From: Martelella mediterranea
Lineage (GTDB): Bacteria; Pseudomonadota; Alphaproteobacteria; Rhizobiales; Rhizobiaceae
Assembly: GCF_004342225.1 (NCBI RefSeq)
Contig: NZ_SMAR01000002.1
Location: forward strand, 62,001-126,000
Direction: 5' to 3'
DNA length: 64,000 nucleotides
Positions 1 through 64,000 of this stretch are shown here, in pieces; the first letter of the stretch is position 1, and each line of letters starts with the position of its first letter. The translations under genes were made by a program, and so were the position numbers. The notes beneath the pieces were generated by a model. That model was not told the DNA's origin, searched no databases, and saw nothing but the letters and a program-made list of their open reading frames with translations.

Positions 1-489
1 CTGTGGCTGCTTTACTACGGACTTGGTTCGCTGTTTCCCGGCATTCCGGATATCCGCCAGTCGTTTTTATGGCCTTATCTGCGGGTGGCCTGGCCCTATG
101 GTGTTCTGGCGCTGACACTCTCATGCGCCGGTTATGAAGGCGAGGTCATGCGCGGGGCCTTTGCAGGCGTTCCCAAAGGCGAACTGGAGGCAGCGCGCGC
201 CTATGGCATGAGCCGGTTCACGATCCTCAGACGCATATGGCTGCCGCGCGCCATCCACCGCGCACTGCCGACGCTCAATGGCGAAATGGTGATGCAGCTG
301 AAGTCAACGCCATTGGTGGCGACAATAACTGTGGTTGATCTGTTTGCTGCGATTTCGCGCGTTCGTCAGGATACCTATCTCACTTATGAGCCACTTCTGT
401 TTCTGGCATTTCTTTATCTCTGCCTGACAGGCATTCTGGTTGCCCTGTTCCGTTATTTCGAGCGCCGCCTCCCCACGCGCGGTGCATGA
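1..489 (+). CDS. Polar amino-acid ABC transporter permease, HisM type (5' truncated by window edge)
   Basis: Inner-membrane permease of an ABC importer for polar amino acids or opines. The frame is open from base 1, so the true start lies left of the window and about 162 C-terminal residues are visible. The EAA loop that contacts the ATPase is clear (GELEAARAYGMS followed by RIWLPRAI), preceded by the GYEGEVMRGA segment typical of HisM/GlnP-type permeases. A final hydrophobic helix and a basic tail close the protein. The M20 hydrolase starts 14 bp downstream, so the two are probably co-transcribed and the transported ligand may be the hydrolase substrate. The substrate itself cannot be read from this fragment. 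Confidence 0.9.
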   Translation: MWLLYYGLGSLFPGIPDIRQSFLWPYLRVAWPYGVLALTLSCAGYEGEVMRGAFAGVPKGELEAARAYGMSRFTILRRIWLPRAIHRALPTLNGEMVMQLKSTPLVATITVVDLFAAISRVRQDTYLTYEPLLFLAFLYLCLTGILVALFRYFERRLPTRGA

Positions 490-503
490 TATGAAAGCCT
501 TTC

Positions 504-1667
504 ATGACTGAACTGAAGAACTTCGACGAAGAGCTCGTCGCCATCCGCCACGATCTGCACCAGCATCCGGAACTTGGGCTGGATGAATTGTGGACGTCAG
601 ACTATGTCGCAAAGAAACTGAAAGCGATGGGCTATACTGTTCATCGCGGTCTGGCGAAAACAGGCATCGTCGCCCAGTTGACATGTGGCACCAGCAAACG
701 GTCCATAGGAATTCGTGCCGATCTTGATGCTTTGCCGATCCACGAGGAAACCGGCAAGCCATATCAGAGCACAATCGAGGGCAAGATGCATGCCTGCGGC
801 CATGACGGCCATACCGCGATGCTGCTGGGTGCGGCCAGAATGCTGGCTGAGCGAAAGAATTTCGACGGTACGCTGAACCTGATTTTCCAGCCGGCTGAAG
901 AAAATTTCGGTGGTGCCAAAATCATGGTCGATGAGGGCCTTTTTGAGCGTTTCCCGTGCGATGCCGTCTTTGGCCTGCATAACGAACCAGTTCTGCCTTT
1001 TGGCGAATTCTGGTTCCGGGACGGGCCGATTATGGCCGCAGTCGATGAAGCAAAAATCATCGTGAAGGGTGCCGGGGGACATGGTGCGCACCCGGAAAGC
1101 TGCTCCGACCCGATGGTCACTGCCGCGAGCATTGTTCTGGCTTTGCAAACCATCGTATCACGCAATGTCAGCCCGCACGAGAAAGCCGTTGTCACCGTTG
1201 GCTCGATCCATGGCGGCTCCGCCAGCAACATCATTCCCGAGACGGCTGAAATCGTTGTCGGCATTCGTTCGTTCACGCCGGAAACCCGTGACCTGCTGGA
1301 GCAGCGCATCCGGGAGATTGCCGATTTTCAGGCCAGAAGCTTCGGCCAGACCGCCGAAGTTATCTACGAGCGCAGCTATGACCCGACAATCAACGACGTC
1401 GAACAGACAGCTTTTGTGCGCGAACTGGCGAAGCGTTTTGCCGGTGGGGACAAGGTGAAAGACCTCGAAAATCCATTCATGGGCAGCGAGGATTTTGCCT
1501 ATTTCCTCAATGAACGTCCCGGAACCTATTTCTTTTTGGGATCACGGCAATCAGAAGACGACAAGCCGCTCCATCATCCGCAATATGATTTCAACGATGC
1601 TCTTCTGCCCATCGGCGCGAGCTTCTGGACCGAGCTTGCCGAAACCTTTCTGCCCGCAAAAGTCTGA
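504..1667 (+). CDS. M20D family metallo-amidohydrolase (hippurate / N-acyl-amino-acid hydrolase-like)
   Basis: A 387-residue dinuclear-metal amidase of the M20D family (HipO, IAA-amino-acid hydrolase, N-acetyl-diaminopimelate deacetylase relatives), which releases amino acids from N-acyl conjugates. The Cys/His metal motif HACGHDGH lies at residues 96-103, the catalytic Glu pair sits in QPAEEN (E132/E133), and GLHN, MGSEDF and a C-terminal HHPQYDFND complete the metal-site set. Length is normal and no signal peptide is seen, so it is cytosolic. It directly follows an amino-acid ABC permease, suggesting uptake and hydrolysis of an N-acylated or conjugated amino acid. A strong terminator follows. 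The exact substrate is not predictable. Confidence 0.9.
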   Translation: MTELKNFDEELVAIRHDLHQHPELGLDELWTSDYVAKKLKAMGYTVHRGLAKTGIVAQLTCGTSKRSIGIRADLDALPIHEETGKPYQSTIEGKMHACGHDGHTAMLLGAARMLAERKNFDGTLNLIFQPAEENFGGAKIMVDEGLFERFPCDAVFGLHNEPVLPFGEFWFRDGPIMAAVDEAKIIVKGAGGHGAHPESCSDPMVTAASIVLALQTIVSRNVSPHEKAVVTVGSIHGGSASNIIPETAEIVVGIRSFTPETRDLLEQRIREIADFQARSFGQTAEVIYERSYDPTINDVEQTAFVRELAKRFAGGDKVKDLENPFMGSEDFAYFLNERPGTYFFLGSRQSEDDKPLHHPQYDFNDALLPIGASFWTELAETFLPAKV

Positions 1668-1675
1668 ATGAATAA

Positions 1676-1709
1676 GCCGCGGATGTGATGTCCGCGGCCT
1701 TTTTCTTTT
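1676..1709 (+). terminator. Rho-independent terminator after M20 hydrolase
   Basis: Perfect 8-bp stem (GCCGCGGA / TCCGCGGC) with a 7-nt loop, followed by CTTTTTCTTTT. It ends the permease-hydrolase transcript just before the convergent SURF1 gene. Confidence 0.85.
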
Positions 1710-1740
1710 CGTTCAGTCAATACGGCTTTGATGAACAGCA

Positions 1741-2499
1741 TCATTCATCATCATCGTCCTGAAACAAAGGCCGCGAACCCCACACGCCTTCCACACGCAG
1801 CAGGAAGACATAAAGAGCAAGCGTTCCGAGCGCCATGGCAAACCATGTCAGCGCGTAACTGAGATGCGCATTTCGAAACTTCACCACGGTCAGGCCGCCT
1901 ATCGGATAGCCGCCCGCATTCGGCGTGTTATCGGCATCGATGAAATAGGGCGCATAAGGTTCCAGCCCCTTTGTTGACATGATGGACCCGACATCGCGCC
2001 GGTACCACTTCCCATCTTCCGGTTCATTCTTGCGTGAGAACAGCCAGCCCTTGTCTTCCGACATTCTGAGCAGACCAGTCACCGTCACCTCACCTTCCGG
2101 TGCCTGCCGGGTCGACGGGTCGCGTTTTTCCTCTGGCACGAAACCACGATTGATCAGCAGATAGGTGCCGTCTGGCCGCTGAAGCGGTGTCATGACGAAG
2201 TAGCCCGGGCCAAGTTCCGTCGGGTAATAGATCTGGACCTCCTGATCGTTCAGGAAGCGCCCTTTGACCTCGACATGCCGGTAGGCGTCGTTCTGGCGGG
2301 TGACGTCGGACCATTGTTCAGGGCCAGGTGCGGGTACGGCGGGCGCCTCAACTCGCGTATTTACAGCCTCAATCAGATCCAGCTTCCATTGAAGGCGGTA
2401 AAGCTGCCAGATACCGAGGCCGACAAAGCCTGCGAACAACACGGCCGCAATCGCCGTTATCACCGAAATACGAAACCAGTTTCTCGGGGTGGTCGACAT
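1741..2499 (-). CDS. SURF1 family cytochrome oxidase assembly protein
   Basis: A 252-residue SURF1-family inner-membrane protein that assists heme/cofactor insertion into subunit I of heme-copper oxidases. It has the family layout: a transmembrane segment near residues 12-32, a periplasmic domain containing NRGFVP and a GEVTVTGLLR segment, and a second transmembrane segment near the C-terminus. The start at 2499 is preferred because GGAG lies 8 nt upstream; an in-frame ATG at 2520 has no ribosome-binding site. It is the last gene after cyoABCD on the same strand, fitting a role in bo3 oxidase maturation, but 275 bp and a terminator separate it from cyoD, so it may have its own promoter. Confidence 0.88.
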   Translation of the reverse strand: MSTTPRNWFRISVITAIAAVLFAGFVGLGIWQLYRLQWKLDLIEAVNTRVEAPAVPAPGPEQWSDVTRQNDAYRHVEVKGRFLNDQEVQIYYPTELGPGYFVMTPLQRPDGTYLLINRGFVPEEKRDPSTRQAPEGEVTVTGLLRMSEDKGWLFSRKNEPEDGKWYRRDVGSIMSTKGLEPYAPYFIDADNTPNAGGYPIGGLTVVKFRNAHLSYALTWFAMALGTLALYVFLLRVEGVWGSRPLFQDDDDE

Positions 2500-2538
2500 T
2501 GAGATATCTCCAGTTGGCATTCAGGCGCTCGCTATGGA

Positions 2539-2593
2539 ATTTCGCAGACAGGCGGAAACATCTGAAATCCGCGAAAACGGGTTAGAACAAGCG
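2539..2593. repeat. Partial copy of dispersed palindromic repeat
   Basis: Starting at ATTTCGCAG this stretch matches the element at 53726-53829 over about 45 bases (ATTTCGCAG, CAG, GGAAACATCTGA, TCCGCGAAAA) and then continues into GGTTAGAACAAGCG, resembling the TTAGAACG of the element at 14521. It lies between surf1 and cyoD and carries only the first half of the element. Confidence 0.6.
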
Positions 2594-2705
2594 GGCAGAA
2601 CAGACCTGCGTTTCCTGAAAAGCCAAGTCCGCAGCCTGTATCAAAGGAAGCCTTTAGCGGCTTTTGACTTCAAACGCACCGCGACACATCGCGCGGCGTC
2701 GACTG

Positions 2706-2749
2706 AAAAAGCAAAGCGCCCCCCTCCGGCAACAACCAAAGGGAGGCGC
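2706..2749 (-). terminator. Terminator of the cyo operon
   Basis: On the minus strand GCGCCTCCCT pairs with AGGGGGGCGC (one G-T wobble) over a 14-nt loop and is followed by TTTGCTTTTT. It lies about 25 bp after the cyoD stop. Confidence 0.75.
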
Positions 2750-2774
2750 ATCATTCTGTTTTAGCAATCAGAAC

Positions 2775-3224
2775 TTACTGGTTCTGGATCACAATGTTGC
2801 CTGTAACGCCTGCATCACGAAGCTGCTCGGCGATTTCAGGTGTCGCGCAGACGATGGTGCCATCATCCATGATCGTATAACCGCTTTCCGGCAGCGGCAT
2901 CATGTACTTGTTCATGTTGTGCATGACCCAGAGCGAACCGGCCAGGACAATCAACAGCAGGATCAGCGCCAGAAGCGCCGATGCCATGGTGAAGCCATGC
3001 TCCTGCTCGGACGTCAGCAGCAGGAAGTAACGCAGGTGAACAAGGATCTGCGCAACCGCACAGATCATGATGATCGAGATCAGCAGCGTCTTGCTGGAAA
3101 TCGCATCCGCCATCACCAGACCGAACGGAATGATGGTGAGGATGGCCGCCAGCACGAAGCCGGTCATCAGGGTCTTTACGGTACCATGACCCTCATGGCT
3201 TGCATGGTCGTGGGCTGAGCTCAT
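2775..3224 (-). CDS. cyoD: Cytochrome bo3 ubiquinol oxidase subunit IV
   Basis: A 149-residue small subunit of the bo3 quinol oxidase with three hydrophobic helices (roughly residues 19-42, 47-69, 80-102) and the segment LVHLRYFLLLTSEQE, matching subunit IV, which helps assemble the copper-containing core. It is longer than the roughly 109-residue E. coli protein because of a hydrophilic C-terminal extension of about 45 residues. The start overlaps the cyoC stop by 4 bp, indicating translational coupling in cyoABCD. Confidence 0.92.
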   Translation of the reverse strand: MSSAHDHASHEGHGTVKTLMTGFVLAAILTIIPFGLVMADAISSKTLLISIIMICAVAQILVHLRYFLLLTSEQEHGFTMASALLALILLLIVLAGSLWVMHNMNKYMMPLPESGYTIMDDGTIVCATPEIAEQLRDAGVTGNIVIQNQ

Positions 3225-3832
3225 AGGACGACTCCCGTAAGGTAAACGAGTGAGAAGACGCCGATCCAGACCAGATCGAGGAAGTGCCAGAACATCGACA
3301 GCGTCGACACACGGCGGCGCATAGCCGTATCCATATCCCGGCGTGAAATCTGAACCATCAGCACGATCAGCCAGATGCAGCCGAAGGTCACGTGCAGGCC
3401 GTGCGTGCCAACGAGCGTGAAATAGGCCGAAAGGAAGGCCGAACGATCCGGGCTGGCCCCGATTTCGAGGAAGTGATGGAATTCATACACTTCCATGATC
3501 AGGAAGCCGATTGCAAACAGGCCAGCAACAGCGAGCCAGCGCAGCAGGCCAGCTTTGTCGCCCTTTTCCATCCGCAACATGCCGAAACCGAAAGTCACGG
3601 ATGAGAACAGCAGAAGTGCCGTTTCGATCAGCGCAAAGTCAAGTTCAAACAGGTCCTGCGGAGAGGGGCCGCCTGCATAGGCACGCCCCAAAACCGCATA
3701 AGTTGCGAACAGCGTGCCAAAGATCAGGCAGTCGCTCATCAGATAGATCCAGAACCCCAGCTGGGTCGGGCTATCGTGATGCTCTTCGTGATCCGCGTGA
3801 TGCGTATCGTTAGTCGTGTCAGCGACCGTCAT
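3221..3832 (-). CDS. cyoC: Cytochrome bo3 ubiquinol oxidase subunit III
   Basis: A 203-residue integral membrane protein with five transmembrane helices, the usual size for CyoC. Recognisable family segments are [31 protein letters not shown] and [13 protein letters not shown]. Subunit III supports the stability of the proton-pumping core and has no redox centre of its own. A His/Asp/Glu-rich N-terminus ([10 protein letters not shown]) precedes the first helix. It overlaps cyoB and cyoD by 4 bp each. Confidence 0.95.
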
Positions 3833-5814
3833 GCATAGGTCTCCTTGGCCTTTTCCATGTCGCTCTTAACCTGTTCGGCAGGCACATAGTAATCACGATC
3901 GAAGTCGAAGGTGTGGGCGATGATCGTGCCGACAGCTGCGATAAAGCTGACCGCAACAAGCCACCAGATATGCCAGACCAGAGCAAAGCCGAGCACCAGG
4001 CAAATGCCCGCCGGAACGATACCGGCCCAGGTGTATTTCGGCATATGGATCGGCTGGTAATCCGTCGACCACTTGAAGCCTTCCTTCTTCATCTGCCACC
4101 AGGCATCGCGTCCGTGAACGACGATATCCTGCGGGAAGTTGTAGGGCAGAACCGGCGAAGTCGTTGCCCATTCCAGGGTACGGCCATTCCACGGGTCAGG
4201 ACCGCACTTCAGCTTGTCGCGGTTCTTGATCGTGACAATGAGCTGGATAACCGTGCAGGCGATACCAGCACCGATGACCAGCATACCGATGCAGGCAATA
4301 ACGAAGTAGATCTGCCAGCCGACATCAGAGTAGCTCTGCAGACGACGGGTCACACCCATCAGGCCGAGAACGTAAAGCGGCATGAAGGCCAGGTAGAAGC
4401 CGATCAGCCAGCACCAGAAGGAGCGACGGCCCCAGGTATCGTCGAGCTTGAAGCCGAACAGCTTTGGCCACCAGTAGGTATAACCGGCCATCAGGCCGAA
4501 CACGACACCGCCGATGATCACGTTATGGAAGTGCGCGATCAGGAACAGCGAATTGTGCAACTGGAAGTCAGCTGGCGGGACAGCCAGCATAACACCGGTC
4601 ATACCACCAATCGTGAAGGTGACGAGGAAGCCAACTGTCCAGTACATCGGCGTTTCGAAGCGGATCTTGCCGCGATACATTGTGAACAGCCAGTTGAAGA
4701 TCTTCGCGCCCGTTGGCACAGCGATAATCATCGTCGTGATACCAAAGAAGGTATTCACGCTGGCGCCGGAGCCCATGGTGAAGAAGTGATGCAGCCAGAC
4801 GATAAACGACAGAACCATGATACAGGCCGTCGCGTAGACCATCGAACGATAACCGAACAGCGGTTTGCCGGAGAAGGTTGCAACGACTTCGGAGAAGATA
4901 CCGAAACAGGGCAGGATCAGAATGTAGACTTCCGGGTGCCCCCAGATCCAGATGAGGTTCACATACATCATCGGATTGCCGCCCATGTCATTCGTGAAGA
5001 AATGCATGCCGAAGTAACGGTCAAGGGCGAGCATAGCCAGTGTGGCCGTCAGAACCGGGAAGGCTGCAACAATCAGAACATTGGCGCACAGTGTGGTCCA
5101 GGTGAAAACCGGCATCCGCATCAGTGTCATGCCCGGCGCACGCATCTTGAGAATGGTGGCGATCATGTTCACACCGGATAGCGTCGTTCCTATCCCCGCG
5201 ATCTGGAGAGACCATATATAATAGTCGACCCCCACATCGGGCGAGTATGCGATTCCCGAAAGTGGCGGCATGGCAAGCCAGCCGGTCCGGCCCAGAAGAC
5301 CGATGAACAGGGAGATGTTCAGCAGGATCGCGCCGGACACCGTCATCCAGAAGGAGAAGTTGTTCAGCCACGGAAAGGCCACATCACGCGCGCCGATCTG
5401 AAGCGGCATGGCGATGTTCATCACGCCGACCAGAAAGGCCATGGCGAAGAAGAAAATCATGACCGTGCCGTGAGCGGTAAAAATCTGGTCAAAATGGTGC
5501 GGCGGCAGATAGCCTTGGGCGCCACCAGCAGCGATGGCCTGCTGGGTTCGCATCATAAAGGCATCTGTGAAGCCGCGGAACAGCATCACCAGCGCGAGGA
5601 CGACATACATGATGCCGATCTTCTTATGGTCAACCGAGGTGAACCATTCGTTCCAGAGGTAAGCCCATTTGCGATGATAGGTGATCAGACCGAATACGGT
5701 CAGACCGGCAATCACCACAGCGGCGAAAGTGACATCCAGAATCAGGACATCATACGGGATGTCATCCCATCCGAGCTTACCGAAAAGGAAGCTCGTTGTG
5801 CTATCAGCTGCCAT
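3829..5814 (-). CDS. cyoB: Cytochrome bo3 ubiquinol oxidase subunit I
   Basis: A 661-residue catalytic subunit of the quinol-oxidising, proton-pumping heme-copper oxidase (E. coli: 663). The metal ligands are all present: the low-spin heme His in [10 protein letters not shown], the Cu-B His and cross-linked Tyr in [12 protein letters not shown], the His pair in [10 protein letters not shown], and the heme His residues in [12 protein letters not shown]. About fifteen hydrophobic helices are visible. The start ATG shares one base with the cyoA TAA. With cyoA, cyoC and cyoD it forms the terminal oxidase of an aerobic respiratory branch that bypasses cytochrome c. Confidence 0.97.
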
Positions 5815-6932
5815 TATTGCCTCACAGTTTCAGATGCATCCGACGCAGAGCCGTCGCCGTTCAGGTTCACGACCTTCTGATCAGGGTTCTTGACGTTGAC
5901 CGGGCCTCTTTTCGGCTCATCTTCATTGCCACGAAGAACACCGTCGAATTCATGCTGGTCGAAGCCTTCGCCCGGCGGGAATTCATCATAGAGGTACTGA
6001 TCCTTGGTCTCGATGCCTTTGAGGCCACCGCCACCCATCATATCCTGCATCATCATGTCGCCGATGCAGACCTTGCCGGGTTCGACGCAGAGGCCAACAG
6101 CCCGGTCGAATAGCCCATCCGATACGCCATTATAATAAGTAACGTTGTCCGCAACGGTCGGCTTTGAAAGATCAAGATAAACCTGATCGGTCAGCTCGGA
6201 GCCCTCGGCGCGAACCTTATTGACCCAGTTGTCGAATTCCTGATCGGAAACAGCAAAGGTCTCAAAATCCATGTGCGCATAGCCGGGACCGGAATAGTTG
6301 GCCGAGCGACCATAGTACTTGCCGGCGTCATCAGCGACCACGTGCAGCTTCGTTTCCATACCTGCCATCGTGTAAATCATGCCGGAAAGGGCCGGAACGA
6401 AGAACGTGTTCATGACCGATGTCGACGTCAGACGCAGATTAACAGCGCGACCGGTGGGCACAACCAGTTCGTTCACGGTGGCAATATTCTCTTCCGGGTA
6501 GATGAAGAGCCACTTCCAGTCCATCGACACCACTTCAATTTCAAGCGGCTCACCGGCAATATGGTCGAGCGGCTTATAGGGGTCGAGGCGATGCGTGTAG
6601 ATCCACGTCAGGGCGCCAAGTGCGATGATGATCATCACCGGAACGCCCCAGATGAAGGCTTCGAACAGTGCAGAATGTTCGAATTCCGGATCATAGTCAT
6701 CCGTCTTCTGACGCGAGGCACGATAGCGCCACGGCATGTAGACCGACATGACCAGCACCGGAACGATGATGATCAGCATCAGAATGGTTGAAACGACCAG
6801 CAGATCGCGTTCCTGGTCCGCAACCCAGCCGGCGGGATCGAGGAGAACGAGCTGACAGCCCGACAAAAAGAGCGCCACCGGTAGCAGCAGCGCAAGTTTC
6901 CATAACTTGAGAAGGTTCACAATCGTCTTCAT
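5814..6932 (-). CDS. cyoA: Cytochrome bo3 ubiquinol oxidase subunit II (lipoprotein)
   Basis: A 372-residue subunit II with a lipoprotein signal peptide and lipobox LSGC (Cys26), a second membrane helix near residues 44-66, and a periplasmic cupredoxin-like domain ([29 protein letters not shown]). The CuA cysteines of cytochrome c oxidases are absent, as expected for a quinol oxidase. Compared with the 315-residue E. coli protein it has a charged, low-complexity C-terminal extension of about 60 residues. First gene of cyoABCD; the long upstream region 6933-7515 should hold its promoter. Confidence 0.95.
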
Positions 6933-7515
6933 TCTCTAGTTTCTCGTCCGAATTGCGCGGATCTCACGGACTGGGTTGTCACTGATATGCCTGAAGGTCA
7001 CCGGCCCCAAAGTCCCGCGACGGCCGCCCCCTTAAACAGACATTCTCGTATAAACAGCTGGACTCTGCCACGCAGACGCCCAAATCATGCGCTGCATTAC
7101 CGCATTTTCGACACAGATTTTAGTCCCTGCCCTGTGGCATTTTGGCACAAGGCCGCGCGTCCGTCACCTTTGCGAGACGATTTTCGCAATATATCAGCAA
7201 AATAATGGCTCTAATTGGCGTTCGTCAGCTTTTGTAAGCTCTGCAGAATAGCAGAAACCGACTTTGACATTGACCTCGCTCAATCGGGACAATTCGCCCA
7301 TCAAACGATGAAACACCAGAAATTTAACAAAAAGCGGGGTTAATTTGAAACACCCGAGCATATCCGACGTTTACCCTTTCAGGAATATCTTCGTAAACCT
7401 CTGTCTGGCGGCATCCGGTAATGCCCCGGAAGTCCGTTAGACAGTTCGATTTTTTTATGCGACAATCCGTCACATGCGACAAAGCGCGCATCTGCCGTTT
7501 TGAGGAGGAAACGAA
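6933..7515. other. Divergent intergenic region between cyoA and a small membrane protein gene
   Basis: 583 bp without a credible gene. It must hold the cyo promoter and the promoter of the gene at 7516. Visible structure: an inverted repeat TTAAC-N10-GTTAA at 7324-7343, and a 9-nt direct repeat ATGCGACAA at 7457-7465 and 7474-7482 (17-nt period) shortly before the 7516 ribosome-binding site. No convincing FNR or CtrA site was found. Confidence 0.5.
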
Positions 7516-7923
7516 ATGTCAGGCCTGTTTTTCTTTCCCTATGCAACCAGCGCCATAGGCGTGTTGCTGGGTGTCTACCTTACGAATAGCAACCGCACCT
7601 ATGACCGAAGAGACTATTTTCTGCGTGCCTGCTTCATTTTCCTGATCAACCTGGTGATCTCTTATCTGCTGGAATTCGCCTTTCCGCTGGAAGCCGGCAC
7701 CACCACAGACATCGCGCTTTCAACCGCCTATTATATGGGGCTTGCGATATACGCCGTTGTTCCCGGCCTTGCCTTCGGACGCTTCACCGCTTTCCGCGCC
7801 CACGACATGGGCCATGACAAATCGGTAGCCTACTGGAGCGCAATCCCGTTTGTGTTCATCTACTTCATGATTGTTCCAAGCAAGCGCAACGAACACGGCG
7901 CCAGGGCTCACCCGGCGGCTTAA
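7516..7923 (+). CDS. Hypothetical four-helix membrane protein
   Basis: A 135-residue protein not recognised as a named family. It has four predicted transmembrane segments (about residues 5-22, 34-54, 66-88, 104-122) and a short basic C-terminal tail. A strong ribosome-binding site (GAGGAGG, 8 nt before ATG) and a clean terminator downstream support it as a real single-gene transcript. It lies divergent from the cyo operon, which is the only contextual hint; there is no evidence that it acts with the oxidase. Confidence 0.75.
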   Translation: MSGLFFFPYATSAIGVLLGVYLTNSNRTYDRRDYFLRACFIFLINLVISYLLEFAFPLEAGTTTDIALSTAYYMGLAIYAVVPGLAFGRFTAFRAHDMGHDKSVAYWSAIPFVFIYFMIVPSKRNEHGARAHPAA

Positions 7924-7946
7924 AAAATCTCAAGTGCGCCAATGCC

Positions 7947-7984
7947 AAAAGCCGGTGTAGCGGTTGCTTCACCGGCTTTTTGTT
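7947..7984 (+). terminator. Rho-independent terminator
   Basis: AAAAGCCGGTG pairs perfectly with CACCGGCTTTT (11 bp, 12-nt loop) followed by TTGTT. It ends the small membrane protein transcript. Confidence 0.85.
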
Positions 7985-8255
7985 GTCCCACACCGTGCGG
8001 GCCAACCGCCGTCAAAGGACAGGAAACAGTGTGGGTAACGGTTGATTTTCCCGCCCGTCAGTTTTTCAATGCCAAAAAACGAATTCATTATTCAACGCCG
8101 GACTGGCAAAAACGCATTTAATCGTTTTAAGAAGGGTTTATAGTCTCGCCGGCGGACAGCCGCCGCTTTTTTCGTTTTATTCGGTTCACGGAACTGCGCT
8201 ACCGTTTCGCCATTTCGCTGGAAAGACGCTTCAATCATCAAAGGGAGCCATAGAC
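7985..8255 (+). promoter_or_regulatory. Leader and promoter region of pgi
   Basis: The gene-free stretch 7924-8255 (332 bp) consists of the terminator above and then about 270 bp ahead of pgi, with a T-rich patch around 8160-8190 and a ribosome-binding site AAGGGAG about 10 nt before the pgi ATG. I see no recognisable operator. Confidence 0.4.
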
Positions 8256-9881
8256 ATGAATGCCACTCTTGAGGATATCAAGGCCGCAGCCGGAAAGACC
8301 GACGCGACCGATCTTCGCGCAGCCTTTGCCGCTGATCCTGAACGCTTCAAAAATTTCAGCCTCCGCTTTGAAGACCTGCTGATGGATTTTTCCAAAACAG
8401 CCATTAACAGCGAGGTCCTGGCGCTTCTGGTTAAACTGGCCAAGGAAGTCGGTGTTGAAGAAAAACGAGCGGCGATGTTCTCCGGCGAGAAAATCAACAT
8501 CACCGAAGACCGTGCTGTTCTGCACACGGCGTTGCGCAACCGTGCAAACACACCGGTCATGGTCGACGGCAAGGATGTCATGCCGGACGTCAATGCCGTG
8601 CTTGAGGCCATGGGACAGTTTGCCGAGGGCATCCGCTCCGGCGCAACCAAAGGCGCAACAGGCAAGACGTTTACAGATGTTGTCAATATCGGCATTGGTG
8701 GCTCGGACCTCGGCCCGGCGATGACGACGCTGGCGCTCGCCCCATTCCACGATGGTCCGAAACTTCATTATGTTTCAAATGTCGATGGCGCGCACATCGC
8801 CGACACGATCAAGGACCTTGATCCGGCCACGACACTTTTCATTGTCGCCTCAAAAACCTTCACCACCATCGAAACGATGACCAATGCCAAAACGGCGCGC
8901 AAGTTCATCGCCGATGCACTGGGAGAAGAGGCAGTCGGCCATCATTTCTGCGCTGTATCCACTGCGCTCGAAAAAGTCGCCGATTTCGGAATCGAACAAG
9001 ATCGCGTCTTCGGTTTCTGGGACTGGGTTGGTGGCCGCTACTCGATCTGGTCTGCGATTGGCCTGCCGCTGATGATCGCCATCGGCGCTGAGGATTTCGG
9101 CAGGTTTCTGGATGGTGCCCACGCCATTGACAAGCATTTCCAGGATGCCCCGATCACAGAGAACCTGCCCTTCATGTTGGGCCTGATCGGCTACTATCAG
9201 CGCGTTGTGCTCGATTATCCCTCTCGTGCGGTCATCCCGTATGATCAGCGCATGTCGCGCTTTGCCGCTTATCTGCAGCAGCTCGATATGGAATCAAACG
9301 GCAAATCGGTTACCGTCGGCTCTGAAGATGTTACCACGCCAACCGGACCGATTGTCTGGGGCGAGCCTGGAACGAATGGCCAGCATGCCTTCTTCCAGCT
9401 TCTGCATCAGGGTACAAATATCATCCCGATCGAGTTCATGATCGCCGCCAACGGCTTCGAGACGGATCTGCGCCACCAGCATCAGCTTTTGATGGCGAAC
9501 TGCCTGGCACAATCCGAAGCGCTGATGAAGGGCCGCACGCTGGAGGAAGCCAAGACACAGCTTCTGAACAAGGGGAGCGATGAGGCAACTGCGGACAAAA
9601 TTGGACCTCACCGGGTCTTCTCCGGCAACCGCCCCTCAATCACCTTCGTTTACGACAGCCTGACACCATACGCGCTTGGCCGGATGATCGCTCTTTATGA
9701 GCACCGGGTCTTTGTTGAAGGTGCCCTTTTCGGCATCAACTCTTTCGACCAATGGGGTGTTGAGCTTGGTAAGGAGCTGGCAACCGGCCTTCTGCCGGTC
9801 GTATCAGGCAAGGAAAGCGCAGACGACCACGATTCATCGACGGCAGGGCTCGTCTCCACCCTGCTTGGGATGGCGAAGTAA
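8256..9881 (+). CDS. pgi: Glucose-6-phosphate isomerase
   Basis: A 541-residue cytosolic enzyme interconverting glucose 6-phosphate and fructose 6-phosphate. Both family signatures are present: the sugar-phosphate site [13 protein letters not shown], the first signature [13 protein letters not shown], and [14 protein letters not shown] with the catalytic His; the conserved Lys sits near the C-terminus in [13 protein letters not shown]. Length is normal for the bacterial/eukaryotic type. It is monocistronic between two terminators. In rhizobia that lack a full Embden-Meyerhof route this enzyme mainly recycles fructose 6-phosphate into the Entner-Doudoroff and pentose phosphate pathways, matching the nearby transaldolase. 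Confidence 0.97.
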
Positions 9882-9895
9882 CCATACACCGACAC

Positions 9896-9936
9896 AAAAA
9901 GCCGCGCTTCAACCAAAAGCGCGGCTTTTTTATTCT
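9896..9936. terminator. Bidirectional terminator between pgi and the small-protein array
   Basis: AAAAAGCCGCGCTT pairs with AAGCGCGGCTTTTT around a short loop; T-runs flank it on both strands, so it can end pgi (+) and the array (-), which converge here. Confidence 0.88.
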
Positions 9937-9947
9937 TTCTCAGTATC

Positions 9948-10205
9948 TCAGCCATTTTGCTGGTTCGGCAGCTCATACTGATACATCAGTTTCAGTGATT
10001 TATCCGGCTGCACTTTAAAGACGTTGCCATAGCGCGTCCCGAATTTACCGGTTGAATCAATTGTAACGGTACTTCCAACCGGTGCCTTGCTGACCATTCC
10101 GGTCTGAGGCACGGCACTCGGATCTGGAAGATATGGTTTTGCCATGGCCGGTGCTACGGCGAAGGGCAATAGAACAGCAATTGTAATAGCAAGTTTCTTC
10201 ATCAT
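9948..10205 (-). CDS. Small exported protein, array copy 1 (unrecognised family)
   Basis: An 85-residue protein with a signal peptide (basic MMKK, hydrophobic core, cleavage after APAMA) and a mature part of about 63 residues without cysteines. Shared family features are P-x-TG-x-V-S-KAPVGSTVTI, then KFGT, N-V-F-K-V and D-x-SL. It pairs with copy 2 as a subclade (KFG..., VQPD) distinct from copies 3-6. GGGAG lies about 7 nt before the start; ATG at 10202 is an alternative. Last gene of the array, ending at a bidirectional terminator. Function unknown; expected in the periplasm or outside the cell. Confidence 0.8.
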   Translation of the reverse strand: MMKKLAITIAVLLPFAVAPAMAKPYLPDPSAVPQTGMVSKAPVGSTVTIDSTGKFGTRYGNVFKVQPDKSLKLMYQYELPNQQNG

Positions 10206-10291
10206 GCTTCTCCCGTTTTGATCTATAAAAGGGACTACGCATCTCGCTTGCCGGAAGTTTCAGAAAAACCGTTCCCGGCCCGTTTTGCAGC

Positions 10292-10307
10292 TTCAACTTA
10301 TGTTGAA
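10292..10307 (-). other. Small hairpin upstream of array copy 1
   Basis: TTCAAC / GTTGAA stem of 6 bp with a TTAT loop. It sits about 87 nt before the copy 1 start, farther away than the leader hairpins of copies 3-6. Confidence 0.35.
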
Positions 10308-10323
10308 CGCGAGGGCAAACCGA

Positions 10324-10560
10324 TCAGTTATCATTGGTATTGATCGGATATTGCGTAATGAATTTCAGCGAACCGTCCGGCTGCACACGAAAAACATTCT
10401 GATACTCGCCCCCGAACTTGCCAGTGCCCTGAATGGTGACTGTGCTGCCAACCGGCGCCTTCGAAACCTTCCCGGTTTCAGGGATGGCGGAATAGTCAAT
10501 CGCATAGGCAGCCGGTGCAAGCAGCAATGCCAGTACACTGAAGATAACCCTTGCTTTCAT
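10324..10560 (-). CDS. Small exported protein, array copy 2 (unrecognised family)
   Basis: A 78-residue protein starting MKARVIF, with cleavage predicted after PAAYA and a mature part of about 58 residues lacking cysteines. The start at 10560 is chosen because GGGAGAG lies just upstream; a longer reading to 10617 would run into the strong hairpin at 10594. The core matches the family: IPETGKVSKAPVGSTVTI, GKFGGEY, NVFRVQPDGSLKF. It is closest to copy 1. Function unknown. Confidence 0.8.
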   Translation of the reverse strand: MKARVIFSVLALLLAPAAYAIDYSAIPETGKVSKAPVGSTVTIQGTGKFGGEYQNVFRVQPDGSLKFITQYPINTNDN

Positions 10561-10593
10561 CCTTGCTCTCCCGTCACCGCCATAGCTGACAAC

Positions 10594-10627
10594 AATAAAG
10601 TGGGCGGCCTGCGCCACCCACTTTATT
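10594..10627 (-). terminator. Strong hairpin between array copies 3 and 2
   Basis: AATAAAGTGGG pairs perfectly with CCCACTTTATT (11 bp), extended by GGC/GCC after one mismatch, with a 4-nt loop. No long T-run follows, so it may be a partial terminator or a processing/stability element that sets different levels for copies 1-2 and 3-6. Confidence 0.55.
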
Positions 10628-10654
10628 GCCTGTATCTGACCAAATGAAGGCTGA

Positions 10655-10888
10655 TCAGTTCCCGACGCTTTCCTGGAAAACGAAGTTCAGGGAACCGTCT
10701 TCGCCAACGCGGTAGTAGTTCATGTGCTTCGTGCCAAACTGGTCGGTCGACTCGATGGTGACCGGAGAACCAGCCGGAGCCTTTGTCAGCGTGCCGGTCT
10801 CCGGCAGAGCGTTCGGCTGAACAGCGAAGGCTGCAGGAGCAGCGGCAAGACCGGCGGCTACGGCGGCAATTGCAAAAACATTGTTCAT
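10655..10888 (-). CDS. Small exported protein, array copy 3 (unrecognised family)
   Basis: A 77-residue protein (start MNNVFAI at 10888, with GGGAG upstream) with a 22-residue signal peptide ending PAAFA and a mature part of about 55 residues. The conserved core reads NALPETGTLTKAPAGS, then DQFGTKHMNYYRV, EDGSLNFVFQ. It ends in ESVGN where copies 4-6 end in EGIGD, making it the most diverged member of the 3-6 subclade. No cysteines. A leader hairpin lies 15 nt upstream. Function unknown. Confidence 0.82.
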   Translation of the reverse strand: MNNVFAIAAVAAGLAAAPAAFAVQPNALPETGTLTKAPAGSPVTIESTDQFGTKHMNYYRVGEDGSLNFVFQESVGN

Positions 10889-10903
10889 GATAGTCTCCCT
10901 GGT

Positions 10904-10939
10904 ACCAGCCATCGACCTTGCTTTACCGGTCAGGCTGGT
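10904..10939 (-). other. Leader hairpin of array copy 3
   Basis: ACCAGCC / GGCTGGT, 7 perfect base pairs over a 22-nt loop, with an alternative pairing ATCGACC / GGTCGAT. It abuts the ribosome-binding site, 15 nt before the ATG. Confidence 0.5.
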
Positions 10940-10977
10940 CGATTCTAATTATTTATCTTTTGCATTCAGCGACTTAA

Positions 10978-11211
10978 TCAGTCACCAATGCCTTCCTGGA
11001 AGACGAATTCAAGCGAACCGTCTTCAGCAACGCGGTAGTAGTTCATGTATTTCGTACCAAACTGATCGCGGGCTTCGATGTTGACAGTAGAACCAACAGG
11101 AGCCTTGGTCAGCGTGCCGGTCTCCGGCAAAGCGTTCGGCTGAACAGCGAAGGCTGCAGGAGCAGCGGCAAGACCAGCAACAACGGCGGTGATTGCAAAA
11201 ACGTTTTTCAT
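10978..11211 (-). CDS. Small exported protein, array copy 4 (unrecognised family)
   Basis: A 77-residue protein starting MKNVFAITAV (GGGAG upstream supports 11211 rather than 11244), with signal peptide cleavage after PAAFA. The mature part carries NALPETGTLTKAPVGS, RDQFGTKYMNYYRV and EDGSLEFVFQEGIGD. It is nearly identical to copy 5 at both protein and DNA level, with a long identical DNA block over the signal-peptide region, pointing to recent duplication or gene conversion. Function unknown. Confidence 0.82.
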   Translation of the reverse strand: MKNVFAITAVVAGLAAAPAAFAVQPNALPETGTLTKAPVGSTVNIEARDQFGTKYMNYYRVAEDGSLEFVFQEGIGD

Positions 11212-11227
11212 TGTATTTCTCCCTGCT

Positions 11228-11259
11228 GCCAGCCACCTCTGCATGAGTATGTGACTGGC
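11228..11259 (-). other. Leader hairpin of array copy 4
   Basis: GCCAG-C-CAC pairs with GTG-A-CTGGC (8 pairs, one mismatch) over a 14-nt loop. It lies 16 nt before the ATG, the same place as in copies 3 and 5 although the sequence differs. Confidence 0.5.
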
Positions 11260-11303
11260 TCAGTTTCTTTTTTGTTTTATAATTTCAGTCTGCTGGCGTC
11301 AGA

Positions 11304-11537
11304 TCAGTCGCCAATGCCTTCCTGGAAGACAAACTCCAGCGAACCGTCTTCAGCAACGCGGTAGTAGTTCATGTACTTGGTACCGAACTGATCGTTGGAA
11401 GCGATTGTTACGGTCGAGCCAGCCGGAGCCTTGGTCAGTGTGCCGGTGTCCGGCAGAGCGTTCGGCTGAACAGCGAAGGCTGCAGGAGCAGCGGCAAGAC
11501 CAGCAACAACGGCGGTGACTGCAAAAACATTTTTCAT
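11304..11537 (-). CDS. Small exported protein, array copy 5 (unrecognised family)
   Basis: A 77-residue protein with the same plan: MKNVFAVTAV signal peptide cleaved after PAAFA, then NALPDTGTLTKAPAGS, NDQFGTKYMNYYRV and EDGSLEFVFQEGIGD. No cysteines and a slightly acidic mature part; the spaced V/T/I and F/Y pattern suggests beta strands. Start-to-start distance to its neighbours is about 325-340 bp, the repeat unit of the array. GGGAG ribosome-binding site. Function unknown. Confidence 0.82.
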   Translation of the reverse strand: MKNVFAVTAVVAGLAAAPAAFAVQPNALPDTGTLTKAPAGSTVTIASNDQFGTKYMNYYRVAEDGSLEFVFQEGIGD

Positions 11538-11553
11538 GGTATTTCTCCCTAGT

Positions 11554-11588
11554 ACCAGCCTTGTTGAATATGGCTTTTGGCGGCTGGT
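11554..11588 (-). other. Leader hairpin of array copy 5
   Basis: ACCAGCC / GGCTGGT, 7 perfect pairs over a 21-nt loop, 16 nt before the ATG and directly ahead of AGGGAG. Confidence 0.5.
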
Positions 11589-11638
11589 TCGGTTTGCATA
11601 TTTTTCTGATTTCGTTTTTTGATCAGCGTCAGCGGCGA

Positions 11639-11875
11639 TCAGTCGCCAATGCCTTCCTGGAAGACGAATTCAAGCGAACCATCTTCATTCACGCTGTAAT
11701 AGTTCATGTATTTCGTGCCGAACTGGTCTTTGGAAGCGATTGTTACGGTCGAGCCAGCCGGAGCCTTGGTCAGTGTGCCGGTGTCGGGCAGAGCCGTTGG
11801 CTGAACAGCGAAAGCTGCAGGAGCGGCTGCGAGGCCAGCAGCAACGGCGCTGATAGCAATAAGGTTTTTCATCAT
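11639..11875 (-). CDS. Small exported protein, array copy 6, first gene of the array (unrecognised family)
   Basis: A 78-residue protein (MMKNLIAISAV; the second Met gives 77) with a signal peptide ending PAAFA and the family core TALPDTGTLTKAPAGS, KDQFGTKYMNYYSV and EDGSLEFVFQEGIGD. As the first gene transcribed it lies below the only long AT-rich intergenic region of the array, which should hold the promoter. AAAGGAGAG is the ribosome-binding site. Function unknown. Confidence 0.82.
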   Translation of the reverse strand: MMKNLIAISAVAAGLAAAPAAFAVQPTALPDTGTLTKAPAGSTVTIASKDQFGTKYMNYYSVNEDGSLEFVFQEGIGD

Positions 11876-11886
11876 TCTCTCCTTTG

Positions 11887-11904
11887 AACAGAAGCTTGTC
11901 TGTT
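11887..11904 (-). other. Leader hairpin of array copy 6
   Basis: AACAGA / TCTGTT, 6 pairs with a 6-nt loop, about 11 nt before the ATG. Sequence unrelated to the hairpins of copies 3-5 but in a similar position. Confidence 0.4.
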
Positions 11905-11926
11905 TGTTCGATGACCGGGAGATATG

Positions 11927-11955
11927 ATTTAATCACTCGATTAACAAGTTGTCGA
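11927..11955 (-). promoter_or_regulatory. Candidate promoter of the small-protein array
   Basis: On the minus strand TCGACA and TTAAAT are separated by 17 nt, resembling a housekeeping sigma -35/-10 pair (5/6 and 4/6 matches). A start near 11920 would give a short leader holding the copy 6 hairpin. Confidence 0.35.
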
Positions 11956-12260
11956 AATTCGAATTTTGTGTTCGCTTTTCGTTGACGACAAAACCCTTGA
12001 ATTCTCTCTTAAATCTGTGCAAGCAGGGAAATCATTATTTTTCAAAGACTTTCATAAAACAGACACATTGCAAAAGACTTCCGAGAGACCCTTATTTTCA
12101 GGGGATCACGACGTTTTTATCGGAATATTTTTATAACTTCGTATTCTTGAAGCGCACTGCAGGTCAATCAAACGCAACTTTTTATATACATATTCGAAAG
12201 TAAGCAGATTAAGGATTGCTGAACACCGCGCAGCTGTGGCCTGCCACGATAGGCCATACA

Positions 12261-12287
12261 AAAAGCCCGGCGCGAGCGCCGGGCCTT
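12261..12287 (-). terminator. Terminator of tal
   Basis: GCCCGGCG / CGCCGGGC stem of 8 bp (extended by A-T pairs and a wobble) with a 4-nt loop; on the minus strand it is followed by TTTTTGT. Confidence 0.85.
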
Positions 12288-12324
12288 GAAAAGCACAATA
12301 CGTTCAGACGATGTTGCGCCGGAA

Positions 12325-13281
12325 TCAGGCGTCGAGCTTTTCCGCAACAATGGTGCGCAGCTTGCCAAGGTCCTTGGCAAAGTTCCGAATGCCTTCAGCC
12401 AGCTTCTCGGTCGCCATTGCATCTTCGTTCAGCATCCAACGGAAGGTCTGCTCGTCCATCTTGATCTTTTCTTCCGGCTCAAAAGCCTCCGGAGACAGCT
12501 TGCGCTCCAGCTTGCCTTCATCATTTGCCAGTTCTTCAAGAAGGTTCGGAGAAATGGTCAGACGGTCGCAACCGGCAAGACCTTCGATTTCACCGATGTT
12601 GCGGAAAGATGCGCCCATAACAACGGTTTTGATGTCGTTAGCCTTGTAATAGTTGTAGATCGAGCGAACGGAGACAACGCCCGGATCGGTTTCAGCGGTA
12701 TATTCCTCGCCAGTGGCGTTCTTGTACCAGTCAAGGATACGACCAACGAACGGCGAAATCAGAAACGCGCCGGCATCGGCACAGGCAATCGCCTGGCATT
12801 TGGAAAACAGAAGCGTCAGATTGCAGTCGATGCCTTCTTTCTGAAGCACTTCGCAGGCCCGAATGCCTTCCCACGTAGATGCCAGCTTGATGAGAATGCG
12901 CTCACGGCCAATACCGCGATCTTCGTAAGCCTTGATGATTTCGTGCGCCTTGGCAATCGAACCTTCCATGTTGAAGGACAGGTCCGCATCAACCTCTGTG
13001 GAGACACGGCCGGGCACGATGTTGACGAGCGCTGCGCCGACGTCAATTGCCAGACGGCTTGCTACCGCATCAACGACAGCTTCTTTCGAACCGGTCTGCG
13101 CCTTGCCCCATTTGATAGCTTCGTCGATCTGGTCGTCGAACATGTCGGTCGACAGGGCCTTCAGAACGATGGAGGGGTTGGTCGTGCAATCGACTGGTTT
13201 GAGTTTCTCAACGGCTTTGATATCGCCTGTATCTGCCACAACCGTGGTCATTTCGCGCAATTGGTCAAGTTTGGAAGCCAT
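12325..13281 (-). CDS. tal: Transaldolase (TalB type)
   Basis: A 318-residue class I transaldolase that moves a dihydroxyacetone unit between sedoheptulose 7-phosphate and glyceraldehyde 3-phosphate in the non-oxidative pentose phosphate pathway. The signature VDCTTNPSIVLKAL, the Schiff-base Lys in RILIKLASTWEG (near residue 130) and the phosphate-site segment SPFVGRILDWY are all present. The start at 13281 (MASKLDQLREM) has AAGGA 8 nt upstream and matches the family N-terminus; an upstream in-frame ATG at 13440 is not supported. Monocistronic with its own terminator. Confidence 0.95.
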   Translation of the reverse strand: MASKLDQLREMTTVVADTGDIKAVEKLKPVDCTTNPSIVLKALSTDMFDDQIDEAIKWGKAQTGSKEAVVDAVASRLAIDVGAALVNIVPGRVSTEVDADLSFNMEGSIAKAHEIIKAYEDRGIGRERILIKLASTWEGIRACEVLQKEGIDCNLTLLFSKCQAIACADAGAFLISPFVGRILDWYKNATGEEYTAETDPGVVSVRSIYNYYKANDIKTVVMGASFRNIGEIEGLAGCDRLTISPNLLEELANDEGKLERKLSPEAFEPEEKIKMDEQTFRWMLNEDAMATEKLAEGIRNFAKDLGKLRTIVAEKLDA

Positions 13282-13617
13282 GATATTCATCCTTCGTAAT
13301 CTGGGCCTGTGCTTTCGCCTGCGCACAGAAGAAAGACGGACCACTCTGCTTGAATAACGCCCGGCAGCCTGATCGCTGCCTCCCGCGCATTTGGTATTAC
13401 CGATATCGCGCCGCGATGATGTTTCAATGACTGTTTGCAAACATCGAAGCGGGAAGCAAGCCCGAAACCGACAACCTCCGTACGTAGTTCCACGTCCGGG
13501 CGTTTATTCGGGTAAATGCACCTTATCAATCGATTTAGGTATTGCATTGACGGCGCTCAACCCGAAATTAAAAAATGTGAATGGTTTCGCGCAGGTGTTT
13601 TGCAAGGCACTGGCATT
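13282..13617. other. Intergenic region upstream of tal
   Basis: 336 bp without a gene, between tal and the AraC/OGT fusion gene, both on the minus strand. It contains a perfect 12-bp palindrome TGTTTGCAAACA (13432-13443) and a second inverted repeat ATCGCG-C-CGCGAT (13405-13417), both about 125-160 bp before tal. These are plausible operators in the tal promoter region; no factor is identified. Confidence 0.45.
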
Positions 13618-14502
13618 TCAGCTCTTGCCGGCCTCCCAGCCAAGCATGGCGCGTTTGCGGGTGAGCCCCCAGTGATAACCGGTCAGGGCACCCGATTTGC
13701 CAAGCGCGCGGTGGCAGGGCACGACAAAGGAAACCGGATTGCGCCCAATAGCAGCACCGACCGCGCGTGAGGCTTTCGGCCTGCCAATTTCAGCTGCGAT
13801 ATCAGAATAGGTCCTCGCCTTGTTCATCGGAATTTTCAGAAGGCTTTCCCAGACCTGCACCTGAAAGTCAGTTCCGATCAGCACCACTTTCAAGGGCTGT
13901 TCGGCGCTCCACTGTTCCGGGTTGAAAATCCGTGCGGCATAGGGTGCGGTCGCGGCACTGTCCTCGATATAGGATGCTTGCGACCAGCGCGACGCCATAT
14001 CGTCATACACGGTTCGCTCCTGTCCGGCATCCGCAAAGGCCAGCCCGGCGAGACCGCGGCCGGTGATCATCACCAGCGCTGTCCCGAATGGCGATGGGTG
14101 AAAACCATAGCGGATATGAAGCCCGGCACCACTGGCCTTCCATTCGCCCGGCGACATGGCCTCATGGGTCACAAACAAATCATGAAGGCGTCCCGGGCCG
14201 GAAAGCCCAAGCTCATATGACGCTTCGAGCAATGGCAGATGTTCCTGGCCCAGAAGTCGCTTGGCATGATCAAGTGTCACTGCCTGCAAAAAGGCTTTTG
14301 GCGAAAGCCCGGCCCAGCGCGAGAAAACCTTCTGAAGTGCGGTGGGTGACAGGCCAAGCTGCGCGGCGATTGTTTCAAGCCCCGGCTGGGCACGGTAACC
14401 TTCGCTGATCATGGCGATCACGGCTGAGATAATCTCATAATCCGATCCGTGCGGCGTCGCATCAACTGCGTTGGCGGCAATATCATTCAATATAGCGGTC
14501 AT
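13618..14502 (-). CDS. AraC-type HTH / O6-methylguanine-DNA methyltransferase fusion (Ada-like)
   Basis: A 294-residue fusion: an N-terminal AraC-type helix-turn-helix (AAQLGLSPTALQKVFSRWAG) and a C-terminal methyltransferase domain with the acceptor cysteine in VVPCHRALG (about residue 263), preceded by a PKASRAVGAAIGRNP recognition region. It removes O6-alkyl groups from guanine by suicide transfer. The Cys4 phosphotriester domain of E. coli Ada is missing, so methylation-switched transcription of the Ada type is doubtful. The start at 14502 is better spaced from GGGAG than the ATG at 14511. A palindromic repeat lies just upstream. Confidence 0.9.
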   Translation of the reverse strand: MTAILNDIAANAVDATPHGSDYEIISAVIAMISEGYRAQPGLETIAAQLGLSPTALQKVFSRWAGLSPKAFLQAVTLDHAKRLLGQEHLPLLEASYELGLSGPGRLHDLFVTHEAMSPGEWKASGAGLHIRYGFHPSPFGTALVMITGRGLAGLAFADAGQERTVYDDMASRWSQASYIEDSAATAPYAARIFNPEQWSAEQPLKVVLIGTDFQVQVWESLLKIPMNKARTYSDIAAEIGRPKASRAVGAAIGRNPVSFVVPCHRALGKSGALTGYHWGLTRKRAMLGWEAGKS

Positions 14503-14520
14503 GGTCGTCATACTCCCTAC

Positions 14521-14623
14521 AGCATCGGCCCGAAAATCGGAATCGATTTTCAGAAAGCACGATGCGTAGATTCAATAGGTTAGAACGTCCTTTGTGCATC
14601 CGAATGGATGCGACAGCGCTCTA
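14521..14623. repeat. Dispersed palindromic repeat element
   Basis: Two hairpins with GAAT loops in tandem: GAAAATCG-GAAT-CGATTTTC (14532-14551) and GCATCC-GAAT-GGATGC (14596-14611). The second is enclosed by near-inverted ends TAGAACG (14581) and CGCTCTA (14617). The second half has the same plan as the element at 53789-53829. This resembles short intergenic repeats known to be dispersed in rhizobial and Brucella-like genomes. Confidence 0.65.
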
Positions 14624-14673
14624 GTGCAACGAAACAACCATGCCTTCTGCAGCGAAGCCACCCGTTTCCTGCG

Positions 14674-15237
14674 TCATATCCGCTGTTTCACGCTCGCCAG
14701 TGCAGAACGCAGCGCCTTTGCAAAGCTTTCCCGATCCTCCGGGTTCAAAAATGCTCCGATTTCCACGGTCTCGCCCGAGCTTGTAAGCCGCATTCCGGTG
14801 ATCCCGAACTCGGGATGGTGATCGACAATGAAGCGCGTCCAGAGCGGATTAAAGCCCGCTTCGAAAACGCGGCCCGAGGGCGCATATTTGCAGACCCTGA
14901 TCTGATGAGGCGACAGCCACACATATTCACGCGTGCGCGCAGAGCGATAAGAAAGCCGGAAAGCACCGTACAGCCCGAGGAATGTGACCGCGCAAAAAAC
15001 AGCAATCGGCCAGGCACCTTCAGCAAGAAAATAGACAGTATTTGGCAGAAAACCGAGCGCGGCCACGGCGAGCAAAACGCGAAATCCCTTGCGCCCCAGC
15101 GAACGATGGGGGAAAAGTTCGGCTGAAAACACCGGCGGTTCGCCGGATGCTGCCTGAACCGGATGTAATGATGCCTGACCGCCAGACATCTTCTCCGGTT
15201 GATGATGCAGCGCTTCAATATCGGTCATCGTGCCCAT
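14674..15237 (-). CDS. DUF2244 domain integral membrane protein
   Basis: A 187-residue protein of the DUF2244 family, recognisable by the N-proximal segment ELFPHRSLGRKGF, two closely spaced transmembrane segments (about residues 54-72 and 76-94) and a C-terminal cytosolic domain with a VWLSPHQIRV stretch. Members are common in alphaproteobacteria, often near nth, but have no established function. It is divergent from nth with only about 20 bp between starts, so the promoters overlap. The start is uncertain: an ATG at 15228 is an alternative. Confidence 0.8.
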   Translation of the reverse strand: MGTMTDIEALHHQPEKMSGGQASLHPVQAASGEPPVFSAELFPHRSLGRKGFRVLLAVAALGFLPNTVYFLAEGAWPIAVFCAVTFLGLYGAFRLSYRSARTREYVWLSPHQIRVCKYAPSGRVFEAGFNPLWTRFIVDHHPEFGITGMRLTSSGETVEIGAFLNPEDRESFAKALRSALASVKQRI

Positions 15238-15255
15238 GCCAGAGGTGAAAATAAA

Positions 15256-16008
15256 ATGACAAAAGCCAAGTCATCAGTGAGCACCCAACGGGCCCAAAAG
15301 TCAAATTCCGGAGCTGCCCGCAAACGCGCCCTGGCTCGCTCGGCCTATTCTGCAGATGAGATCCGGGAAATTTTCCGCCGTTTTTCCATACAGCGGCCCG
15401 AGCCGAAAGGCGAGCTGAACCATACCAATCCGTTTACGCTTCTTGTGGCGGTTGCTCTTTCCGCGCAGGCGACGGATGTCGGCGTCAACAAGGCGACGAA
15501 AGACCTTTTTGCCGTTGCTGACACCCCGCAAAAGATGGTCGATCTGGGTGAGGAGCGCCTGATCAGCTACATCCGAACCATCGGCCTTTACCGCAACAAG
15601 GCAAAGAACGTCATCGCGCTCAGCAAGCGGCTGATCAGCGACTTCGGCGGTGAAGTACCGAAGACCCGCGATGAACTGGTGACGCTGCCCGGTGTTGGCC
15701 GGAAAACCGCCAATGTGGTGATGTCGATGGCTTTCGGCGAAGCAACCATCGCTGTCGATACACATATCTTTCGCATTGCCAATCGCACCGGTCTTGCGCC
15801 GGGCAAAACGCCCGACGCGGTGGAGGCAACACTCGAGAAAATCATTCCGGCGGACTATCTGTTTCACGCCCACCACTGGCTGATCCTGCACGGACGTTAT
15901 TGCTGCAAGGCGCGAAAACCCGACTGTCTGGCCTGTGTGATCGCAGACATCTGCAAGGCCGCGGAGAAAACCAGCGAAATGCCGGCCCCGCTGGTTCCCC
16001 TGGCCTGA
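15256..16008 (+). CDS. nth: Endonuclease III (DNA glycosylase/AP lyase)
   Basis: A 250-residue base-excision-repair enzyme that removes oxidised pyrimidines and cleaves the abasic site. The helix-hairpin-helix LPGVGRKTANVV holds the catalytic Lys, VDTHIFRIANR holds the catalytic Asp, and the C-terminal 4Fe-4S cluster motif C-x6-C-x2-C-x5-C (CKARKPDCLACVIADIC) is intact. The N-terminus has a basic Ser/Lys-rich extension of about 30 residues, usual in alphaproteobacteria. The start at 15256 has AGAGG upstream; an in-frame ATG at 15199 would overlap the divergent DUF2244 gene. Confidence 0.95.
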   Translation: MTKAKSSVSTQRAQKSNSGAARKRALARSAYSADEIREIFRRFSIQRPEPKGELNHTNPFTLLVAVALSAQATDVGVNKATKDLFAVADTPQKMVDLGEERLISYIRTIGLYRNKAKNVIALSKRLISDFGGEVPKTRDELVTLPGVGRKTANVVMSMAFGEATIAVDTHIFRIANRTGLAPGKTPDAVEATLEKIIPADYLFHAHHWLILHGRYCCKARKPDCLACVIADICKAAEKTSEMPAPLVPLA

Positions 16009-16024
16009 TTGTTCGATCCTCGTA

Positions 16025-16882
16025 TCAGATCGCGTTGGCGCGCCGGTCCTCAATATAGAGGTCACGCAGTTTCAGGCTGAGTGCGCCCGGCTTGCCATCG
16101 CCGATCGGATGACCATCAATGGCTGTCACCGGTGTCACGAAATTGCTGGCAGACGTGTAGAACGCCTCTTTGGCAGCTTTTACCTCATCCACCGAAAAAG
16201 CGCGCTCTTCGACCTTGATGCCATTCTTTTCGGCAATCACAAGTGCGGACGCGCGGGTAATACCCGGTAGAATTTCATGGCTGAGCGGGCGGGTGATCAC
16301 CACATCATCTTTTGTGACGATATAAGCGGTTGCGGAAGACTGCTCGGTCACAAGCCCGTCGCGCACCAGCCAGGCATCATCAGCACCCTTTTCATGCGCT
16401 TCCATCTTGGCAAGGCTTGGATAAAGCAGCTGTGTGGTCTTGATATCGCACCGGCCCCAGCGCAGATCCTCAACGCTGGCAACGGTAATGCCGTTCTTGC
16501 CCGTTTTGGTCTCAATCACATTCTTCTTCTGGGTAAACATGAAGAAGGTCGGTGTCATGTCATCGGTGAACATGAAATCGCGATCGCCGGGGTTCCCACG
16601 CGAGACCTGAAGATAGATCAGGCCTTCCGTCATTTCGTTCTTCTCGGCAATCTGGCGATGCAGCGACAGAAGCGTCTCGTCATCGACCGGCATTTTGATG
16701 CCGATTGCGCCGGTTGAACGTTTCAGCCGTGCCGAATGCCCGTCATAGTCCAGCAGCTTGCCATCCAGCACGCAGGTCACTTCATAAATCGCGTCGGAAA
16801 ACAGATAGCCTCTGTCAAACACGGAAACCTTCGCTTCCGCTTCCGGCAACCACTCCCCGTTCAGGTAGACAATACGGCTCAT
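16025..16882 (-). CDS. dat: D-amino-acid aminotransferase (class IV PLP enzyme)
   Basis: A 285-residue class IV aminotransferase. The N-terminus RIVYLNGEWLPEAEA and VSVFDRGYLFSDAIYEV match D-alanine aminotransferases, the PLP lysine is expected in RCDIKTTQLL, and the cofactor-binding Glu lies in LVTEQSSATAYIV. These enzymes convert D-alanine and D-glutamate through keto acids, supplying or recycling D-amino acids for peptidoglycan. Branched-chain aminotransferase activity is an alternative, but the N-terminal pattern favours the D-specific subgroup. It is convergent with nth and stands alone. Confidence 0.85.
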   Translation of the reverse strand: MSRIVYLNGEWLPEAEAKVSVFDRGYLFSDAIYEVTCVLDGKLLDYDGHSARLKRSTGAIGIKMPVDDETLLSLHRQIAEKNEMTEGLIYLQVSRGNPGDRDFMFTDDMTPTFFMFTQKKNVIETKTGKNGITVASVEDLRWGRCDIKTTQLLYPSLAKMEAHEKGADDAWLVRDGLVTEQSSATAYIVTKDDVVITRPLSHEILPGITRASALVIAEKNGIKVEERAFSVDEVKAAKEAFYTSASNFVTPVTAIDGHPIGDGKPGALSLKLRDLYIEDRRANAI

Positions 16883-17015
16883 CGGCCTTCACTCCAGTCT
16901 CGTCGTTGTTGTTATCACCTCAATATCGGTGATAACCCGATATAGCCTTCGAAACAAGGCGATATTATTCGCCTTTTATTGCGTGTCATGTCATTTTATC
17001 CGCATAAACCGCAGA

Positions 17016-17717
17016 TCAGGCAGAGCCAACCGGCAAACGTTTGACGATGTGAATCATGAAGGCGGCAGCGAACAGTGGCGTTGCCAGATTGACGATCGGA
17101 ATTGCAACAAAACCGGCGATCACAAGACCGGCCAGAAAGACCCGAAATCCGTATTTCTGCCGGAGTGCCCGTGCCTTTTCCGGCGGCATGAAACGCATTG
17201 CAGCAAACTCGAAAAACTCACGGCCCAGAAGATAGCCATTCACGATCAGAAACGCGACGAGATTCACACCGGGTATCAGAAGCAGAAAAAGCGCGAAGAT
17301 ATTGCCGACAATGACCACGCCGAGAAACTTCACTGCCAGAACCAGTGACTGTATGACCGGCATGGCTTTGCCAGGCAGGTCATACGGATAATCGTTACGC
17401 TCCACATGCTCCGCTGCCTCATCGAGAAATATCCCGGCAACAAAAGCGGAGACCGGTGCCATCAGCAATGCCAGACCAAGCGCCAGACCGACAGCGGCCA
17501 GTATCAGCAGCACAAAGGTAATCCAGCCGGTCCATTCCGGCATGGTCGGAAAAAGCTGCGCCAGCCACGGCACGGCCAGCCAGAGAAAAAGCGTCCGAAT
17601 AGCAACCCAGAGCGCGATCAGGCACAAAAGCGACAGGCCCAGCACCTTCCAGAGAATGCCGCGCATCTTCGGGTCGATCAGATCTTTCAGCGCCTCGCGG
17701 GCAGCGGCTATCAGCAT
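17016..17717 (-). CDS. CysZ/EI24-like membrane protein
   Basis: A 233-residue protein of the EI24/CysZ family with about four hydrophobic segments, long helices and the family feature of a cytosolic stretch between paired membrane helices (AAEHVERNDYPYD). CysZ imports sulfate in E. coli, but alphaproteobacterial members are only distantly related and the substrate is unproven. The start at 17717 (MLIAAAREALKD) has GGAGG 4 nt upstream, better than the ATG at 17741. No sulfur-assimilation gene is adjacent; glcB lies upstream. Confidence 0.75.
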   Translation of the reverse strand: MLIAAAREALKDLIDPKMRGILWKVLGLSLLCLIALWVAIRTLFLWLAVPWLAQLFPTMPEWTGWITFVLLILAAVGLALGLALLMAPVSAFVAGIFLDEAAEHVERNDYPYDLPGKAMPVIQSLVLAVKFLGVVIVGNIFALFLLLIPGVNLVAFLIVNGYLLGREFFEFAAMRFMPPEKARALRQKYGFRVFLAGLVIAGFVAIPIVNLATPLFAAAFMIHIVKRLPVGSA

Positions 17718-17842
17718 AGGGCCTCCGGCTGGTGTCGGCATCGTGCACCATTCGCATTCTCGAAAAGAGATGTAGGCACACTGTCCGGGCCGCGCAAGCA
17801 GAGGCCAGCCGCCAAATACAGTTCACCTTCTGGCCAGACGGC

Positions 17843-17870
17843 AAAAACCCCCCGCCCATAAAGGCGGAGG
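17843..17870 (-). terminator. Terminator of glcB
   Basis: On the minus strand CCTCCGCC pairs with GGCGGGGG (one wobble) over a short loop, followed by TTTTTG. Confidence 0.75.
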
Positions 17871-17903
17871 CCGTAAATCAACGGGCGTATTATCCTGGCC
17901 AGG

Positions 17904-20072
17904 TCAGGCCGCGTCTTTGGCCTTGCGCTCCAGACGGCGCGCATGCAACACAGGCTCGGTATAGCCATTCGGCTGTTCGCGGCCCTTCAGCACAAGATCG
18001 AGTGCCGCCTGAAACGCAACAGACTCGTCAAAGTGACCAGCCATGGGACGGTAGGCAGCATCGCCTTCATTCTGACGGTCAACAACTGCAGCCATTTTTT
18101 TCATCGTTTCGACAATCTGCTCTTCCGTGACAACGCCATGGTAAAGCCAGTTGGCCATATGCTGCGAAGAGATGCGCAGCGTCGCGCGATCTTCCATCAG
18201 GCCGATATCATTGATGTCCGGCACTTTGGAGCAGCCGACACCCTGATCAATCCAGCGCACGACATAACCCAGAATGCCCTGCGCATTGTTGTCCAGCTCG
18301 GCCTGAACCTCTTCCTCACTCCAGTTCGGACGAACCGCAACCGGCACAGACAGAATATCGGTCAGGCTGGCCCGCTCGCGGCTCACCAGCTGCTTTTGAA
18401 CGGCACGCACATCAATCTCGTGGTAATGCGTGGCATGGAGCGTGGCAGCTGTCGGGGACGGCACCCATGCCGTGTTGGCACCGGCCTTCGGGTGACCGAT
18501 CTTGGCTTCCAGCATTCCGGCCATCAGATCCGGCATGGCCCACATGCCTTTACCAATCTGCGCATGACCGGCCAGACCACATTCAAGGCCGATATCGACA
18601 TTCCAGCTTTCATAAGCGGAGATCCACGGGGCAGCCTTCATGTCGCCCTTGCGGATCATCGGTCCGGCTTCCATTGAAGTGTGGATTTCGTCACCAGTGC
18701 GATCCAGGAAGCCGGTATTGATGAAGACAACCCGTTCTTTCGCAGCGCGAATGCATTCCTTCAGGTTCACCGTGGTGCGGCGTTCCTCATCCATAATGCC
18801 CATTTTCATGGTGTTCGGCTTCATACCGGTGATTTTTTCAACGCGGGCAAAAAGCTCGGTGGCAAAGGCCACTTCTTCCGGCCCGTGCATCTTCGGTTTG
18901 ACGACATACATCGAACCCGCACGCGAATTCATGTGGCGTCCGTTTTCGCCAATATCGTAAAGCGCGATCAGTGCCGTGATGGCTGCATCCATAATGCCTT
19001 CCGGCACTTCGCGCCCATCCTTGTCAAGGATCGCCGGATTGGTCATCAGATGACCGACATTGCGCACCAGCATCATAGAACGACCCGGAATGCTGACCGG
19101 AGCGCTATCGGGCGAACTGAATGCGATATCGTCATTCAGCTTGCGGGTGAACGTCTTACCGCCCTTGCTGACCTCTTCCGTCAGGTCACCTTTCATCAGG
19201 CCCAGCCAGTTGGAATAGGCCAGAACCTTGTCTTCCGCATCAACAGCGGCAACAGAATCTTCACAGTCCATGATCGTGGTAATGGCTGATTCCAGCGCCA
19301 CATCTGCAATATGTGCAGGATCGTCCTTGCCGATCATGTTGTCCGGGTCGATCGTCACGATGACATGCAGATTATGATTGGTGAAGACGAGCCTGAATGC
19401 ATCATCGCTCGTGGCGCTGTAGCCGGCATATTGCGACGGATCGGCCAGGCCGGTTTCACCGGCCGGGGTCTTCACCAGCAGCGTTCCGCTTTCATAGCCA
19501 AAGCCACGCGCATCGGCCCACGAGCCTGAAGCCAGCGGCATATTCTTATCGAGAAATGCCTTGGCCCAAGCGATAACCTTTTCGCCACGCTTCGGATTGT
19601 AGCCCTTGCCTTTCTCCGCGCCATCATCTTCAGAAATCGCATCCGTGCCGTAAAGCGCATCATAAAGCGATCCCCAGCGCGCATTGGCCGCGTTCAGCGC
19701 ATAGCGGGCATTCATCACCGGAACGACAAGCTGTGGACCGGCAATTGTCGTAATCTCAGGGTCCACATTTTCTGTGGTGACCGAGAAATCTTCGCCTTCA
19801 GGCAGGATATATCCGATCTCACGCAGAAAAGCCTCATAGGCCGCCATATCTGACGGAGCGCCATTTTCCCTGTACCAGCGATCGAGCTTTTCCTGCATTG
19901 CATCGCGGGTTTTCAGAAGCGCGCGATTGATCGGCGCAAGCTCATGCACAATCTCCGAAAAACCCTTGAACCAGGCGTCGGCAGCAACGCCAGTTCCGGG
20001 CAGAACCTTTTCAGTCAGGAAATCATGGAGCGTCTTGTCGAACTGAAGACCATGTTCTTCGATGCGGGCCAT
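17904..20072 (-). CDS. glcB: Malate synthase G
   Basis: A 722-residue enzyme (E. coli GlcB: 723) that condenses glyoxylate with acetyl-CoA to malate, the second step of the glyoxylate shunt. Landmarks are the metal-binding [17 protein letters not shown], the conserved segment RGSLHV-equivalent around [14 protein letters not shown], and the C-terminal catalytic block [19 protein letters not shown] followed by [14 protein letters not shown] with the catalytic Asp. It is monocistronic with its own terminator and works with aceA at 55488, which lies far away. The 290-bp upstream region is the promoter. Confidence 0.97.
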
Positions 20073-20363
20073 TATTGAACGCCTCTTAAAAAGTGATGTT
20101 GGTTAACTGCTAATGTAGCGGCAACGGGCTACGGATCAATCAGGAATTAATTTGAAAGATTGTCTCCAAACTGGAAAAAGTGATCTTATGCCAGCTGGAG
20201 AACCGATACGCTCAGCGCAACTCGTTTGCTCAGCAGAAACAAGCGCACTTCGACCATCCAGACCGGGTTTGCGGCATACTTTGTCATAAAAGCATGGTTT
20301 TATGGGCGTGGCCGGACAAAACTGTCCCATGCAGAGTTTCAGATTAAGAGAGAAACGCAGACG

Positions 20364-20987
20364 ATGAAACCATCAAAGCAGTTCTGGGATAAGATTGCCG
20401 ATAAATACGCCAGAGACCCTGTTTCTGATCCCGAGATATATCAACGCAAACTCGATATCACCCGCGAATATCTTTCAGTGGATATGCGCGTCTTCGAGTT
20501 TGGCTGCGGCACGGGTTCAACCGCGCTTTACCACGCGCCTGCTGTGGCTGAGATCGATGCCGTCGACATTTCAGAAAACATGATCGCCATTGCCCGCCGG
20601 AAAGCCGCCGACCAGGCAATAGACAATGTCAATTTCCGCGAAGGTGACGTGGAAACCCTGTCCTCCGGCGCTGAACAGTATGACGTCGTGATGGCGCATT
20701 CCATTCTGCACCTGGTCAAAAACCGGAAACACGTCCTCGACACTGTTTATCGCGTGCTGAAACCGGGTGGCGTTTTCATCACTTCAACGGCATGCCTTTC
20801 CGATTTCTCATTTTATATCCGCGCGGCCATTCCGGTGATGCAGCTGCTCGGCAAAGCGCCCTATGTCGGCTATTTCACACAAAAACAACTGACCGGGGAA
20901 CTGGCCGAGACGGGTTTCAGCATTGCCCATCAGTGGTGCCCCGGCAAAAACAAGGCCGCCTTTATTATTGCACGCAAAGACGGCTGA
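20364..20987 (+). CDS. SAM-dependent class I methyltransferase (unknown substrate)
   Basis: A 207-residue methyltransferase. Motif I is VFEFGCGTGSTAL, the acidic end of strand 2 is IDAVDISENMIAIA, and the strand-4 motif is YDVVMAHSILHLV followed by VYRVLKPGGVFI. The C-terminal lid is hydrophobic (FYIRAAIPVMQLLG), suggesting a small or lipidic acceptor. The start at 20364 is chosen because homology begins at MKPSKQFWDKIADKYA; the frame is open further upstream to 20226 but that stretch looks non-coding. It is divergent from glcB and ends at a terminator shared with hslU. The substrate is not identifiable. Confidence 0.8.
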   Translation: MKPSKQFWDKIADKYARDPVSDPEIYQRKLDITREYLSVDMRVFEFGCGTGSTALYHAPAVAEIDAVDISENMIAIARRKAADQAIDNVNFREGDVETLSSGAEQYDVVMAHSILHLVKNRKHVLDTVYRVLKPGGVFITSTACLSDFSFYIRAAIPVMQLLGKAPYVGYFTQKQLTGELAETGFSIAHQWCPGKNKAAFIIARKDG

Positions 20988-21012
20988 AAGGCCGGAACAG
21001 GTTTCCAGACAG

Positions 21013-21046
21013 AAAAGGCCGGAGACGAGCCCCGGCCTTTGAAAAT
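21013..21046. terminator. Bidirectional terminator between methyltransferase and hslU
   Basis: AAAGGCCGG pairs with CCGGCCTTT (9 bp) over a 9-nt loop. A/T runs on both sides fit use by both converging transcripts. Confidence 0.75.
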
Positions 21047-21065
21047 TCTTGGATGGCAAAAGCGG

Positions 21066-22373
21066 TTACAGAATGTAGCGCGAAAGATCCGTATCCTGAG
21101 CCAGATCGCCGACATGCTGACGAACATATTCGGAATCGATCATGATCGACTGGCTCGACTGATCCGGCGCTGTGAACGAAATCTCGTCCAGCACACGCTC
21201 CATCACCGTCTGCAGACGACGCGCACCGATGTTTTCAACCGTTGCATTCAGATGAACGGCCACATCGGCAAGGGCATCAATCGCATCCTCGGTAAATTCA
21301 AGCGTCAACTCTTCAGTTTCCATCAGCGCACGATACTGACGGATCAGGCTGGCCTGTGTTTCCGTCAGAATACGGCGGAAGTCTTCCCGCGTCAGCGCCC
21401 TGAGTTCAACGCGGATCGGCAGGCGGCCCTGAAGCTCGGGCAAGAGATCAGACGGTTTCGAAACATGAAACGCGCCTGACGCGATGAACAGGATATGGTC
21501 GGTCTTGACCGGGCCATATTTTGTGGCCACCGTGGTGCCTTCCACAAGCGGCAGCAGGTCGCGCTGAACACCTTCGCGCGAAACACCAGCGCCCATGCGC
21601 CCGTCACCGGCGGCGATCTTGTCGATCTCATCGAGAAAAACGATGCCCTCTTCCTGCACCAGTCGCAAAGCTTCACGCTGGATCACTTCATCATCCAGCA
21701 GCTTGTCGGACTCGTCGCGGATCAGATCTTCGTAAGAATTCTTCACCGTGGTGCGAACCTTCTTGGTCTGCTGCCCCATACCTTTGCCGAAAATATCGGA
21801 AAGGTTCAGAACACCGACATTGGCGCCCGGCATGCCGGGAATTTCAAAGCCCTGCGAACCTGAACCGGTATCAGCGATCTCGATATCGATTTCCTTGTCG
21901 TCCAGTTCACCAGCCCGCAGCTTCTTGCGGAAACTGTCACGCGTGGCCGGCGAAGCGGTTTTGCCAACCAGCGCTTCCAGCACACGCTCTTCCGCATTGG
22001 CATGGGCTTTTGCCTGCACTTCCTGACGTTTTTTCTCGCGCACCAGAACGAGGCCGATTTCAACCAGATCGCGGATAATCTGCTCGACATCGCGGCCGAC
22101 ATAGCCGACTTCGGTAAACTTTGTAGCCTCCACCTTCATGAACGGTGCGCCTGCAAGCTTTGCCAGACGACGGGAGATTTCAGTTTTGCCGACGCCGGTC
22201 GGGCCGATCATCAGAATATTCTTTGGCATCACCTCATCGCGCAGATCATCAGGCAGCTGCTGACGGCGCCAGCGGTTCCTGAGTGCAATAGCAACGGCGC
22301 GCTTGGCATCATGCTGGCCGATAATGTGGCGGTCGAGTTCGGAAACGATCTCGCGCGGGGAAAAATTTGTCAT
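21066..22373 (-). CDS. hslU: ATP-dependent protease ATPase subunit HslU
   Basis: A 435-residue AAA+ unfoldase that feeds substrates to the HslV peptidase. Walker A is GPTGVGKTE, the pore loop GYVGRD follows directly, Walker B is GIVFLDEID, and the C-terminal HslV-docking tail DLSRYIL is intact. The I-domain inserted between Walker A and B has the usual size. It lies 70 bp downstream of hslV on the same strand. Length is normal. Confidence 0.97.
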
Positions 22374-22443
22374 GATTGATTACTCCTGACGGAACCCGGC
22401 CTTTTGAAAAGGAAGCGCCGGACCGTTGTTGTCACGCGCCGTT

Positions 22444-23004
22444 TCAGGCCGCGTCGAGTGTTTCGACAATGATATTGCCGTTGGTATAAACGCAGATTTC
22501 CGATGCAATCTTCATTGCACGATGTGCGATCTCATCGGCAGGCTTGTCGCTGTCCATCAACGCCCAGGCTGCCGCATAAGCATAATTGCCGCCTGACCCG
22601 ATGGCCATCACACCGTTTTCCGGTTCCAGAACATCACCATTACCGGTCACGGCCAGCGTGATATCCTTGTTCGCGACCAGCATCATCGCTTCCAGATTGC
22701 GCAGGTACTTGTCCGTCCGCCAGTCTTTGGCGAGTTCGACACAGGCCCGCATCAGCTGGTCGGGGTATTGCTCAAGCTTGCGCTCCAGCCTTTCCAGCAG
22801 AGTGAAGGCATCGGCCGTTGCGCCTGCGAAACCGGCAATCACGTTGCCGTTCTTGCCAATGCGTCGCACCTTGCGGGCATTGCCTTTCATAACCGTCTGA
22901 CCGAGCGACACCTGACCGTCGCCGGCCATAACAACCTTTCCGTCCTTGCGCACGGTGATGATGGTTGTCGCATGCATGGTGCCGAATGGATTGTGTTCGC
23001 TCAT
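22444..23004 (-). CDS. hslV: ATP-dependent protease peptidase subunit HslV
   Basis: A 186-residue N-terminal-nucleophile peptidase. After a short propeptide ([12 protein letters not shown]) the mature chain begins with the catalytic Thr of [19 protein letters not shown], so autoprocessing is expected, as in other alphaproteobacteria. [17 protein letters not shown] and [11 protein letters not shown] are further family segments. The start at 23004 has AGAGG well placed; the longer in-frame reading to 23085 is unsupported. It forms a chaperone-protease pair with hslU directly downstream. Confidence 0.96.
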
Positions 23005-23100
23005 TTTCAAAACCTCTTTTGCGGTATGCGGTTGACCCGGATACCGATCCGGCATCCTATGTAGGAGCGATTGCCACATTTGCAATCGGGACAGGAATGA

Positions 23101-23529
23101 TCAGCCTGCTTTGCGCTGTTGTGCAAGCAGGATTCCGGCCAGAATCAGCGCCAGCCCGGCATATCTGAGCCAGGAATCACCACCCGCACCCTCTGCCAGA
23201 TCCATCAGGACACCGGCCACCATCTGACCACCAATGATCAGGACCGCGGTATTGACTGCGCCAATTTTCGGGATCACCCACGATCCGGCGGCAACAAAGA
23301 TGACACCGACCGGACCGCCGAGATAGGCGTAAACCGGGATATCGGAGAGTGTTTGCGGGATCAGTCCGCCGACGGCCAGCGCGACAATGCACATCGCGAT
23401 AAAACCGACAAAATGGTTGAAGAAGGACGAAACCATCGGCGACGTCGAAAGGCTTAAGCGCCCGTTCACCTGACGGCTGATGCCGACCAGAACCCCGGCG
23501 ACGACGGCAAAGGCAATGGCGGCAATCAT
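23101..23529 (-). CDS. YdcZ/DUF606-type membrane transporter subunit (second of a pair)
   Basis: A 142-residue membrane protein of the DMT-superfamily YdcZ (DUF606) type with about five transmembrane segments; family landmarks are the N-terminal VLVGISRQVNGRLS, a PVYAYLGGPVGV loop and IGGQMVAGVLMD. Such short DMT proteins often occur as adjacent pairs that probably assemble together. Its start overlaps the stop of the partner gene by 4 bp. The substrate is unknown. It is followed by hslV on the same strand across about 97 bp. Confidence 0.82.
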   Translation of the reverse strand: MIAAIAFAVVAGVLVGISRQVNGRLSLSTSPMVSSFFNHFVGFIAMCIVALAVGGLIPQTLSDIPVYAYLGGPVGVIFVAAGSWVIPKIGAVNTAVLIIGGQMVAGVLMDLAEGAGGDSWLRYAGLALILAGILLAQQRKAG

Positions 23530-24029
23530 TGAGACGCTCCCGACAGAATGATCAGAAGACTTCCCATCAGGATCAGCGTAACCGTCAGAAGATCACGCAT
23601 ATCAAGTTTCCGCGCCGGAAGACCGAAGAAACCCCAGTAATCAGCAGCCAGTGAAAACAGCACCTGCCCGCCCAGCCCGAGTGCAATCGTGCCGGAAAGC
23701 GCCAGCGGTGAATTGACCGCGAGCGAGGCAAAAACCACAGTTGCAGCGCCGGAAACGCCACCGAGATAGGCCCACCAAGGGATTCCACGCAGGCTGTCTC
23801 CGGTTGGCCGGGTGGCAGCCGATCTCCGGAAAAACTGAACCGACAGAATGATGACAGCCGCCAGCGTGCCGATACCATGGGCGGTCCATGACGAATAAAG
23901 CGCATTGCCATACTGGGTGACGACACCATTCATATGCGTCATCATCGCCAGCAGGCACCCGGCACCGAAGGCGGCAGCAAAATAGATAAGCGCCGGGCGT
24001 GTTGCGGTCGTCTGTTTTTCTTCGGTCAT
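23526..24029 (-). CDS. YdcZ/DUF606-type membrane transporter subunit (first of a pair)
   Basis: A 167-residue partner of the downstream protein with the same fold: five hydrophobic segments, [14 protein letters not shown] near the start, [12 protein letters not shown] and [14 protein letters not shown] later. The start at 24029 ([10 protein letters not shown]) is preferred; the open frame extends to 24116 through a basic stretch without a ribosome-binding site. The 4-bp overlap with the second gene implies coupled translation, consistent with a heterodimeric small exporter. Substrate unknown. It is divergent from hisB. Confidence 0.8.
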
Positions 24030-24204
24030 CAGCGGCGTCAACTTTAAGAGCAATCGGAGACCTGCTTTAGCCGAGAAACGCCGGAAGGAAAAGGCAAGGG
24101 CGACGAAAGGCGGCACAGCTATAAAGCCGCTTTTCTTTTGCGCTTGTAACGCCCGGCTGTTAAGAAACGAACGAAACAGACATATGAGGAGGCAGAAGGC
24201 GAAG

Positions 24205-24813
24205 ATGGTCGCTCAGGAAAACGCCCGCCGCGCGGACATTTCGCGCGAAACCAAGGAAACCTCGATCTCGGTTTCCGTCAATGTGGACGGTACCGGCATC
24301 GCCGATATTTCCACCGGGATCGGCTTTTTCGATCATATGCTTGACCAGCTTTCCCGCCATTCACTGATCGATATGACGATCAAGGCAAAGGGCGACCTCC
24401 ACATCGACGATCACCATACGGTCGAAGATGTGGGCATTGCCATCGGTCTGGCGCTGGCAAAGGCGCTGGGAGATCGGCGTGGCGTAACCCGTTATGCCTC
24501 CATTGATCTGGCCATGGACGAAACCATGACCAAGGCGGCGCTTGATCTTTCCGGCCGGCCCTTTCTGGTCTGGAAGGTTGAATTTCCATCGGAGAAAATC
24601 GGCACGTTCGACACCGAGCTGGTACGCGAGTTCTTCCATGCGCTTGCACAGAATTCCGGCATCACACTTCATGTGCTGAACCATTATGGCGCCAACAGCC
24701 ATCATATTTCCGAAACCTGTTTCAAGGCCGTTGCCCGTGCGCTGCGTGCTGCAGCCGAGATCGACGCCAGACAAGAAGGCCGCGTGCCCTCCACCAAGGG
24801 CATGCTGGCTTAA
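24205..24813 (+). CDS. hisB: Imidazoleglycerol-phosphate dehydratase
   Basis: A 202-residue, monofunctional IGP dehydratase, the sixth step of histidine synthesis. The metal-binding histidine motifs are [14 protein letters not shown], and [12 protein letters not shown]. There is no N-terminal histidinol-phosphatase domain as in enterobacteria. The start at 24205 gives the usual length for this group; an in-frame ATG at 24184 sits on top of the GAGGAGG ribosome-binding region. First gene of hisB-x-hisH-hisA-x-hisF-hisE-coaA. Confidence 0.96.
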
Positions 24814-24825
24814 GGAACGCCTTTG

Positions 24826-25233
24826 ATGCGAAGCTATCTTGTGCTCAGCCCAGATGAAAACGCCGATCCGGAGAAGCTGCGCTTCATCTGTGATGGTTTT
24901 TCGTGGCTGGCGCTGATCTTCGGCCCGTTCTGGCTTCTGGCAAACCGGGTCTGGATGGCCGGACTGCTAACACTTCTGGCATCGGTCATCCTCGCTGTTG
25001 CAGGCGGTTTTGAGCACCTCGCCTTTGCAACGGGGGCTGCTTCGCTGGCGCTGAACCTGTTTATTGCGCTGGAAGCGCGTGGCTGGAAGGCGCATGCGAT
25101 GGAAAAGCGCGGCTGGCAATTGCGCGATGTGATTGTCGCCAGCGGCATTGATGAGGCCGAAGAGCTTTATTTTTCGTCTACTGAAAGAGATACGGGACCT
25201 TCATTCACGGTTCCCGGCCTCGCCGAGACCTGA
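24826..25233 (+). CDS. DUF2628 family membrane protein within the his cluster
   Basis: A 135-residue protein of the DUF2628 type: a short N-terminal segment, then hydrophobic helices around residues 23-38, 44-60 and 66-84 (FGPFWLLANRVWMAGLL), and a hydrophilic C-terminus. It lies 12 bp after hisB and 19 bp before hisH, so it is part of the operon. The same position is occupied by such a gene in other rhizobia as far as I recall. No role in histidine synthesis is known. Confidence 0.78.
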   Translation: MRSYLVLSPDENADPEKLRFICDGFSWLALIFGPFWLLANRVWMAGLLTLLASVILAVAGGFEHLAFATGAASLALNLFIALEARGWKAHAMEKRGWQLRDVIVASGIDEAEELYFSSTERDTGPSFTVPGLAET

Positions 25234-25252
25234 CATTCCGGGACATATCTGA

Positions 25253-25909
25253 ATGACTATGAAAGTTGCAATCATCGACTACGGCTCCGGCAATCTGCGC
25301 TCGGCCACCAAGGCCTTTGAGCGTGCTGCGCGGGAAAACGCCATCGATGCCGAAATCATTCTGACGGACAATGCCGATATCGTGGCGGGGGCCGACCGCA
25401 TCGTGCTGCCAGGCGTTGGCGCTTATGCCGATTGCCGGGCCGGACTTGCAGCCGTGGATGGCATGGTCGAAGCGATCCGTCATGTTGCAGAGGAAAAGGC
25501 ACGGCCATTCCTCGGCATTTGCGTCGGCATGCAGATGATGTCCGAACGCGGACTTGAGAAAACAACCAGCGAAGGCTTTGGCTGGATTGCCGGTGACGTT
25601 ACCCAGATCACCCCAGCCGATCCGCAACTGAAGATCCCGCAAATCGGCTGGAATACGCTGGAACTGAAAAGCGAGCACCCATTGTTTGACGGCATCAAAA
25701 CCGGCGCTGACGGTCTGCACGCCTATTTCGTCCACTCCTATCATCTGGCTTCGAGAAAGCCGGAACAGGTGATTGCCACCACTGATTATGGTGGGCCTGT
25801 GACCGCCTTCGTCGCCGATGGCAACAAGGCAGGCTCTCAGTTTCACCCGGAAAAAAGCCAGTCTCTCGGCCTGAAACTGATCGCCAACTTTTTGATGTGG
25901 ACGCCTTAA
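25253..25909 (+). CDS. hisH: Imidazole glycerol phosphate synthase, glutamine amidotransferase subunit
   Basis: A 218-residue class I glutaminase that supplies ammonia to HisF. The triad is visible: Cys in [11 protein letters not shown], His and Glu in SQFHPEKSQ; the oxyanion-strand region GVGAYADC is also present. The N-terminus [14 protein letters not shown] is typical; the start may be 25253 or the ATG at 25259, which would match homologues better, and neither has a strong ribosome-binding site. Confidence 0.95.
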
Positions 25910-26012
25910 TCGCTAGTTTCCATTCTGCCGTTCCACTCACCGGTCATGCTGGCCTGATGCCCGGATCATGGCGTGAGCCGGGCGGTTACTCAGACAAAAC
26001 GGAAAAACCATC

Positions 26013-26747
26013 ATGATCCTTTTTCCCGCCATCGACCTGAAAGACGGACAATGTGTGCGCCTGAAGCTGGGCGACATGGAGCAGGCGACAATCTATAACC
26101 CCGACCCCGCAGCGCAGGCAAAAGCCTTTGAGGACCAAGGGTTCACGCATCTCCACGTCGTTGACCTGAACGGTGCCTTTGCCGGTGAGAGCGTCAATGG
26201 TGAGGCTGTCGATGCCATTTTGAAGGCCACGAAAAACCCGGTGCAGCTGGGCGGCGGTATCCGCTCACTCGAACACATCGAAAACTGGCTCTCCAAAGGC
26301 CTGTCCCGCGTCATTCTCGGCACCGTTGCCGTGCGTGACCCGGATCTGGTGAAGGAAGCCTGCAAGGCTTTTCCGGGCAAGATCGCCGTTGGTATCGATG
26401 CCCGCGGCGGCAAAGTGGCCGTTGAAGGCTGGGCGGAAGCTTCCGAGCTGGAGGTTATTGAGCTGGCAAAACGCTTTGAAGGTGCAGGTGTGGCCGCGAT
26501 TATTTACACCGATATCGACCGCGACGGTGTGCTGACCGGCATCAACTGGGACTCAACACTGGAGCTTGCCCGTGCCGTCAGCATCCCGGTGATCGCTTCC
26601 GGCGGCCTTGCCTCCATGGATGACATCGCCCGGATGACGGAAGATGATGCGCAGGTGCTGGAAGGCGCAATCTCCGGCCGCGCACTTTATGACGGCCGGA
26701 TTGACCCGGCTGAGGCAATGGCCCTGCTGAAAGCCCGCGGCCTTTGA
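26013..26747 (+). CDS. hisA: ProFAR isomerase
   Basis: A 244-residue (beta/alpha)8 isomerase of histidine synthesis. The catalytic aspartates lie in [13 protein letters not shown] (Asp8) and [13 protein letters not shown], and the phosphate loops are GGGIRS and ASGGLAS. The stop codon TGA overlaps the ATG of the next small gene by one base. A 103-bp gap separates it from hisH. Confidence 0.96.
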
Positions 26748-27076
26748 TGTCAGAGCAGAAGGTAACCCGGCGTCAGCCATGGTTTTCAATCCTGTTTGCG
26801 CTGCTTCTCGTTCTGATGGCTTTTCTGCCGATCGTGCTGACCATGCTGGCAGCATTTGTTGCGAGCGTGAATGGTTGCAGACTGGATGAGGCCGGATATT
26901 ACCCTTGCGTCATTGCCGGTCATGATTTCAGCCACCTGCTCGGCAACCTCGGCATGACCTTCTGGTATGCATTCTTTTCCATGCCCGCTGCTCTGGCGCT
27001 TGCCTTTGTCTGGCTGTTGGTCATGGCATTGATACACGGGCTTCGCCGCTATAAGAAAAGCAGGCCTGAGGTCTGA
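26747..27076 (+). CDS. Small two-helix membrane protein within the his cluster (unrecognised)
   Basis: A 109-residue protein with two long hydrophobic segments (about residues 14-38 and 70-95) separated by a polar loop holding two Cys ([19 protein letters not shown]) and ending in a basic tail. The ATG overlaps the hisA TGA by one base, indicating translational coupling, and hisF follows after 43 bp. I do not recognise the family. Loop topology suggests the Cys pair faces the periplasm and may form a disulfide; this is inference. Confidence 0.7.
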
Positions 27077-27119
27077 CGATACAAGGCAACGGCCAGAAGC
27101 TGCCCGGAGAGGATTGAAC

Positions 27120-27902
27120 ATGTCACTGAAAGCCCGCGTTATCCCCTGCCTAGACGTAAAAGATGGCCGCGTTGTCAAAGGCGTGAATTTCGTTGACCTG
27201 ATTGACGCTGGAGATCCGGTGGAGGCTGCAAAAGCCTATGATGCCGCGGGCGCCGATGAGCTTTGCTTTCTCGATATCACCGCCACGTCGGACAATCGCG
27301 AAACCATTTATGACGTTATTACCCGCACGGCAGAACATTGCTTCATGCCGTTGACCGTGGGCGGCGGCGTGCGCGAGGTTTCCGATATCCGAAAGCTTCT
27401 GCTTTGCGGTGCTGACAAGGTTTCGATTAATTCCGCTGCAGTTAAAAACCCGGATTTTGTGGCGGAAGCCGCCGATAAATTCGGCAATCAGTGCATTGTC
27501 GTCGCCATTGACGCCAAGCGACGCGAAACGCCGGGCGATGAAACCGACAGCGCCTGGGAAATCTTCACCCATGGCGGGCGGAAGGCAACCGGAATCGACG
27601 CAGTTAAATTCGCCCGAAACGTGGTCGAGCGCGGTGCAGGTGAAATCCTGCTGACTTCGATGGACCGTGACGGCACCAAATCGGGTTTTGATCTGGAACT
27701 GACCCGCGCAATCGCCGATGCCGTATCAGTGCCGGTTATAGCCTCCGGAGGTGTCGGCACGCTGGACCATCTGGTGGATGGTATTCGCGAAGGACATGCA
27801 ACAGCTGTTCTGGCCGCCTCGATCTTCCACTTTGGTACCTATTCCATTGGTGAAGCAAAACAGTATATGGCTGATCACGGTATCGCCATGCGGCTGGACT
27901 GA
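27120..27902 (+). CDS. hisF: Imidazole glycerol phosphate synthase, cyclase subunit
   Basis: A 260-residue barrel enzyme that uses ammonia from HisH to make IGP and AICAR. Catalytic Asp residues are in [14 protein letters not shown] and [15 protein letters not shown], with the phosphate loops VGGGVRE and ASGGVGT. The start at 27120 has GGAGAGG at good spacing. hisE follows after 11 bp. Confidence 0.96.
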
Positions 27903-27913
27903 GGAGAAACGCG

Positions 27914-28237
27914 ATGACCGATTTTTCACTGGCAGACCTTGAAACCATCGTCGCCGAGCGGGCAAAAGCATCGCCGGAGGAAAGCTGGACGGCCAGGCTC
28001 GTCTCCAAAGGTCAGACCAAAGCCGCCAAAAAACTGGGCGAAGAAGCCGTCGAAGTGGTGATCGGTGCCATCGCCGAAGACCGCGAAAACCTGACCTATG
28101 AAGCAGCAGACCTGCTTTATCATCTTCTGGTGGTTCTTAAAATCGCCGATATTCCGCTTGCCGATGTGATGGCGGAACTGGAGCGGCGCACCGGCCGTAC
28201 CGGCCTCGAAGAGAAAGCAGGGCGCACGCCTTCATGA
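27914..28237 (+). CDS. hisE: Phosphoribosyl-ATP pyrophosphatase
   Basis: A 107-residue all-alpha NTP pyrophosphatase acting at the second step of histidine synthesis. It carries the conserved [11 protein letters not shown] and [14 protein letters not shown] blocks with their acidic metal ligands. It is monofunctional, without HisI fusion. A GAGGAG ribosome-binding site precedes it and the coaA start overlaps its stop by 4 bp. Confidence 0.95.
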
Positions 28238-29238
28238 TGACTGCGTTTCAGGAAGCCTTGATGGGACAGGACAGCGCATCGGGAGAAAGCTGGTCAGAAC
28301 CGGTTTCGCCCTACCGCTTTTTTTCAGCAGATGAGTGGTCGCGGTTTCGCGCTGATACGCCACTGACGCTTAAAGCCGAAGAAGTCCGGCAGCTGCGCTC
28401 CTTGAACGACCCGATTGATCTGGAAGAGGTGCGGCGCATTTATCTGTCGCTGTCCAGGCTTTTGTCATCGCATGTGGAATCGTCGCAAATGCTGTTTCGT
28501 CAGCGCAAGCGCTTTTTGAACTTCAGCCAAACCGACAATAAAACACCCTTTATCATCGGCGTTGCCGGTCCGGTGGCCGTCGGAAAATCCACGACCGCGC
28601 GTCTTCTGAAACAGCTTCTTGCACGCTGGCCCTCCAGCCCGAAGGTCGACCTCGTCACCTCTGATGGCTTCTTGTACCCCAATGCCGTGCTGGAAATGGA
28701 AGGGCTCATGCGCCGCAAGGGCTTTCCCGAAAGCTTTGATACCGGCGCGATCCTGAAATTTCTGTCTGCGATCAAGGCCGGTATGCCCAATGTGAAGGCA
28801 CCGCTTTATTCGCACCAGAGCTATGATGTGATGCCTGATCAGTTCGTCACCGTGGACCGGCCTGATATCCTGATTTTCGAAGGTATCAATGTTTTACAGT
28901 CGCGCCACCTGCCGGAAGGCGGGCGCATGGTCCCGATCGTTTCGGACTATTTTGACTTCTCGATCTATATCGATGCCGATATGGAGCAGATTCACCAGTG
29001 GTATGTTTCGCGTTTCAAGAAACTGCGGCAAACCGCATTTCGGGATCCGGCTTCATACTTCCATCGCTATGCAAAGCTGGAAGAGGCCGATGCATTGCAG
29101 ATCGCTGAAGACCTCTGGGATAACATCAACCTTGTGAACCTGCAGCAGAACATTCTGCCCACCCGACCACGCGCCGATCTGATCCTGCGCAAAGGCCGTG
29201 ATCATCTGGTGGAGACAGTGGCGCTGAGGAAACTTTAA
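28234..29238 (+). CDS. coaA: Type I pantothenate kinase
   Basis: A 334-residue P-loop kinase that phosphorylates pantothenate, the first step of coenzyme A synthesis. Walker A is [34 protein letters not shown] and [12 protein letters not shown] match the substrate-binding regions of the bacterial type I enzyme, and FEGINVLQ is also conserved. It ends the his cluster transcript and is translationally coupled to hisE by a 4-bp overlap, the usual arrangement in rhizobia. Confidence 0.95.
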
Positions 29239-29285
29239 ACGCAAAAAGCCCTGAGCCTTTCGCAAAAGTCCACTTCTTGCGTCAT

Positions 29286-29302
29286 CCCGGGCCTGATCCG
29301 GG
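29286..29302. repeat. Short palindromic repeat fragment
   Basis: CCCGG-N7-CCGGG within GTCATCCCGGGCCTGATCCG, a sequence type seen repeatedly between genes in many alphaproteobacterial genomes. It lies between the converging coaA and alkB genes. Confidence 0.4.
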
Positions 29303-29326
29303 CGCCATAACCATACGGAAAAGTCT

Positions 29327-29950
29327 TTAAGGAACCGGTGTCACGCGTCGCAGCGTCAGATTGATGCGCCCACCGTTTTTCAGCAAAGTCGATGTATCCG
29401 GGTAGATCCGCGAAACCCCGTGAAACGCCAGACGACTATCGCCAGCCAGCAGCACAACATCCCCGCTTTTCAGCTTAAACGAGACCGCCTTGTCCTTGCG
29501 CTCCTGTCCGCCGACACGAAAAAGGCAGGTATCGCCCAGTGATATCGAAAGGACCGGCGCGGAAAAATCGGCCTCGTCCCGATCCTGATGCATGCCCATT
29601 TTAGCGTCCGACTCATAGAAATTGATCAGACATGCCTCCGGTGGCACCTCAACACTGGCAAGATCATGCCAGAGATCAAGCAGTCGTCGCGGCATTTTTG
29701 GCCATGGTTTTTCGGTGACGGGATGTGTTTCCTGATAGCGATAGCCGCGTTCCTTGTCCGTGAGCCAGCCAAGCGTGCCACAATTGGTCATTCTGACAGA
29801 CATAGGCTTGCCGGTGCGCGGCATCAGCGGCACATATAACGGTGCCTCCGCGACAACAGCACGTATGTCCTCAAGCAGCGCTGTCTGTTCTGCGCGGTCG
29901 AGATAATCCGGCAGATAGCGAAAGCCAGTTGGAAAAGCCTGCTCGCTCAT
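29327..29950 (-). CDS. alkB: AlkB-type DNA/RNA oxidative demethylase
   Basis: A 207-residue Fe(II)/2-oxoglutarate dioxygenase that repairs 1-methyladenine and 3-methylcytosine. The iron ligands are His and Asp in GMHQDRDE and the distal His in LAFHGVSR; the 2-oxoglutarate arginines lie in RINLTLRRV, and the family segment LINFYESDAKM precedes the iron site. arfB lies immediately upstream across 8 bp on the same strand, so they form one transcript. Confidence 0.92.
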   Translation of the reverse strand: MSEQAFPTGFRYLPDYLDRAEQTALLEDIRAVVAEAPLYVPLMPRTGKPMSVRMTNCGTLGWLTDKERGYRYQETHPVTEKPWPKMPRRLLDLWHDLASVEVPPEACLINFYESDAKMGMHQDRDEADFSAPVLSISLGDTCLFRVGGQERKDKAVSFKLKSGDVVLLAGDSRLAFHGVSRIYPDTSTLLKNGGRINLTLRRVTPVP

Positions 29951-29958
29951 CGTTTATC

Positions 29959-30396
29959 CTACTCGTCGGATGATGGTTTGCCACGCATCTTCTTGATGGT
30001 GGCGCGGCCCGCCTTTTCCTTCAGCCGGCGTTCAATCGAACCACGCGTGGGCTTGGTTTTGCGGCGACGCGGCGGCGGCGGTGCGGCAGCGGCCAAAACC
30101 AGTTCCTTCAGCCGTTCGCGGGCATCCTCGCGGTTACGCTCCTGACTGCGATGGCGATTTGCCTCAATCAGCAGAACGCCTTCCTTCGAAACCTTGCGGC
30201 CACCCAGCCGGACCAGATTCCGCTTCACGCGCTCCGGCAAGGACGGTGAGCTTTCGACTGCGAAAAAAAGCTGCACGCCAGTTGCAACCTTGTTCACATT
30301 CTGCCCGCCAGGACCGCCAGCCAGGACAAACTGTTCGGTCAGTTCCCAGCCGTAAATCGTTATCCGGTCATTGATGAAGAGATCGCTTGAGGCCAT
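29959..30396 (-). CDS. arfB: Alternative ribosome-rescue factor ArfB (class I release-factor-like)
   Basis: A 145-residue peptidyl-tRNA hydrolase that rescues ribosomes stalled on non-stop mRNA. The catalytic GGQ is in LAGGPGGQNVNKVAT, followed by the release-factor core, and the C-terminus is the expected basic tail (about residues 105-140, rich in Arg/Lys) that enters the empty mRNA channel. Length matches YaeJ/ArfB. Co-transcribed with alkB downstream. Confidence 0.94.
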   Translation of the reverse strand: MASSDLFINDRITIYGWELTEQFVLAGGPGGQNVNKVATGVQLFFAVESSPSLPERVKRNLVRLGGRKVSKEGVLLIEANRHRSQERNREDARERLKELVLAAAAPPPPRRRKTKPTRGSIERRLKEKAGRATIKKMRGKPSSDE

Positions 30397-30659
30397 GCAC
30401 GCTTTATCTCATGGTGACAACAAGGCTTCAAGAGATACCCACGGCGAAGGCTTGCAATCCATTATCTTGACTTCGCCATGATTGCGGTTTAGCCAATTCC
30501 CAAGGCTTGGGTCGCCTGCCGTCCGCTGGGTTTGAACAACCCATGGTGAAGTACCCGCGACAACCGTCTGAGCGATGTTTTCAAACCTTGCGCATTCGCG
30601 GTTCCGGCAACGCGGACACCGAAACACCTGACAGGCGAATGCGAATGGAAAACTTCGCC
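30397..30659. other. Divergent intergenic region arfB / glyoxalase-related gene
   Basis: 263 bp without a gene. Two small perfect hairpins are visible: CCCAAG-G-CTTGGG (30499-30511) and TGGGTT-TGAAC-AACCCA (30527-30543). They may lie in the leader of the plus-strand gene. Confidence 0.4.
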
Positions 30660-31100
30660 ATGCCGAATTTACCACTCCCCTCTCTTGAGGCTATCAAAGA
30701 TCAGGCGAAACGTCTGCGCACCCGGCTCGCACAGGAAAATGAAGCGATCTCCCATGCCCGCGCGCTGGAACTGGTTGCCGCACAGTATGGTTTTCGCGAC
30801 TGGAATACGCTTCACGCCAAGGCGGGCAACCGGCCACCACTCAATCCATGGGCGCTGGGCACACGAGTTTCGGGCTCCTATCTTGGCCATGCCTTCGATG
30901 CTGAAATCATTTCGGCGCAAATGCTTGCCGACCATCCACGCCGATACCGCCTGACACTGAAATTCGACGAGCCCGTCGATGTCGTGGCCTTTGACAGCTT
31001 TTCATCGATGCGTCGCCGGATCAATTGCACAGTCGACGAAACCGGCCGGTCTGCCGCCAGAACATCGGACGGTCGCCCCCATGTGGAACTCGCCTGGTAG
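30660..31100 (+). CDS. Glyoxalase-superfamily-related protein
   Basis: A 146-residue protein with an N-terminal helical domain of the glyoxalase-related type (SLEAIKDQAKRLRTRLAQ, ISHARALELVAAQYGFRDWN, TLHA) and a C-terminal part of about 80 residues with beta-rich pattern ending HVELAW. The start at 30660 gives the domain a complete N-terminus; GGAA lies about 10 nt upstream. Its function is not established. It ends at a strong terminator shared with pckA. Confidence 0.72.
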   Translation: MPNLPLPSLEAIKDQAKRLRTRLAQENEAISHARALELVAAQYGFRDWNTLHAKAGNRPPLNPWALGTRVSGSYLGHAFDAEIISAQMLADHPRRYRLTLKFDEPVDVVAFDSFSSMRRRINCTVDETGRSAARTSDGRPHVELAW

Positions 31101-31120
31101 ACATGACACCTCGAGACGAG

Positions 31121-31157
31121 AAATGCCCGGGCGCGCAAATTCGCATCCCGGGCATTT
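31121..31157. terminator. Bidirectional hairpin terminator between the glyoxalase-related gene and pckA
   Basis: AAATGCCCGGG pairs perfectly with CCCGGGCATTT (11 bp) over a 15-nt loop, between two converging genes. T-runs are short (TTT within the stem). Confidence 0.7.
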
Positions 31158-31189
31158 CAGGCACTCCTCCTGCCGAGCTTAATTCCGAT

Positions 31190-32800
31190 TCACGCAGCCA
31201 CCAAAACGCCTGGCGCGGCGGCCTTCACGCCGCTGTCAACATGTGGCTCAAAGCGCGCAAAGTTTGCGACAAACATATCCACCAGCTTGGCCGCCTGCGC
31301 ATCATAGGCACATGGGTCAGCCCAAGTGCTGCGCGGGTTAAGGATAGAGCGCTCGACGCCCGCAATATCAACCGGAACACTAAATCCGAAATGACTATCA
31401 ACCCTGAATTGGGCATCTCTAAGGCGGCCGGAAAGCGCTTCTTTGAGCATGGCGCGGGTCTGCCGGATTGGCATGCGCTGACCAATACCATAGGCCCCGC
31501 CGGTCCAGCCGGTATTCACGAGCCAGCAATCGACACCATGTTTTGCAATCAGCGCCTTTAAAAGATTGCCATACTCTGCCGGATGACGCGGCATGAACGG
31601 AGCGCCAAAGCAGGTTGAAAAAGTTGCTTCCGGTTCTGTTACACCTTTTTCCGTCCCGGCAACCTTAGCGGTATAGCCGGAGAGAAAGTGATACATGGCT
31701 TGGTCCGGCGTCAGTCGGGCAATCGGCGGCAACACACCGAAAGCATCGGCCGTCAGCATGATGATGGTTTTGGGATGGGGCGCCCGCCCGGTGCATGATG
31801 CATTCGAGATATAGTGAAGCGGGTAAGCGCAGCGCGTGTTCTCCGTCAGCGACGCGTCGTCGAAGTCCGGCTTGCGATCGGCATCGAGAACGACATTTTC
31901 AAGCACAGTTCCGAAACGCTTTGTCGTTCCATAAATCTGCGGCTCAGCCTCTGCCGAAAGGCGGATCGTCTTGGCATAGCACCCGCCTTCGAAGTTAAAG
32001 AGTCCATCTGCGCCCCAGCCATGCTCATCGTCGCCGATCAGCGTGCGCTCAGGATCAGCTGAGAGCGTTGTTTTTCCCGTGCCGGAGAGGCCGAAAAATA
32101 CGGCAGCATCGCCATTGTCGCCGACATTGGCCGAGCAATGCATCGGCATCACCCCGCGCGCTGGCAAAAGGTAGTTCAGGACTGTGAACACAGATTTCTT
32201 CATTTCACCGGCATAGGATGTGCCGCCAATCAGAACGAGGCCGTTCTCCAGATCGCAGGCGATCACCGTTTCCGTCCGGCAGCCGTAGCGCTTGGGGTCG
32301 GCCACGAAGCTCGGCAGATTGATAATCGTCAGCTTAGCCTGAAACCGCTCAAGCGCGTCCATATCCGGCCGAATCAGAAGATTGCGAATGAACAGCGAAT
32401 GCCAAGCATACTCTGTCACGACACGCGTTGGCAGCGCGTTCTGACTGTCGGCGCCACCGATCAGATCCTGAACAAACAGGTCTTTGCCTTCCGCATGCGC
32501 CAGCATATCTGCTTTAAGGAGCGCGAAGTGTTCGGCAGACATGGGCTTGTTATTGTCCCACCACACCGCATTGCGTGTCGCGTCATCAAAGACAACAAAC
32601 TTGTCCTTGGCAGACCGGCCGGTATGCTGCCCTGTCAGTGCCCGCAGCGCACCATCAGCCGTCATGGTCGCCTCACCGCGCCGAACCGCCTCCTCGCAAA
32701 GTTCAGCCGGCAACAGATTGTAATAAACTCTTTTTAGCCCCCGCAATCCCGACTCTCGTGCAGAAAATTCGTGATTGAAAACGCCAAGCTCCTCCGCCAT
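31190..32800 (-). CDS. pckA: Phosphoenolpyruvate carboxykinase (ATP)
   Basis: A 536-residue gluconeogenic enzyme converting oxaloacetate and ATP to phosphoenolpyruvate. The kinase-1a P-loop [16 protein letters not shown] and the metal-binding IGDDEHGWG are intact; the substrate-binding [14 protein letters not shown] and C-terminal [10 protein letters not shown] segments match ATP-dependent enzymes. It is divergent from chvI across an AT-rich region, the order seen in Brucella and rhizobia, where ChvG/ChvI relatives are known to influence central carbon metabolism. Confidence 0.97.
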
Positions 32801-33127
32801 CGAAACGATCCTTCACCGATTTAAACAAAATGAATTTTTTAAAAACATATTAAATAATTTCGCATTCATCAACCTTGGATTTTATAAAGGTCAATAATTT
32901 CATAGGTTTAATCGATTTAATGAAATTGTTAAAATTGCAGAATTCCTGATTCTGCGTTTTAACTCATGGACTTAGAAAATCAGAGAAAAACGGCTCTAAA
33001 AGGGTTCAACCCCGGTAAATTCTTGGTATTGACCGCTTTGCCACAATTTGTTCCAGTTTTTTTCCAACAAGGGCTGGAACCTGAATACGGGCTCGCATGC
33101 TCTTTTAAACGCTAAGGAGACCCACGC
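32801..33127. other. AT-rich divergent promoter region pckA / chvI
   Basis: 327 bp without a gene and strongly AT-rich from about 32820 to 33060, so it should carry the promoters of pckA and the chvI-chvG-hprK operon. A perfect 7-bp inverted repeat GCAGAAT-TCCTG-ATTCTGC lies at 32937-32955. The chvI ribosome-binding site AAGGAG is just before its ATG. Confidence 0.55.
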
Positions 33128-33844
33128 ATGCAGACGATTGCTCTGGTGGATGACGATCGCAATATCCTGACCTCAGTCTCGATTGCACTGGAGTCGGAAG
33201 GCTTTCGCGTCGACACATACACCGACGGCGCCACGGCGCTGACCGGTCTCCAGTCCAACCCGCCACAACTGGCGATTTTCGACATCAAGATGCCCCGAAT
33301 GGATGGAATGGAGCTTCTACGCAGATTGCGCCAGAAGTCAGACATTCCGGTCATCTTTCTGACATCGAAGGATGAGGAGATCGATGAGCTTTTCGGCCTG
33401 AAGATGGGGGCCGACGACTTCATCACCAAACCGTTCTCGCAGCGGCTTCTGGTTGAGCGCGTCCGCGCCGTTCTGCGTCGCGCCGCAGCGCGGGAAAATG
33501 CAGCCAGCGGCATCAAGACGGTTGAAAGCGAAGCCAGCAAGCCGCTTGAACGCGGGCCGCTTCTGATGGATCGCGAACGCCACACCTGCACCTGGAAAGG
33601 CGCACCTGTGACCCTTACAGTGACAGAATTTCTGATCCTTCAGTCTCTCGCCCAGCGCCCCGGCGTTGTTAAAAGCCGTGATGCCCTGATGGATGCTGCC
33701 TATGACGATCAGGTTTACGTCGATGACCGTACGATCGACAGCCACATCAAGCGGCTGCGCAAGAAGTTCAAGATGGTGGACACCGAATTTGACATGATTG
33801 AAACGCTCTACGGCGTGGGCTACCGTTTCCGCGAAGCAGCCTGA
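33128..33844 (+). CDS. chvI: Two-component response regulator ChvI/BvrR
   Basis: A 238-residue OmpR-family regulator. The acidic pocket VDDDRN and phospho-acceptor Asp52 ([10 protein letters not shown]) are present, Lys lies in FITKPFSQ, and the C-terminal winged helix includes [23 protein letters not shown]. In rhizobia and Brucella this regulator controls envelope composition, acid response, exopolysaccharide and virulence or symbiosis genes. The sensor chvG follows after 20 bp. Confidence 0.95.
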
Positions 33845-33864
33845 TCACAGAGCGAAACTGAAGC

Positions 33865-35640
33865 GTGGCAGACAGCAAGGAAGCATCGGCAAAGAGGAAA
33901 CCGGGGCGGCGATGGATCAGGCCATTTGCCGCGCTGCGATGGCTTCTGGGCTCCACGGTCTTTTCCAGCCTGAACTGGCGCATTCTGTTCTTCAACCTTC
34001 TGGCGCTCTTCTTCCTTGTCGGCGGCATCCTTTATCTCAACCAGTTTCGCGAAGGGCTGATTGATGCACGCATTCAGAGCCTGCTGACACAGGGCGAGAT
34101 CATCGCAGGGGCTATTGCGTCTTCAGCTTCGGTTGAAACCGACACCATGACCATCGATCCGCAGAAGCTTCTGGAGCTTCAGGCAGGAGAAAGTGCCCGC
34201 CCGACAACCAGCGATGAAGATCTTCGCTTTCCGATCGATACGGAAAAGGTCGCCCCGATCCTCAGACGGCTGATTTCCCCCACCCGCACCCGTGCTCGAA
34301 TCTTCGATCCGGATGCGAACCTGATCCTGGATTCGCGCTACATGTATTCGCGTAGCTATGTGCTGCGCTCTGATCTGCCACCGGTTGAAGAAAGCTTCGT
34401 AGACCGCGCAGAAAGCAGGCTCGGCAGCCTGATGAACCGCCTTTTACAGCCGGGCGACCTGCCGCGCTATCAGGAGGCGCCAAGTGGTGACGGCTCGATT
34501 TACGCGGAAGTCGAAAAGGCACTGGACGGCCAGCGCTCCACGCAGGTCAGCGTTACCGATGGCGGCAAGCTGATCGTATCTGTTGCGGTGCCGATTCAGC
34601 GGTTTCGCGCCGTGCTCGGTGTGCTTATGCTGTCCACCCAGGCCGGTGAGATCGACAAGATCGTCCATGCCGAACGCCTCGCCATTATCCGCATGTTTGC
34701 CGTTACAGCTGTCGTCACGATGGTTCTGTCGCTGATGCTGTCGTCAACGATTGCCAATCCGCTGAGAAAGCTGGCCGATGCCGCAGTGCGTGTCCGTAGA
34801 GGCGGCCCGCGGGAACGGGAAGAAATTCCGGACTTCTCATCGCGTCAGGATGAGATCGGCCATCTTTCCAAGGCGCTCAGGGAAATGACGACAGCGCTTT
34901 ACGACCGAATTGATGCCATTGACAGTTTCGCCGCAGACGTGGCGCATGAACTGAAAAACCCGCTGACATCGCTTCGAAGTGCGGTCGAAACACTACCGCT
35001 TGCCAAGACAGAGGAGTCCAAAGCGCGCCTTACGGAAATCATCCAGCATGATGTCCGCCGGCTTGATCGTCTGATCAGTGATATTTCGGATGCGTCCCGG
35101 CTGGATGCGGAGCTTGCCCGTGAAGACGCCAAGACCTTCGACGCTGAAAAGCTTCTGACGGATCTGGTTTCCCTTTCACAGCAAACCAGCCAGCGCACCA
35201 AGAAAGTCGAAATTCATTTCGAAGCCGAAAATGCCAACCACGGCAAGGGTGCATTTCAGGCGTTCGGCCACGACCTCAGGATCGGCCAGATCATCACCAA
35301 TCTGATTGAAAATGCCCGCTCATTTGTGCCTGAACATACCGGTCGGATCGACGTCAGGCTGAAGCGCAATCGCAATCAGATTGTGATTACGGTGAGCGAT
35401 AACGGGCCGGGTATCCGCATCGAGAATATCGAACGGATTTTCGAGCGTTTTTATACGGATCGCCCGGATAGTGAGGCATTCGGTCAGAATTCCGGCCTTG
35501 GGCTTTCTATCTCCAGACAGATCGCCGAAGCCCATGGCGGCACGCTGACCGCCCACAATATCACGAATGAAGAAACCGGAGAGCTGGCCGGAGCCTGTTT
35601 CACACTGACGCTCCCGGCTTCCGGTTCACGCAATTCATGA
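33865..35640 (+). CDS. chvG: Sensor histidine kinase ChvG/BvrS (ExoS)
   Basis: A 591-residue membrane sensor kinase. A basic N-terminus is followed by a transmembrane segment (about residues 43-62), a large periplasmic domain, a second segment (about 275-295), HAMP, an H-box VAHELKNPLTSLR and ATPase boxes NLIENA, DNGPGI and GLGLSIS. The best start is a GTG at 33865, as no ATG lies nearby in frame. The stop overlaps the hprK ATG by 4 bp. It phosphorylates ChvI. Confidence 0.95.
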   Translation: MADSKEASAKRKPGRRWIRPFAALRWLLGSTVFSSLNWRILFFNLLALFFLVGGILYLNQFREGLIDARIQSLLTQGEIIAGAIASSASVETDTMTIDPQKLLELQAGESARPTTSDEDLRFPIDTEKVAPILRRLISPTRTRARIFDPDANLILDSRYMYSRSYVLRSDLPPVEESFVDRAESRLGSLMNRLLQPGDLPRYQEAPSGDGSIYAEVEKALDGQRSTQVSVTDGGKLIVSVAVPIQRFRAVLGVLMLSTQAGEIDKIVHAERLAIIRMFAVTAVVTMVLSLMLSSTIANPLRKLADAAVRVRRGGPREREEIPDFSSRQDEIGHLSKALREMTTALYDRIDAIDSFAADVAHELKNPLTSLRSAVETLPLAKTEESKARLTEIIQHDVRRLDRLISDISDASRLDAELAREDAKTFDAEKLLTDLVSLSQQTSQRTKKVEIHFEAENANHGKGAFQAFGHDLRIGQIITNLIENARSFVPEHTGRIDVRLKRNRNQIVITVSDNGPGIRIENIERIFERFYTDRPDSEAFGQNSGLGLSISRQIAEAHGGTLTAHNITNEETGELAGACFTLTLPASGSRNS

Positions 35641-36125
35641 CGGATGCACGCGAAAGGATAAACCGGCACGCAACGGCGATTGTCATCGGCAGCACCGGCA
35701 TTGCGTTTATCGGACCACCAGGGGCAGGCAAGAGCGAATGTGCACTCGCCTGCCTGCGCGCCGCGGGAACGTATGGCCTTTTTTCCCGCCTCATCGCGGA
35801 CGATCAGATCTTTGTTTCCGCCGCAAACGGGCGCATTATTGCAGAAACACCGCAAACCATAGCAGGTCAGATTGAAGTGCGCGGGACCGGCATTGCCCGC
35901 CTGCCTTATATTTCTGCCGCTGTCATCGATTTTGCTGTCAGCCTGGTCAGGCCGGACACGGCCGAACGCATGCCGCCTGTAAATCAGCGCTGGGCGGTTA
36001 CGAAGACCCGAACATTGCCGCAGATCAACCTGACATGGCCATCGCCAGATCCGCTTTCCCGCCTGATGGCAGCCTGCCCCGGCCTTGAAACCGGCCAGCC
36101 GGCGGTGCCCGGTCTTCTTGTCTGA
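35637..36125 (+). CDS. hprK: HPr kinase/phosphorylase, short alphaproteobacterial form
   Basis: A 162-residue protein comprising only the catalytic C-terminal domain of HprK. Walker A is FIGPPGAGKSECALACL and the downstream ADDQIFV and EVRGTGIARLPY segments match the capture loop and family signature. Firmicute HprK has an extra N-terminal domain, lacking here as in other alphaproteobacteria. It regulates HPr by Ser phosphorylation. Translationally coupled to chvG, linking the sensor kinase to the PTS relay. Confidence 0.93.
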   Translation: MTDARERINRHATAIVIGSTGIAFIGPPGAGKSECALACLRAAGTYGLFSRLIADDQIFVSAANGRIIAETPQTIAGQIEVRGTGIARLPYISAAVIDFAVSLVRPDTAERMPPVNQRWAVTKTRTLPQINLTWPSPDPLSRLMAACPGLETGQPAVPGLLV

Positions 36126-36407
36126 AAAACCGCATTCGCCGGGCTTATCTGTGTTTGCCATGCATCAGCACAGTGGACGCGTTTGTTTTCGTGACATATT
36201 TGACCCTTTTTGGCTTGAACTTCGCGCAGGCTTGGACAAGATGCGTATTCTATAAGTCTGTTTGCCGCCTCCTGTGTCGGCGGCCTTCCGCTCAGGAACG
36301 CCGAAGGCGCTGCTGGGGGCGAAAAGCAGCGAAAAATCCAGCAGTTGGAGCACTGCAATGCCCCATGAAACGGGCGGATCCGTGCTTCAGAAGGGAGCGA
36401 AACGCAT
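36126..36407. other. Intergenic region between hprK and the EIIA gene
   Basis: 282 bp with no credible gene. It includes a T-rich patch near 36190-36215 and a GC-rich hairpin-prone stretch near 36265-36310. Probably the EIIA-HPr promoter; no operator is recognised. Confidence 0.4.
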
Positions 36408-36809
36408 ATGATCGGACTGGTGCTTGTGACCCATGGCGGACTTGCAGAAGAATTTCGGCTGGCCGTTGAACATGTTGTCGGGCCGCAAGAAGCGATCGAA
36501 ACCATCTCGATCGGCCCGGAAGATGACATGGATCACCGCCGCGATGATATTCTCAAAGCGGTTGGTAAAGCAGACAGCGGCAACGGCGTAATCATTCTGA
36601 CGGATATGTTCGGTGGCACGCCCTCCAATCTGGCTATTTCAATCATGGCCAGCGGAAAGACCGAAGTCATTGCCGGCGTTAACCTGCCGATGCTGATCAA
36701 GCTGGTCGCCGTACGCGGCGAGAACGACATGGCCAAGGCACTGGCAGAAGCAGAGGACGCAGGACGCAAATATATCAATGTCGCCAGCCGCGTCTTAAGC
36801 GGCAAATAG
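36408..36809 (+). CDS. PTS mannose-type EIIA component (regulatory)
   Basis: A 133-residue EIIA-Man domain protein. The phosphorylated His is His9 in LVLVTHGGLAEEF, and the ILTDMFGGTPSNLA signature is intact. No EIIB, EIIC or EIID gene is nearby, so it likely serves a regulatory phosphorelay rather than sugar transport. HPr follows after 14 bp and hprK precedes it, the standard alphaproteobacterial arrangement. Confidence 0.93.
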   Translation: MIGLVLVTHGGLAEEFRLAVEHVVGPQEAIETISIGPEDDMDHRRDDILKAVGKADSGNGVIILTDMFGGTPSNLAISIMASGKTEVIAGVNLPMLIKLVAVRGENDMAKALAEAEDAGRKYINVASRVLSGK

Positions 36810-36823
36810 GACCTGGCGACTGA

Positions 36824-37099
36824 ATGAATACGGTTTCCCGCGATATCAAAATTATCAACCGACGCGGCCTTCACGCCCGTGCTTCGGCAAAATTCGTGAA
36901 TATGGCCGACCGGTTCGACGCACACATTACCGTGACCAAAGACGGCATGAGTGTTGACGGTGGATCCATTATGGGCCTGATGATGCTGGCAGCCGGACTT
37001 GACAGCACGATATCTGTCGCTGCCGAGGGCCATGATGCCGAAGCCGCCATCACCGCAATTGCCGACCTCATCGAGGCAAAATTCGGCGAGGAAAGCTGA
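36824..37099 (+). CDS. ptsH: Phosphocarrier protein HPr
   Basis: A 91-residue HPr. His17 in RRGLHARASAKFV is the EI-dependent phosphorylation site, and the regulatory Ser48 lies in GGSIMGLMMLAAG, the target of HprK. Together with the neighbouring HprK and EIIA-Man it forms an incomplete regulatory PTS; enzyme I is not in this window. A terminator follows. Confidence 0.94.
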   Translation: MNTVSRDIKIINRRGLHARASAKFVNMADRFDAHITVTKDGMSVDGGSIMGLMMLAAGLDSTISVAAEGHDAEAAITAIADLIEAKFGEES

Positions 37100-37166
37100 A
37101 ATATCGCGATGTGATAGCGGGCATTCAAGACGGCCTGTTTTCAATGCGAGGCTGCTTCGGTAAGGC

Positions 37167-37196
37167 GCTGCGTCTGACCGCAAAACGCAGCCTTTT
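37167..37196 (+). terminator. Terminator after ptsH
   Basis: GCTGCGT / ACGCAGC stem of 7 bp, extended by AAGG/CCTT around a bulge, followed by TTTTC. Confidence 0.6.
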
Positions 37197-37372
37197 CGAT
37201 CGCCCGGACTGACGTGTCCGCAGGCGGTGCGTTTATGACTCGAATAGCTTGACTAGCAAAATCTCTAAAACTATGTTGCCCCCGACTTGAGACGAGGGCT
37301 GATCGCGGTTGAAAAACTCAGGGCTTCGGGGCTTTCGAAAGCTTAAGATGTTTTTTAGCAGGCAGATGAGCC

Positions 37373-37714
37373 ATGATGCAGGACGGTGAAGACGAACTGG
37401 AGGAACGCCGCAAGCAGCTGGCAAGCGCACTGGGGCAAAGGCGCGGCCAGAAAACGGACGAGGGATCGGACAAACCGGAAAAGGTCAACGACCGCCGGGA
37501 AATGTCCAGGGGGCTAAAACTCTCAAATGAGTTCATATCCGCCATCTTCGTTGGTTTCATGCTTGGCTATATTCTGGATCGATTCGCCGGAACAAGTCCC
37601 TGGGGGATGATTGTGTGTCTTCTTCTTGGATTTGGCGCCGGCATTTTGAACATATTGCGCTCGGTTGGTCTTGTGGTAGAGCCGGAAGACCGGATAAAAC
37701 GAGACAAGAAGTAA
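37373..37714 (+). CDS. atpI: ATP synthase accessory protein AtpI
   Basis: A 113-residue protein: a highly charged N-terminal half (residues 1-50) and two transmembrane segments (about 58-76 and 80-100) with FVGFMLGYILDR, the AtpI/AtpZ family pattern. It assists assembly of the c-ring. The start may be 37373 or the adjacent ATG 37376. It opens the F0 operon; F1 genes are elsewhere, as usual in alphaproteobacteria. Confidence 0.88.
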   Translation: MMQDGEDELEERRKQLASALGQRRGQKTDEGSDKPEKVNDRREMSRGLKLSNEFISAIFVGFMLGYILDRFAGTSPWGMIVCLLLGFGAGILNILRSVGLVVEPEDRIKRDKK

Positions 37715-37784
37715 AACTGGTTTCGCGATTGAACCGGCTTTTTAAAAGCCGGATGTGCGGGCAAAACGAGAAGAGAGAGCACAG

Positions 37785-38537
37785 GTGTCTAACGATCCGA
37801 CCCATCAGTTTCAGATCCATAACATCGTACCGATCGATATCGGCGGGCTGGACCTTTCCTTCACCAATGCATCACTGTTCATGGCGGTCACGGTCGGCGC
37901 CGCTGCCGGCTTTATGTATCTGGCAACAGCCAAGCGCGGCCTGATCCCGTCACGCACACAGTCGATTGCCGAGCTTCTTTATGAGTTTGTCGCCTCCATG
38001 CTGCGCGAGGGCGCCGGAACGAAGGGAATGGTTTTCTTCCCGTTCGTCCTGACGCTGTTCCTGTTTCTTCTGACAGCAAACCTCATTGGCATGTTCCCGT
38101 ATTTCTTCTCCGTGACCAGCCAGATCATCGTCACCTTCTCACTGGCGATTATGGTGATGGCAGTAGTCGTAGGGTACGGTCTTTACAAGCACGGCCTCGG
38201 CTTCTTCAAAGTCTTCGTACCGTCAGGAATTCCGCCTGTTCTTCTGCCGCTCGTGACGCTGATCGAGATCGTTTCGTTTCTCTCGCGCCCCATCAGCCTT
38301 TCTGTCCGTCTTTTCGCCAACATGCTGGCCGGACACATCACGCTTAAAGTTTTCGCCGGATTTGTCGTCTCGCTGAGTGCGATCGGCACGATCGGAACCG
38401 GGGGCGCAATCCTGCCTCTGGCTATGACCGTCGCTCTGACGGCGCTGGAATTCCTAGTGGCCTTCCTGCAGGCCTACGTCTTTGCCGTGCTGACCTGCAT
38501 GTATCTCAACGATGCCGTCAATGCAGGCGATCACTAG
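37785..38537 (+). CDS. atpB: F0F1 ATP synthase subunit a
   Basis: A 250-residue membrane subunit that forms the proton half-channels. The essential Arg is in [15 protein letters not shown], and family segments [15 protein letters not shown] and [16 protein letters not shown] are intact. A GTG start at 37785 ([13 protein letters not shown]) matches homologues and has GAGAGAG upstream; the frame is open further upstream without homology. Confidence 0.95.
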
Positions 38538-38625
38538 GAAATAAACTAAGTCGGTCGGCTTGGCTGGACAGCTCGGGCCGACACCGCTATTAAGCCGCAA
38601 CAACCCATTTCGAAGGAGTTCATTT

Positions 38626-38853
38626 ATGGAAGCGGAAGCAGCAAAGTTCATCGGTGCAGGTATTGCATGCCTCGGCATGGGCGCCACCTCCATGGGTCTC
38701 GGCCGCATCTTCGGTGATTACCTTACCGGCGCACTGCGCAACCCGTCTGCCGCCGACAGCCAGTTCGGCCGTCTGGTCTTCGGCTTTGCCGTGACAGAAG
38801 CTCTGGGCATCTTCTCGCTGCTCGTCGCTCTTCTCCTGCTGTTCGCCGTTTAA
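38626..38853 (+). CDS. atpE: F0F1 ATP synthase subunit c
   Basis: A 75-residue hairpin proteolipid. The proton-carrying carboxylate is Glu58 in FAVTEALGI and the polar loop is RNPSAA. AAGGAG lies upstream of the start at 38626; an in-frame ATG at 38560 is rejected. A long hairpin follows before the b' gene, which may help keep atpE mRNA abundant as required by ring stoichiometry. Confidence 0.96.
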   Translation: MEAEAAKFIGAGIACLGMGATSMGLGRIFGDYLTGALRNPSAADSQFGRLVFGFAVTEALGIFSLLVALLLLFAV

Positions 38854-38875
38854 GTTCTGAACGGTTCTACAGTCT

Positions 38876-38909
38876 GGCCCCGGCGCACTGCTCAGGCAGC
38901 GCCGAGGCC
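38876..38909 (+). other. Intercistronic hairpin atpE / atpF'
   Basis: GGCC-C-CGGCG pairs with CGCCG-A-GGCC, with further inner pairing CTGC/GCAG around TCAG. Followed by TTATT only, so probably a partial terminator or a mRNA-stabilising structure. Confidence 0.5.
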
Positions 38910-39040
38910 TTATTGCCGAAGATATGGGCGCCAGATGCTTCCGTTTCACGGGATTGATGATCTGAACCGCCTTAACTTTGAAATCGCGCCTCGTTGCAGA
39001 CGGATAAATTCGGTTCTGGGCGATGCGTCAGGAGGCGAGC

Positions 39041-39610
39041 ATGCTTGTGACCCCGGCTCTTGCTGAGACGGCACATTCTACAGAAACTGCGATCCAGCAG
39101 GCTGAGCAACACGAGGCTGCGGTTTTTCCGCCCTTCGATTTTGCGACGTTTCCTTCGCAGATTCTCTGGCTGGCGATTACGTTTGGTATTTTCTATCTGG
39201 TCATGAAGCGGGTCATCGTTCCGCGGGTGGGCAGTATCCTTGAAGATCGCCATGACCGCATCGCTCAGGATCTCGATGAAGCCGAACGGCTGCGCAACGA
39301 GGCCGATGAAGCCGTGGCCGCTTACGAGCGGGAACTGGCACAGGCTCGCAGCGAAGCCCGTTCAATTTCCGCAGCCGCAGCGGAGAAAGCCCGTGCCGAA
39401 GCGGATGCAGAACGTGAGCAGCTGGAAGCAGAACTGGCCGGCAAGCTTGCCGAAGCCAATGAACGTATTCAGGCCGTTCGCGAAGAAGCGTTGAAGGAAG
39501 TTGGCGCCATCGCTCAGGAAACAACCACCGAGATCGTAACCCATCTGATTGGCGGCCGTGTTGCCAAGGGTGACGTTGAAGCGGCGGTTTCGACCGCAAG
39601 GGAGGCCTGA
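39041..39610 (+). CDS. atpF': F0F1 ATP synthase subunit b'
   Basis: A 189-residue stator subunit. An Ala/Glu-rich N-terminal stretch is followed by one transmembrane segment (about residues 43-60, PSQILWLAITFGIFYLVMK) and a long charged coiled coil. The b/b' duplicate is typical of photosynthetic and other alphaproteobacteria. The start at 39041 has AGGAGG upstream; ATG 39023 is less likely. atpF follows after 3 bp. Confidence 0.93.
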   Translation: MLVTPALAETAHSTETAIQQAEQHEAAVFPPFDFATFPSQILWLAITFGIFYLVMKRVIVPRVGSILEDRHDRIAQDLDEAERLRNEADEAVAAYERELAQARSEARSISAAAAEKARAEADAEREQLEAELAGKLAEANERIQAVREEALKEVGAIAQETTTEIVTHLIGGRVAKGDVEAAVSTAREA

Positions 39611-39613
39611 TCC

Positions 39614-40099
39614 ATGACTTTAGACGCAACATTTTACGCATTCGTCGGCCTCATTCTTTTCTTTATTGTCGTTGCCTATTTCAAGGTTCCCGGCATTCTT
39701 CTGAAGTCGCTTGATTCGCGTGCGGATCAGATTCGTGACGAGTTGGCCGAAGCAAAGCGTCTGCGCGAAGAAGCCCAGCATGTTCTTGCAGAGTATCAGC
39801 GCAAGCGTCGTGAAGCCGAAGACGAAGCCAAGGACATTGTCGCCGCTGCAGAGCGTGAGGCTCAGTCCATTAAGGAAGAAGCCCGGCAGAAGACGAAGGA
39901 ATATGTTGAACGCCGCACGGCTTTCTCTGAGCAGAAAATCCGTCAGGCTGAAGCTGAGGCTGTTGAGGCCGTTCGCGGTGCAGCTGTGGATGTCGCCGTC
40001 GAAGCTGCACGAATTGTTCTGGAAAAGAAGGCAACACCTGCGGTTCAGTCCAAGCTGTTCAACAAGTCGGTTGACGAAGTCAAATCGCGCCTGAACTGA
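39614..40099 (+). CDS. atpF: F0F1 ATP synthase subunit b
   Basis: A 161-residue stator subunit: one N-terminal transmembrane segment (about residues 6-26, [18 protein letters not shown]) and a long charged helix that dimerises with b'. Last gene of the F0 operon, followed by a textbook terminator. Confidence 0.95.
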
Positions 40100-40141
40100 A
40101 TGGCTGACCGGGAAAGGTCACATTTCCGGATATGAGTTACA

Positions 40142-40173
40142 GGCAAGCGCTTCGGCGCTTGCCGTTTTTGTTT
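40142..40173 (+). terminator. Terminator of the F0 atp operon
   Basis: GGCAAGCGC-TTCG-GCGCTTGCC (9-bp stem, UUCG tetraloop) followed by GTTTTTGTTT. Confidence 0.95.
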
Positions 40174-40220
40174 GTAGCATCCGCTTCTCGCGGAGCAAGA
40201 GCCTGAGGAATAGTGGTCAG

Positions 40221-41120
40221 ATGGCGCAACGTATTGATGGCAAGGCAATTGCAGCATCCGTCATTGAGAGAGTGAAGCAATCCGCAACGGATCTGGAAAA
40301 CAGCACCGGCACGAGACCTGGCCTCGCTGTTGTGATTGTCGGTGATGACGCCGCCAGCCATACATATGTCACCGCCAAGGGCAAACGTGCCAAAGAATGT
40401 GGTTTTCATTCTGTTCAGATCACACTGCCCGCTGATACCACTCAGGAAAAGCTTGAAAGCGTTGTGGCCGAGCTGAACGACGACAACGCCATTCATGGCA
40501 TTCTGGTTCAGTTACCGCTTCCCGCACACCTTGATGAGTTCCCGGTTATCCAGATGATCCGTCCGGAAAAGGATGTCGATGGGCTCTCAATCGTCAACGC
40601 CGGAAAACTAGCCGTTGGCGACATGAAAACCGGACTGATCTCCTGCACACCGGCCGGTGCGATGATCCTGATTCGCTCGGTTCTCGGGGACGACCTTTCC
40701 GGAAAGAACGCAGTCGTCATCGGACGATCAAACCTGTTCGGCCGCCCGATGGGTCGCCTACTCCTTATGGCCAATGCGACTGTGACAATGGCCCACTCAC
40801 GCACCAAGGATCTCGCTGGTGTTTGCCGTCAGGCCGATATTCTGGTCGCGGCAACCGGGCGCGCGGAAATGGTGAAGGCGGACTGGGTTAAACCCGGCGC
40901 CACGGTGATTGATGTCGGCATCACCCGCGTTCCAGCGCCTGAGCGTGGAGAAGGCAAAACCCGGCTCCTCGGTGACGTTGACTTCGCCGCCTGTGAAGCT
41001 GTTGCAGGCGCCATCACACCGGTTCCCGGCGGCGTTGGCCCGATGACGATCACCATGTTGATGGCCAACACCGTGATCGCCGCCTATCGCGCATCAGGTC
41101 TCGAAGCACCGGCGTTTTAA
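40221..41120 (+). CDS. folD: Methylenetetrahydrofolate dehydrogenase / cyclohydrolase
   Basis: A 299-residue bifunctional enzyme interconverting 5,10-methylene- and 10-formyl-tetrahydrofolate with NADP. Signatures present: [21 protein letters not shown], the Rossmann [14 protein letters not shown], and the C-terminal [16 protein letters not shown]. Monocistronic after the atp terminator and convergent with the pyruvate-kinase-like gene. Confidence 0.96.
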
Positions 41121-41130
41121 ACGCCATGCT

Positions 41131-42615
41131 TTACCAGCTCTTCAGCGCCCGAAGTTCGGGCGTTTTCTTGAAGACATGCTGATCCATACGCCTGAGAATT
41201 GTGTCGAGCGTCGTGACCCCGTCAGCGATCGCCACTCCCTTGTTCAGCATCACGCATTCGGCACGCGCGCCCATGGCGGCATCCGTCATTTCGCCGCGCG
41301 ACGGCACACCGGTTTTGACCAGGTTTTCAAGCACCTGCGTTGCCCATATCACCGGCACGCAGGCCGCTTCACAAATCCAGAGTATCTCTTCCTGCATTTC
41401 GGCCAGACGCTCAAAGCCGATTTCGGCAGCAAGATCGCCGCGCGCGATCATCACCGCGAAGTCACGCCTGCCTGCAGCACGCGCAATCAACCCCGGCAGG
41501 TTCTTCACTGCCTCGGGACGTTCGATCTTGGCAACCACGCCTATGCCGGGATTTCGGTTTGCCTCAACCATCAGCTTCTCATCAAGCAGGTCCAGATCTT
41601 CCGGGCGCGAAACAAATGAATAGCCGATCATATCGGCACATTCGATCACGCTGAGCAGGTCGTGGGAATCCTTATCGGTGAGTGGCGAGAGGCCGAGTGC
41701 GGTATCAGGCAGGTTTACGCCCTTCTCGGGTTTCAGTTTTGCGCCGCCTGCCTTGGCCCGATCGACGCGAACCAGCGCTTCGCCATCACCGAGACTGACC
41801 ACAACAGTCTGCAACTTGCCGTCATCATAGAGAACACGATCTCCCACTTTCAGCCGGGTCACCATTTGCGGCAGAGAGACGGAGGCACAAAATTTGACAT
41901 TGTTGTCACAGGCCGGTTCGGATGCGGTCACCAGACGGATAAGGTCCCCGACCTTCGCCTTCGCCTTCTTTTCGGCGGTGACAACTTTTTCCGTTCGGAT
42001 TTTTGGCCCGGCGATATCCATCAGCACGCCTATTTTCCGGTCGACGGCTTTCGCCGCCGCCTCGACATTCTTCGCCATTGCCCGCCAGACATCCGGATTA
42101 TCATGCGCACAATTGATCCGTGCGATATCCATTCCGCGCTGAGCAAGGTCACGGACAAACCCCGGATCTTCTGCGGCTTTTGTTTCAAGGGTCACCATGA
42201 TGCGGCTGCGCCTTAAGACAGGCTGCATCCCGAACATGAGATCGGTCGCATGTTCCAGCTGTGCCTCGCCTGCAAAAAACTGCGCTGATGATGGCGACGG
42301 AACCGGGCTTTCACGCCCTGCAAGGGCCGAGATCGCGACAAGAACCGCATCCAGCGTCGGCAGAACCCGGCTTTCCAGCCGACCGAGCGAGGATAGCCCG
42401 TGACGCATCAAAACCCGTTGAAGCGGCCTGAGATCATGATGGCGCAGCGCCAGATAATGAGCAAGATTCTGAATGGCCGGCATGGCCGCTGCTTCCGGGC
42501 CGAAGCTTTTCAGAATAAACGAAGCCTCGGTGACGACAAGCCCGCGCAAGGCTTCAACCTGCTCAGCAAGTCGCCATATATCATCAGTTTCTGAAATATG
42601 CCCGAACTGGTCCAT
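41131..42615 (-). CDS. Atypical pyruvate kinase (N-terminal extension, no C-terminal domain)
   Basis: A 494-residue protein whose residues from about 145 to the end form a pyruvate-kinase barrel: RINCAHD, MDIAGPKIRTE, YDDGK, KIERPEAV with the catalytic Lys, RGDLAAEIGFERL and ATQVLENLVKTGVPSRGE. The C-terminal allosteric domain is missing, and the usual SAETA segment reads LNKGVAIADG. The first 145 residues are an unrelated helical extension. The start at 42615 has GGAGG 7 nt upstream. It should make pyruvate and ATP from phosphoenolpyruvate, but regulation must differ from canonical enzymes; a second canonical pyk may exist elsewhere. Confidence 0.82.
   Translation of the reverse strand: MDQFGHISETDDIWRLAEQVEALRGLVVTEASFILKSFGPEAAAMPAIQNLAHYLALRHHDLRPLQRVLMRHGLSSLGRLESRVLPTLDAVLVAISALAGRESPVPSPSSAQFFAGEAQLEHATDLMFGMQPVLRRSRIMVTLETKAAEDPGFVRDLAQRGMDIARINCAHDNPDVWRAMAKNVEAAAKAVDRKIGVLMDIAGPKIRTEKVVTAEKKAKAKVGDLIRLVTASEPACDNNVKFCASVSLPQMVTRLKVGDRVLYDDGKLQTVVVSLGDGEALVRVDRAKAGGAKLKPEKGVNLPDTALGLSPLTDKDSHDLLSVIECADMIGYSFVSRPEDLDLLDEKLMVEANRNPGIGVVAKIERPEAVKNLPGLIARAAGRRDFAVMIARGDLAAEIGFERLAEMQEEILWICEAACVPVIWATQVLENLVKTGVPSRGEMTDAAMGARAECVMLNKGVAIADGVTTLDTILRRMDQHVFKKTPELRALKSW
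41146..41169 (+). terminator. folD terminator inside the 3' end of the convergent gene
   Basis: CGCCCG-AAGTT-CGGGCG followed by TTTTCTT. It lies within the last codons of the pyruvate-kinase-like gene on the other strand. Confidence 0.65.
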
Positions 42616-42806
42616 GTTTTTGCCTCCTGCTACGACCTGTATGAATCTACGCGATTTTAGCGTTTTTTCCATGACAGACCGGCGTCCCAACACAAGCCCC
42701 AACACAAGCGCAGAGACGCTTTGGTTCTTGCGCGCGGCCTGAAGGCATGCGTAAGACAGTTACAAACAATCGAAGTCAGATAAACGATGGCAGGGAGTGC
42801 GCATTA

Positions 42807-43856
42807 ATGCATGGCGAATACAAGGTTCACGGCGGCAAACTGGTTATCGCCGATCTCGAAGTGCGCGATAACAAGCTGGCCGATGTTCAGATTTCCGGAG
42901 ACTTCTTCCTGGAACCGCCCGAGGCCCTTGCCGATATCCGCTCCGCACTGGAAGGGCTAAGGGCAGACGCATCTGCCGAAACGCTGACAGACACCATGAA
43001 AGCGAAACTTAGGCCTGAAGCGGCCCTGATCGGCTTCAGCCTGGAATCCATTGCCATTGCCGTTCGCCGCGCTCTAGGAGTTGCCAGAACCTGGCGCGAT
43101 TTTGAATGGCAGATCATTGATTCAAAAGCGGTTTCCCCAGCCATGCACATCGCACTCGATGATGTCCTGGCACGCGAGGTTGCCGCAGGCCGGCGTGCTC
43201 CGACATTGCGGTTCTGGGAATGGGAAAGGCCTGCCATCATCATTGGCAGCTTCCAGTCACTCAAGAACGAAGTCGATCTGGAAGCCACGCGTGAACTCGG
43301 TGTTGAAGTTGTTCGCCGTGCCACCGGTGGCGGCGCAATGTTTGTCGAACCGGGCACCGCGATTACCTATTCTCTCTACGCACCGGGCGATCTTGTCGAC
43401 GGCATGAGCTTTGCTGACTCTTATGCCTTCCTCGATAACTGGGTTTTGAAAGCGCTGAACGAACTCGGTGTCGACGCTTTCTATAAGCCGCTCAACGATA
43501 TTTCGAGTTCAAAGGGCAAGATCGGCGGCGCGGCACAGAAGCGTTATGCGGGCGGGACCGTTCTGCACCACGTCACCATGGCCTATGACATGGATGCGGC
43601 AAAGATGATGCAGGTCTTGCGCATTGGCCGTGAAAAACTTTCCGATAAGGGCACAGCCAGTGCTGCCAAACGCGTTGATCCGGTCAGAAGCCAGACCGGC
43701 CTGGCCCGCAGGGAGGTGATTGATCGTATGAAAGCCACGTTCGCAGATCTGAACGGCGGGGCAGAAGGCGCGATAACAGCCGAGGAATATTCAGCGGCAG
43801 AAAGGCGCGCTGCCGAGAAATTCGCGACGGAAGAATGGCTGAACACAATTCCCTGA
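42807..43856 (+). CDS. lplA: Lipoate-protein ligase with N-terminal accessory domain
   Basis: A 349-residue protein: residues about 1-95 form the accessory (LplB/C-terminal-type) domain, beginning MHGEYKVHGGKLVIADLEVR; residues about 105-349 are the ligase with RRATGGGAMFVEPG and the adenylate Lys in ISSSKGKIGGAAQKRY. In E. coli LplA the accessory domain is C-terminal, so this order is permuted. It attaches lipoate to dehydrogenase complexes. The start at 42807 has AGGGAG 10 nt upstream. Confidence 0.85.
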   Translation: MHGEYKVHGGKLVIADLEVRDNKLADVQISGDFFLEPPEALADIRSALEGLRADASAETLTDTMKAKLRPEAALIGFSLESIAIAVRRALGVARTWRDFEWQIIDSKAVSPAMHIALDDVLAREVAAGRRAPTLRFWEWERPAIIIGSFQSLKNEVDLEATRELGVEVVRRATGGGAMFVEPGTAITYSLYAPGDLVDGMSFADSYAFLDNWVLKALNELGVDAFYKPLNDISSSKGKIGGAAQKRYAGGTVLHHVTMAYDMDAAKMMQVLRIGREKLSDKGTASAAKRVDPVRSQTGLARREVIDRMKATFADLNGGAEGAITAEEYSAAERRAAEKFATEEWLNTIP

Positions 43857-44074
43857 AGGCGCATGGTCCCGCTGGAAATTGCCTGCTGGACAGACAAACG
43901 CTTGTCTGCTTTGCTTGCAAATACATCGGGGCCGTGTGGGCCAAACATGTTTTTTTTCAAAAAGCGTGTCACTTTTAACTGTTTATCAGACGCGGCTGGC
44001 ATCCTATTGAGAGGGGGCATGCAGCGCATTTTGAAAAACGATCGCATACGCCCCGCAGCAGGCAGGTAAGTTTT

Positions 44075-45430
44075 ATGGAAGACCCAACGGCTCTGGTTGA
44101 TCGGCCCGGCAATCGATATGCACAGGCACGCTATATTTTTCTGGCTGCTCTGGCCGGTGTCCTGACCGGAACCATCGGTTCCTTCTTTCATCTTTTCATT
44201 GATCACCTGCTGCTTTGGCCAGAACAGCTTTCAAAAGTTGTCAAAGGACCACTTCTGGTCATCTCCGCCGCCCTGATAACCTGCGCCATAACGGTTGTTT
44301 CTGTATTCTTCGTCAAACGCTATGCGCCAGAGGCCGGAGGCAGTGGTGTGCAGGAGATCGAAGGTGCCATGCAGGGCCTCAGGCAGGTGCGGTGGAAACG
44401 TATTCTGCCCGTCAAATTCTTAACAGGCGTCGGCGCGTTGTCGTCCGGTCTCGTGCTGGGCCGTGAAGGCCCGACGATCCATATCGGCGCGTCCATCGCA
44501 GAAGCAACAACTGACTTCTTCAGGGTCAGTGATGTGGAGCGACGCGGTATGCTGGGTGCCGGCGCTGCTGCGGGTCTGGCTTGCGCCTTTAATGCGCCGC
44601 TGGCGGCGATCCTTTTCATCGTAGAAGAAACGCACAAGCAGTTTCCCTACACTTTCCGCACCTATATGGGCGTGATTGTCGCCGCTCTGCTTTCAACCGT
44701 GATGACAGAAGTGATCGGCGGCAAAGCGCCCGATTTTGCCATGTCCGTTGCAACGCCGGACCTGATATTGCTGCCTGCCTTCGTCGTGCTTGGCTGTGTG
44801 CTTGGTCTCATCGGCGTGATCCTCAATGCCGGGCTGATGCGCACCACTGCTGTTGCTGCCGAACTCCACAAGAAAGTGCCATACTTGTTTCCCGCCATCA
44901 TCGGTTTGGCTGTCGGCGCTCTTTTCATCCTGATGCCCCTTTCCGTCACAGGCGGTGAGCACATCATCAACATCGTCGGCCACAATCCACCGGCACTCAC
45001 CATGCTGCTGGTTTTGGCGTTCCTGCGCTACTTCACGATGGTCGGCAGCTATTCGGCCGGCACACCGGGCGGCATTTTCGCACCGATGCTGGCGCTGGCA
45101 ATCTGCACCGGTCTTCTGTTCGGCTCAGCACTGGAGGCGGCTCTGCCGCAAGCCGGTCTTGTACCGCTTGCTTTCGGAATTGCAGCAATGGGCGGCCTGT
45201 TTTCAGCCTCGGTACGCGCACCCGTGGTCGGCGTCGCACTGACACTGGAGCTGACAGGCGCATACACAATGACCATGCCGCTGATTGCGACATGCCTGAC
45301 TGCAAATGTTGTGGCTCAATGGCTTGGCGGAAACCCGATCTACGAGCAATTGCTGGAGCGCACTTTAAAACAGGCCGGGCTTACCCCCCGGTCAGATCAG
45401 AAAACACCGGAACATTCAGGGCTGGCATAG
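44075..45430 (+). CDS. ClC-type chloride/proton antiporter
   Basis: A 451-residue ClC family membrane protein. GREGPTIHIGA holds the external gating Glu, the internal proton Glu is in IVEETHKQF, and the third anion motif is GTPGGIFAPML. The first motif reads GSGVQEIEGA rather than GSGIPE. Both key glutamates are present, so an H+/Cl- exchanger is expected rather than a channel. No CBS domains follow. It is convergent with the diguanylate cyclase. Confidence 0.92.
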   Translation: MEDPTALVDRPGNRYAQARYIFLAALAGVLTGTIGSFFHLFIDHLLLWPEQLSKVVKGPLLVISAALITCAITVVSVFFVKRYAPEAGGSGVQEIEGAMQGLRQVRWKRILPVKFLTGVGALSSGLVLGREGPTIHIGASIAEATTDFFRVSDVERRGMLGAGAAAGLACAFNAPLAAILFIVEETHKQFPYTFRTYMGVIVAALLSTVMTEVIGGKAPDFAMSVATPDLILLPAFVVLGCVLGLIGVILNAGLMRTTAVAAELHKKVPYLFPAIIGLAVGALFILMPLSVTGGEHIINIVGHNPPALTMLLVLAFLRYFTMVGSYSAGTPGGIFAPMLALAICTGLLFGSALEAALPQAGLVPLAFGIAAMGGLFSASVRAPVVGVALTLELTGAYTMTMPLIATCLTANVVAQWLGGNPIYEQLLERTLKQAGLTPRSDQKTPEHSGLA

Positions 45431-45435
45431 TGGCT

Positions 45436-46767
45436 TTAGCCAGACCAGGACACTTTCACGGTATTGCGACCGCTGGATTTCGCTTTGTAAAGCGCCTGAT
45501 CGGCAAGGCTAAGCACCTGAGGATCGGACTCGTTGGCCCCGTAGACAGAAACCCCGACGCTGACAGTCATCCGATGCCATTCGCCGGTTGGCAACCTGAC
45601 GCCTTGTTCATCGATAGCCTTTCGGACACGGTCTGCAGCTGAAAATGCAGATCCCGGCCCGATGTCAGGCAGGAGCATTGCAAATTCTTCCCCACCATAA
45701 CGGAAGAGAATATCGTCCTGCCTTGCAACAGACTGAATGGTTTCTGCGATTTGCCTCAGCGCCTCATCACCGGCAATGTGACCATACTCATCGTTGAAGT
45801 CTTTGAAATGGTCGACATCCAGCATAAGCAGCGCAAAAACCTTTGTCTTTTCGTCAGCTTCCTGCTCACGCTCTGCCAGCAGTCGGTCGAATTCACGCCG
45901 GTTCAAAAGACCGGTCAGGCTGTCTGTTCGCGCAGCTTTGGCGAGGGCGTGCTCCTGCTGGATGATCTGCTTGGTCATCACATTGAAGGCATCGGCAACC
46001 GATGCCAGCTCAGGCGGCACCTGAACATCGATATCCCGATCACGATCACCGGCGGCGATGCGCAGAGCGCCGTCCACCAGCTTATCGGTACTGTTGATCA
46101 GCGCTCTGTCGATAATATAGATCCCGGCAGCGGCAAAAAGAACGGCGAGCGTTCCACCGATCGCCGCGATCATTTCGAGCCGAGCCAAAGCGTTTAACGC
46201 CGCAGCATGGCTTGCTTCAGTATCGATGCGCACTGTCTCCGAAATATCGCCCAAGCGTCTGGCGGTTTCGGCAATCACATCCTCGAAACGGTGCAGCGCC
46301 GGGTCGGCATCGGCCGGATTGCCTGCCTTTATCTGAGAGGCGGTTTCGAGCAGCTGCGACCACTGCTGCTGAACGCCGGTCAGAATCGGCTGAAAACGGT
46401 CATGATCCTCAACAGCGGCTGTTAGCTCTTTCAGTTGAACGGCCACTTCTCGCTCGGTAGCCTCAAACGCACGCCGATAGGCTTCATTGCCCTCTTCGGC
46501 GAAATCGTTGACCGCTGCCGAAATATCCCAAAGCTCATTATGAATGCGTTCCAAAGGAACAAGAATGCGATGTTGCGCGTTCACAACATCGCGAAACGGA
46601 CGCGAGATCTGATTGTGAAAAGTGACATAACCGATCACCGCGACGATAGCGAGCGGCAAAAGGGCCGCGGCCATGCCGACACCCAGCCACACACGCAGCG
46701 ATAAACTGCGAAACCACCGCATCAAAGCTGTCACATCACCTGACTGGTTCATCTGATCCGCTCTCAT
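45436..46767 (-). CDS. Membrane-bound diguanylate cyclase (HAMP-GGDEF)
   Basis: A 443-residue inner-membrane protein: a transmembrane segment near residues 17-37, a helical periplasmic sensor region (about 38-190), a second segment (about 200-222), HAMP, and a C-terminal GGDEF domain with active site RYGGEEFAML. The inhibitory I-site RxxD is present as RQDD five residues before GGEEF, so product feedback by c-di-GMP is expected. No EAL domain. The start at 46767 has AAGGG upstream. Confidence 0.93.
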   Translation of the reverse strand: MRADQMNQSGDVTALMRWFRSLSLRVWLGVGMAAALLPLAIVAVIGYVTFHNQISRPFRDVVNAQHRILVPLERIHNELWDISAAVNDFAEEGNEAYRRAFEATEREVAVQLKELTAAVEDHDRFQPILTGVQQQWSQLLETASQIKAGNPADADPALHRFEDVIAETARRLGDISETVRIDTEASHAAALNALARLEMIAAIGGTLAVLFAAAGIYIIDRALINSTDKLVDGALRIAAGDRDRDIDVQVPPELASVADAFNVMTKQIIQQEHALAKAARTDSLTGLLNRREFDRLLAEREQEADEKTKVFALLMLDVDHFKDFNDEYGHIAGDEALRQIAETIQSVARQDDILFRYGGEEFAMLLPDIGPGSAFSAADRVRKAIDEQGVRLPTGEWHRMTVSVGVSVYGANESDPQVLSLADQALYKAKSSGRNTVKVSWSG

Positions 46768-47117
46768 TTCTGCCCTTGGTGCATATGGCAACAAAGGCAA
46801 GTGTTTTCCGGGGACCGGAACAGTTTCGCTTTCCCCTACCGGAAGCGATCGGTCACAACAGATTTAAAGAGAAACGCGCCATTGCGCACAATTGTGCCCA
46901 ATAACCAGCAAACGTTGACCATGTCCACGTCAAAACACGCGCATCAGAAAAAGCGGGCGCGCAAAGCGCGCAACCAAAACTGGTAGCAGAAAATCAAACT
47001 GGATTTTATCGGAGCAAAATGGCTGTTCCAGCAGCGTTTCAACCAGGCAGATGACTCTCAAGGAGTTTTTAGGAAAGAAGGCTGGTTTGCTGCCTTCTTT
47101 CCGCATCGATCAGTCCA
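46768..47117. other. Intergenic region between the diguanylate cyclase and the copper chaperone gene
   Basis: 350 bp without a confident gene. A plus-strand reading frame ends at 46986 with a very basic 21-residue C-terminus (from ATG 46921: MSTSKHAHQKKRARKARNQN plus Trp), but no good ribosome-binding site is seen. A hairpin lies at 47072-47102. Confidence 0.4.
47072..47102 (-). terminator. Hairpin downstream of the copper chaperone gene
   Basis: GGAAAGAAGGC pairs perfectly with GCCTTCTTTCC (11 bp, 9-nt loop) 16 bp after the stop. No T-run follows on the minus strand, so function as a terminator is uncertain. Confidence 0.5.
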
Positions 47118-47735
47118 TCATTCAGCGTCGTCTGATGCGCTATCGTTCTGATTCATGTTGTCCATGTGCATTCGACCGGCAGCAATGCCTTTAACTTCAA
47201 AAGGCACAGTAATGCTTCCGGCCTTTTCAAAAGTCAGATCCACATCCACCGTCGAGCCTTCCTCAAGCGGGCCGGCAAGCTCCATAAACATGATATGCAT
47301 ACCACCCGGCTCAAGCGTCACCGTAGAATGCGCCGGGACAGGAACACCATCGGCCATCCGGTACATCTTCATGACATCGCCTTCCATGCGCATGTTGTGC
47401 AGCTGCATCATACCGGCGGCCTTCGAACTTGCTGCTATCAGCCTGTCATCGTCATCGGAATTGTTGGTAATCACCACAAACCCGCCGCCAACCGGTGCAC
47501 CGGGCAAAGTTGCGCGGGCAAAAGCGCCGGTGATTTCCAGGCCGTCTGCCTTGACCGCATTTTCCGATGCCACGTCTTTCGCTTTCACCGAAGCCGCAAG
47601 GATCATCATCGGGGCGGTTTCAGTGCCACCATATTCCAGATTTCCGTGTTCAATGACCGTTCCGGCGGAAGCGGGAACAGTGAATGAAAGTGTTGCAAGG
47701 CTCAAGAAGCCGAGGCCTTTCGCGAATGCATTCAT
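47118..47735 (-). CDS. Periplasmic copper chaperone PCuAC
   Basis: A 205-residue exported protein with a signal peptide cleaved near residue 24-26 (TVPASA) and a PCuAC (DUF461) domain. The copper motif is visible: MQLHNMRM, then H in PAHSTVTLEPGGMHIMFM with its His/Met pair. The C-terminus adds a Met/His-rich tail (GRMHMDNMNQ). It delivers copper to oxidase CuA/CuB sites. The start at 47735 has GGAG 8 nt upstream. The upstream small Cys-containing gene is probably in the same operon. Confidence 0.9.
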   Translation of the reverse strand: MNAFAKGLGFLSLATLSFTVPASAGTVIEHGNLEYGGTETAPMMILAASVKAKDVASENAVKADGLEITGAFARATLPGAPVGGGFVVITNNSDDDDRLIAASSKAAGMMQLHNMRMEGDVMKMYRMADGVPVPAHSTVTLEPGGMHIMFMELAGPLEEGSTVDVDLTFEKAGSITVPFEVKGIAAGRMHMDNMNQNDSASDDAE

Positions 47736-47805
47736 GGTGAATACTCCGTTCAATCATATCGTGATTTTCGTTGACTTTGGGCAAGCGCCCTCTTCGTGTG
47801 CAGGA

Positions 47806-48177
47806 TCAAACGGAAACAGGTGGCGCACGCGAACGGTACTGACAATAAAAAACCGAATGGGGAACCGCATCATGCTGAAGCGTCATAAAAAACGCCACAA
47901 AGCCAGCATAAGCGGGTCCAGCCTTTTCAGGCGGCGGGGGAAGAAGCACAGTCTTCTGGCGACAGGCATGGCAGGTTCCATGATTGGATGGACCATCGCT
48001 CACCGCTCCGCCACTACACAAGTCAGGCGCGATTTCAGACAAAGCCAGAGTTGCCGTTCTTGCATCCGCCATAGCGGGAGAAAACGGCTGATGCAAAAAC
48101 ACCAGCGCGCACACTGCCACCATGGCCAGCGCAGCCGCCAGTTCTTTCAATATGGCTCTGATAGAATGTGCGGTCAC
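47806..48177 (-). CDS. Small exported Cys-containing protein, DUF2946-like
   Basis: About 123 residues if started at the GTG 48177, where AGAGG is 8 nt upstream. A hydrophobic segment (LAAALAMVAVCALVFL) acts as signal or anchor, followed by PDLCSGG, a HGTCHACR motif (CxxC-like, C-H-A-C) and a VLLPPPPE stretch. This resembles the DUF2946-type proteins found beside PCuAC chaperones, suggesting a copper-related role. The open frame runs back to 48480 but that part overlaps the TPP riboswitch on the other strand and is rejected. Confidence 0.6.
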   Translation of the reverse strand: MTAHSIRAILKELAAALAMVAVCALVFLHQPFSPAMADARTATLALSEIAPDLCSGGAVSDGPSNHGTCHACRQKTVLLPPPPEKAGPAYAGFVAFFMTLQHDAVPHSVFYCQYRSRAPPVSV

Positions 48178-48383
48178 GCAGCGCACCTCTGTGGCGTTCC
48201 TTAGCAGTACCTGTCTGCGGATTGCTATTCTTGACAAAGCACAAGCTTTTGCCAGAAAGCCGGTTTTCGCGCAAGCAACCTGCGGCACCAGAGGCCAGAG
48301 CGGGCTGTTATGCCGCAGCGCGACAAAAACAAGAACAGGCCCTTGCAAGCGCCCGAAGCTGGTGATAGCGTCCGGCTCATTCA

Positions 48384-48475
48384 CAGGGGGGCTCCGTATT
48401 GCCGGGGCTGAGATTGAAGGTGGCAAACCTTCTGACCCTATAGCTGATCTGGGTAATGCCAGCGGAGCGAGGTCA
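48384..48475 (+). promoter_or_regulatory. TPP riboswitch (THI element)
   Basis: The conserved cores are present in order: a G-rich 5' strand, GGGGCTGAGA, a variable hairpin (GAAGGTGGCAAACCTTC), ACCCT, CTGATCTGGGTAATGCCAGC, and a closing GGAG that pairs with CTCC (48392). It ends a few bases before the ykoF ATG and covers the ribosome-binding region (GGAGCGAGG), so translational control by thiamine pyrophosphate is likely. Confidence 0.95.
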
Positions 48476-48478
48476 AAC

Positions 48479-49090
48479 ATGTTTTCCGGTGCACAAGTCT
48501 CTCTCTATCCCATGACCGACGGTTTCGTCGATGTCATCCTTGATGCTGTCAGGGCGATGGATCCTTTCGCAGAAAAGCTCAGAATTGAGACGGATGATGT
48601 TTCAACACTGATGGTCGGCCCGCATGAGGCGCTTTTCGACGCGATGCACGCGCTTTTCGACAGCGCGGCGGCAACAGGCCACCATGCCGTGCTTCATGCC
48701 ACAGTTTCCCGGGGCTGCCCCGGCGAGCCGGATGATCCGATCTGCGCCGGGCCGCTTGATGCCGGAACCTTCGGGCCGCTGGAGGAACGCCAGCAACAGG
48801 CAATGACAGAAGTCCGGCAGACGCCCGCTTCAGGCTTGCGTGCCGACGGGCAATTCTCACTTTATGTGCCCGGCGCCACGATCCACATGGACGAGGTTTA
48901 TGGTTGCATCGACTTCCTGAAGCAGGCAGGCGTTTTCGCGAAATCGAAGAACTTCTGTACCAAGCTATCCGGTGACAGTTCGGCTGTTTTTGAAGCTTTG
49001 CATCAGGCATTCATTCGCTTTGGCTCACCCGCCGGACATGTCGCGCTCGACATTACGATTTCGGCCAACAGCCCCAGCCTCAAGAAGTAG
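48479..49090 (+). CDS. ykoF: YkoF-type thiamine/HMP-binding protein
   Basis: A 203-residue protein with two ACT-like repeats of about 95 residues (SLYPMTDGFVDVILDAV and FSLYVPGATIHMDEVYGCID), the YkoF family plan that binds thiamine or its pyrimidine. No signal peptide. The start is the ATG directly after the TPP riboswitch; the frame is open upstream through the riboswitch, which is not coding. First gene of a thiamine-precursor salvage operon. Confidence 0.9.
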   Translation: MFSGAQVSLYPMTDGFVDVILDAVRAMDPFAEKLRIETDDVSTLMVGPHEALFDAMHALFDSAAATGHHAVLHATVSRGCPGEPDDPICAGPLDAGTFGPLEERQQQAMTEVRQTPASGLRADGQFSLYVPGATIHMDEVYGCIDFLKQAGVFAKSKNFCTKLSGDSSAVFEALHQAFIRFGSPAGHVALDITISANSPSLKK

Positions 49091-49108
49091 TCCGCTCCGG
49101 AGAAAATC

Positions 49109-49903
49109 ATGTCCATGCCTCTTCCGGGCGGACACCACTTCCTGTGGTGCCGCAAACTGTCCCGTGCGCTTCCGGCAACCATCGCTGTCATCGCTCTGCT
49201 GTTGATCTGGGAAACATATGCGCGCGTTTCCGGCATCCGCCCGACCACCTTGCCTGCCCCTTCGCGCATTGCAGACCAGGCCTGGATCAACCGTGAAGCC
49301 TTGATCAGCAACACCATTCCGACGATCAAAGCGACGCTGTTCGGCTTCGCACTCTCGCTGATGGCCGCCTTCGTTCTGTCGGTCGTGCTCGATTTCTCCA
49401 GGCTGATGCGTCAGGCGCTTGTGCCTCTTTTCATTATCAGCCAGACGCTACCGCTGGTCGCTATCGCTCCGCTGGTGGTTTTGTGGTTCGGCTTTGGGCT
49501 GATGCCAAAAATACTGCTGGTCGCACTGGTCACTTTTTTCCCCATGCTGGTCGCATGGCTGCGCGGCTACGGTGCCAGTGAGCAGGAAATCGAAGACCTG
49601 CTTTATTCCATGGGCGCCAGCCGCTTCGGTGTGTTTTTCCGCGCGCGCCTGCCTGCGGCACTTCCCTATTTCTTTGCCGGCTTCAGGATTTCAATCACCT
49701 ATGCTGTCGTTGGTGCCATCTTTGCCGAATATGCAGGCGCAGCGCGTGGTCTCGGCATCTATATTCTGAATGCCAAGAATTCCTTCCGCCCCGATCTTGT
49801 TCTGGCCGCCGTCTTCATCTCGGCCGCCCTCACGCTCACACTGTTCGGGCTCACAGTCCTCATCGAGCGGCTGTTTGTTCGCTGGAGGCCCGTCAATGAC
49901 TGA
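49109..49903 (+). CDS. thiX: Thiamine-precursor ABC transporter permease
   Basis: A 264-residue permease of the SsuC/TauC-like group with six hydrophobic segments and the EAA loop (EQEIEDLLYSMGASRFGVF). With thiZ and thiY it forms the ThiXYZ importer for 4-amino-5-hydroxymethyl-pyrimidine or formylaminopyrimidine. It overlaps thiZ by 8 bp and follows ykoF by 18 bp. Confidence 0.9.
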   Translation: MSMPLPGGHHFLWCRKLSRALPATIAVIALLLIWETYARVSGIRPTTLPAPSRIADQAWINREALISNTIPTIKATLFGFALSLMAAFVLSVVLDFSRLMRQALVPLFIISQTLPLVAIAPLVVLWFGFGLMPKILLVALVTFFPMLVAWLRGYGASEQEIEDLLYSMGASRFGVFFRARLPAALPYFFAGFRISITYAVVGAIFAEYAGAARGLGIYILNAKNSFRPDLVLAAVFISAALTLTLFGLTVLIERLFVRWRPVND

Positions 49904-50753
49904 TCCGCTGTTATCCATATCCGACGTTTCGAAGAACTTCGGTGACCTTCAGGTGCTGGACGGCCTGTCTCTGGATGTCGCACCGCAGAGTTTCGTCAGT
50001 GTTTTAGGCCCGTCGGGTGCCGGAAAATCGACCCTTTTCAAGATTTTGACCGGCGCCGACAGAGCGGTGAGCGGCACGATAAATTTCGGGGGCGTGCCGC
50101 TCACCTTTCCCAATACCCATTTTGCCTTCATGCCTCAGCGCGATGCGCTGATGCCGTGGCGCCGGTTGATCGACAATGTGACGCTGGGCCTTGAAGTGCA
50201 GGGCATGAAGCGGCGCGATGCGCGTAAACAGGTTGAGCCACTATTCGAGACCTTCGGGCTGAAAGGCTTTGAGCAGCACTATCCGCAGGCCCTTTCAGGT
50301 GGCATGCGCCAGCGCGCTGCACTGATGCGTACCGTCGTTCAGCAACGCGACATGCTGCTTCTCGACGAACCCTTCGGGGCTCTTGACGCCCTCACCCGCA
50401 CATCAATGCAGCGTTTTCTGGAAGCCCGGTGGGAAAAGGAGCGCTGGACGGCGCTTCTGATCACCCATGATGTGCGTGAGGCTGTGTTCCTCTCCGACAG
50501 GATTTACGTGCTGTCCCCACGCCCGGCAAAGGTTCTCCGCACCTTTGACGTGCCTTTGCCGCGCCCGCGCAGTCTGGCGGATATGGCCAGCGCAGAAGCA
50601 CGCGCCGTTGAAAGTGAAATTCTGAACACCCTCCTTGTCAACGAAAATGACGGAAAGGAACAGCCCTATGAAACGGTTTTCAAACGCCCTGACACAGGCC
50701 GCAATTCTGATGACAGTGATGACCTTGACCGGCGGCGCGCATGCTGCGGATAA
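49896..50753 (+). CDS. thiZ: Thiamine-precursor ABC transporter ATPase (C-terminus overlaps thiY)
   Basis: A 285-residue ABC ATPase: Walker A GPSGAGKST, signature LSGGMRQRAALMR, Walker B LLLDEPFGALDAL and switch His in LITHDVREA. The start at 49896 overlaps the thiX stop by 8 bp. The frame stays open until 50753, giving a polar tail of about 28 residues encoded in another frame of the thiY signal-peptide region (86-bp overlap). Family members usually end near 250-260 residues, so an original stop may have been lost. Confidence 0.9.
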   Translation: MTDPLLSISDVSKNFGDLQVLDGLSLDVAPQSFVSVLGPSGAGKSTLFKILTGADRAVSGTINFGGVPLTFPNTHFAFMPQRDALMPWRRLIDNVTLGLEVQGMKRRDARKQVEPLFETFGLKGFEQHYPQALSGGMRQRAALMRTVVQQRDMLLLDEPFGALDALTRTSMQRFLEARWEKERWTALLITHDVREAVFLSDRIYVLSPRPAKVLRTFDVPLPRPRSLADMASAEARAVESEILNTLLVNENDGKEQPYETVFKRPDTGRNSDDSDDLDRRRACCG

Positions 50754-51672
50754 CGTCACCGTTGCGCTCGACTGGACGCCGAACACGAACCATATCGGTC
50801 TTTATGTCGCAAAGGCCGAAGGTTTTTACGACAAGGCCGGGCTGGATGTTGACATCCTTCCCTATTCCGACACGTCTTCCGGTACGCTGGTTTCGAACGG
50901 TATCGCCGGTTTCGGTATTGCCGGTCCAATCGCCGTCATCACCCAGCGGACAGCAGGCGCTGATATCAAAGCTGTCTATGCCATCGTCCAGCATGAGACC
51001 GGGCGGCTGGTTTTCAATGCTGACCGGGAAGACATTCAGTCGCCAAAAGATCTCGACGGCAAGGTTTTTGCAGGCTTCGGCGGCATCTGGAACAAAATCG
51101 TCCGCGACATGATCATCAATGACGGCGGCGACGGCGACTTTGAAACCGTAACGCTTGGCACATCGGCCTATGAAGCACTCGCCAACGGTCAGGTTGATTT
51201 CACACTCGATATCGCCACCTGGGAGGGCGTCAACGCCGCGCTGGAAGGACAGGAGCAGCGTTCTTTCACCTATTCGGACTATGGTGTTCCCGGCCAGCAG
51301 ACAACGATGATTATCTCTTCTGATGCCTATCTCAATGACAATCCGGAAACGGCCAGAAGCTTTCTGGCAGCAACACTGGAAGGCTATCGCTGGGCCGCGG
51401 AAAACCCGGACAAAGCCGCCGATATTCTGATGGAGGCAAATCCATCGGTCCTCACCAACGCTGCACTGGTTCATGGCTCAATGGAGGCGCTCGTCGACGG
51501 CCGCTACCTGATCGCAGAAGACGGCACGATCGGCACAATCGACCCGAAACGGTTCAACGCGCTGGGCGCCTATCTGACAGAGGCAGGCGTGTTGCAGGAT
51601 GAAAGCGGCGCCACGATCTCGGACGCACCGGATTTCACTCCGTATTTTTCCAATGACTACCTGCCGGAATAA
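50668..51672 (+). CDS. thiY: Thiamine-precursor periplasmic binding protein (NMT1/THI5-like)
   Basis: A 334-residue exported binding protein with signal peptide cleaved after GGAHA and the family N-terminus VTVALDWTPNTNHIGLYVA. Members bind N-formyl-aminopyrimidine or HMP. The start at 50668 has AAGGA upstream and lies inside the end of thiZ. tenA follows after 11 bp, consistent with hydrolysis of the imported pyrimidine. Confidence 0.92.
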   Translation: MKRFSNALTQAAILMTVMTLTGGAHAADNVTVALDWTPNTNHIGLYVAKAEGFYDKAGLDVDILPYSDTSSGTLVSNGIAGFGIAGPIAVITQRTAGADIKAVYAIVQHETGRLVFNADREDIQSPKDLDGKVFAGFGGIWNKIVRDMIINDGGDGDFETVTLGTSAYEALANGQVDFTLDIATWEGVNAALEGQEQRSFTYSDYGVPGQQTTMIISSDAYLNDNPETARSFLAATLEGYRWAAENPDKAADILMEANPSVLTNAALVHGSMEALVDGRYLIAEDGTIGTIDPKRFNALGAYLTEAGVLQDESGATISDAPDFTPYFSNDYLPE

Positions 51673-51683
51673 GGACGCAAACC

Positions 51684-52385
51684 ATGCATGGATCAGCCAA
51701 AATAGCAAACAGCGAAACACGCGCCTTTTCCGAAGAGGCATGGACGTTGATTGCCCCAGTCCGAAAAGCGATTGAAGACCTCCCTTTGCTGGAAGAGCTG
51801 GCCAACGGCTCCCTAAGCAAGGACGTCTTTCTGAATTATATTCAGCAGGACGCCCTTTATCTTAAAGAATATGCACGGGCTCTGGCCATCGTCGCTTCAA
51901 AAGCCCCGGACAGCGCCCAGATGATGCGCTTTCTGGAATCCTCGCAGCGCGCGCTTCAGGTGGAACATGGTCTTCATTCCGGTTTTCTTGAAAGCTTCGG
52001 CTTGTCTTTTCAGGATCTGGAAAGCGCAACCGCGTCGCCCAGCGGCTTTGCCTATGTTAATTTCATCATGGCAACGGTCCAGTCTTCATCTTATGCTATC
52101 GGCCTTTCGGCGATTTTGCCCTGCTTTTGGATTTACTACGATGTCGGTGAGCGCATGAAGGCAATGCCAAAGGTTGCGGGCAATCCATATCAGGCATGGA
52201 TCGATACCTATGGCGATGAGAATTTTGCAGACGGTGCCCGGGCGGTGATTGCACTGACCGACGCGGCAGCCGCATCAGCTTCTCCCGCCGAACGGCAGAA
52301 AATGCTCGATGTCTTTAGGCGGGCATCCCAGTATGAGTGGATGTTCTGGCAGACAGCTTCGGAGCTTGAAAGCTGGCGGGTCTGA
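51684..52385 (+). CDS. tenA: Aminopyrimidine aminohydrolase TenA (thiaminase II)
   Basis: A 233-residue all-helical enzyme that converts the amino- or formylaminopyrimidine salvage product to HMP. The catalytic Cys lies in LPCFWIYYDVG and further family residues are in YLKEYARAL and ASQYEWMFW. AAGGA precedes the start. Last gene of the riboswitch operon; a long hairpin follows. Confidence 0.93.
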   Translation: MHGSAKIANSETRAFSEEAWTLIAPVRKAIEDLPLLEELANGSLSKDVFLNYIQQDALYLKEYARALAIVASKAPDSAQMMRFLESSQRALQVEHGLHSGFLESFGLSFQDLESATASPSGFAYVNFIMATVQSSSYAIGLSAILPCFWIYYDVGERMKAMPKVAGNPYQAWIDTYGDENFADGARAVIALTDAAAASASPAERQKMLDVFRRASQYEWMFWQTASELESWRV

Positions 52386-52394
52386 ACGGACGGA

Positions 52395-52438
52395 CGGCAA
52401 GCCAGCGCGACAACATCGCCCCAAACGCTGGCTTGCCG
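52395..52438 (+). terminator. Long hairpin after the thi operon
   Basis: CGGCAAGCCAGCG pairs perfectly with CGCTGGCTTGCCG (13 bp) over an 18-nt loop. No T-run follows, so it may be an RNA 3'-end stabiliser or a Rho-dependent end. Confidence 0.5.
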
Positions 52439-52561
52439 CCCCTGACATAAGAATGATTTTGCATAAATGACGGTCATGTTCTAACCCTCTTCATAGAGTC
52501 GGGTTACCGGAGATGTGAAAAGTCTCACTCGGGCTGAGGTTTGTCGTTAAAGAGGGCTGTT

Positions 52562-53728
52562 ATGAAGATCGCCGTCGCAGGGGTCGGATATGTCGGATTA
52601 TCCAACGCCGTATTGCTTGCCCAAAACCATCATGTCGTTGCCGTTGACCTGAATGCCGACCGCATTGCCACGGTCAATGCCGGAAAAAGTCCGATCGTCG
52701 ACGCCGAGATCGAGGACTTTCTTGCCAACCGGGCTCTTGATCTGACAGCGACAACAGATTCCACCGTAGCCTTTGAAGGCGCAGACTTTGTGATCGTCGC
52801 GACGCCCACCAATTACAATACCGAGACCAACTATTTCGACACATCATCGGTCGAATCCGTGATCGCTGAGGTTCGCGGGGTCAATCCGGCAGCGACCATC
52901 GTGATCAAGTCAACCATCCCAGTTGGCTTCATCGAACGGGTCCGGCATGAGTTTGACACTGTCCGGATCCTGTTTTCACCGGAGTTCTTACGCGAAGGGC
53001 GCGCGCTCTACGATAACCTGCATCCTTCACGTATCATCGTTGGCGACCGGTCCGAACGTGCACAAACCTTTGCTGACCTTTTGATGGAAGGCGCCATCAC
53101 CAAGGATGCGCCGGTGCTGTTCACCAACCCATCCGAGGCCGAGGCCATCAAGCTTTTCGCCAATACCTATCTTGCCATGCGCGTTGCCTATTTCAACGAA
53201 CTGGACAGCTATGCCATGGCCCATGGCATGGATACACGCCAGATTATCGACGGCATCGGCCTCGACCCCAGAATTGGCAGCCATTACAACAATCCCTCCT
53301 TCGGCTACGGCGGATATTGCCTGCCCAAAGATACGCGCCAGCTTCTCGCCAATTACTCAGATGTTCCGCAAAACCTGATCCGCGCCATTGTTGACGCCAA
53401 CACAACGCGCAAGGATTTCATCGCAGAGCAGATCATTGCAAAGCAGCCGGAAACCGTCGGCATTTATAGGCTTGTGATGAAATCCGGCTCTGACAATTTC
53501 CGCGATTCTTCCGTTCAGGGGATCATGAAACGGATCAAGGCCAAGGGCATCAGGGTCATCGTTTATGAACCCGTTCTGACAGAGCCTGAGTTCTTTCGAT
53601 CACCGGTCATCAATGATCTGGAGACCTTCAAGAATGAAGCCGACATCATTGTCGCCAACCGGATTACCGACGACATTCGCGATGTCACAAACAAAATCTT
53701 CACGCGCGATCTGTTCGGCTCCGACTAG
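52562..53728 (+). CDS. ugd: UDP-glucose 6-dehydrogenase, enterobacterial type
   Basis: A 388-residue enzyme oxidising UDP-glucose to UDP-glucuronate for polysaccharide synthesis. The Rossmann motif [35 protein letters not shown] and catalytic Cys in [11 protein letters not shown] are present, ending TRDLFGSD. The length and whole pattern match the short E. coli/Klebsiella Ugd more than the longer rhizobial enzymes. The start at 52562 has GAGGG 5 nt upstream. No polysaccharide genes are adjacent. Its stop codon lies in a palindromic repeat. Confidence 0.95.
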
Positions 53729-53829
53729 AGCATTTCGCAGTCAGATGGAAACATCTGACGTCCGCGAAAATGCGTCATAACAAAGAGATAGAGCGGTTGC
53801 GCGTTTCCATGAATGGCGGAAGCGCTCTA
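53726..53829. repeat. Dispersed palindromic repeat element (longest copy)
   Basis: Two hairpin units: TCAGATG-GAAA-CATCTGA inside near-paired GCATTTCGC / GCGAAAATGC, then a unit bounded by perfect inverted ends TAGAGCG (53789) and CGCTCTA (53823). It begins at the ugd TAG and ends 20 bp before the stop of the convergent regulator. First half shared with 2539-2593, second half with 14581-14623. Confidence 0.65.
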
Positions 53830-53849
53830 AGAAGAGGCCGTCAACGCTG

Positions 53850-55268
53850 TCAGCGAAAATCAAACGTTGAAAGTCCTGCGGCCTGCTCATCCAGCCCCAA
53901 TGGCCGCGTGACAGGAGGTGCCGCGCGGGAAATGCAGCCGGGCCGCTCACAGAGACGACAAACCGGGCCAATTGGCACGGTTGAGGGTGCTGCGCCCATT
54001 GTCTTGCCATAAACTGTGCTTTCAGCAGCGGACCAGTCGAGCCCGAGCACAAGCGCGGTCTGGCGTGGCGGTTCATTGAGGATGGGCTCCGGCGCTTCAA
54101 GTGTGCGCGAGAGCAGAAGGAAAGCGCTGCCATCGGACAGTTCAGCCTTTTCCATCGCCAGCCGGCCGGGTCTGGAAAAAGTATCATAAACCCCGAGACG
54201 CGGGCACTCGCCTCGAAATCCGGCATGGGGAAAGCCCTCCGCTCCCAGACGGCGCAACAGGTTCCCGGCCCGATCCACCTCAAGCGCGAAAAACTTCAGA
54301 CCGGAATTTTCGGGGCGCTGAAGTGAGACAAGCCTTATGGCGGCTTGCTCAAATGAGACCGAGAAACGCCCTGCAAGAGCCGCACAGTCATACTGAACAC
54401 GCCTTGCTGCTTCGACAAAAGGCCCATAGGGCATGATCAGTGCCAGCGCCGCATAATGCGCAAGCTCGAAGCGCGCGAGCCGTCTCGCCTCGTCGCTGCT
54501 CAATGCAAGGTCATGAACGGCTTTATCAATCGGTTGCCAGAGTGCCAGCAAGGCGACCTCGACGGCGATCTCCCGCACACGGTCATAAGGCGAGAAACGG
54601 GCCGAGATGAAAAGGCGCATCGTATGCCGGTCGAACCGGCGGCCCAGATTGACGAGCGCGCCCGGTGGCAGAATTCTGACGGCAATACCATGCTTTTCCC
54701 TCAGCCAGGTTTTCAAGGCAGCACCCGCATCATCGCCCGGCGCCAGCTCTACATGAAGCGCTTCCGCCGCAGCATCAATTGCATCAAAGAAGAATGGCCG
54801 TCGCGAAAGACTGTCGCGCACCTCTTCATGCGGTAACCGCTTGCCGGAATGCCCGGTTTCCTTGCCCTCACTGGCGAGAAGCGCGGTGAGATCCGACAGC
54901 CTTTCCGCCTGCTCGCAATAGGCACGGTAAAGCCGGATCAGCCCAATGGCCGCATTGGGCGCAGCCTCGGCCACCTCCACAAGTTCCTGATCCCCCGGCA
55001 GCTCACCCGCCAGAAGCGGATCGGAAAAGACTGATTTCAACTGGCTGATCGTTCCACCGCTTTCGCCCTGAAGGGCCGCGACGTCGAAGTCATAAACGCT
55101 TGCCAGTTTGAGCAGGAGCTGCACCGTCAACGGCCGCTGATTGCGCTCGATCAGATTGAGATAGGATGGCGAAATTGAAAGGGCTTCGGCCATAGCTGTC
55201 TGCGTGAGGTCGCGCTCACGGCGAAGACGGCGCAGGCGTGGCCCGGCAAAGATCTTGTTTTGCGCCAT
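53850..55268 (-). CDS. RamB-like short-chain fatty acyl transcriptional regulator
   Basis: A 472-residue regulator: N-terminal XRE-type HTH (LTQTAMAEALSISPSYLNLI), a central IrrE/ImmA-like region, and a C-terminal domain with a Cys cluster (CRLCERPGC) of the DUF2083 type. Homologues such as RamB control acetate and glyoxylate genes and are often divergent from aceA, as here. Probable repressor of aceA; effector likely an acyl-CoA or related metabolite (inference). Confidence 0.88.
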   Translation of the reverse strand: MAQNKIFAGPRLRRLRRERDLTQTAMAEALSISPSYLNLIERNQRPLTVQLLLKLASVYDFDVAALQGESGGTISQLKSVFSDPLLAGELPGDQELVEVAEAAPNAAIGLIRLYRAYCEQAERLSDLTALLASEGKETGHSGKRLPHEEVRDSLSRRPFFFDAIDAAAEALHVELAPGDDAGAALKTWLREKHGIAVRILPPGALVNLGRRFDRHTMRLFISARFSPYDRVREIAVEVALLALWQPIDKAVHDLALSSDEARRLARFELAHYAALALIMPYGPFVEAARRVQYDCAALAGRFSVSFEQAAIRLVSLQRPENSGLKFFALEVDRAGNLLRRLGAEGFPHAGFRGECPRLGVYDTFSRPGRLAMEKAELSDGSAFLLLSRTLEAPEPILNEPPRQTALVLGLDWSAAESTVYGKTMGAAPSTVPIGPVCRLCERPGCISRAAPPVTRPLGLDEQAAGLSTFDFR

Positions 55269-55487
55269 TTTTTCCTCCCGTTGATGACAATTGAGTTTTT
55301 ACAATATTCACAAATTTACAAATGCCAATAGTCAATTTCAAAACAAGACAACCCGAATTTCAAGCTGATATTTGCTAATTCTATGGAAAGACAACATTAA
55401 GATAAGTAAAAACTGTCACATATCATGTGTGTTTCAGACCGACTTCATTCTGAACACCATGAGATCTGATTTGAGAGGAGCAAAACA
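55269..55487. promoter_or_regulatory. AT-rich divergent promoter region regulator / aceA
   Basis: 219 bp, clearly AT-rich between about 55290 and 55430, containing tandem ACAAAT steps (CACAAATTTACAAAT near 55310). Likely holds the aceA promoter and sites for the divergent regulator; none matches a motif I can assert. Confidence 0.5.
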
Positions 55488-56774
55488 ATGACAGATTTTT
55501 ACACTTTGGTTGGTTCCGCCCCAAAAGGCCGCTTTGATGGTATTGAACGCAGCTATAGCGTCGATGATGTCATGCGACTGCGTGGCTCCATGCCGATCCG
55601 GTATACACTGGCAGAAGCGGGCGCAAACAGGCTCTGGCAACTCATCCATCAAGAGGATTTCGTCAACGCGCTGGGGGCATTGTCCGGCAATCAGGCAATG
55701 CAGATGGTGCGCGCGGGGCTGAAGGCCATTTATCTGTCCGGCTGGCAGGTTGCAGCCGATGCCAATACGGCCTCAGCCATGTATCCCGACCAGTCGCTTT
55801 ATCCTGCCAATGCCGGGCCGGAACTTGCCAAACGCATCAACAAGACACTGCAACGGGCTGACCAGATCGAAACCTCCGAGGGAAAAGGCCTTTCCGTCGA
55901 AGACTGGTTTGCGCCGATCGTTGCCGATGCCGAGGCCGGTTTCGGAGGGCCGCTCAACGCTTTTGAGATCATGAAAGCCTATATTGAGGCGGGTGCCGCA
56001 GGTGTCCATTTCGAAGACCAACTGGCATCGGAGAAGAAATGCGGTCATCTGGGCGGCAAGGTTCTGATTCCGACAGCGGCCCATATCCGCAATCTGACGG
56101 CCGCCCGTCTGGCGGCCGATGTCATGGGCGTGCCATCGCTTGTGATTGCCCGCACAGATGCCGAGGCCGCCAAGCTCCTGACCTCGGATATTGATGAGCG
56201 CGACCGACCATTTGTCGATTATGATGCAGGCCGAACAGCAGAAGGCTTTTACCGGGTTCGAAATGGCCTGGAACCCTGCATTGCCCGTGCTATTGCCTAT
56301 GCGCCCTATTGCGACCTCATCTGGTGCGAGACATCCAAACCCGATCTGGAGCAGGCGCGTAGATTTGCCGAAGGTGTTCGCAGGCATCACCCGGACAAGC
56401 TGTTGGCCTATAATTGCTCTCCATCCTTCAACTGGAGACAAAATCTGGATGAGGCGACGATCGCGAAATTCCAGCGCGAGCTGGGAGCGATGGGCTACAA
56501 GTTTCAGTTCATAACACTGGCCGGTTTCCATCAACTAAACCACGGCATGTTCGAGCTTGCCCGCGGCTATAAGGACCGGCAGATGGCGGCCTATTCCGAG
56601 CTCCAGCAGGCTGAATTTGCCGCAGAAGCCAACGGATACACCGCCACCAAGCACCAGCGCGAAGTCGGCACCGGCTATTTTGATGCTGTCTCCATGGCGA
56701 TTACCGGCGGAACCGGCTCAACCACGGCCATGGGTGAATCCACCGAATCCGCGCAGTTCCAGGCTGCAGAATAA
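55488..56774 (+). CDS. aceA: Isocitrate lyase
   Basis: A 428-residue enzyme cleaving isocitrate to glyoxylate and succinate, first step of the glyoxylate shunt. The catalytic KKCGH is intact ([16 protein letters not shown]), along with [15 protein letters not shown] and [18 protein letters not shown] precedes the start. It works with glcB at 17904. Confidence 0.97.
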
Positions 56775-56841
56775 ACCGAACCAGCAGCCGTTTCGAAGAG
56801 GAGCGGAGCGGCCCTGCATTCAAAATGAGGAGGAAAAAGAC

Positions 56842-57108
56842 ATGACACCGAAGCTCAACGTGAAGGAACGTGCCGAAGCACAGACAACGCGGATGACGAC
56901 AGAGCAGCAAGCAGCCATCCGCATGATTGCCAATGATCTGCACCGGCTGAACCAGTCGGTCATGCGGGCGGTTGACGCGGGCATTTCTGTCGAACTGATC
57001 CGCTCTGCCCGCCACCATTGCGGCAAGGGGAGTTGGGGCGACCTGCTGACACCGCTGATTATCGCCGGTCCGGTTGACGAACCGGCCATGGAGGACAGCG
57101 AACACTGA
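56842..57108 (+). CDS. Small conserved-looking protein downstream of aceA (unrecognised)
   Basis: An 88-residue soluble, mostly helical protein with no signal peptide; a strong ribosome-binding site GAGGAGG lies just before the ATG. Central stretch IRMIANDLHRLNQSVMRAVDAG looks amphipathic, and a HHCGKGSWGDLL segment follows. It lies 67 bp after aceA and probably shares its transcript. I do not recognise the family; a role linked to acetate or glyoxylate metabolism is only contextual. Confidence 0.72.
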   Translation: MTPKLNVKERAEAQTTRMTTEQQAAIRMIANDLHRLNQSVMRAVDAGISVELIRSARHHCGKGSWGDLLTPLIIAGPVDEPAMEDSEH

Positions 57109-57128
57109 AACCGACAGAGGCCGTTCTT

Positions 57129-57159
57129 TGCCGGCGGCGGGTCTATGCCCGCCCCGGCA
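57129..57159. terminator. Hairpin between the 88-aa gene and the convergent Crp/Fnr gene
   Basis: TGCCGG...CCGGCA with further GC-rich inner pairing around TCTAT. No T-run; likely ends both converging transcripts. Confidence 0.45.
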
Positions 57160-57164
57160 GGACA

Positions 57165-57911
57165 TCAGGTATTGGAAGCGGGAAACCAAGCGGTATCGAG
57201 ATCCGAATGGCGATCAAAGAAGTCGCACATTTCGGCAAGACGTGCCTCCTGCAGAATGCGGATTGTGCCGTTGTACCGCTCAATCAGCCCTTCCTTCTCA
57301 AGAGCGGTGAAACTCCTGCTGACATAAACATTGGTCAGCCCGAGAATGTCTGAAATCTCTGTCTGATTGAGCGGGAGATTAAACGTATCTGTCACGGACT
57401 TATTGGCAATTCTTAAGCGAGCCAGCATATCCAGCACCAGATAGGCGATGCGCTCACGCGCACTCATCCGCCCCATGGCCCGCAGAAAATCAATCAGGAT
57501 CACCTGATTGCGGATCGACAGTGTGAACAGCAGTGCCGAAAGCTGCTGCGCATCCCGAAACACCTTCTTGAGCGCGACCTTCGGAAACGGACAAAGACAT
57601 ACATCCTCAGCGGCGCGCAACACGGTTGTCGTTTCATGAAACGCAATATCGGGAAAACCGACAATATCGCCCGGATGATGGATTTCAACAATCTGGCGAC
57701 GGCCATCCATCAGGTCGGTATAGCTATAAAGCCAGCCTCTTTTGACAACGTAGAGGTTCGCATTGCGCTCTCCCCCCTGATAAACTTCGTCCTGACGCTT
57801 AAATATACGCTCATCACGTTCCAGTTCGGCGAGATTTTCAAGTGAAGTCTGATCGAGCGTGACATAATGAGATAGTTTCTGAATCAGACAGCTTTTTGCC
57901 GCTTCACTCAT
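57165..57911 (-). CDS. Crp/Fnr family transcriptional regulator
   Basis: A 248-residue regulator with an N-terminal cyclic-nucleotide-binding-like beta barrel (VVKRGWLYSYTDLMDGRRQI, HPGDIVGFPDIAF), a dimerisation helix and a C-terminal winged HTH (NQTEISDILGLTNVYVSRSF). The N-terminal cysteine cluster of FNR oxygen sensors is absent, so direct iron-sulfur oxygen sensing is unlikely. The effector and targets are unknown. It is convergent with the aceA operon. Confidence 0.9.
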   Translation of the reverse strand: MSEAAKSCLIQKLSHYVTLDQTSLENLAELERDERIFKRQDEVYQGGERNANLYVVKRGWLYSYTDLMDGRRQIVEIHHPGDIVGFPDIAFHETTTVLRAAEDVCLCPFPKVALKKVFRDAQQLSALLFTLSIRNQVILIDFLRAMGRMSARERIAYLVLDMLARLRIANKSVTDTFNLPLNQTEISDILGLTNVYVSRSFTALEKEGLIERYNGTIRILQEARLAEMCDFFDRHSDLDTAWFPASNT

Positions 57912-58099
57912 TGTACACCCCTGATCGTCGGCATCGCGCCTGTGAGGCCGTTCGAAAAACGCCCCTTAACCCCTGAATTCAAAGGCTTAGCCTTTTACGG
58001 CGCAAAAGGGAATATGCAGCTTAGTGCAGAAACAAAGTTATTCGAAAACAACAAACAGCAACTGTTTGCACCAGAAGCGACGAACCAGTAACTGATGCG

Positions 58100-58822
58100 C
58101 TATTTCACAAGCACGTCTGTGCGAACCTGAAACCGGGCCGGGTCATAAATCGCCTGCGATATCTCGATCAACTCGTCATTATGGCTGTAAAGATCGGCAT
58201 CAATCTGTAAAGCAGGCGCATCAGGTGACAGACCGATGGCATCAGCGGCAATCGGCGGACAGACAACGGCGTTGACGCTTTGCGATACACGGACAACCGG
58301 GCGGCTGAACATCTCCTCAATCAACGCATAAATGGAGCCGACATTATGCCGTGAAAGCGAAGGCTCTATACCGGCATAAGGGCCGGATACGAACATCCTG
58401 GTCCAGTTGAACGGCCTCAAACGGCCCGGAATACGCCGCACGCCCACGACTTCGAGCCAGTAGCCTGTCGGACTTTCGCGCCCGCCCAGTGCCGGATCGG
58501 AGTGATTTTCGATATGCCGTGAGGTCCAGATATCCAGAACGGTTTCACGCGTGACGCGCATCAATTCAGGCATACCATTGGTCGCCATCCGAAAATGCTG
58601 CTGCGGAACCTGAGAGGCGACAATCGTACCGACCCGTTTGCGCCGTGCCACCAGCCCCTCGGATTCAAGCTCGCTCAAGGCCCGACGCAATGTCGTCCGG
58701 CTCACACCCCGCTCGGCAGCGAAATCCACTTCGGGCGGAAGCCGGTCGCCGACTTTCCAGCGTCCTGATACGATTTCGTCGCGGAGAGAACGTGTTAGAA
58801 GCTTGTGACGGGGTGCACTCAT
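58100..58822 (-). CDS. GntR/HutC family regulator (UTRA domain)
   Basis: A 240-residue regulator: N-terminal GntR HTH (GDRLPPEVDFAAERGVSRTT, LRRALSELESEGLVARR) and a C-terminal UTRA effector domain. Its ATG overlaps the TRAP permease stop by 4 bp, so it is the last gene of the hydantoinase-TRAP operon and likely controls it in response to the substrate. Confidence 0.9.
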   Translation of the reverse strand: MSAPRHKLLTRSLRDEIVSGRWKVGDRLPPEVDFAAERGVSRTTLRRALSELESEGLVARRKRVGTIVASQVPQQHFRMATNGMPELMRVTRETVLDIWTSRHIENHSDPALGGRESPTGYWLEVVGVRRIPGRLRPFNWTRMFVSGPYAGIEPSLSRHNVGSIYALIEEMFSRPVVRVSQSVNAVVCPPIAADAIGLSPDAPALQIDADLYSHNDELIEISQAIYDPARFQVRTDVLVK

Positions 58823-60108
58823 TTCATCTTTCCAGGCAACCAGAGAGCAATCTCCGGGAATATCGCCAGTAGCAGGGCAAAACCGACGAGAATGAGAAAA
58901 AACGGAAAGACCGCGCGGACGAGGTTTCCGACTTTCTCACCGGTCTGCGCCTGAATGACGAACAGGTTGAAACCAATTGGTGGCGTTATTTGCGATATTT
59001 CTACCGCAACTACAACAAAAATGCCAAACCAAATCGGATCAAAACCAGAAGATGTAACCAATGGTAGAGTAATCGGCAGCGTCATAACAATGATTGAAGT
59101 GCCATCCAGAAACATGCCGATCAGCACATAAAAAACCAGAAGCAGGGCAATCAGCGCAAACGGAGCCAGGTCAAGTGCCGCAATCCACCCTGCGACAGCG
59201 CGGGGCAAGCCGAGAAAGCCGAGAGATGCATTCAAAAGCGCAGCCCCCATAAGAATAAGCCCCATCATCGCGCTAGTGCGCACCGCGCTCTTTCCGGCAA
59301 TGGCGAGATTTCTAAAATTCAGTTCGCCACGAAAAGCCGATAGAATGATCGCGCCCAGCACACCGACAGACGCCAGCTCGGTCGGGCTGGCAAGTCCCAG
59401 ATACAAGGCACCCATGATACCGGCAATCAAAGCCACCATCGGCCCGATATCGCGGAGACCGCGCCAGCGCTCAGCCCAGCTGAAACTTCCTGCAGTTTCA
59501 CGACTGCCGGAAAGACTGTGATGGACGGCGATATAGGTGCTGTAAAGCACAGCAAGCAGCAATCCAGGCACGATACCGGCAACAAAAAGCCTCAGAATGC
59601 TCTGCTCCGAGATCACCCCATAGATGATCATGATGATGGACGGCGGAATGAGAAAACCAAGCGTGCCTGCGCCTGCCAGCGATCCGATCGCCAATTTCCG
59701 GTCATAGCCGCGGGCAAAAAGCTCGGGCAGCGTCACCCTTCCGACAATCGCCGTCGTGGCAGCGGACGAACCGGAGACGGCAGCAAAGAGCGTGGATCCG
59801 GCAACATTGACATGCACCAGACCGCCGGGCAGACGGCTAACCCACGGTGCGAGTCCGGAAAACAGGGAACGCCCGAGCCTTGCCGTCACCAGTATGTCGC
59901 TCATCAGAATGAAGAGTGGCAGCGCCAGCAATTCCTGCGCTGTCCCGGCCTGCCACATCAGCTTTCCCGCAAACGCTTCGAGCGGAATATTGGGTTTGTA
60001 GACCGACAACAAAATGTAGCCGACACCGAACAGCGAAAGCCCGACCCAGACCGACCCCAGAAGCAAAACCGCAAATAGCAGGACAGTGACAAGCGCGATT
60101 TCAATCAC
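58819..60108 (-). CDS. TRAP transporter large permease (DctM type)
   Basis: A 429-residue membrane permease with about eleven to twelve helices and family segments NIPLEAFAGKLMWQ, GSLAGAGTLGFLIPPS and DGTSIIVMTLPITLP. A GTG start at 60108 has GGGGAG 8 nt upstream and gives the usual length; the frame is open to 60165 without support. It overlaps dctQ by 8 bp. Sodium-driven import of a carboxylate-like solute. Confidence 0.93.
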   Translation of the reverse strand: MIEIALVTVLLFAVLLLGSVWVGLSLFGVGYILLSVYKPNIPLEAFAGKLMWQAGTAQELLALPLFILMSDILVTARLGRSLFSGLAPWVSRLPGGLVHVNVAGSTLFAAVSGSSAATTAIVGRVTLPELFARGYDRKLAIGSLAGAGTLGFLIPPSIIMIIYGVISEQSILRLFVAGIVPGLLLAVLYSTYIAVHHSLSGSRETAGSFSWAERWRGLRDIGPMVALIAGIMGALYLGLASPTELASVGVLGAIILSAFRGELNFRNLAIAGKSAVRTSAMMGLILMGAALLNASLGFLGLPRAVAGWIAALDLAPFALIALLLVFYVLIGMFLDGTSIIVMTLPITLPLVTSSGFDPIWFGIFVVVAVEISQITPPIGFNLFVIQAQTGEKVGNLVRAVFPFFLILVGFALLLAIFPEIALWLPGKMK

Positions 60109-60625
60109 CGGCAATCTCCCCGGTTTCGTGCAGCTCCGGCTCTTCACGAATGACCAGACGCACAAGCCGGGCCATCAGAGCGAGCACAAACTCCACAGCT
60201 CCGGCAACGGCCAGTGACTGTGGGATCGCAAGCGGCGTATTCATATAACTCGGCTGCCTCAGCCCGCGCTCAAACGAGGTCAGAAAGGTCGTCCAGAATG
60301 CCTCAAGCATGAAAACAGCCAGAACAATGGCAACAACCGTCGCAATAATCTCGATGCTGCGGCTAAAGTCTGGACCACCGCGCGACAACAAAAGCGTGAC
60401 GCGAACCTGCTTGCCATGGCGGAGCGCGGGGCCAAGACCGAGGAGAAACACGCCCGCCATCGCAAACCCGGAATACTCCCACGAGAACGCCAGACTTTGG
60501 TTAAGAAAGCCGCGGCTGAACACTTCGCCCAGCATCATCGCGCAGAAAGCGTAGAGCAGGACGGTCGCCACAAATTCTGAAATACGGGCCGTCCAGTCCG
60601 TGAATAAAAGAAAGGCGCGGATCAT
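60101..60625 (-). CDS. TRAP transporter small permease (DctQ type)
   Basis: A 174-residue four-helix membrane subunit (helices about 17-37, 50-68, 88-108, 128-150) with the family segment FSWEYSGFAMAGVFLLG and ALRHGKQVRV. The start at 60625 (MIRAFLLFTDW) is preferred over the ATG at 60673. It joins DctM and the binding protein in one TRAP system. Confidence 0.9.
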   Translation of the reverse strand: MIRAFLLFTDWTARISEFVATVLLYAFCAMMLGEVFSRGFLNQSLAFSWEYSGFAMAGVFLLGLGPALRHGKQVRVTLLLSRGGPDFSRSIEIIATVVAIVLAVFMLEAFWTTFLTSFERGLRQPSYMNTPLAIPQSLAVAGAVEFVLALMARLVRLVIREEPELHETGEIAGD

Positions 60626-60682
60626 GCTTGCACTTCTTGCTAGGAGCGGAACGCCAGCCAGAAGCCGGCGCACCGCATTTTG

Positions 60683-61666
60683 TTACTTGCCAGCAGCTTC
60701 GGTGTACTGCTCGATGATTGGTCCGGCTTCGGGCACGCGTTCCACGAAATCCGCCCACATTGCCTGACCGGCTTCAGACATGGTCTGCTTCATGCTGGCA
60801 TCGGCTTCTGTCACGGTCATGCCGTTTTCAATAAGAATGTCGGTTTTCCCGTCATCTTCAGCCGCGCTCATCGCCCAGAATTCAGACTCCATGGCTTCGG
60901 CGACATCCATAATCGCCTGCTGTTCATCGTCCGTAAGCGCATCCCAGGCATCAAGACTCACAGTCACGGCATCGGTCGATGTCGACCACTGCAACGGATT
61001 GAAATAGGACGTCGAATCCCAGAGCTTGCCGTCCACACCGGACGAAGTTGACGTGGCAACGCCGTCAATAGTTCCGGCTGCCAGTGCCGGTACGACATCG
61101 CCCCATGGCATTTCCAGCGGTGCTGCACCAAGACGGGTCAGAAACTCAAAACTAGCCGGATTGAACGCCCGGATGCGCTGTCCATCAAGGTCGGCAGCTG
61201 ATGTTATTGGCTCTTTCGAATACAACCCCGGTGAAGGCCATGGGACGTAATACAGAATCTTCTGATTATGCGCTTTGGCGATCTCCTGATAGACGGGATC
61301 AGCAACCTCAAGGAAAGTCGCCATCTCATCCTGTCCCTGGATCAGATAGGGCAATGTATCGATCGACAGAAGTGGCTCCTCGCCAGCTTGCAGGAACAGC
61401 AGGAAATCAGCCATCTGAACAATACCGGTTTCAACGGCCGACATGCTCTGGCTGCCGCTGACGCCGATTTCTCCGGCATTGAGAACATTGATCTTGACGG
61501 CACCGTCGGTGGCTTCATCCACGGCCTCGGCAAACTCCCGGGCCGCCTGAGCCTGAAAATTGGAGTCCGGCCACGGTGTCGTAAAGTCCCAGCTTGTCTC
61601 AGCCAGAGCCGTTGATCCGTAAAGCGCCGTTATAGCGCCGAATACCAGTGCGTTGCATTTCCTCAT
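60683..61666 (-). CDS. TRAP transporter substrate-binding protein (DctP type)
   Basis: A 327-residue exported binding protein with a signal peptide cleaved after STALA. The carboxylate-binding Arg is expected in LDGQRIRAFNP, and the family pattern GAAPLEMPWGDVVPALAAGTID is intact. It sits between the hydantoinase genes and the permeases, so its ligand is probably the hydantoinase/oxoprolinase substrate. Confidence 0.92.
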   Translation of the reverse strand: MRKCNALVFGAITALYGSTALAETSWDFTTPWPDSNFQAQAAREFAEAVDEATDGAVKINVLNAGEIGVSGSQSMSAVETGIVQMADFLLFLQAGEEPLLSIDTLPYLIQGQDEMATFLEVADPVYQEIAKAHNQKILYYVPWPSPGLYSKEPITSAADLDGQRIRAFNPASFEFLTRLGAAPLEMPWGDVVPALAAGTIDGVATSTSSGVDGKLWDSTSYFNPLQWSTSTDAVTVSLDAWDALTDDEQQAIMDVAEAMESEFWAMSAAEDDGKTDILIENGMTVTEADASMKQTMSEAGQAMWADFVERVPEAGPIIEQYTEAAGK

Positions 61667-61709
61667 GCGCTGTTTCTCCTTTGCGATGAACAGGCTGCGC
61701 CCCTGCCCC

Positions 61710-63377
61710 CTAATTATTATCTTTGTTTTTCATGTCATGATGATCCGCAGCCTTGCTGCTGACAAGGCCTCGCCTGAGATCCTGTTCCAGCTTCTCGGCG
61801 CTGCGCTTTTCGGGCGGGCCGAAACCACCGCCACCGGGCGTTTGCAAAATCAGCTCTTCTCCAGCAGGAATCGCGTAAAGCCCTTTGCTGGTGATAGAGG
61901 TTCCGTCGGAAATCGACGCCTGCCCCGGAGCTCCCGGAAGCCCGCCATCGCGCCCGGCAGCGCCTTTTTTAAGACGCTCGAATGCCGCCGCCGAAAGGTT
62001 CAGGCGCTGACCGCGACTTGAGCGGACCCGGATTTTCTGCCCCAATCCACCACGAAACGTCCCTGCGCCACCACTGTCAGGGGCAAATTCCTTCTGTGTA
62101 AAGATCAGCGGCGCTGCTGTCTCTGCAATCTCAACAGGAACACTGCCCACACCTGATGGAAATGCGGTCGTCGAAAGTCCGTCGGAGGCAGGGCGCGCGC
62201 CCATGCCGCCAAGCGCCACATTCAACGAGGCAAAAGCCCCCTCACCTTCAGCGGAAATTGCCAGAACCCACAAAGCACCGGCACTTTCAGCCAGAATACG
62301 CCCTGGCATCGCTTTGGCAAGACAGCCCAGCATGAGATCCGGCAAAGCCTGCCCGACAACGTGACGCGCCGTAACAGGCCATGGCCGCTCGGCGCTGACA
62401 ACAAGCCCGGGCTCAGCATCAATGCGGATTGGCTCAAGCGAGGCATGGTTGTTCGGCACATCTGGCGCAACGGCCACCTTGATGCCGAAGGACGCATAGG
62501 CCTGACTATAGCTCAGCGGGCAGTTGATACCTTTGTCGATAGCGGGCGATGAACCGGAAAGGTCAACGCTGATTGTTCCGTCCTTCACCACCATCCGGGC
62601 TTTTAACCGGATTGGCTTGTCATATCCGTCAAGCTCGGCCTCAGCGCAGTATTCTCCGGGTGGGACCTCGGCAATCGCAGCGTGAGTGGCGCGCGCTGAT
62701 CTTTCGAAAATAAAGTCTGCCAGTGATCCCAGCGACGACATGTTATATTCGTCCATCAGCGCGACCAGCCGCTTGCGCCCCTCATCATTGCAGCTCATCA
62801 GCGAGACAATATCGCCGCGTGCTTCACGTGGAACACGCGAATTGGCCGCCACAAGTGCCAGAAGCTCATCATTGATGACACCTTCACGGCGCAGCTTCGT
62901 CACCGGTATGGTCACACCTTCCTCAAAAACCGAGCGGGCTTCTGCCGACCAGCCGAGACCGCCAATATCAACGACATGGCAGGTGGAAGCGATATAGCCG
63001 ACGATCATCTGATCTTTAAAAACCGGCGTGACCACCACAAAGTCAAACACATGCCCTGCACCCAGCCACGGATCATTGGTAACCAGCACATCGCCGTCTT
63101 TCAGCGTTTCGGGCGGCGCGTAGGCCAGCATCGCCAGAACCGATCTGGCCATTGTGTTCACATGGCCCGGCGTTCCCGTGACGGCCTGCGCCATCATCCG
63201 GCCTTCGGCATCGAATATGCCTGCGGAAAGATCGCCGGCCTCGCGCACAATTGCGCCGAAAGCAACGCGCAACAAAGCGTTCGCCTGCTCTTCACAAACA
63301 GAAATCAGCCGGTTCCACATCACATTCATGGCGATGATATCGGCATCGGAAAGGTCGCTCTTGCCCTGAAACGTCAT
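61710..63377 (-). CDS. hyuB: Hydantoinase B / 5-oxoprolinase subunit
   Basis: A 555-residue HyuB-family protein: N-terminal NVMWNRLISVCEEQANALLR, GDVLVTNDPWLGAGHVFDF and C-terminal GGAGTFRGGLGQ, VQTPGGGGFG-type end (LILQTPGGGGFGPPEKR). With HyuA it forms an ATP-dependent ring-opening hydrolase of hydantoins or 5-oxoproline. Its start overlaps the hyuA stop by 4 bp. Confidence 0.93.
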   Translation of the reverse strand: MTFQGKSDLSDADIIAMNVMWNRLISVCEEQANALLRVAFGAIVREAGDLSAGIFDAEGRMMAQAVTGTPGHVNTMARSVLAMLAYAPPETLKDGDVLVTNDPWLGAGHVFDFVVVTPVFKDQMIVGYIASTCHVVDIGGLGWSAEARSVFEEGVTIPVTKLRREGVINDELLALVAANSRVPREARGDIVSLMSCNDEGRKRLVALMDEYNMSSLGSLADFIFERSARATHAAIAEVPPGEYCAEAELDGYDKPIRLKARMVVKDGTISVDLSGSSPAIDKGINCPLSYSQAYASFGIKVAVAPDVPNNHASLEPIRIDAEPGLVVSAERPWPVTARHVVGQALPDLMLGCLAKAMPGRILAESAGALWVLAISAEGEGAFASLNVALGGMGARPASDGLSTTAFPSGVGSVPVEIAETAAPLIFTQKEFAPDSGGAGTFRGGLGQKIRVRSSRGQRLNLSAAAFERLKKGAAGRDGGLPGAPGQASISDGTSITSKGLYAIPAGEELILQTPGGGGFGPPEKRSAEKLEQDLRRGLVSSKAADHHDMKNKDNN

Positions 63378-64000
63378 TGGCTGGCCTCCCGTTCGAGCAC
63401 GATATGTCCAAATGGATGGAAAACACCACGCCAGCCGGTTGGCGTATAGGTTGTCGTCTGGTCTTCAGAAACGAGCGCCGGGCCTGCAAACGAAGCGCCT
63501 GCAGCCGCATTGTGCCGAAGTACCTGCCCCGCCTCAACCATTCCGCCAGCTGATGTTTCGAACAGAGGCACCCGCGCATTTACTGTCGCAGGATGAAGCT
63601 TTCCGGCCATGGGCCTCTCAGCTGTTGGCTGCTCAGGCCCCTTTGCGGTCAGTGTCAGAGCGACCAGCTCAATGGCGTTGTCGCGCATAGCTGATCCATA
63701 TACGGCGTGATAGGTTTCGACAAAAGCTTGCATCATCACCGCAACATCGGCTTCACTTTCCACAGGCTTCGGCAATGCAACCCGCAAAGCATGCCCCTGC
63801 CCCTCGTAGCGCAGCTCAGCCGCCAGCACGATTTCGGCCGTGCCGGTTCCTTTAAGGGCCGGAGCAACAACTGCCAGCGCTTCGTCGGCCATTTCCGCCT
63901 GCAGCGCTGAAAGCCGGGCGATATCAATCTGGTCCGTTGAGGCAAGAACGCTGCGCGCCACTTCATAGGCAATCGGGGCGCTTAAAAAACCAACGGCCGA
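63374..64000 (-). CDS. hyuA: Hydantoinase A / 5-oxoprolinase subunit (5' end beyond window)
   Basis: The C-terminal ~208 residues of a HyuA-family protein. The frame stays open to the window edge, with GFLSAPIAYEVARS typical of the family near the edge and a PTGWRGVFHPFGHIVLER end. The internal GTG at 63961 is not the true start. It carries the ATPase-like catalytic part with HyuB; substrate (N-methylhydantoin, hydantoin or 5-oxoproline) is undetermined. Confidence 0.92.
   Translation of the reverse strand, partial: SAVGFLSAPIAYEVARSVLASTDQIDIARLSALQAEMADEALAVVAPALKGTGTAEIVLAAELRYEGQGHALRVALPKPVESEADVAVMMQAFVETYHAVYGSAMRDNAIELVALTLTAKGPEQPTAERPMAGKLHPATVNARVPLFETSAGGMVEAGQVLRHNAAAGASFAGPALVSEDQTTTYTPTGWRGVFHPFGHIVLEREASQ

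Follow-up and report, generated by a model that had tools for sequence, protein, structure and literature searches.

A tandem array of six genes for small, probably exported proteins in Martelella mediterranea: a possible gene-dosage device from a Rhizobiaceae family with soluble and lipoprotein forms

In the Martelella mediterranea genome, six consecutive paralogous open reading frames (ORFs) lie on the minus strand at 9948-11875 of the 64,000-nucleotide stretch of DNA analysed here (the window), between ORFs that we take to be tal and pgi. What protein do they encode, and why are six copies kept side by side? An earlier sequence-only reading had described six tandem paralogs at this place, with a shared motif, a regular spacing and two subclades of old and recent duplication; it could assign no family, and proposed that gene dosage yields an abundant exported product. 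The description is borne out by the ORF list and the alignment, while the dosage proposal stands for part of the array. Feature coordinates are collected in Table 1, where the copies are numbered from the tal side, copy 1 starting at 11875 and copy 6 finishing at 9948.

The six ORFs are real genes, because Ka/Ks within copies 1-4 is 0.11-0.21, i.e. strong purifying selection, and homologous arrays are present in 13 of 13 Martelella genomes, the window's own included. Each product comprises a signal peptide and a cysteine-free mature part of 55-63 residues. Judged by eye, all six signals appear to be of the Sec type (charged start, hydrophobic stretch, AxA), which supports the earlier claim of export. 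Alignment shows P-x-TG-x-x-x-KAP-x-GS-x-V-x-I, then FG, N, V, D, SL and Q, to be invariant across the copies, and start-to-start distances are 323-358 bp. The two subclades are recovered as copies 1-4 (support 99/100) and copies 5-6 (support 96/54), and the tree of copies likewise contains both older and more recent duplications. A 258-nt DNA repeat family spans copies 1-4, in which three members share 78-89% identity with the remaining one, taken as reference. The setting of the array is also recurrent: in 12 of the 13 Martelella genomes tal is its next neighbour, and 7 of the 13 flanking stretches examined include pgi.

Table 1 Features of the array and its surroundings (window coordinates; CAI, 14-gene reference)
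Feature	Position	Strand	Description and basis	CAI
Copy 1	11639..11875	-	78 aa, signal peptide + 55 aa mature; ORF, alignment	0.69
Copy 2	11304..11537	-	77 aa; ORF, alignment; AlphaFold2 model of mature part pLDDT 86.3, pTM 0.68	0.81
Copy 3	10978..11211	-	77 aa; ORF, alignment	0.77
Copy 4	10655..10888	-	77 aa; ORF, alignment	0.78
Copy 5	10324..10560	-	78 aa, second subfamily; ORF, alignment	0.60
Copy 6	9948..10202	-	84 aa (85 with alternative ATG at 10205); AlphaFold2 model of mature part pLDDT 89.4, pTM 0.73	0.45
Predicted copy-1 promoter	11920..11948	-	-35-like CTTGTT (11948-11943), 17-nt spacer, -10-like ATATCT (11925-11920); read from sequence, -10 by eye
Palindrome TTAATC-N4-GATTAA	11929..11944	.	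at copy-1 promoter; possible operator
GTCAAC	11981..11986	-	conserved upstream of copy-1 promoter
Strong inverted repeat	10593..10628	.	16-nt arms, 4-nt loop; between copies 4 and 5
tal (transaldolase)	12325..13440	-	ORF, name presumed; conserved upstream neighbour
pgi (glucose-6-phosphate isomerase)	8256..9881	+	ORF, name presumed; convergent neighbour
Terminator-like stem	9896..9930	.	14 pairs; between convergent array and pgi
Terminator-like stem	12265..12277	-	after tal, upstream of array

The failure of the sequence-only reading to name a family was confirmed by profile and HMM searches in Pfam, NCBIfam, PHROG and PDB, which gave no confident match. The six copies returned sub-threshold, chance-like matches only from Pfam, NCBIfam and PHROGs, as did relatives (five full-length sequences and 37 mature parts) from Pfam and NCBIfam; L37ae ribosomal protein, Tox-HDC, McbA and midcut-by-XrtH were set aside in this way, and antibody light chains, matched by the six-copy profile among PDB sequences at E 0.026 and worse, were also taken as chance. 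Structure prediction and a survey of copies across genomes had been suggested as checks, and both were carried out. The AlphaFold2 models of mature copies 2 and 6 agree on a predicted three-stranded β-sheet with no helix of four or more residues, for which Foldseek found no match at E ≤ 0.001 in the PDB (both models) or BFVD (one model). Term searches of the literature, which cannot find a family by sequence, returned no paper describing it. What emerges is a protein family that has no model in the libraries searched.

In the genome survey, this KAP-GS family was present in 44 of 247 Rhizobiaceae genomes and in 0 of 384 other genomes from a class-wide sample, and so was found, within the genomes sampled, in Rhizobiaceae only. 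Of 199 Rhizobiaceae genomes, 33, the window's own among them, are matched at E ≤ 0.001 by a profile made from the six copies alone (A1), and a profile built with the six copies (A2) matches all of them over the mature domain at E 1.2e-25 or better. Searches of phage records with copy 5 and of plasmid records with copy 3 gave no match.

The family exists in two forms. The soluble form carries no lipobox, is often tandem, and makes up homologous arrays in two other genera besides Martelella. The lipoprotein form accounts for 39 of the 48 non-Martelella members examined and is mostly encoded by scattered genes. Its consensus is EPIPGSITYGGQPRTKLTKSPVGS...ETYxIQPDRSLxLxxR, and examples are RL_RS36540 (R. 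johnstonii 3841 pRL12) and RHE_RS27775 (R. etli CFN 42 p42f), both annotated as hypothetical protein. These lipoproteins are profile homologs of the array proteins, sharing the core KAP/KSP-x-GS ... V/I ... D-x-SL and the exported size class, but they have a lipobox in place of the AxA signal peptide and an extra N-terminal GSITYGGQ segment, and their genes are single or paired rather than arrayed. In a tree with both forms (divergent rows L016, L073 and L074 and 32 of 46 Martelella rows excluded, seven rows added), copy 5 clusters with copy 6 and a stand-alone gene of genome G199, and the soluble rows need four changes; long branches and few columns limit what this tree says about the order of the two forms.

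Codon usage bears on whether the array raises output. The codon adaptation index (CAI) was computed from ribosomal-operon genes (a 14-gene or a 12-gene set), a single Martelella reference being applied to all genomes. With the 14-gene reference, copies 1-4 reach 0.69-0.81, within the span of the reference genes (0.57-0.83) and above the median of the window (0.60), values to be read with the shortness of the array genes in mind; copies 5 and 6 stand at 0.60 and 0.45. With the 12-gene reference, copies 1-4 give 0.67-0.79 and 40 array genes of the 12 other Martelella genomes 0.67-0.84. The soluble arrays of genomes G061 and G534 lie at 0.74-0.79 and, for four of five copies, 0.79-0.84. Ribosomal-type codon usage is thus a property of most array genes, whereas the remaining 44 family members, mostly lipoproteins, have a median of 0.56 by the 12-gene Martelella reference; lipoprotein members also exceed their own flanks, by a median of 0.11. 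From this bias we infer high output of copies 1-4 and, with it, abundance at the protein level. The proposal of an abundant product via dosage therefore stands for copies 1-4. It does not extend to the whole array, because copies 5-6 have lower CAI, lie beyond the strong inverted repeat and belong to the other subfamily. The 75 nt preceding copy 5 have a folding energy of -36.3 kcal/mol, and the hairpin, if it acts as a terminator, could split the array into copies 1-4 and 5-6.

Copies 1-4 may also be served by a promoter of their own. Eleven of the 13 Martelella genomes have CTTG plus the palindrome, in a slightly loosened pattern, ahead of copy 1, and on the strength of this conservation we propose a sigma-70-like promoter, presumably of the alphaproteobacterial type; a scan of 9800-12400 for E. 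coli-type (sigma-70) promoters found none. The palindrome is the single match in the window at up to one mismatch. Exact sites number 13 in the 13 genomes, 11 of the 13 at this array (one of two in the window's own genome), with 0 for the reversed control. Further upstream, GTCAA is present in 11 of 11 copy-1 upstream sequences compared and GTCAAC in nine. A CtrA box at the TTAA half-sites was rejected because the site is palindromic and its spacing differs from the CtrA consensus, and an IHF-like match fits, by eye, some genomes only. In 9 of 11 genomes the copy-1 leader can form a hairpin near the Shine-Dalgarno sequence, with a compensatory change at one pair. We do not claim an RNA element here: the hairpin is unconvincing in the window (z -0.39), and the covariation score is matched or exceeded by 61 of 500 shuffles. 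Rfam at its gathering threshold gave nothing at the array.

A stress connection comes from the lipoprotein relatives. The motif reported for R. etli EcfG1 (PMC3892343) was applied in loosened form, as GGAAC-N16/17-CGTT with at least three of the four tail letters. It precedes 13 of 48 non-Martelella members, all 13 of them lipoproteins (13 of 39), against a shuffle mean of 0.58 and a maximum of 4 in 300. With the motif before one third of its genes, the lipoprotein form resembles the EcfG regulon of Alphaproteobacteria and is probably often under EcfG control; in well-studied rhizobia the motif thus connects the family with a sigma factor for stress. The Martelella arrays differ, having another conserved promoter and no motif in 42 of 44 upstream regions, and the two regions that do carry it belong to one paralog common to genomes G081 and G207. 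Array genes in general almost lack EcfG sites; none was found upstream of the window's copies, and among the strict matches listed there is none at the G061 or G534 array. Single sites mean little, since genome-wide counts of the strict motif are not dependably above those of the reversed control, being higher in three, equal in one and lower in two of six genomes. As the array itself has no EcfG motif, its stress link is carried over from relatives. Stress-type neighbours of relatives comprise treZ-malQ in two Rhizobium plasmids, and in another Rhizobium plasmid the neighbours are an MscS-type channel and a cold-shock gene; in two other annotated records they are not stress genes.

Taken as a whole, we read the array as a gene-dosage device for an abundant, soluble periplasmic β-protein with an envelope or stress role, with a dedicated promoter on copies 1-4, and put the probability of this reading at about 0.5. 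Transcription of copies 1-4 would start from the sigma-70-like promoter, with a palindrome-binding regulator as its probable control. The four products would be translated at a high rate, exported by Sec and accumulate as soluble three-stranded β proteins; the periplasm is their most likely place, and there they may protect or stabilise the envelope under stress. Copies 5-6 would represent a diverged, weakly expressed subfamily behind the hairpin, and the lipoprotein form of other Rhizobiaceae would often answer to the general stress sigma factor EcfG.

More tentatively, and with the odds against it, the family may be one of small general-stress proteins of the Rhizobiaceae envelope with two states: a low-dose EcfG lipoprotein, and a bulk form, soluble and periplasmic, that codon-optimised arrays supply under their own regulator in at least three genera. 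In Martelella, which lives in saline habitats, this bulk protein would rank among the most abundant periplasmic proteins, as a previously undescribed small-protein filler or protectant. Should the array proteins turn out to dominate it, the periplasm contains an abundant protein of which our searches returned no description. The combination of soluble form, tandem copies and ribosomal-type codons in three genera also amounts to a natural experiment on raising the output of a small exported protein.

The same features could belong to secreted or surface building blocks, i.e. small β-proteins that either assemble through their edge strands, as fibres or as a coat, or fill a biofilm matrix. A small all-β predicted fold with free edges, high codon adaptation and tandem copies would suit such a role, and the family profile gives a weak, repeat-by-repeat echo of one PDB chain, a Lap biofilm adhesin (whole-chain E 0.0039, no single repeat significant), a likeness that is, however, a common β-hairpin pattern. 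Most relatives outside Martelella resemble envelope lipoproteins, an internal repeat was not noticed by eye, and on reading the ORF lists of six flanks we noticed no export machinery, all of which makes this role unlikely. Also doubtful is the view that unequal crossing-over produced the array incidentally, with copies kept by drift or gene conversion and nothing gained from dosage. Lineage-specific clusters of copies within single genomes, seen in the tree, and the low codon adaptation of copies 5-6 are as this view predicts, but the arrays persist in all 13 Martelella genomes and in two other genera under strong purifying selection, with codon optimisation of most genes and a conserved promoter.

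Lysozyme inhibitors such as PliI and MliC/PliC are small β proteins with soluble and lipoprotein forms and an inhibitory sequence motif. The KAP-GS family holds the same two anchoring forms, and PliI chains are among its weak Foldseek matches (E 1.0-1.5, for a very small three-strand domain), so its members might be binding proteins or inhibitors of outside attack. We consider this quite improbable: with 37 members searched up to E 0.1, Pfam and NCBIfam matched no inhibitor family of this kind, and the Foldseek E values are far from significant. Distant membership of DUF1471 (McbA, BhsA, YhcN), which are small periplasmic enterobacterial stress proteins with many paralogs, is very improbable despite the common size, export, multiplicity and stress setting, as the weak NCBIfam McbA (NF040473) matches of copies 1-4 (E 0.0055 to 0.021) score 15.5-17.4 bits against a cut-off of 110 and start inside the signal peptide, copies 5-6 are absent among the matches listed, the mature parts of 37 members including the window copies have no match at E 0.1, and the mixed α/β fold of DUF1471, with its helix, differs from both AlphaFold2 models, which have three strands and no helix as long as four residues.

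Two further observations concern the surroundings of the genes. Lipoprotein relatives are also encoded by large plasmids, in 158 records of which 80 are predicted to be conjugative, and plasmid-borne spread of this form is therefore possible. In R. etli, tal is reported as (p)ppGpp-induced (PMC3188799).

The sequence-only reading had described six consecutive small minus-strand genes that fall into two subclades, and both observations were borne out. In the alignment, an initial MK, MN or MM leads in each protein to a hydrophobic segment and then an AxA-type site; the mature C-terminal part comprises 55-63 residues without cysteine, and 23 columns are invariant across the six copies. Within copies 1-4 (copy 1 being proximal to tal), Ka/Ks is 0.11-0.21, and between copies 1-4 and copies 5-6 synonymous change is saturated or nearly so. 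None of the six has a credible match in Pfam, NCBIfam, PHROGs or PDB sequences. The family is genuine and its tandem amplification real, and as far as these searches reach it is undescribed. Most likely the product is a soluble envelope or stress protein that is abundant in the periplasm; its location and role we infer, and codon usage supports the predicted abundance for copies 1-4 only. The array protein would work like small stress-linked envelope proteins, yet it belongs to no such family tested.

Features of the array and its surroundings, in window coordinates (tal and pgi are presumed identities, read from their sequences)
Feature	Position	Strand	Remark
Six small-protein genes	9948-11875	minus	proteins of 77-84 aa
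tal (transaldolase)	12325-13440	minus	flanks array
pgi (glucose-6-phosphate isomerase)	8256-9881	plus	flanks array
CTTGTT hexamer	11948-11943	minus	predicted promoter, 5' of copy 1
ATATCT hexamer	11925-11920	minus	17 nt after CTTGTT, 5' of copy 1
Palindrome TTAATC-N4-GATTAA	11929-11944		starts in last two bases of CTTGTT, remainder in spacer
Inverted repeat, 16-nt arms	10593-10628		between copies 4 and 5
Terminator-like stem, 14 pairs	9896-9930		between convergent array and pgi
TPP riboswitch match	48375-48488	plus	54.4 bits; Rfam gathering score 54.3

Relatives of the six-copy profile occur in 33 of 199 Rhizobiaceae genomes, the window's own counted. The wider profile A2, to which seven other genomes of the 247-genome sample (two of them Martelella) already contribute 11 rows, matched 44 of the 247 genomes, spread over 21 of 109 genera (own again counted); the 40 matching genomes outside Martelella hold a single member (14) or two or more (26). 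All 13 Martelella genomes carry members, 2 to 12 per genome at E <= 0.01, and genome-scan matches in named Martelella records comprise five loci, in M. lutilitoris, M. mediterranea (two, one marked unverified), M. radicis and M. limonii. The order-wide sample gave 5 of 297 genomes (own counted, all Rhizobiaceae) and the class-wide sample 1 of 385 (the window's own), with misses possible because these searches score just part of the first-look candidates. The lipoprotein form is present in 158 plasmid records (Rhizobium 126, Ensifer 14, Sinorhizobium 13, five others); copy 3 matched no plasmid record and copy 5 no phage record. Two adjoining, very distant members at locus L140 (G207:C1:98000-103000; E 3.9e-8 and 0.009) have a strongly divergent KAP-GS core, and may hint at a further subfamily.

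We extracted 94 distinct members, 46 from Martelella and 48 from elsewhere. Among the latter, 39 are lipoproteins (37 with the lipobox pattern, plus L024 and L074 with a cysteine about the expected place) and nine have neither feature. In the 94-member tree a single branch separates the Martelella members from all others (support 100/99), and copies frequently group by genome; arrays are therefore expanded or homogenised within lineages. In a tree of both forms, the 36 lipoproteins kept join three soluble rows (97/88), leaving the remaining soluble members outside; the same tree puts window copies 5-6 together with a stand-alone gene from genome G199 (support 100/98, all three). Outside Martelella, tandem soluble arrays occur in G061 (four copies) and G534 (five), and neighbouring pairs with a lipobox-type start in G138, G501 and G045. 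Martelella genome G081 holds two more dispersed arrays, L136 (G081:C48) and L137 (G081:C33), of three and two copies, whose near-identical proteins across contigs suggest recent copying of array units. A stand-alone Martelella member, L139 (G205:C1:61843-62004, minus), has the GSITYG segment typical of non-Martelella forms and may be an older copy of the genus.

Codon adaptation (CAI) to 14 majority-strand ribosomal-operon ORFs of the same genome (own scores 0.57-0.83) was 0.69, 0.81, 0.77, 0.78, 0.60 and 0.45 for copies 1-6, 0.74 for tal and 0.67 for pgi, against a window median of 0.60 and 90th percentile of 0.71 (54 ORFs of at least 150 aa, some possibly spurious). A cleaned 12-ORF reference gave 0.67, 0.79, 0.75, 0.76, 0.54 and 0.41. 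On the latter, 40 array genes from 12 other Martelella genomes scored 0.67-0.84, the G061 array 0.74-0.79, and the 44 remaining members a median of 0.56 (0.37-0.75), a comparison that favours Martelella since the reference is one Martelella genome; G061 and G534 belong to other genera. Four of five G534 copies reached 0.79-0.84 (the fifth 0.60), the extra G081 arrays 0.76-0.79, and two single Martelella genes 0.53 and 0.71. Relative to their own flanking ORFs, 37 lipobox members were higher by a median of 0.11 and 11 others (including G061, L024 and L074) by 0.16; the contrast thus partly reflects a trait common to these small genes. For the G061 array the excess over its flanks is 0.30-0.35. 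Within the window's array, CAI falls exactly at the inverted repeat, which we infer to part transcription of the array; the 75 nt 5' of copy 5 fold at -36.3 kcal/mol. The terminator-like stem could serve both the array and pgi.

The exact palindrome occurs at 13 sites across the 13 Martelella genomes (two in two genomes, one in nine, none in G081 and G207; reversed control 0). Eleven lie at this array, every time as CTTGTTAATC-N4-GATTAAA; the remaining two (L111 in G199, L112 in the window's genome) are without CTTG. When the pattern is relaxed slightly, 11 of 13 genomes have the element before copy 1, and six have it before copy 2 as well. Farther upstream of copy 1, among the sequences listed, GTCAA is found in 11/11 (GTCAAC in 9/11) and a CRACGC block, absent from the window, in 9/11. 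A literature text search on the half-sites returned nothing relevant among the matches listed.

The lipoprotein relatives are tied to stress by motif enrichment and neighbouring genes, a tie that these data support for the relatives and not for the array itself. For R. etli EcfG1, the reported motif is GGAAC-N16-CGTT (PMC3892343). An EcfG-type motif (GGAAC-N16/17-CGTT, at least 3/4 tail letters, 150 to 20 nt upstream) precedes 13 of 48 non-Martelella members, all lipoproteins, against a mean of 0.58 in dinucleotide shuffles (maximum 4 in 300) and 0-3 matches for seven permuted motifs; since several seem orthologous pairs (e.g. L025 and L026), these are not 13 independent events. The strict motif lies within 200 nt upstream of 3/48, and genome-wide it does not consistently outnumber its reversed control. 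In Martelella the looser motif precedes 2/44 (shuffle mean 0.66), both being one paralog in G081 and G207. In six annotated records (two further records lack annotation), two Rhizobium members adjoin treZ-malQ and small hypothetical genes, one lies near an MscS-type channel and a cold-shock gene, one near a BA14K gene, and two have neighbours without evident stress role. Around treZ-malQ (L113, L115), islands of small hypothetical genes by the family member are similar on pRL12 and p42f, and another island gene also has an EcfG-like site (L115 4095-4304).

AlphaFold2, given 22 Martelella sequences, predicted for copy 2 (pLDDT 86.3, pTM 0.68) and likewise copy 6 (89.4, 0.73) a mostly non-regular N-terminal part, bearing the conserved P-TG-KAP-GS residues, followed by three strands. 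Foldseek found no match in PDB and BFVD at E <= 0.001; the best PDB match of a 37-row family profile was a Lap adhesin (E 0.0039, no single repeat significant). Elsewhere in the window, ORFs near the TPP riboswitch match resemble a thiamine-precursor transport operon.
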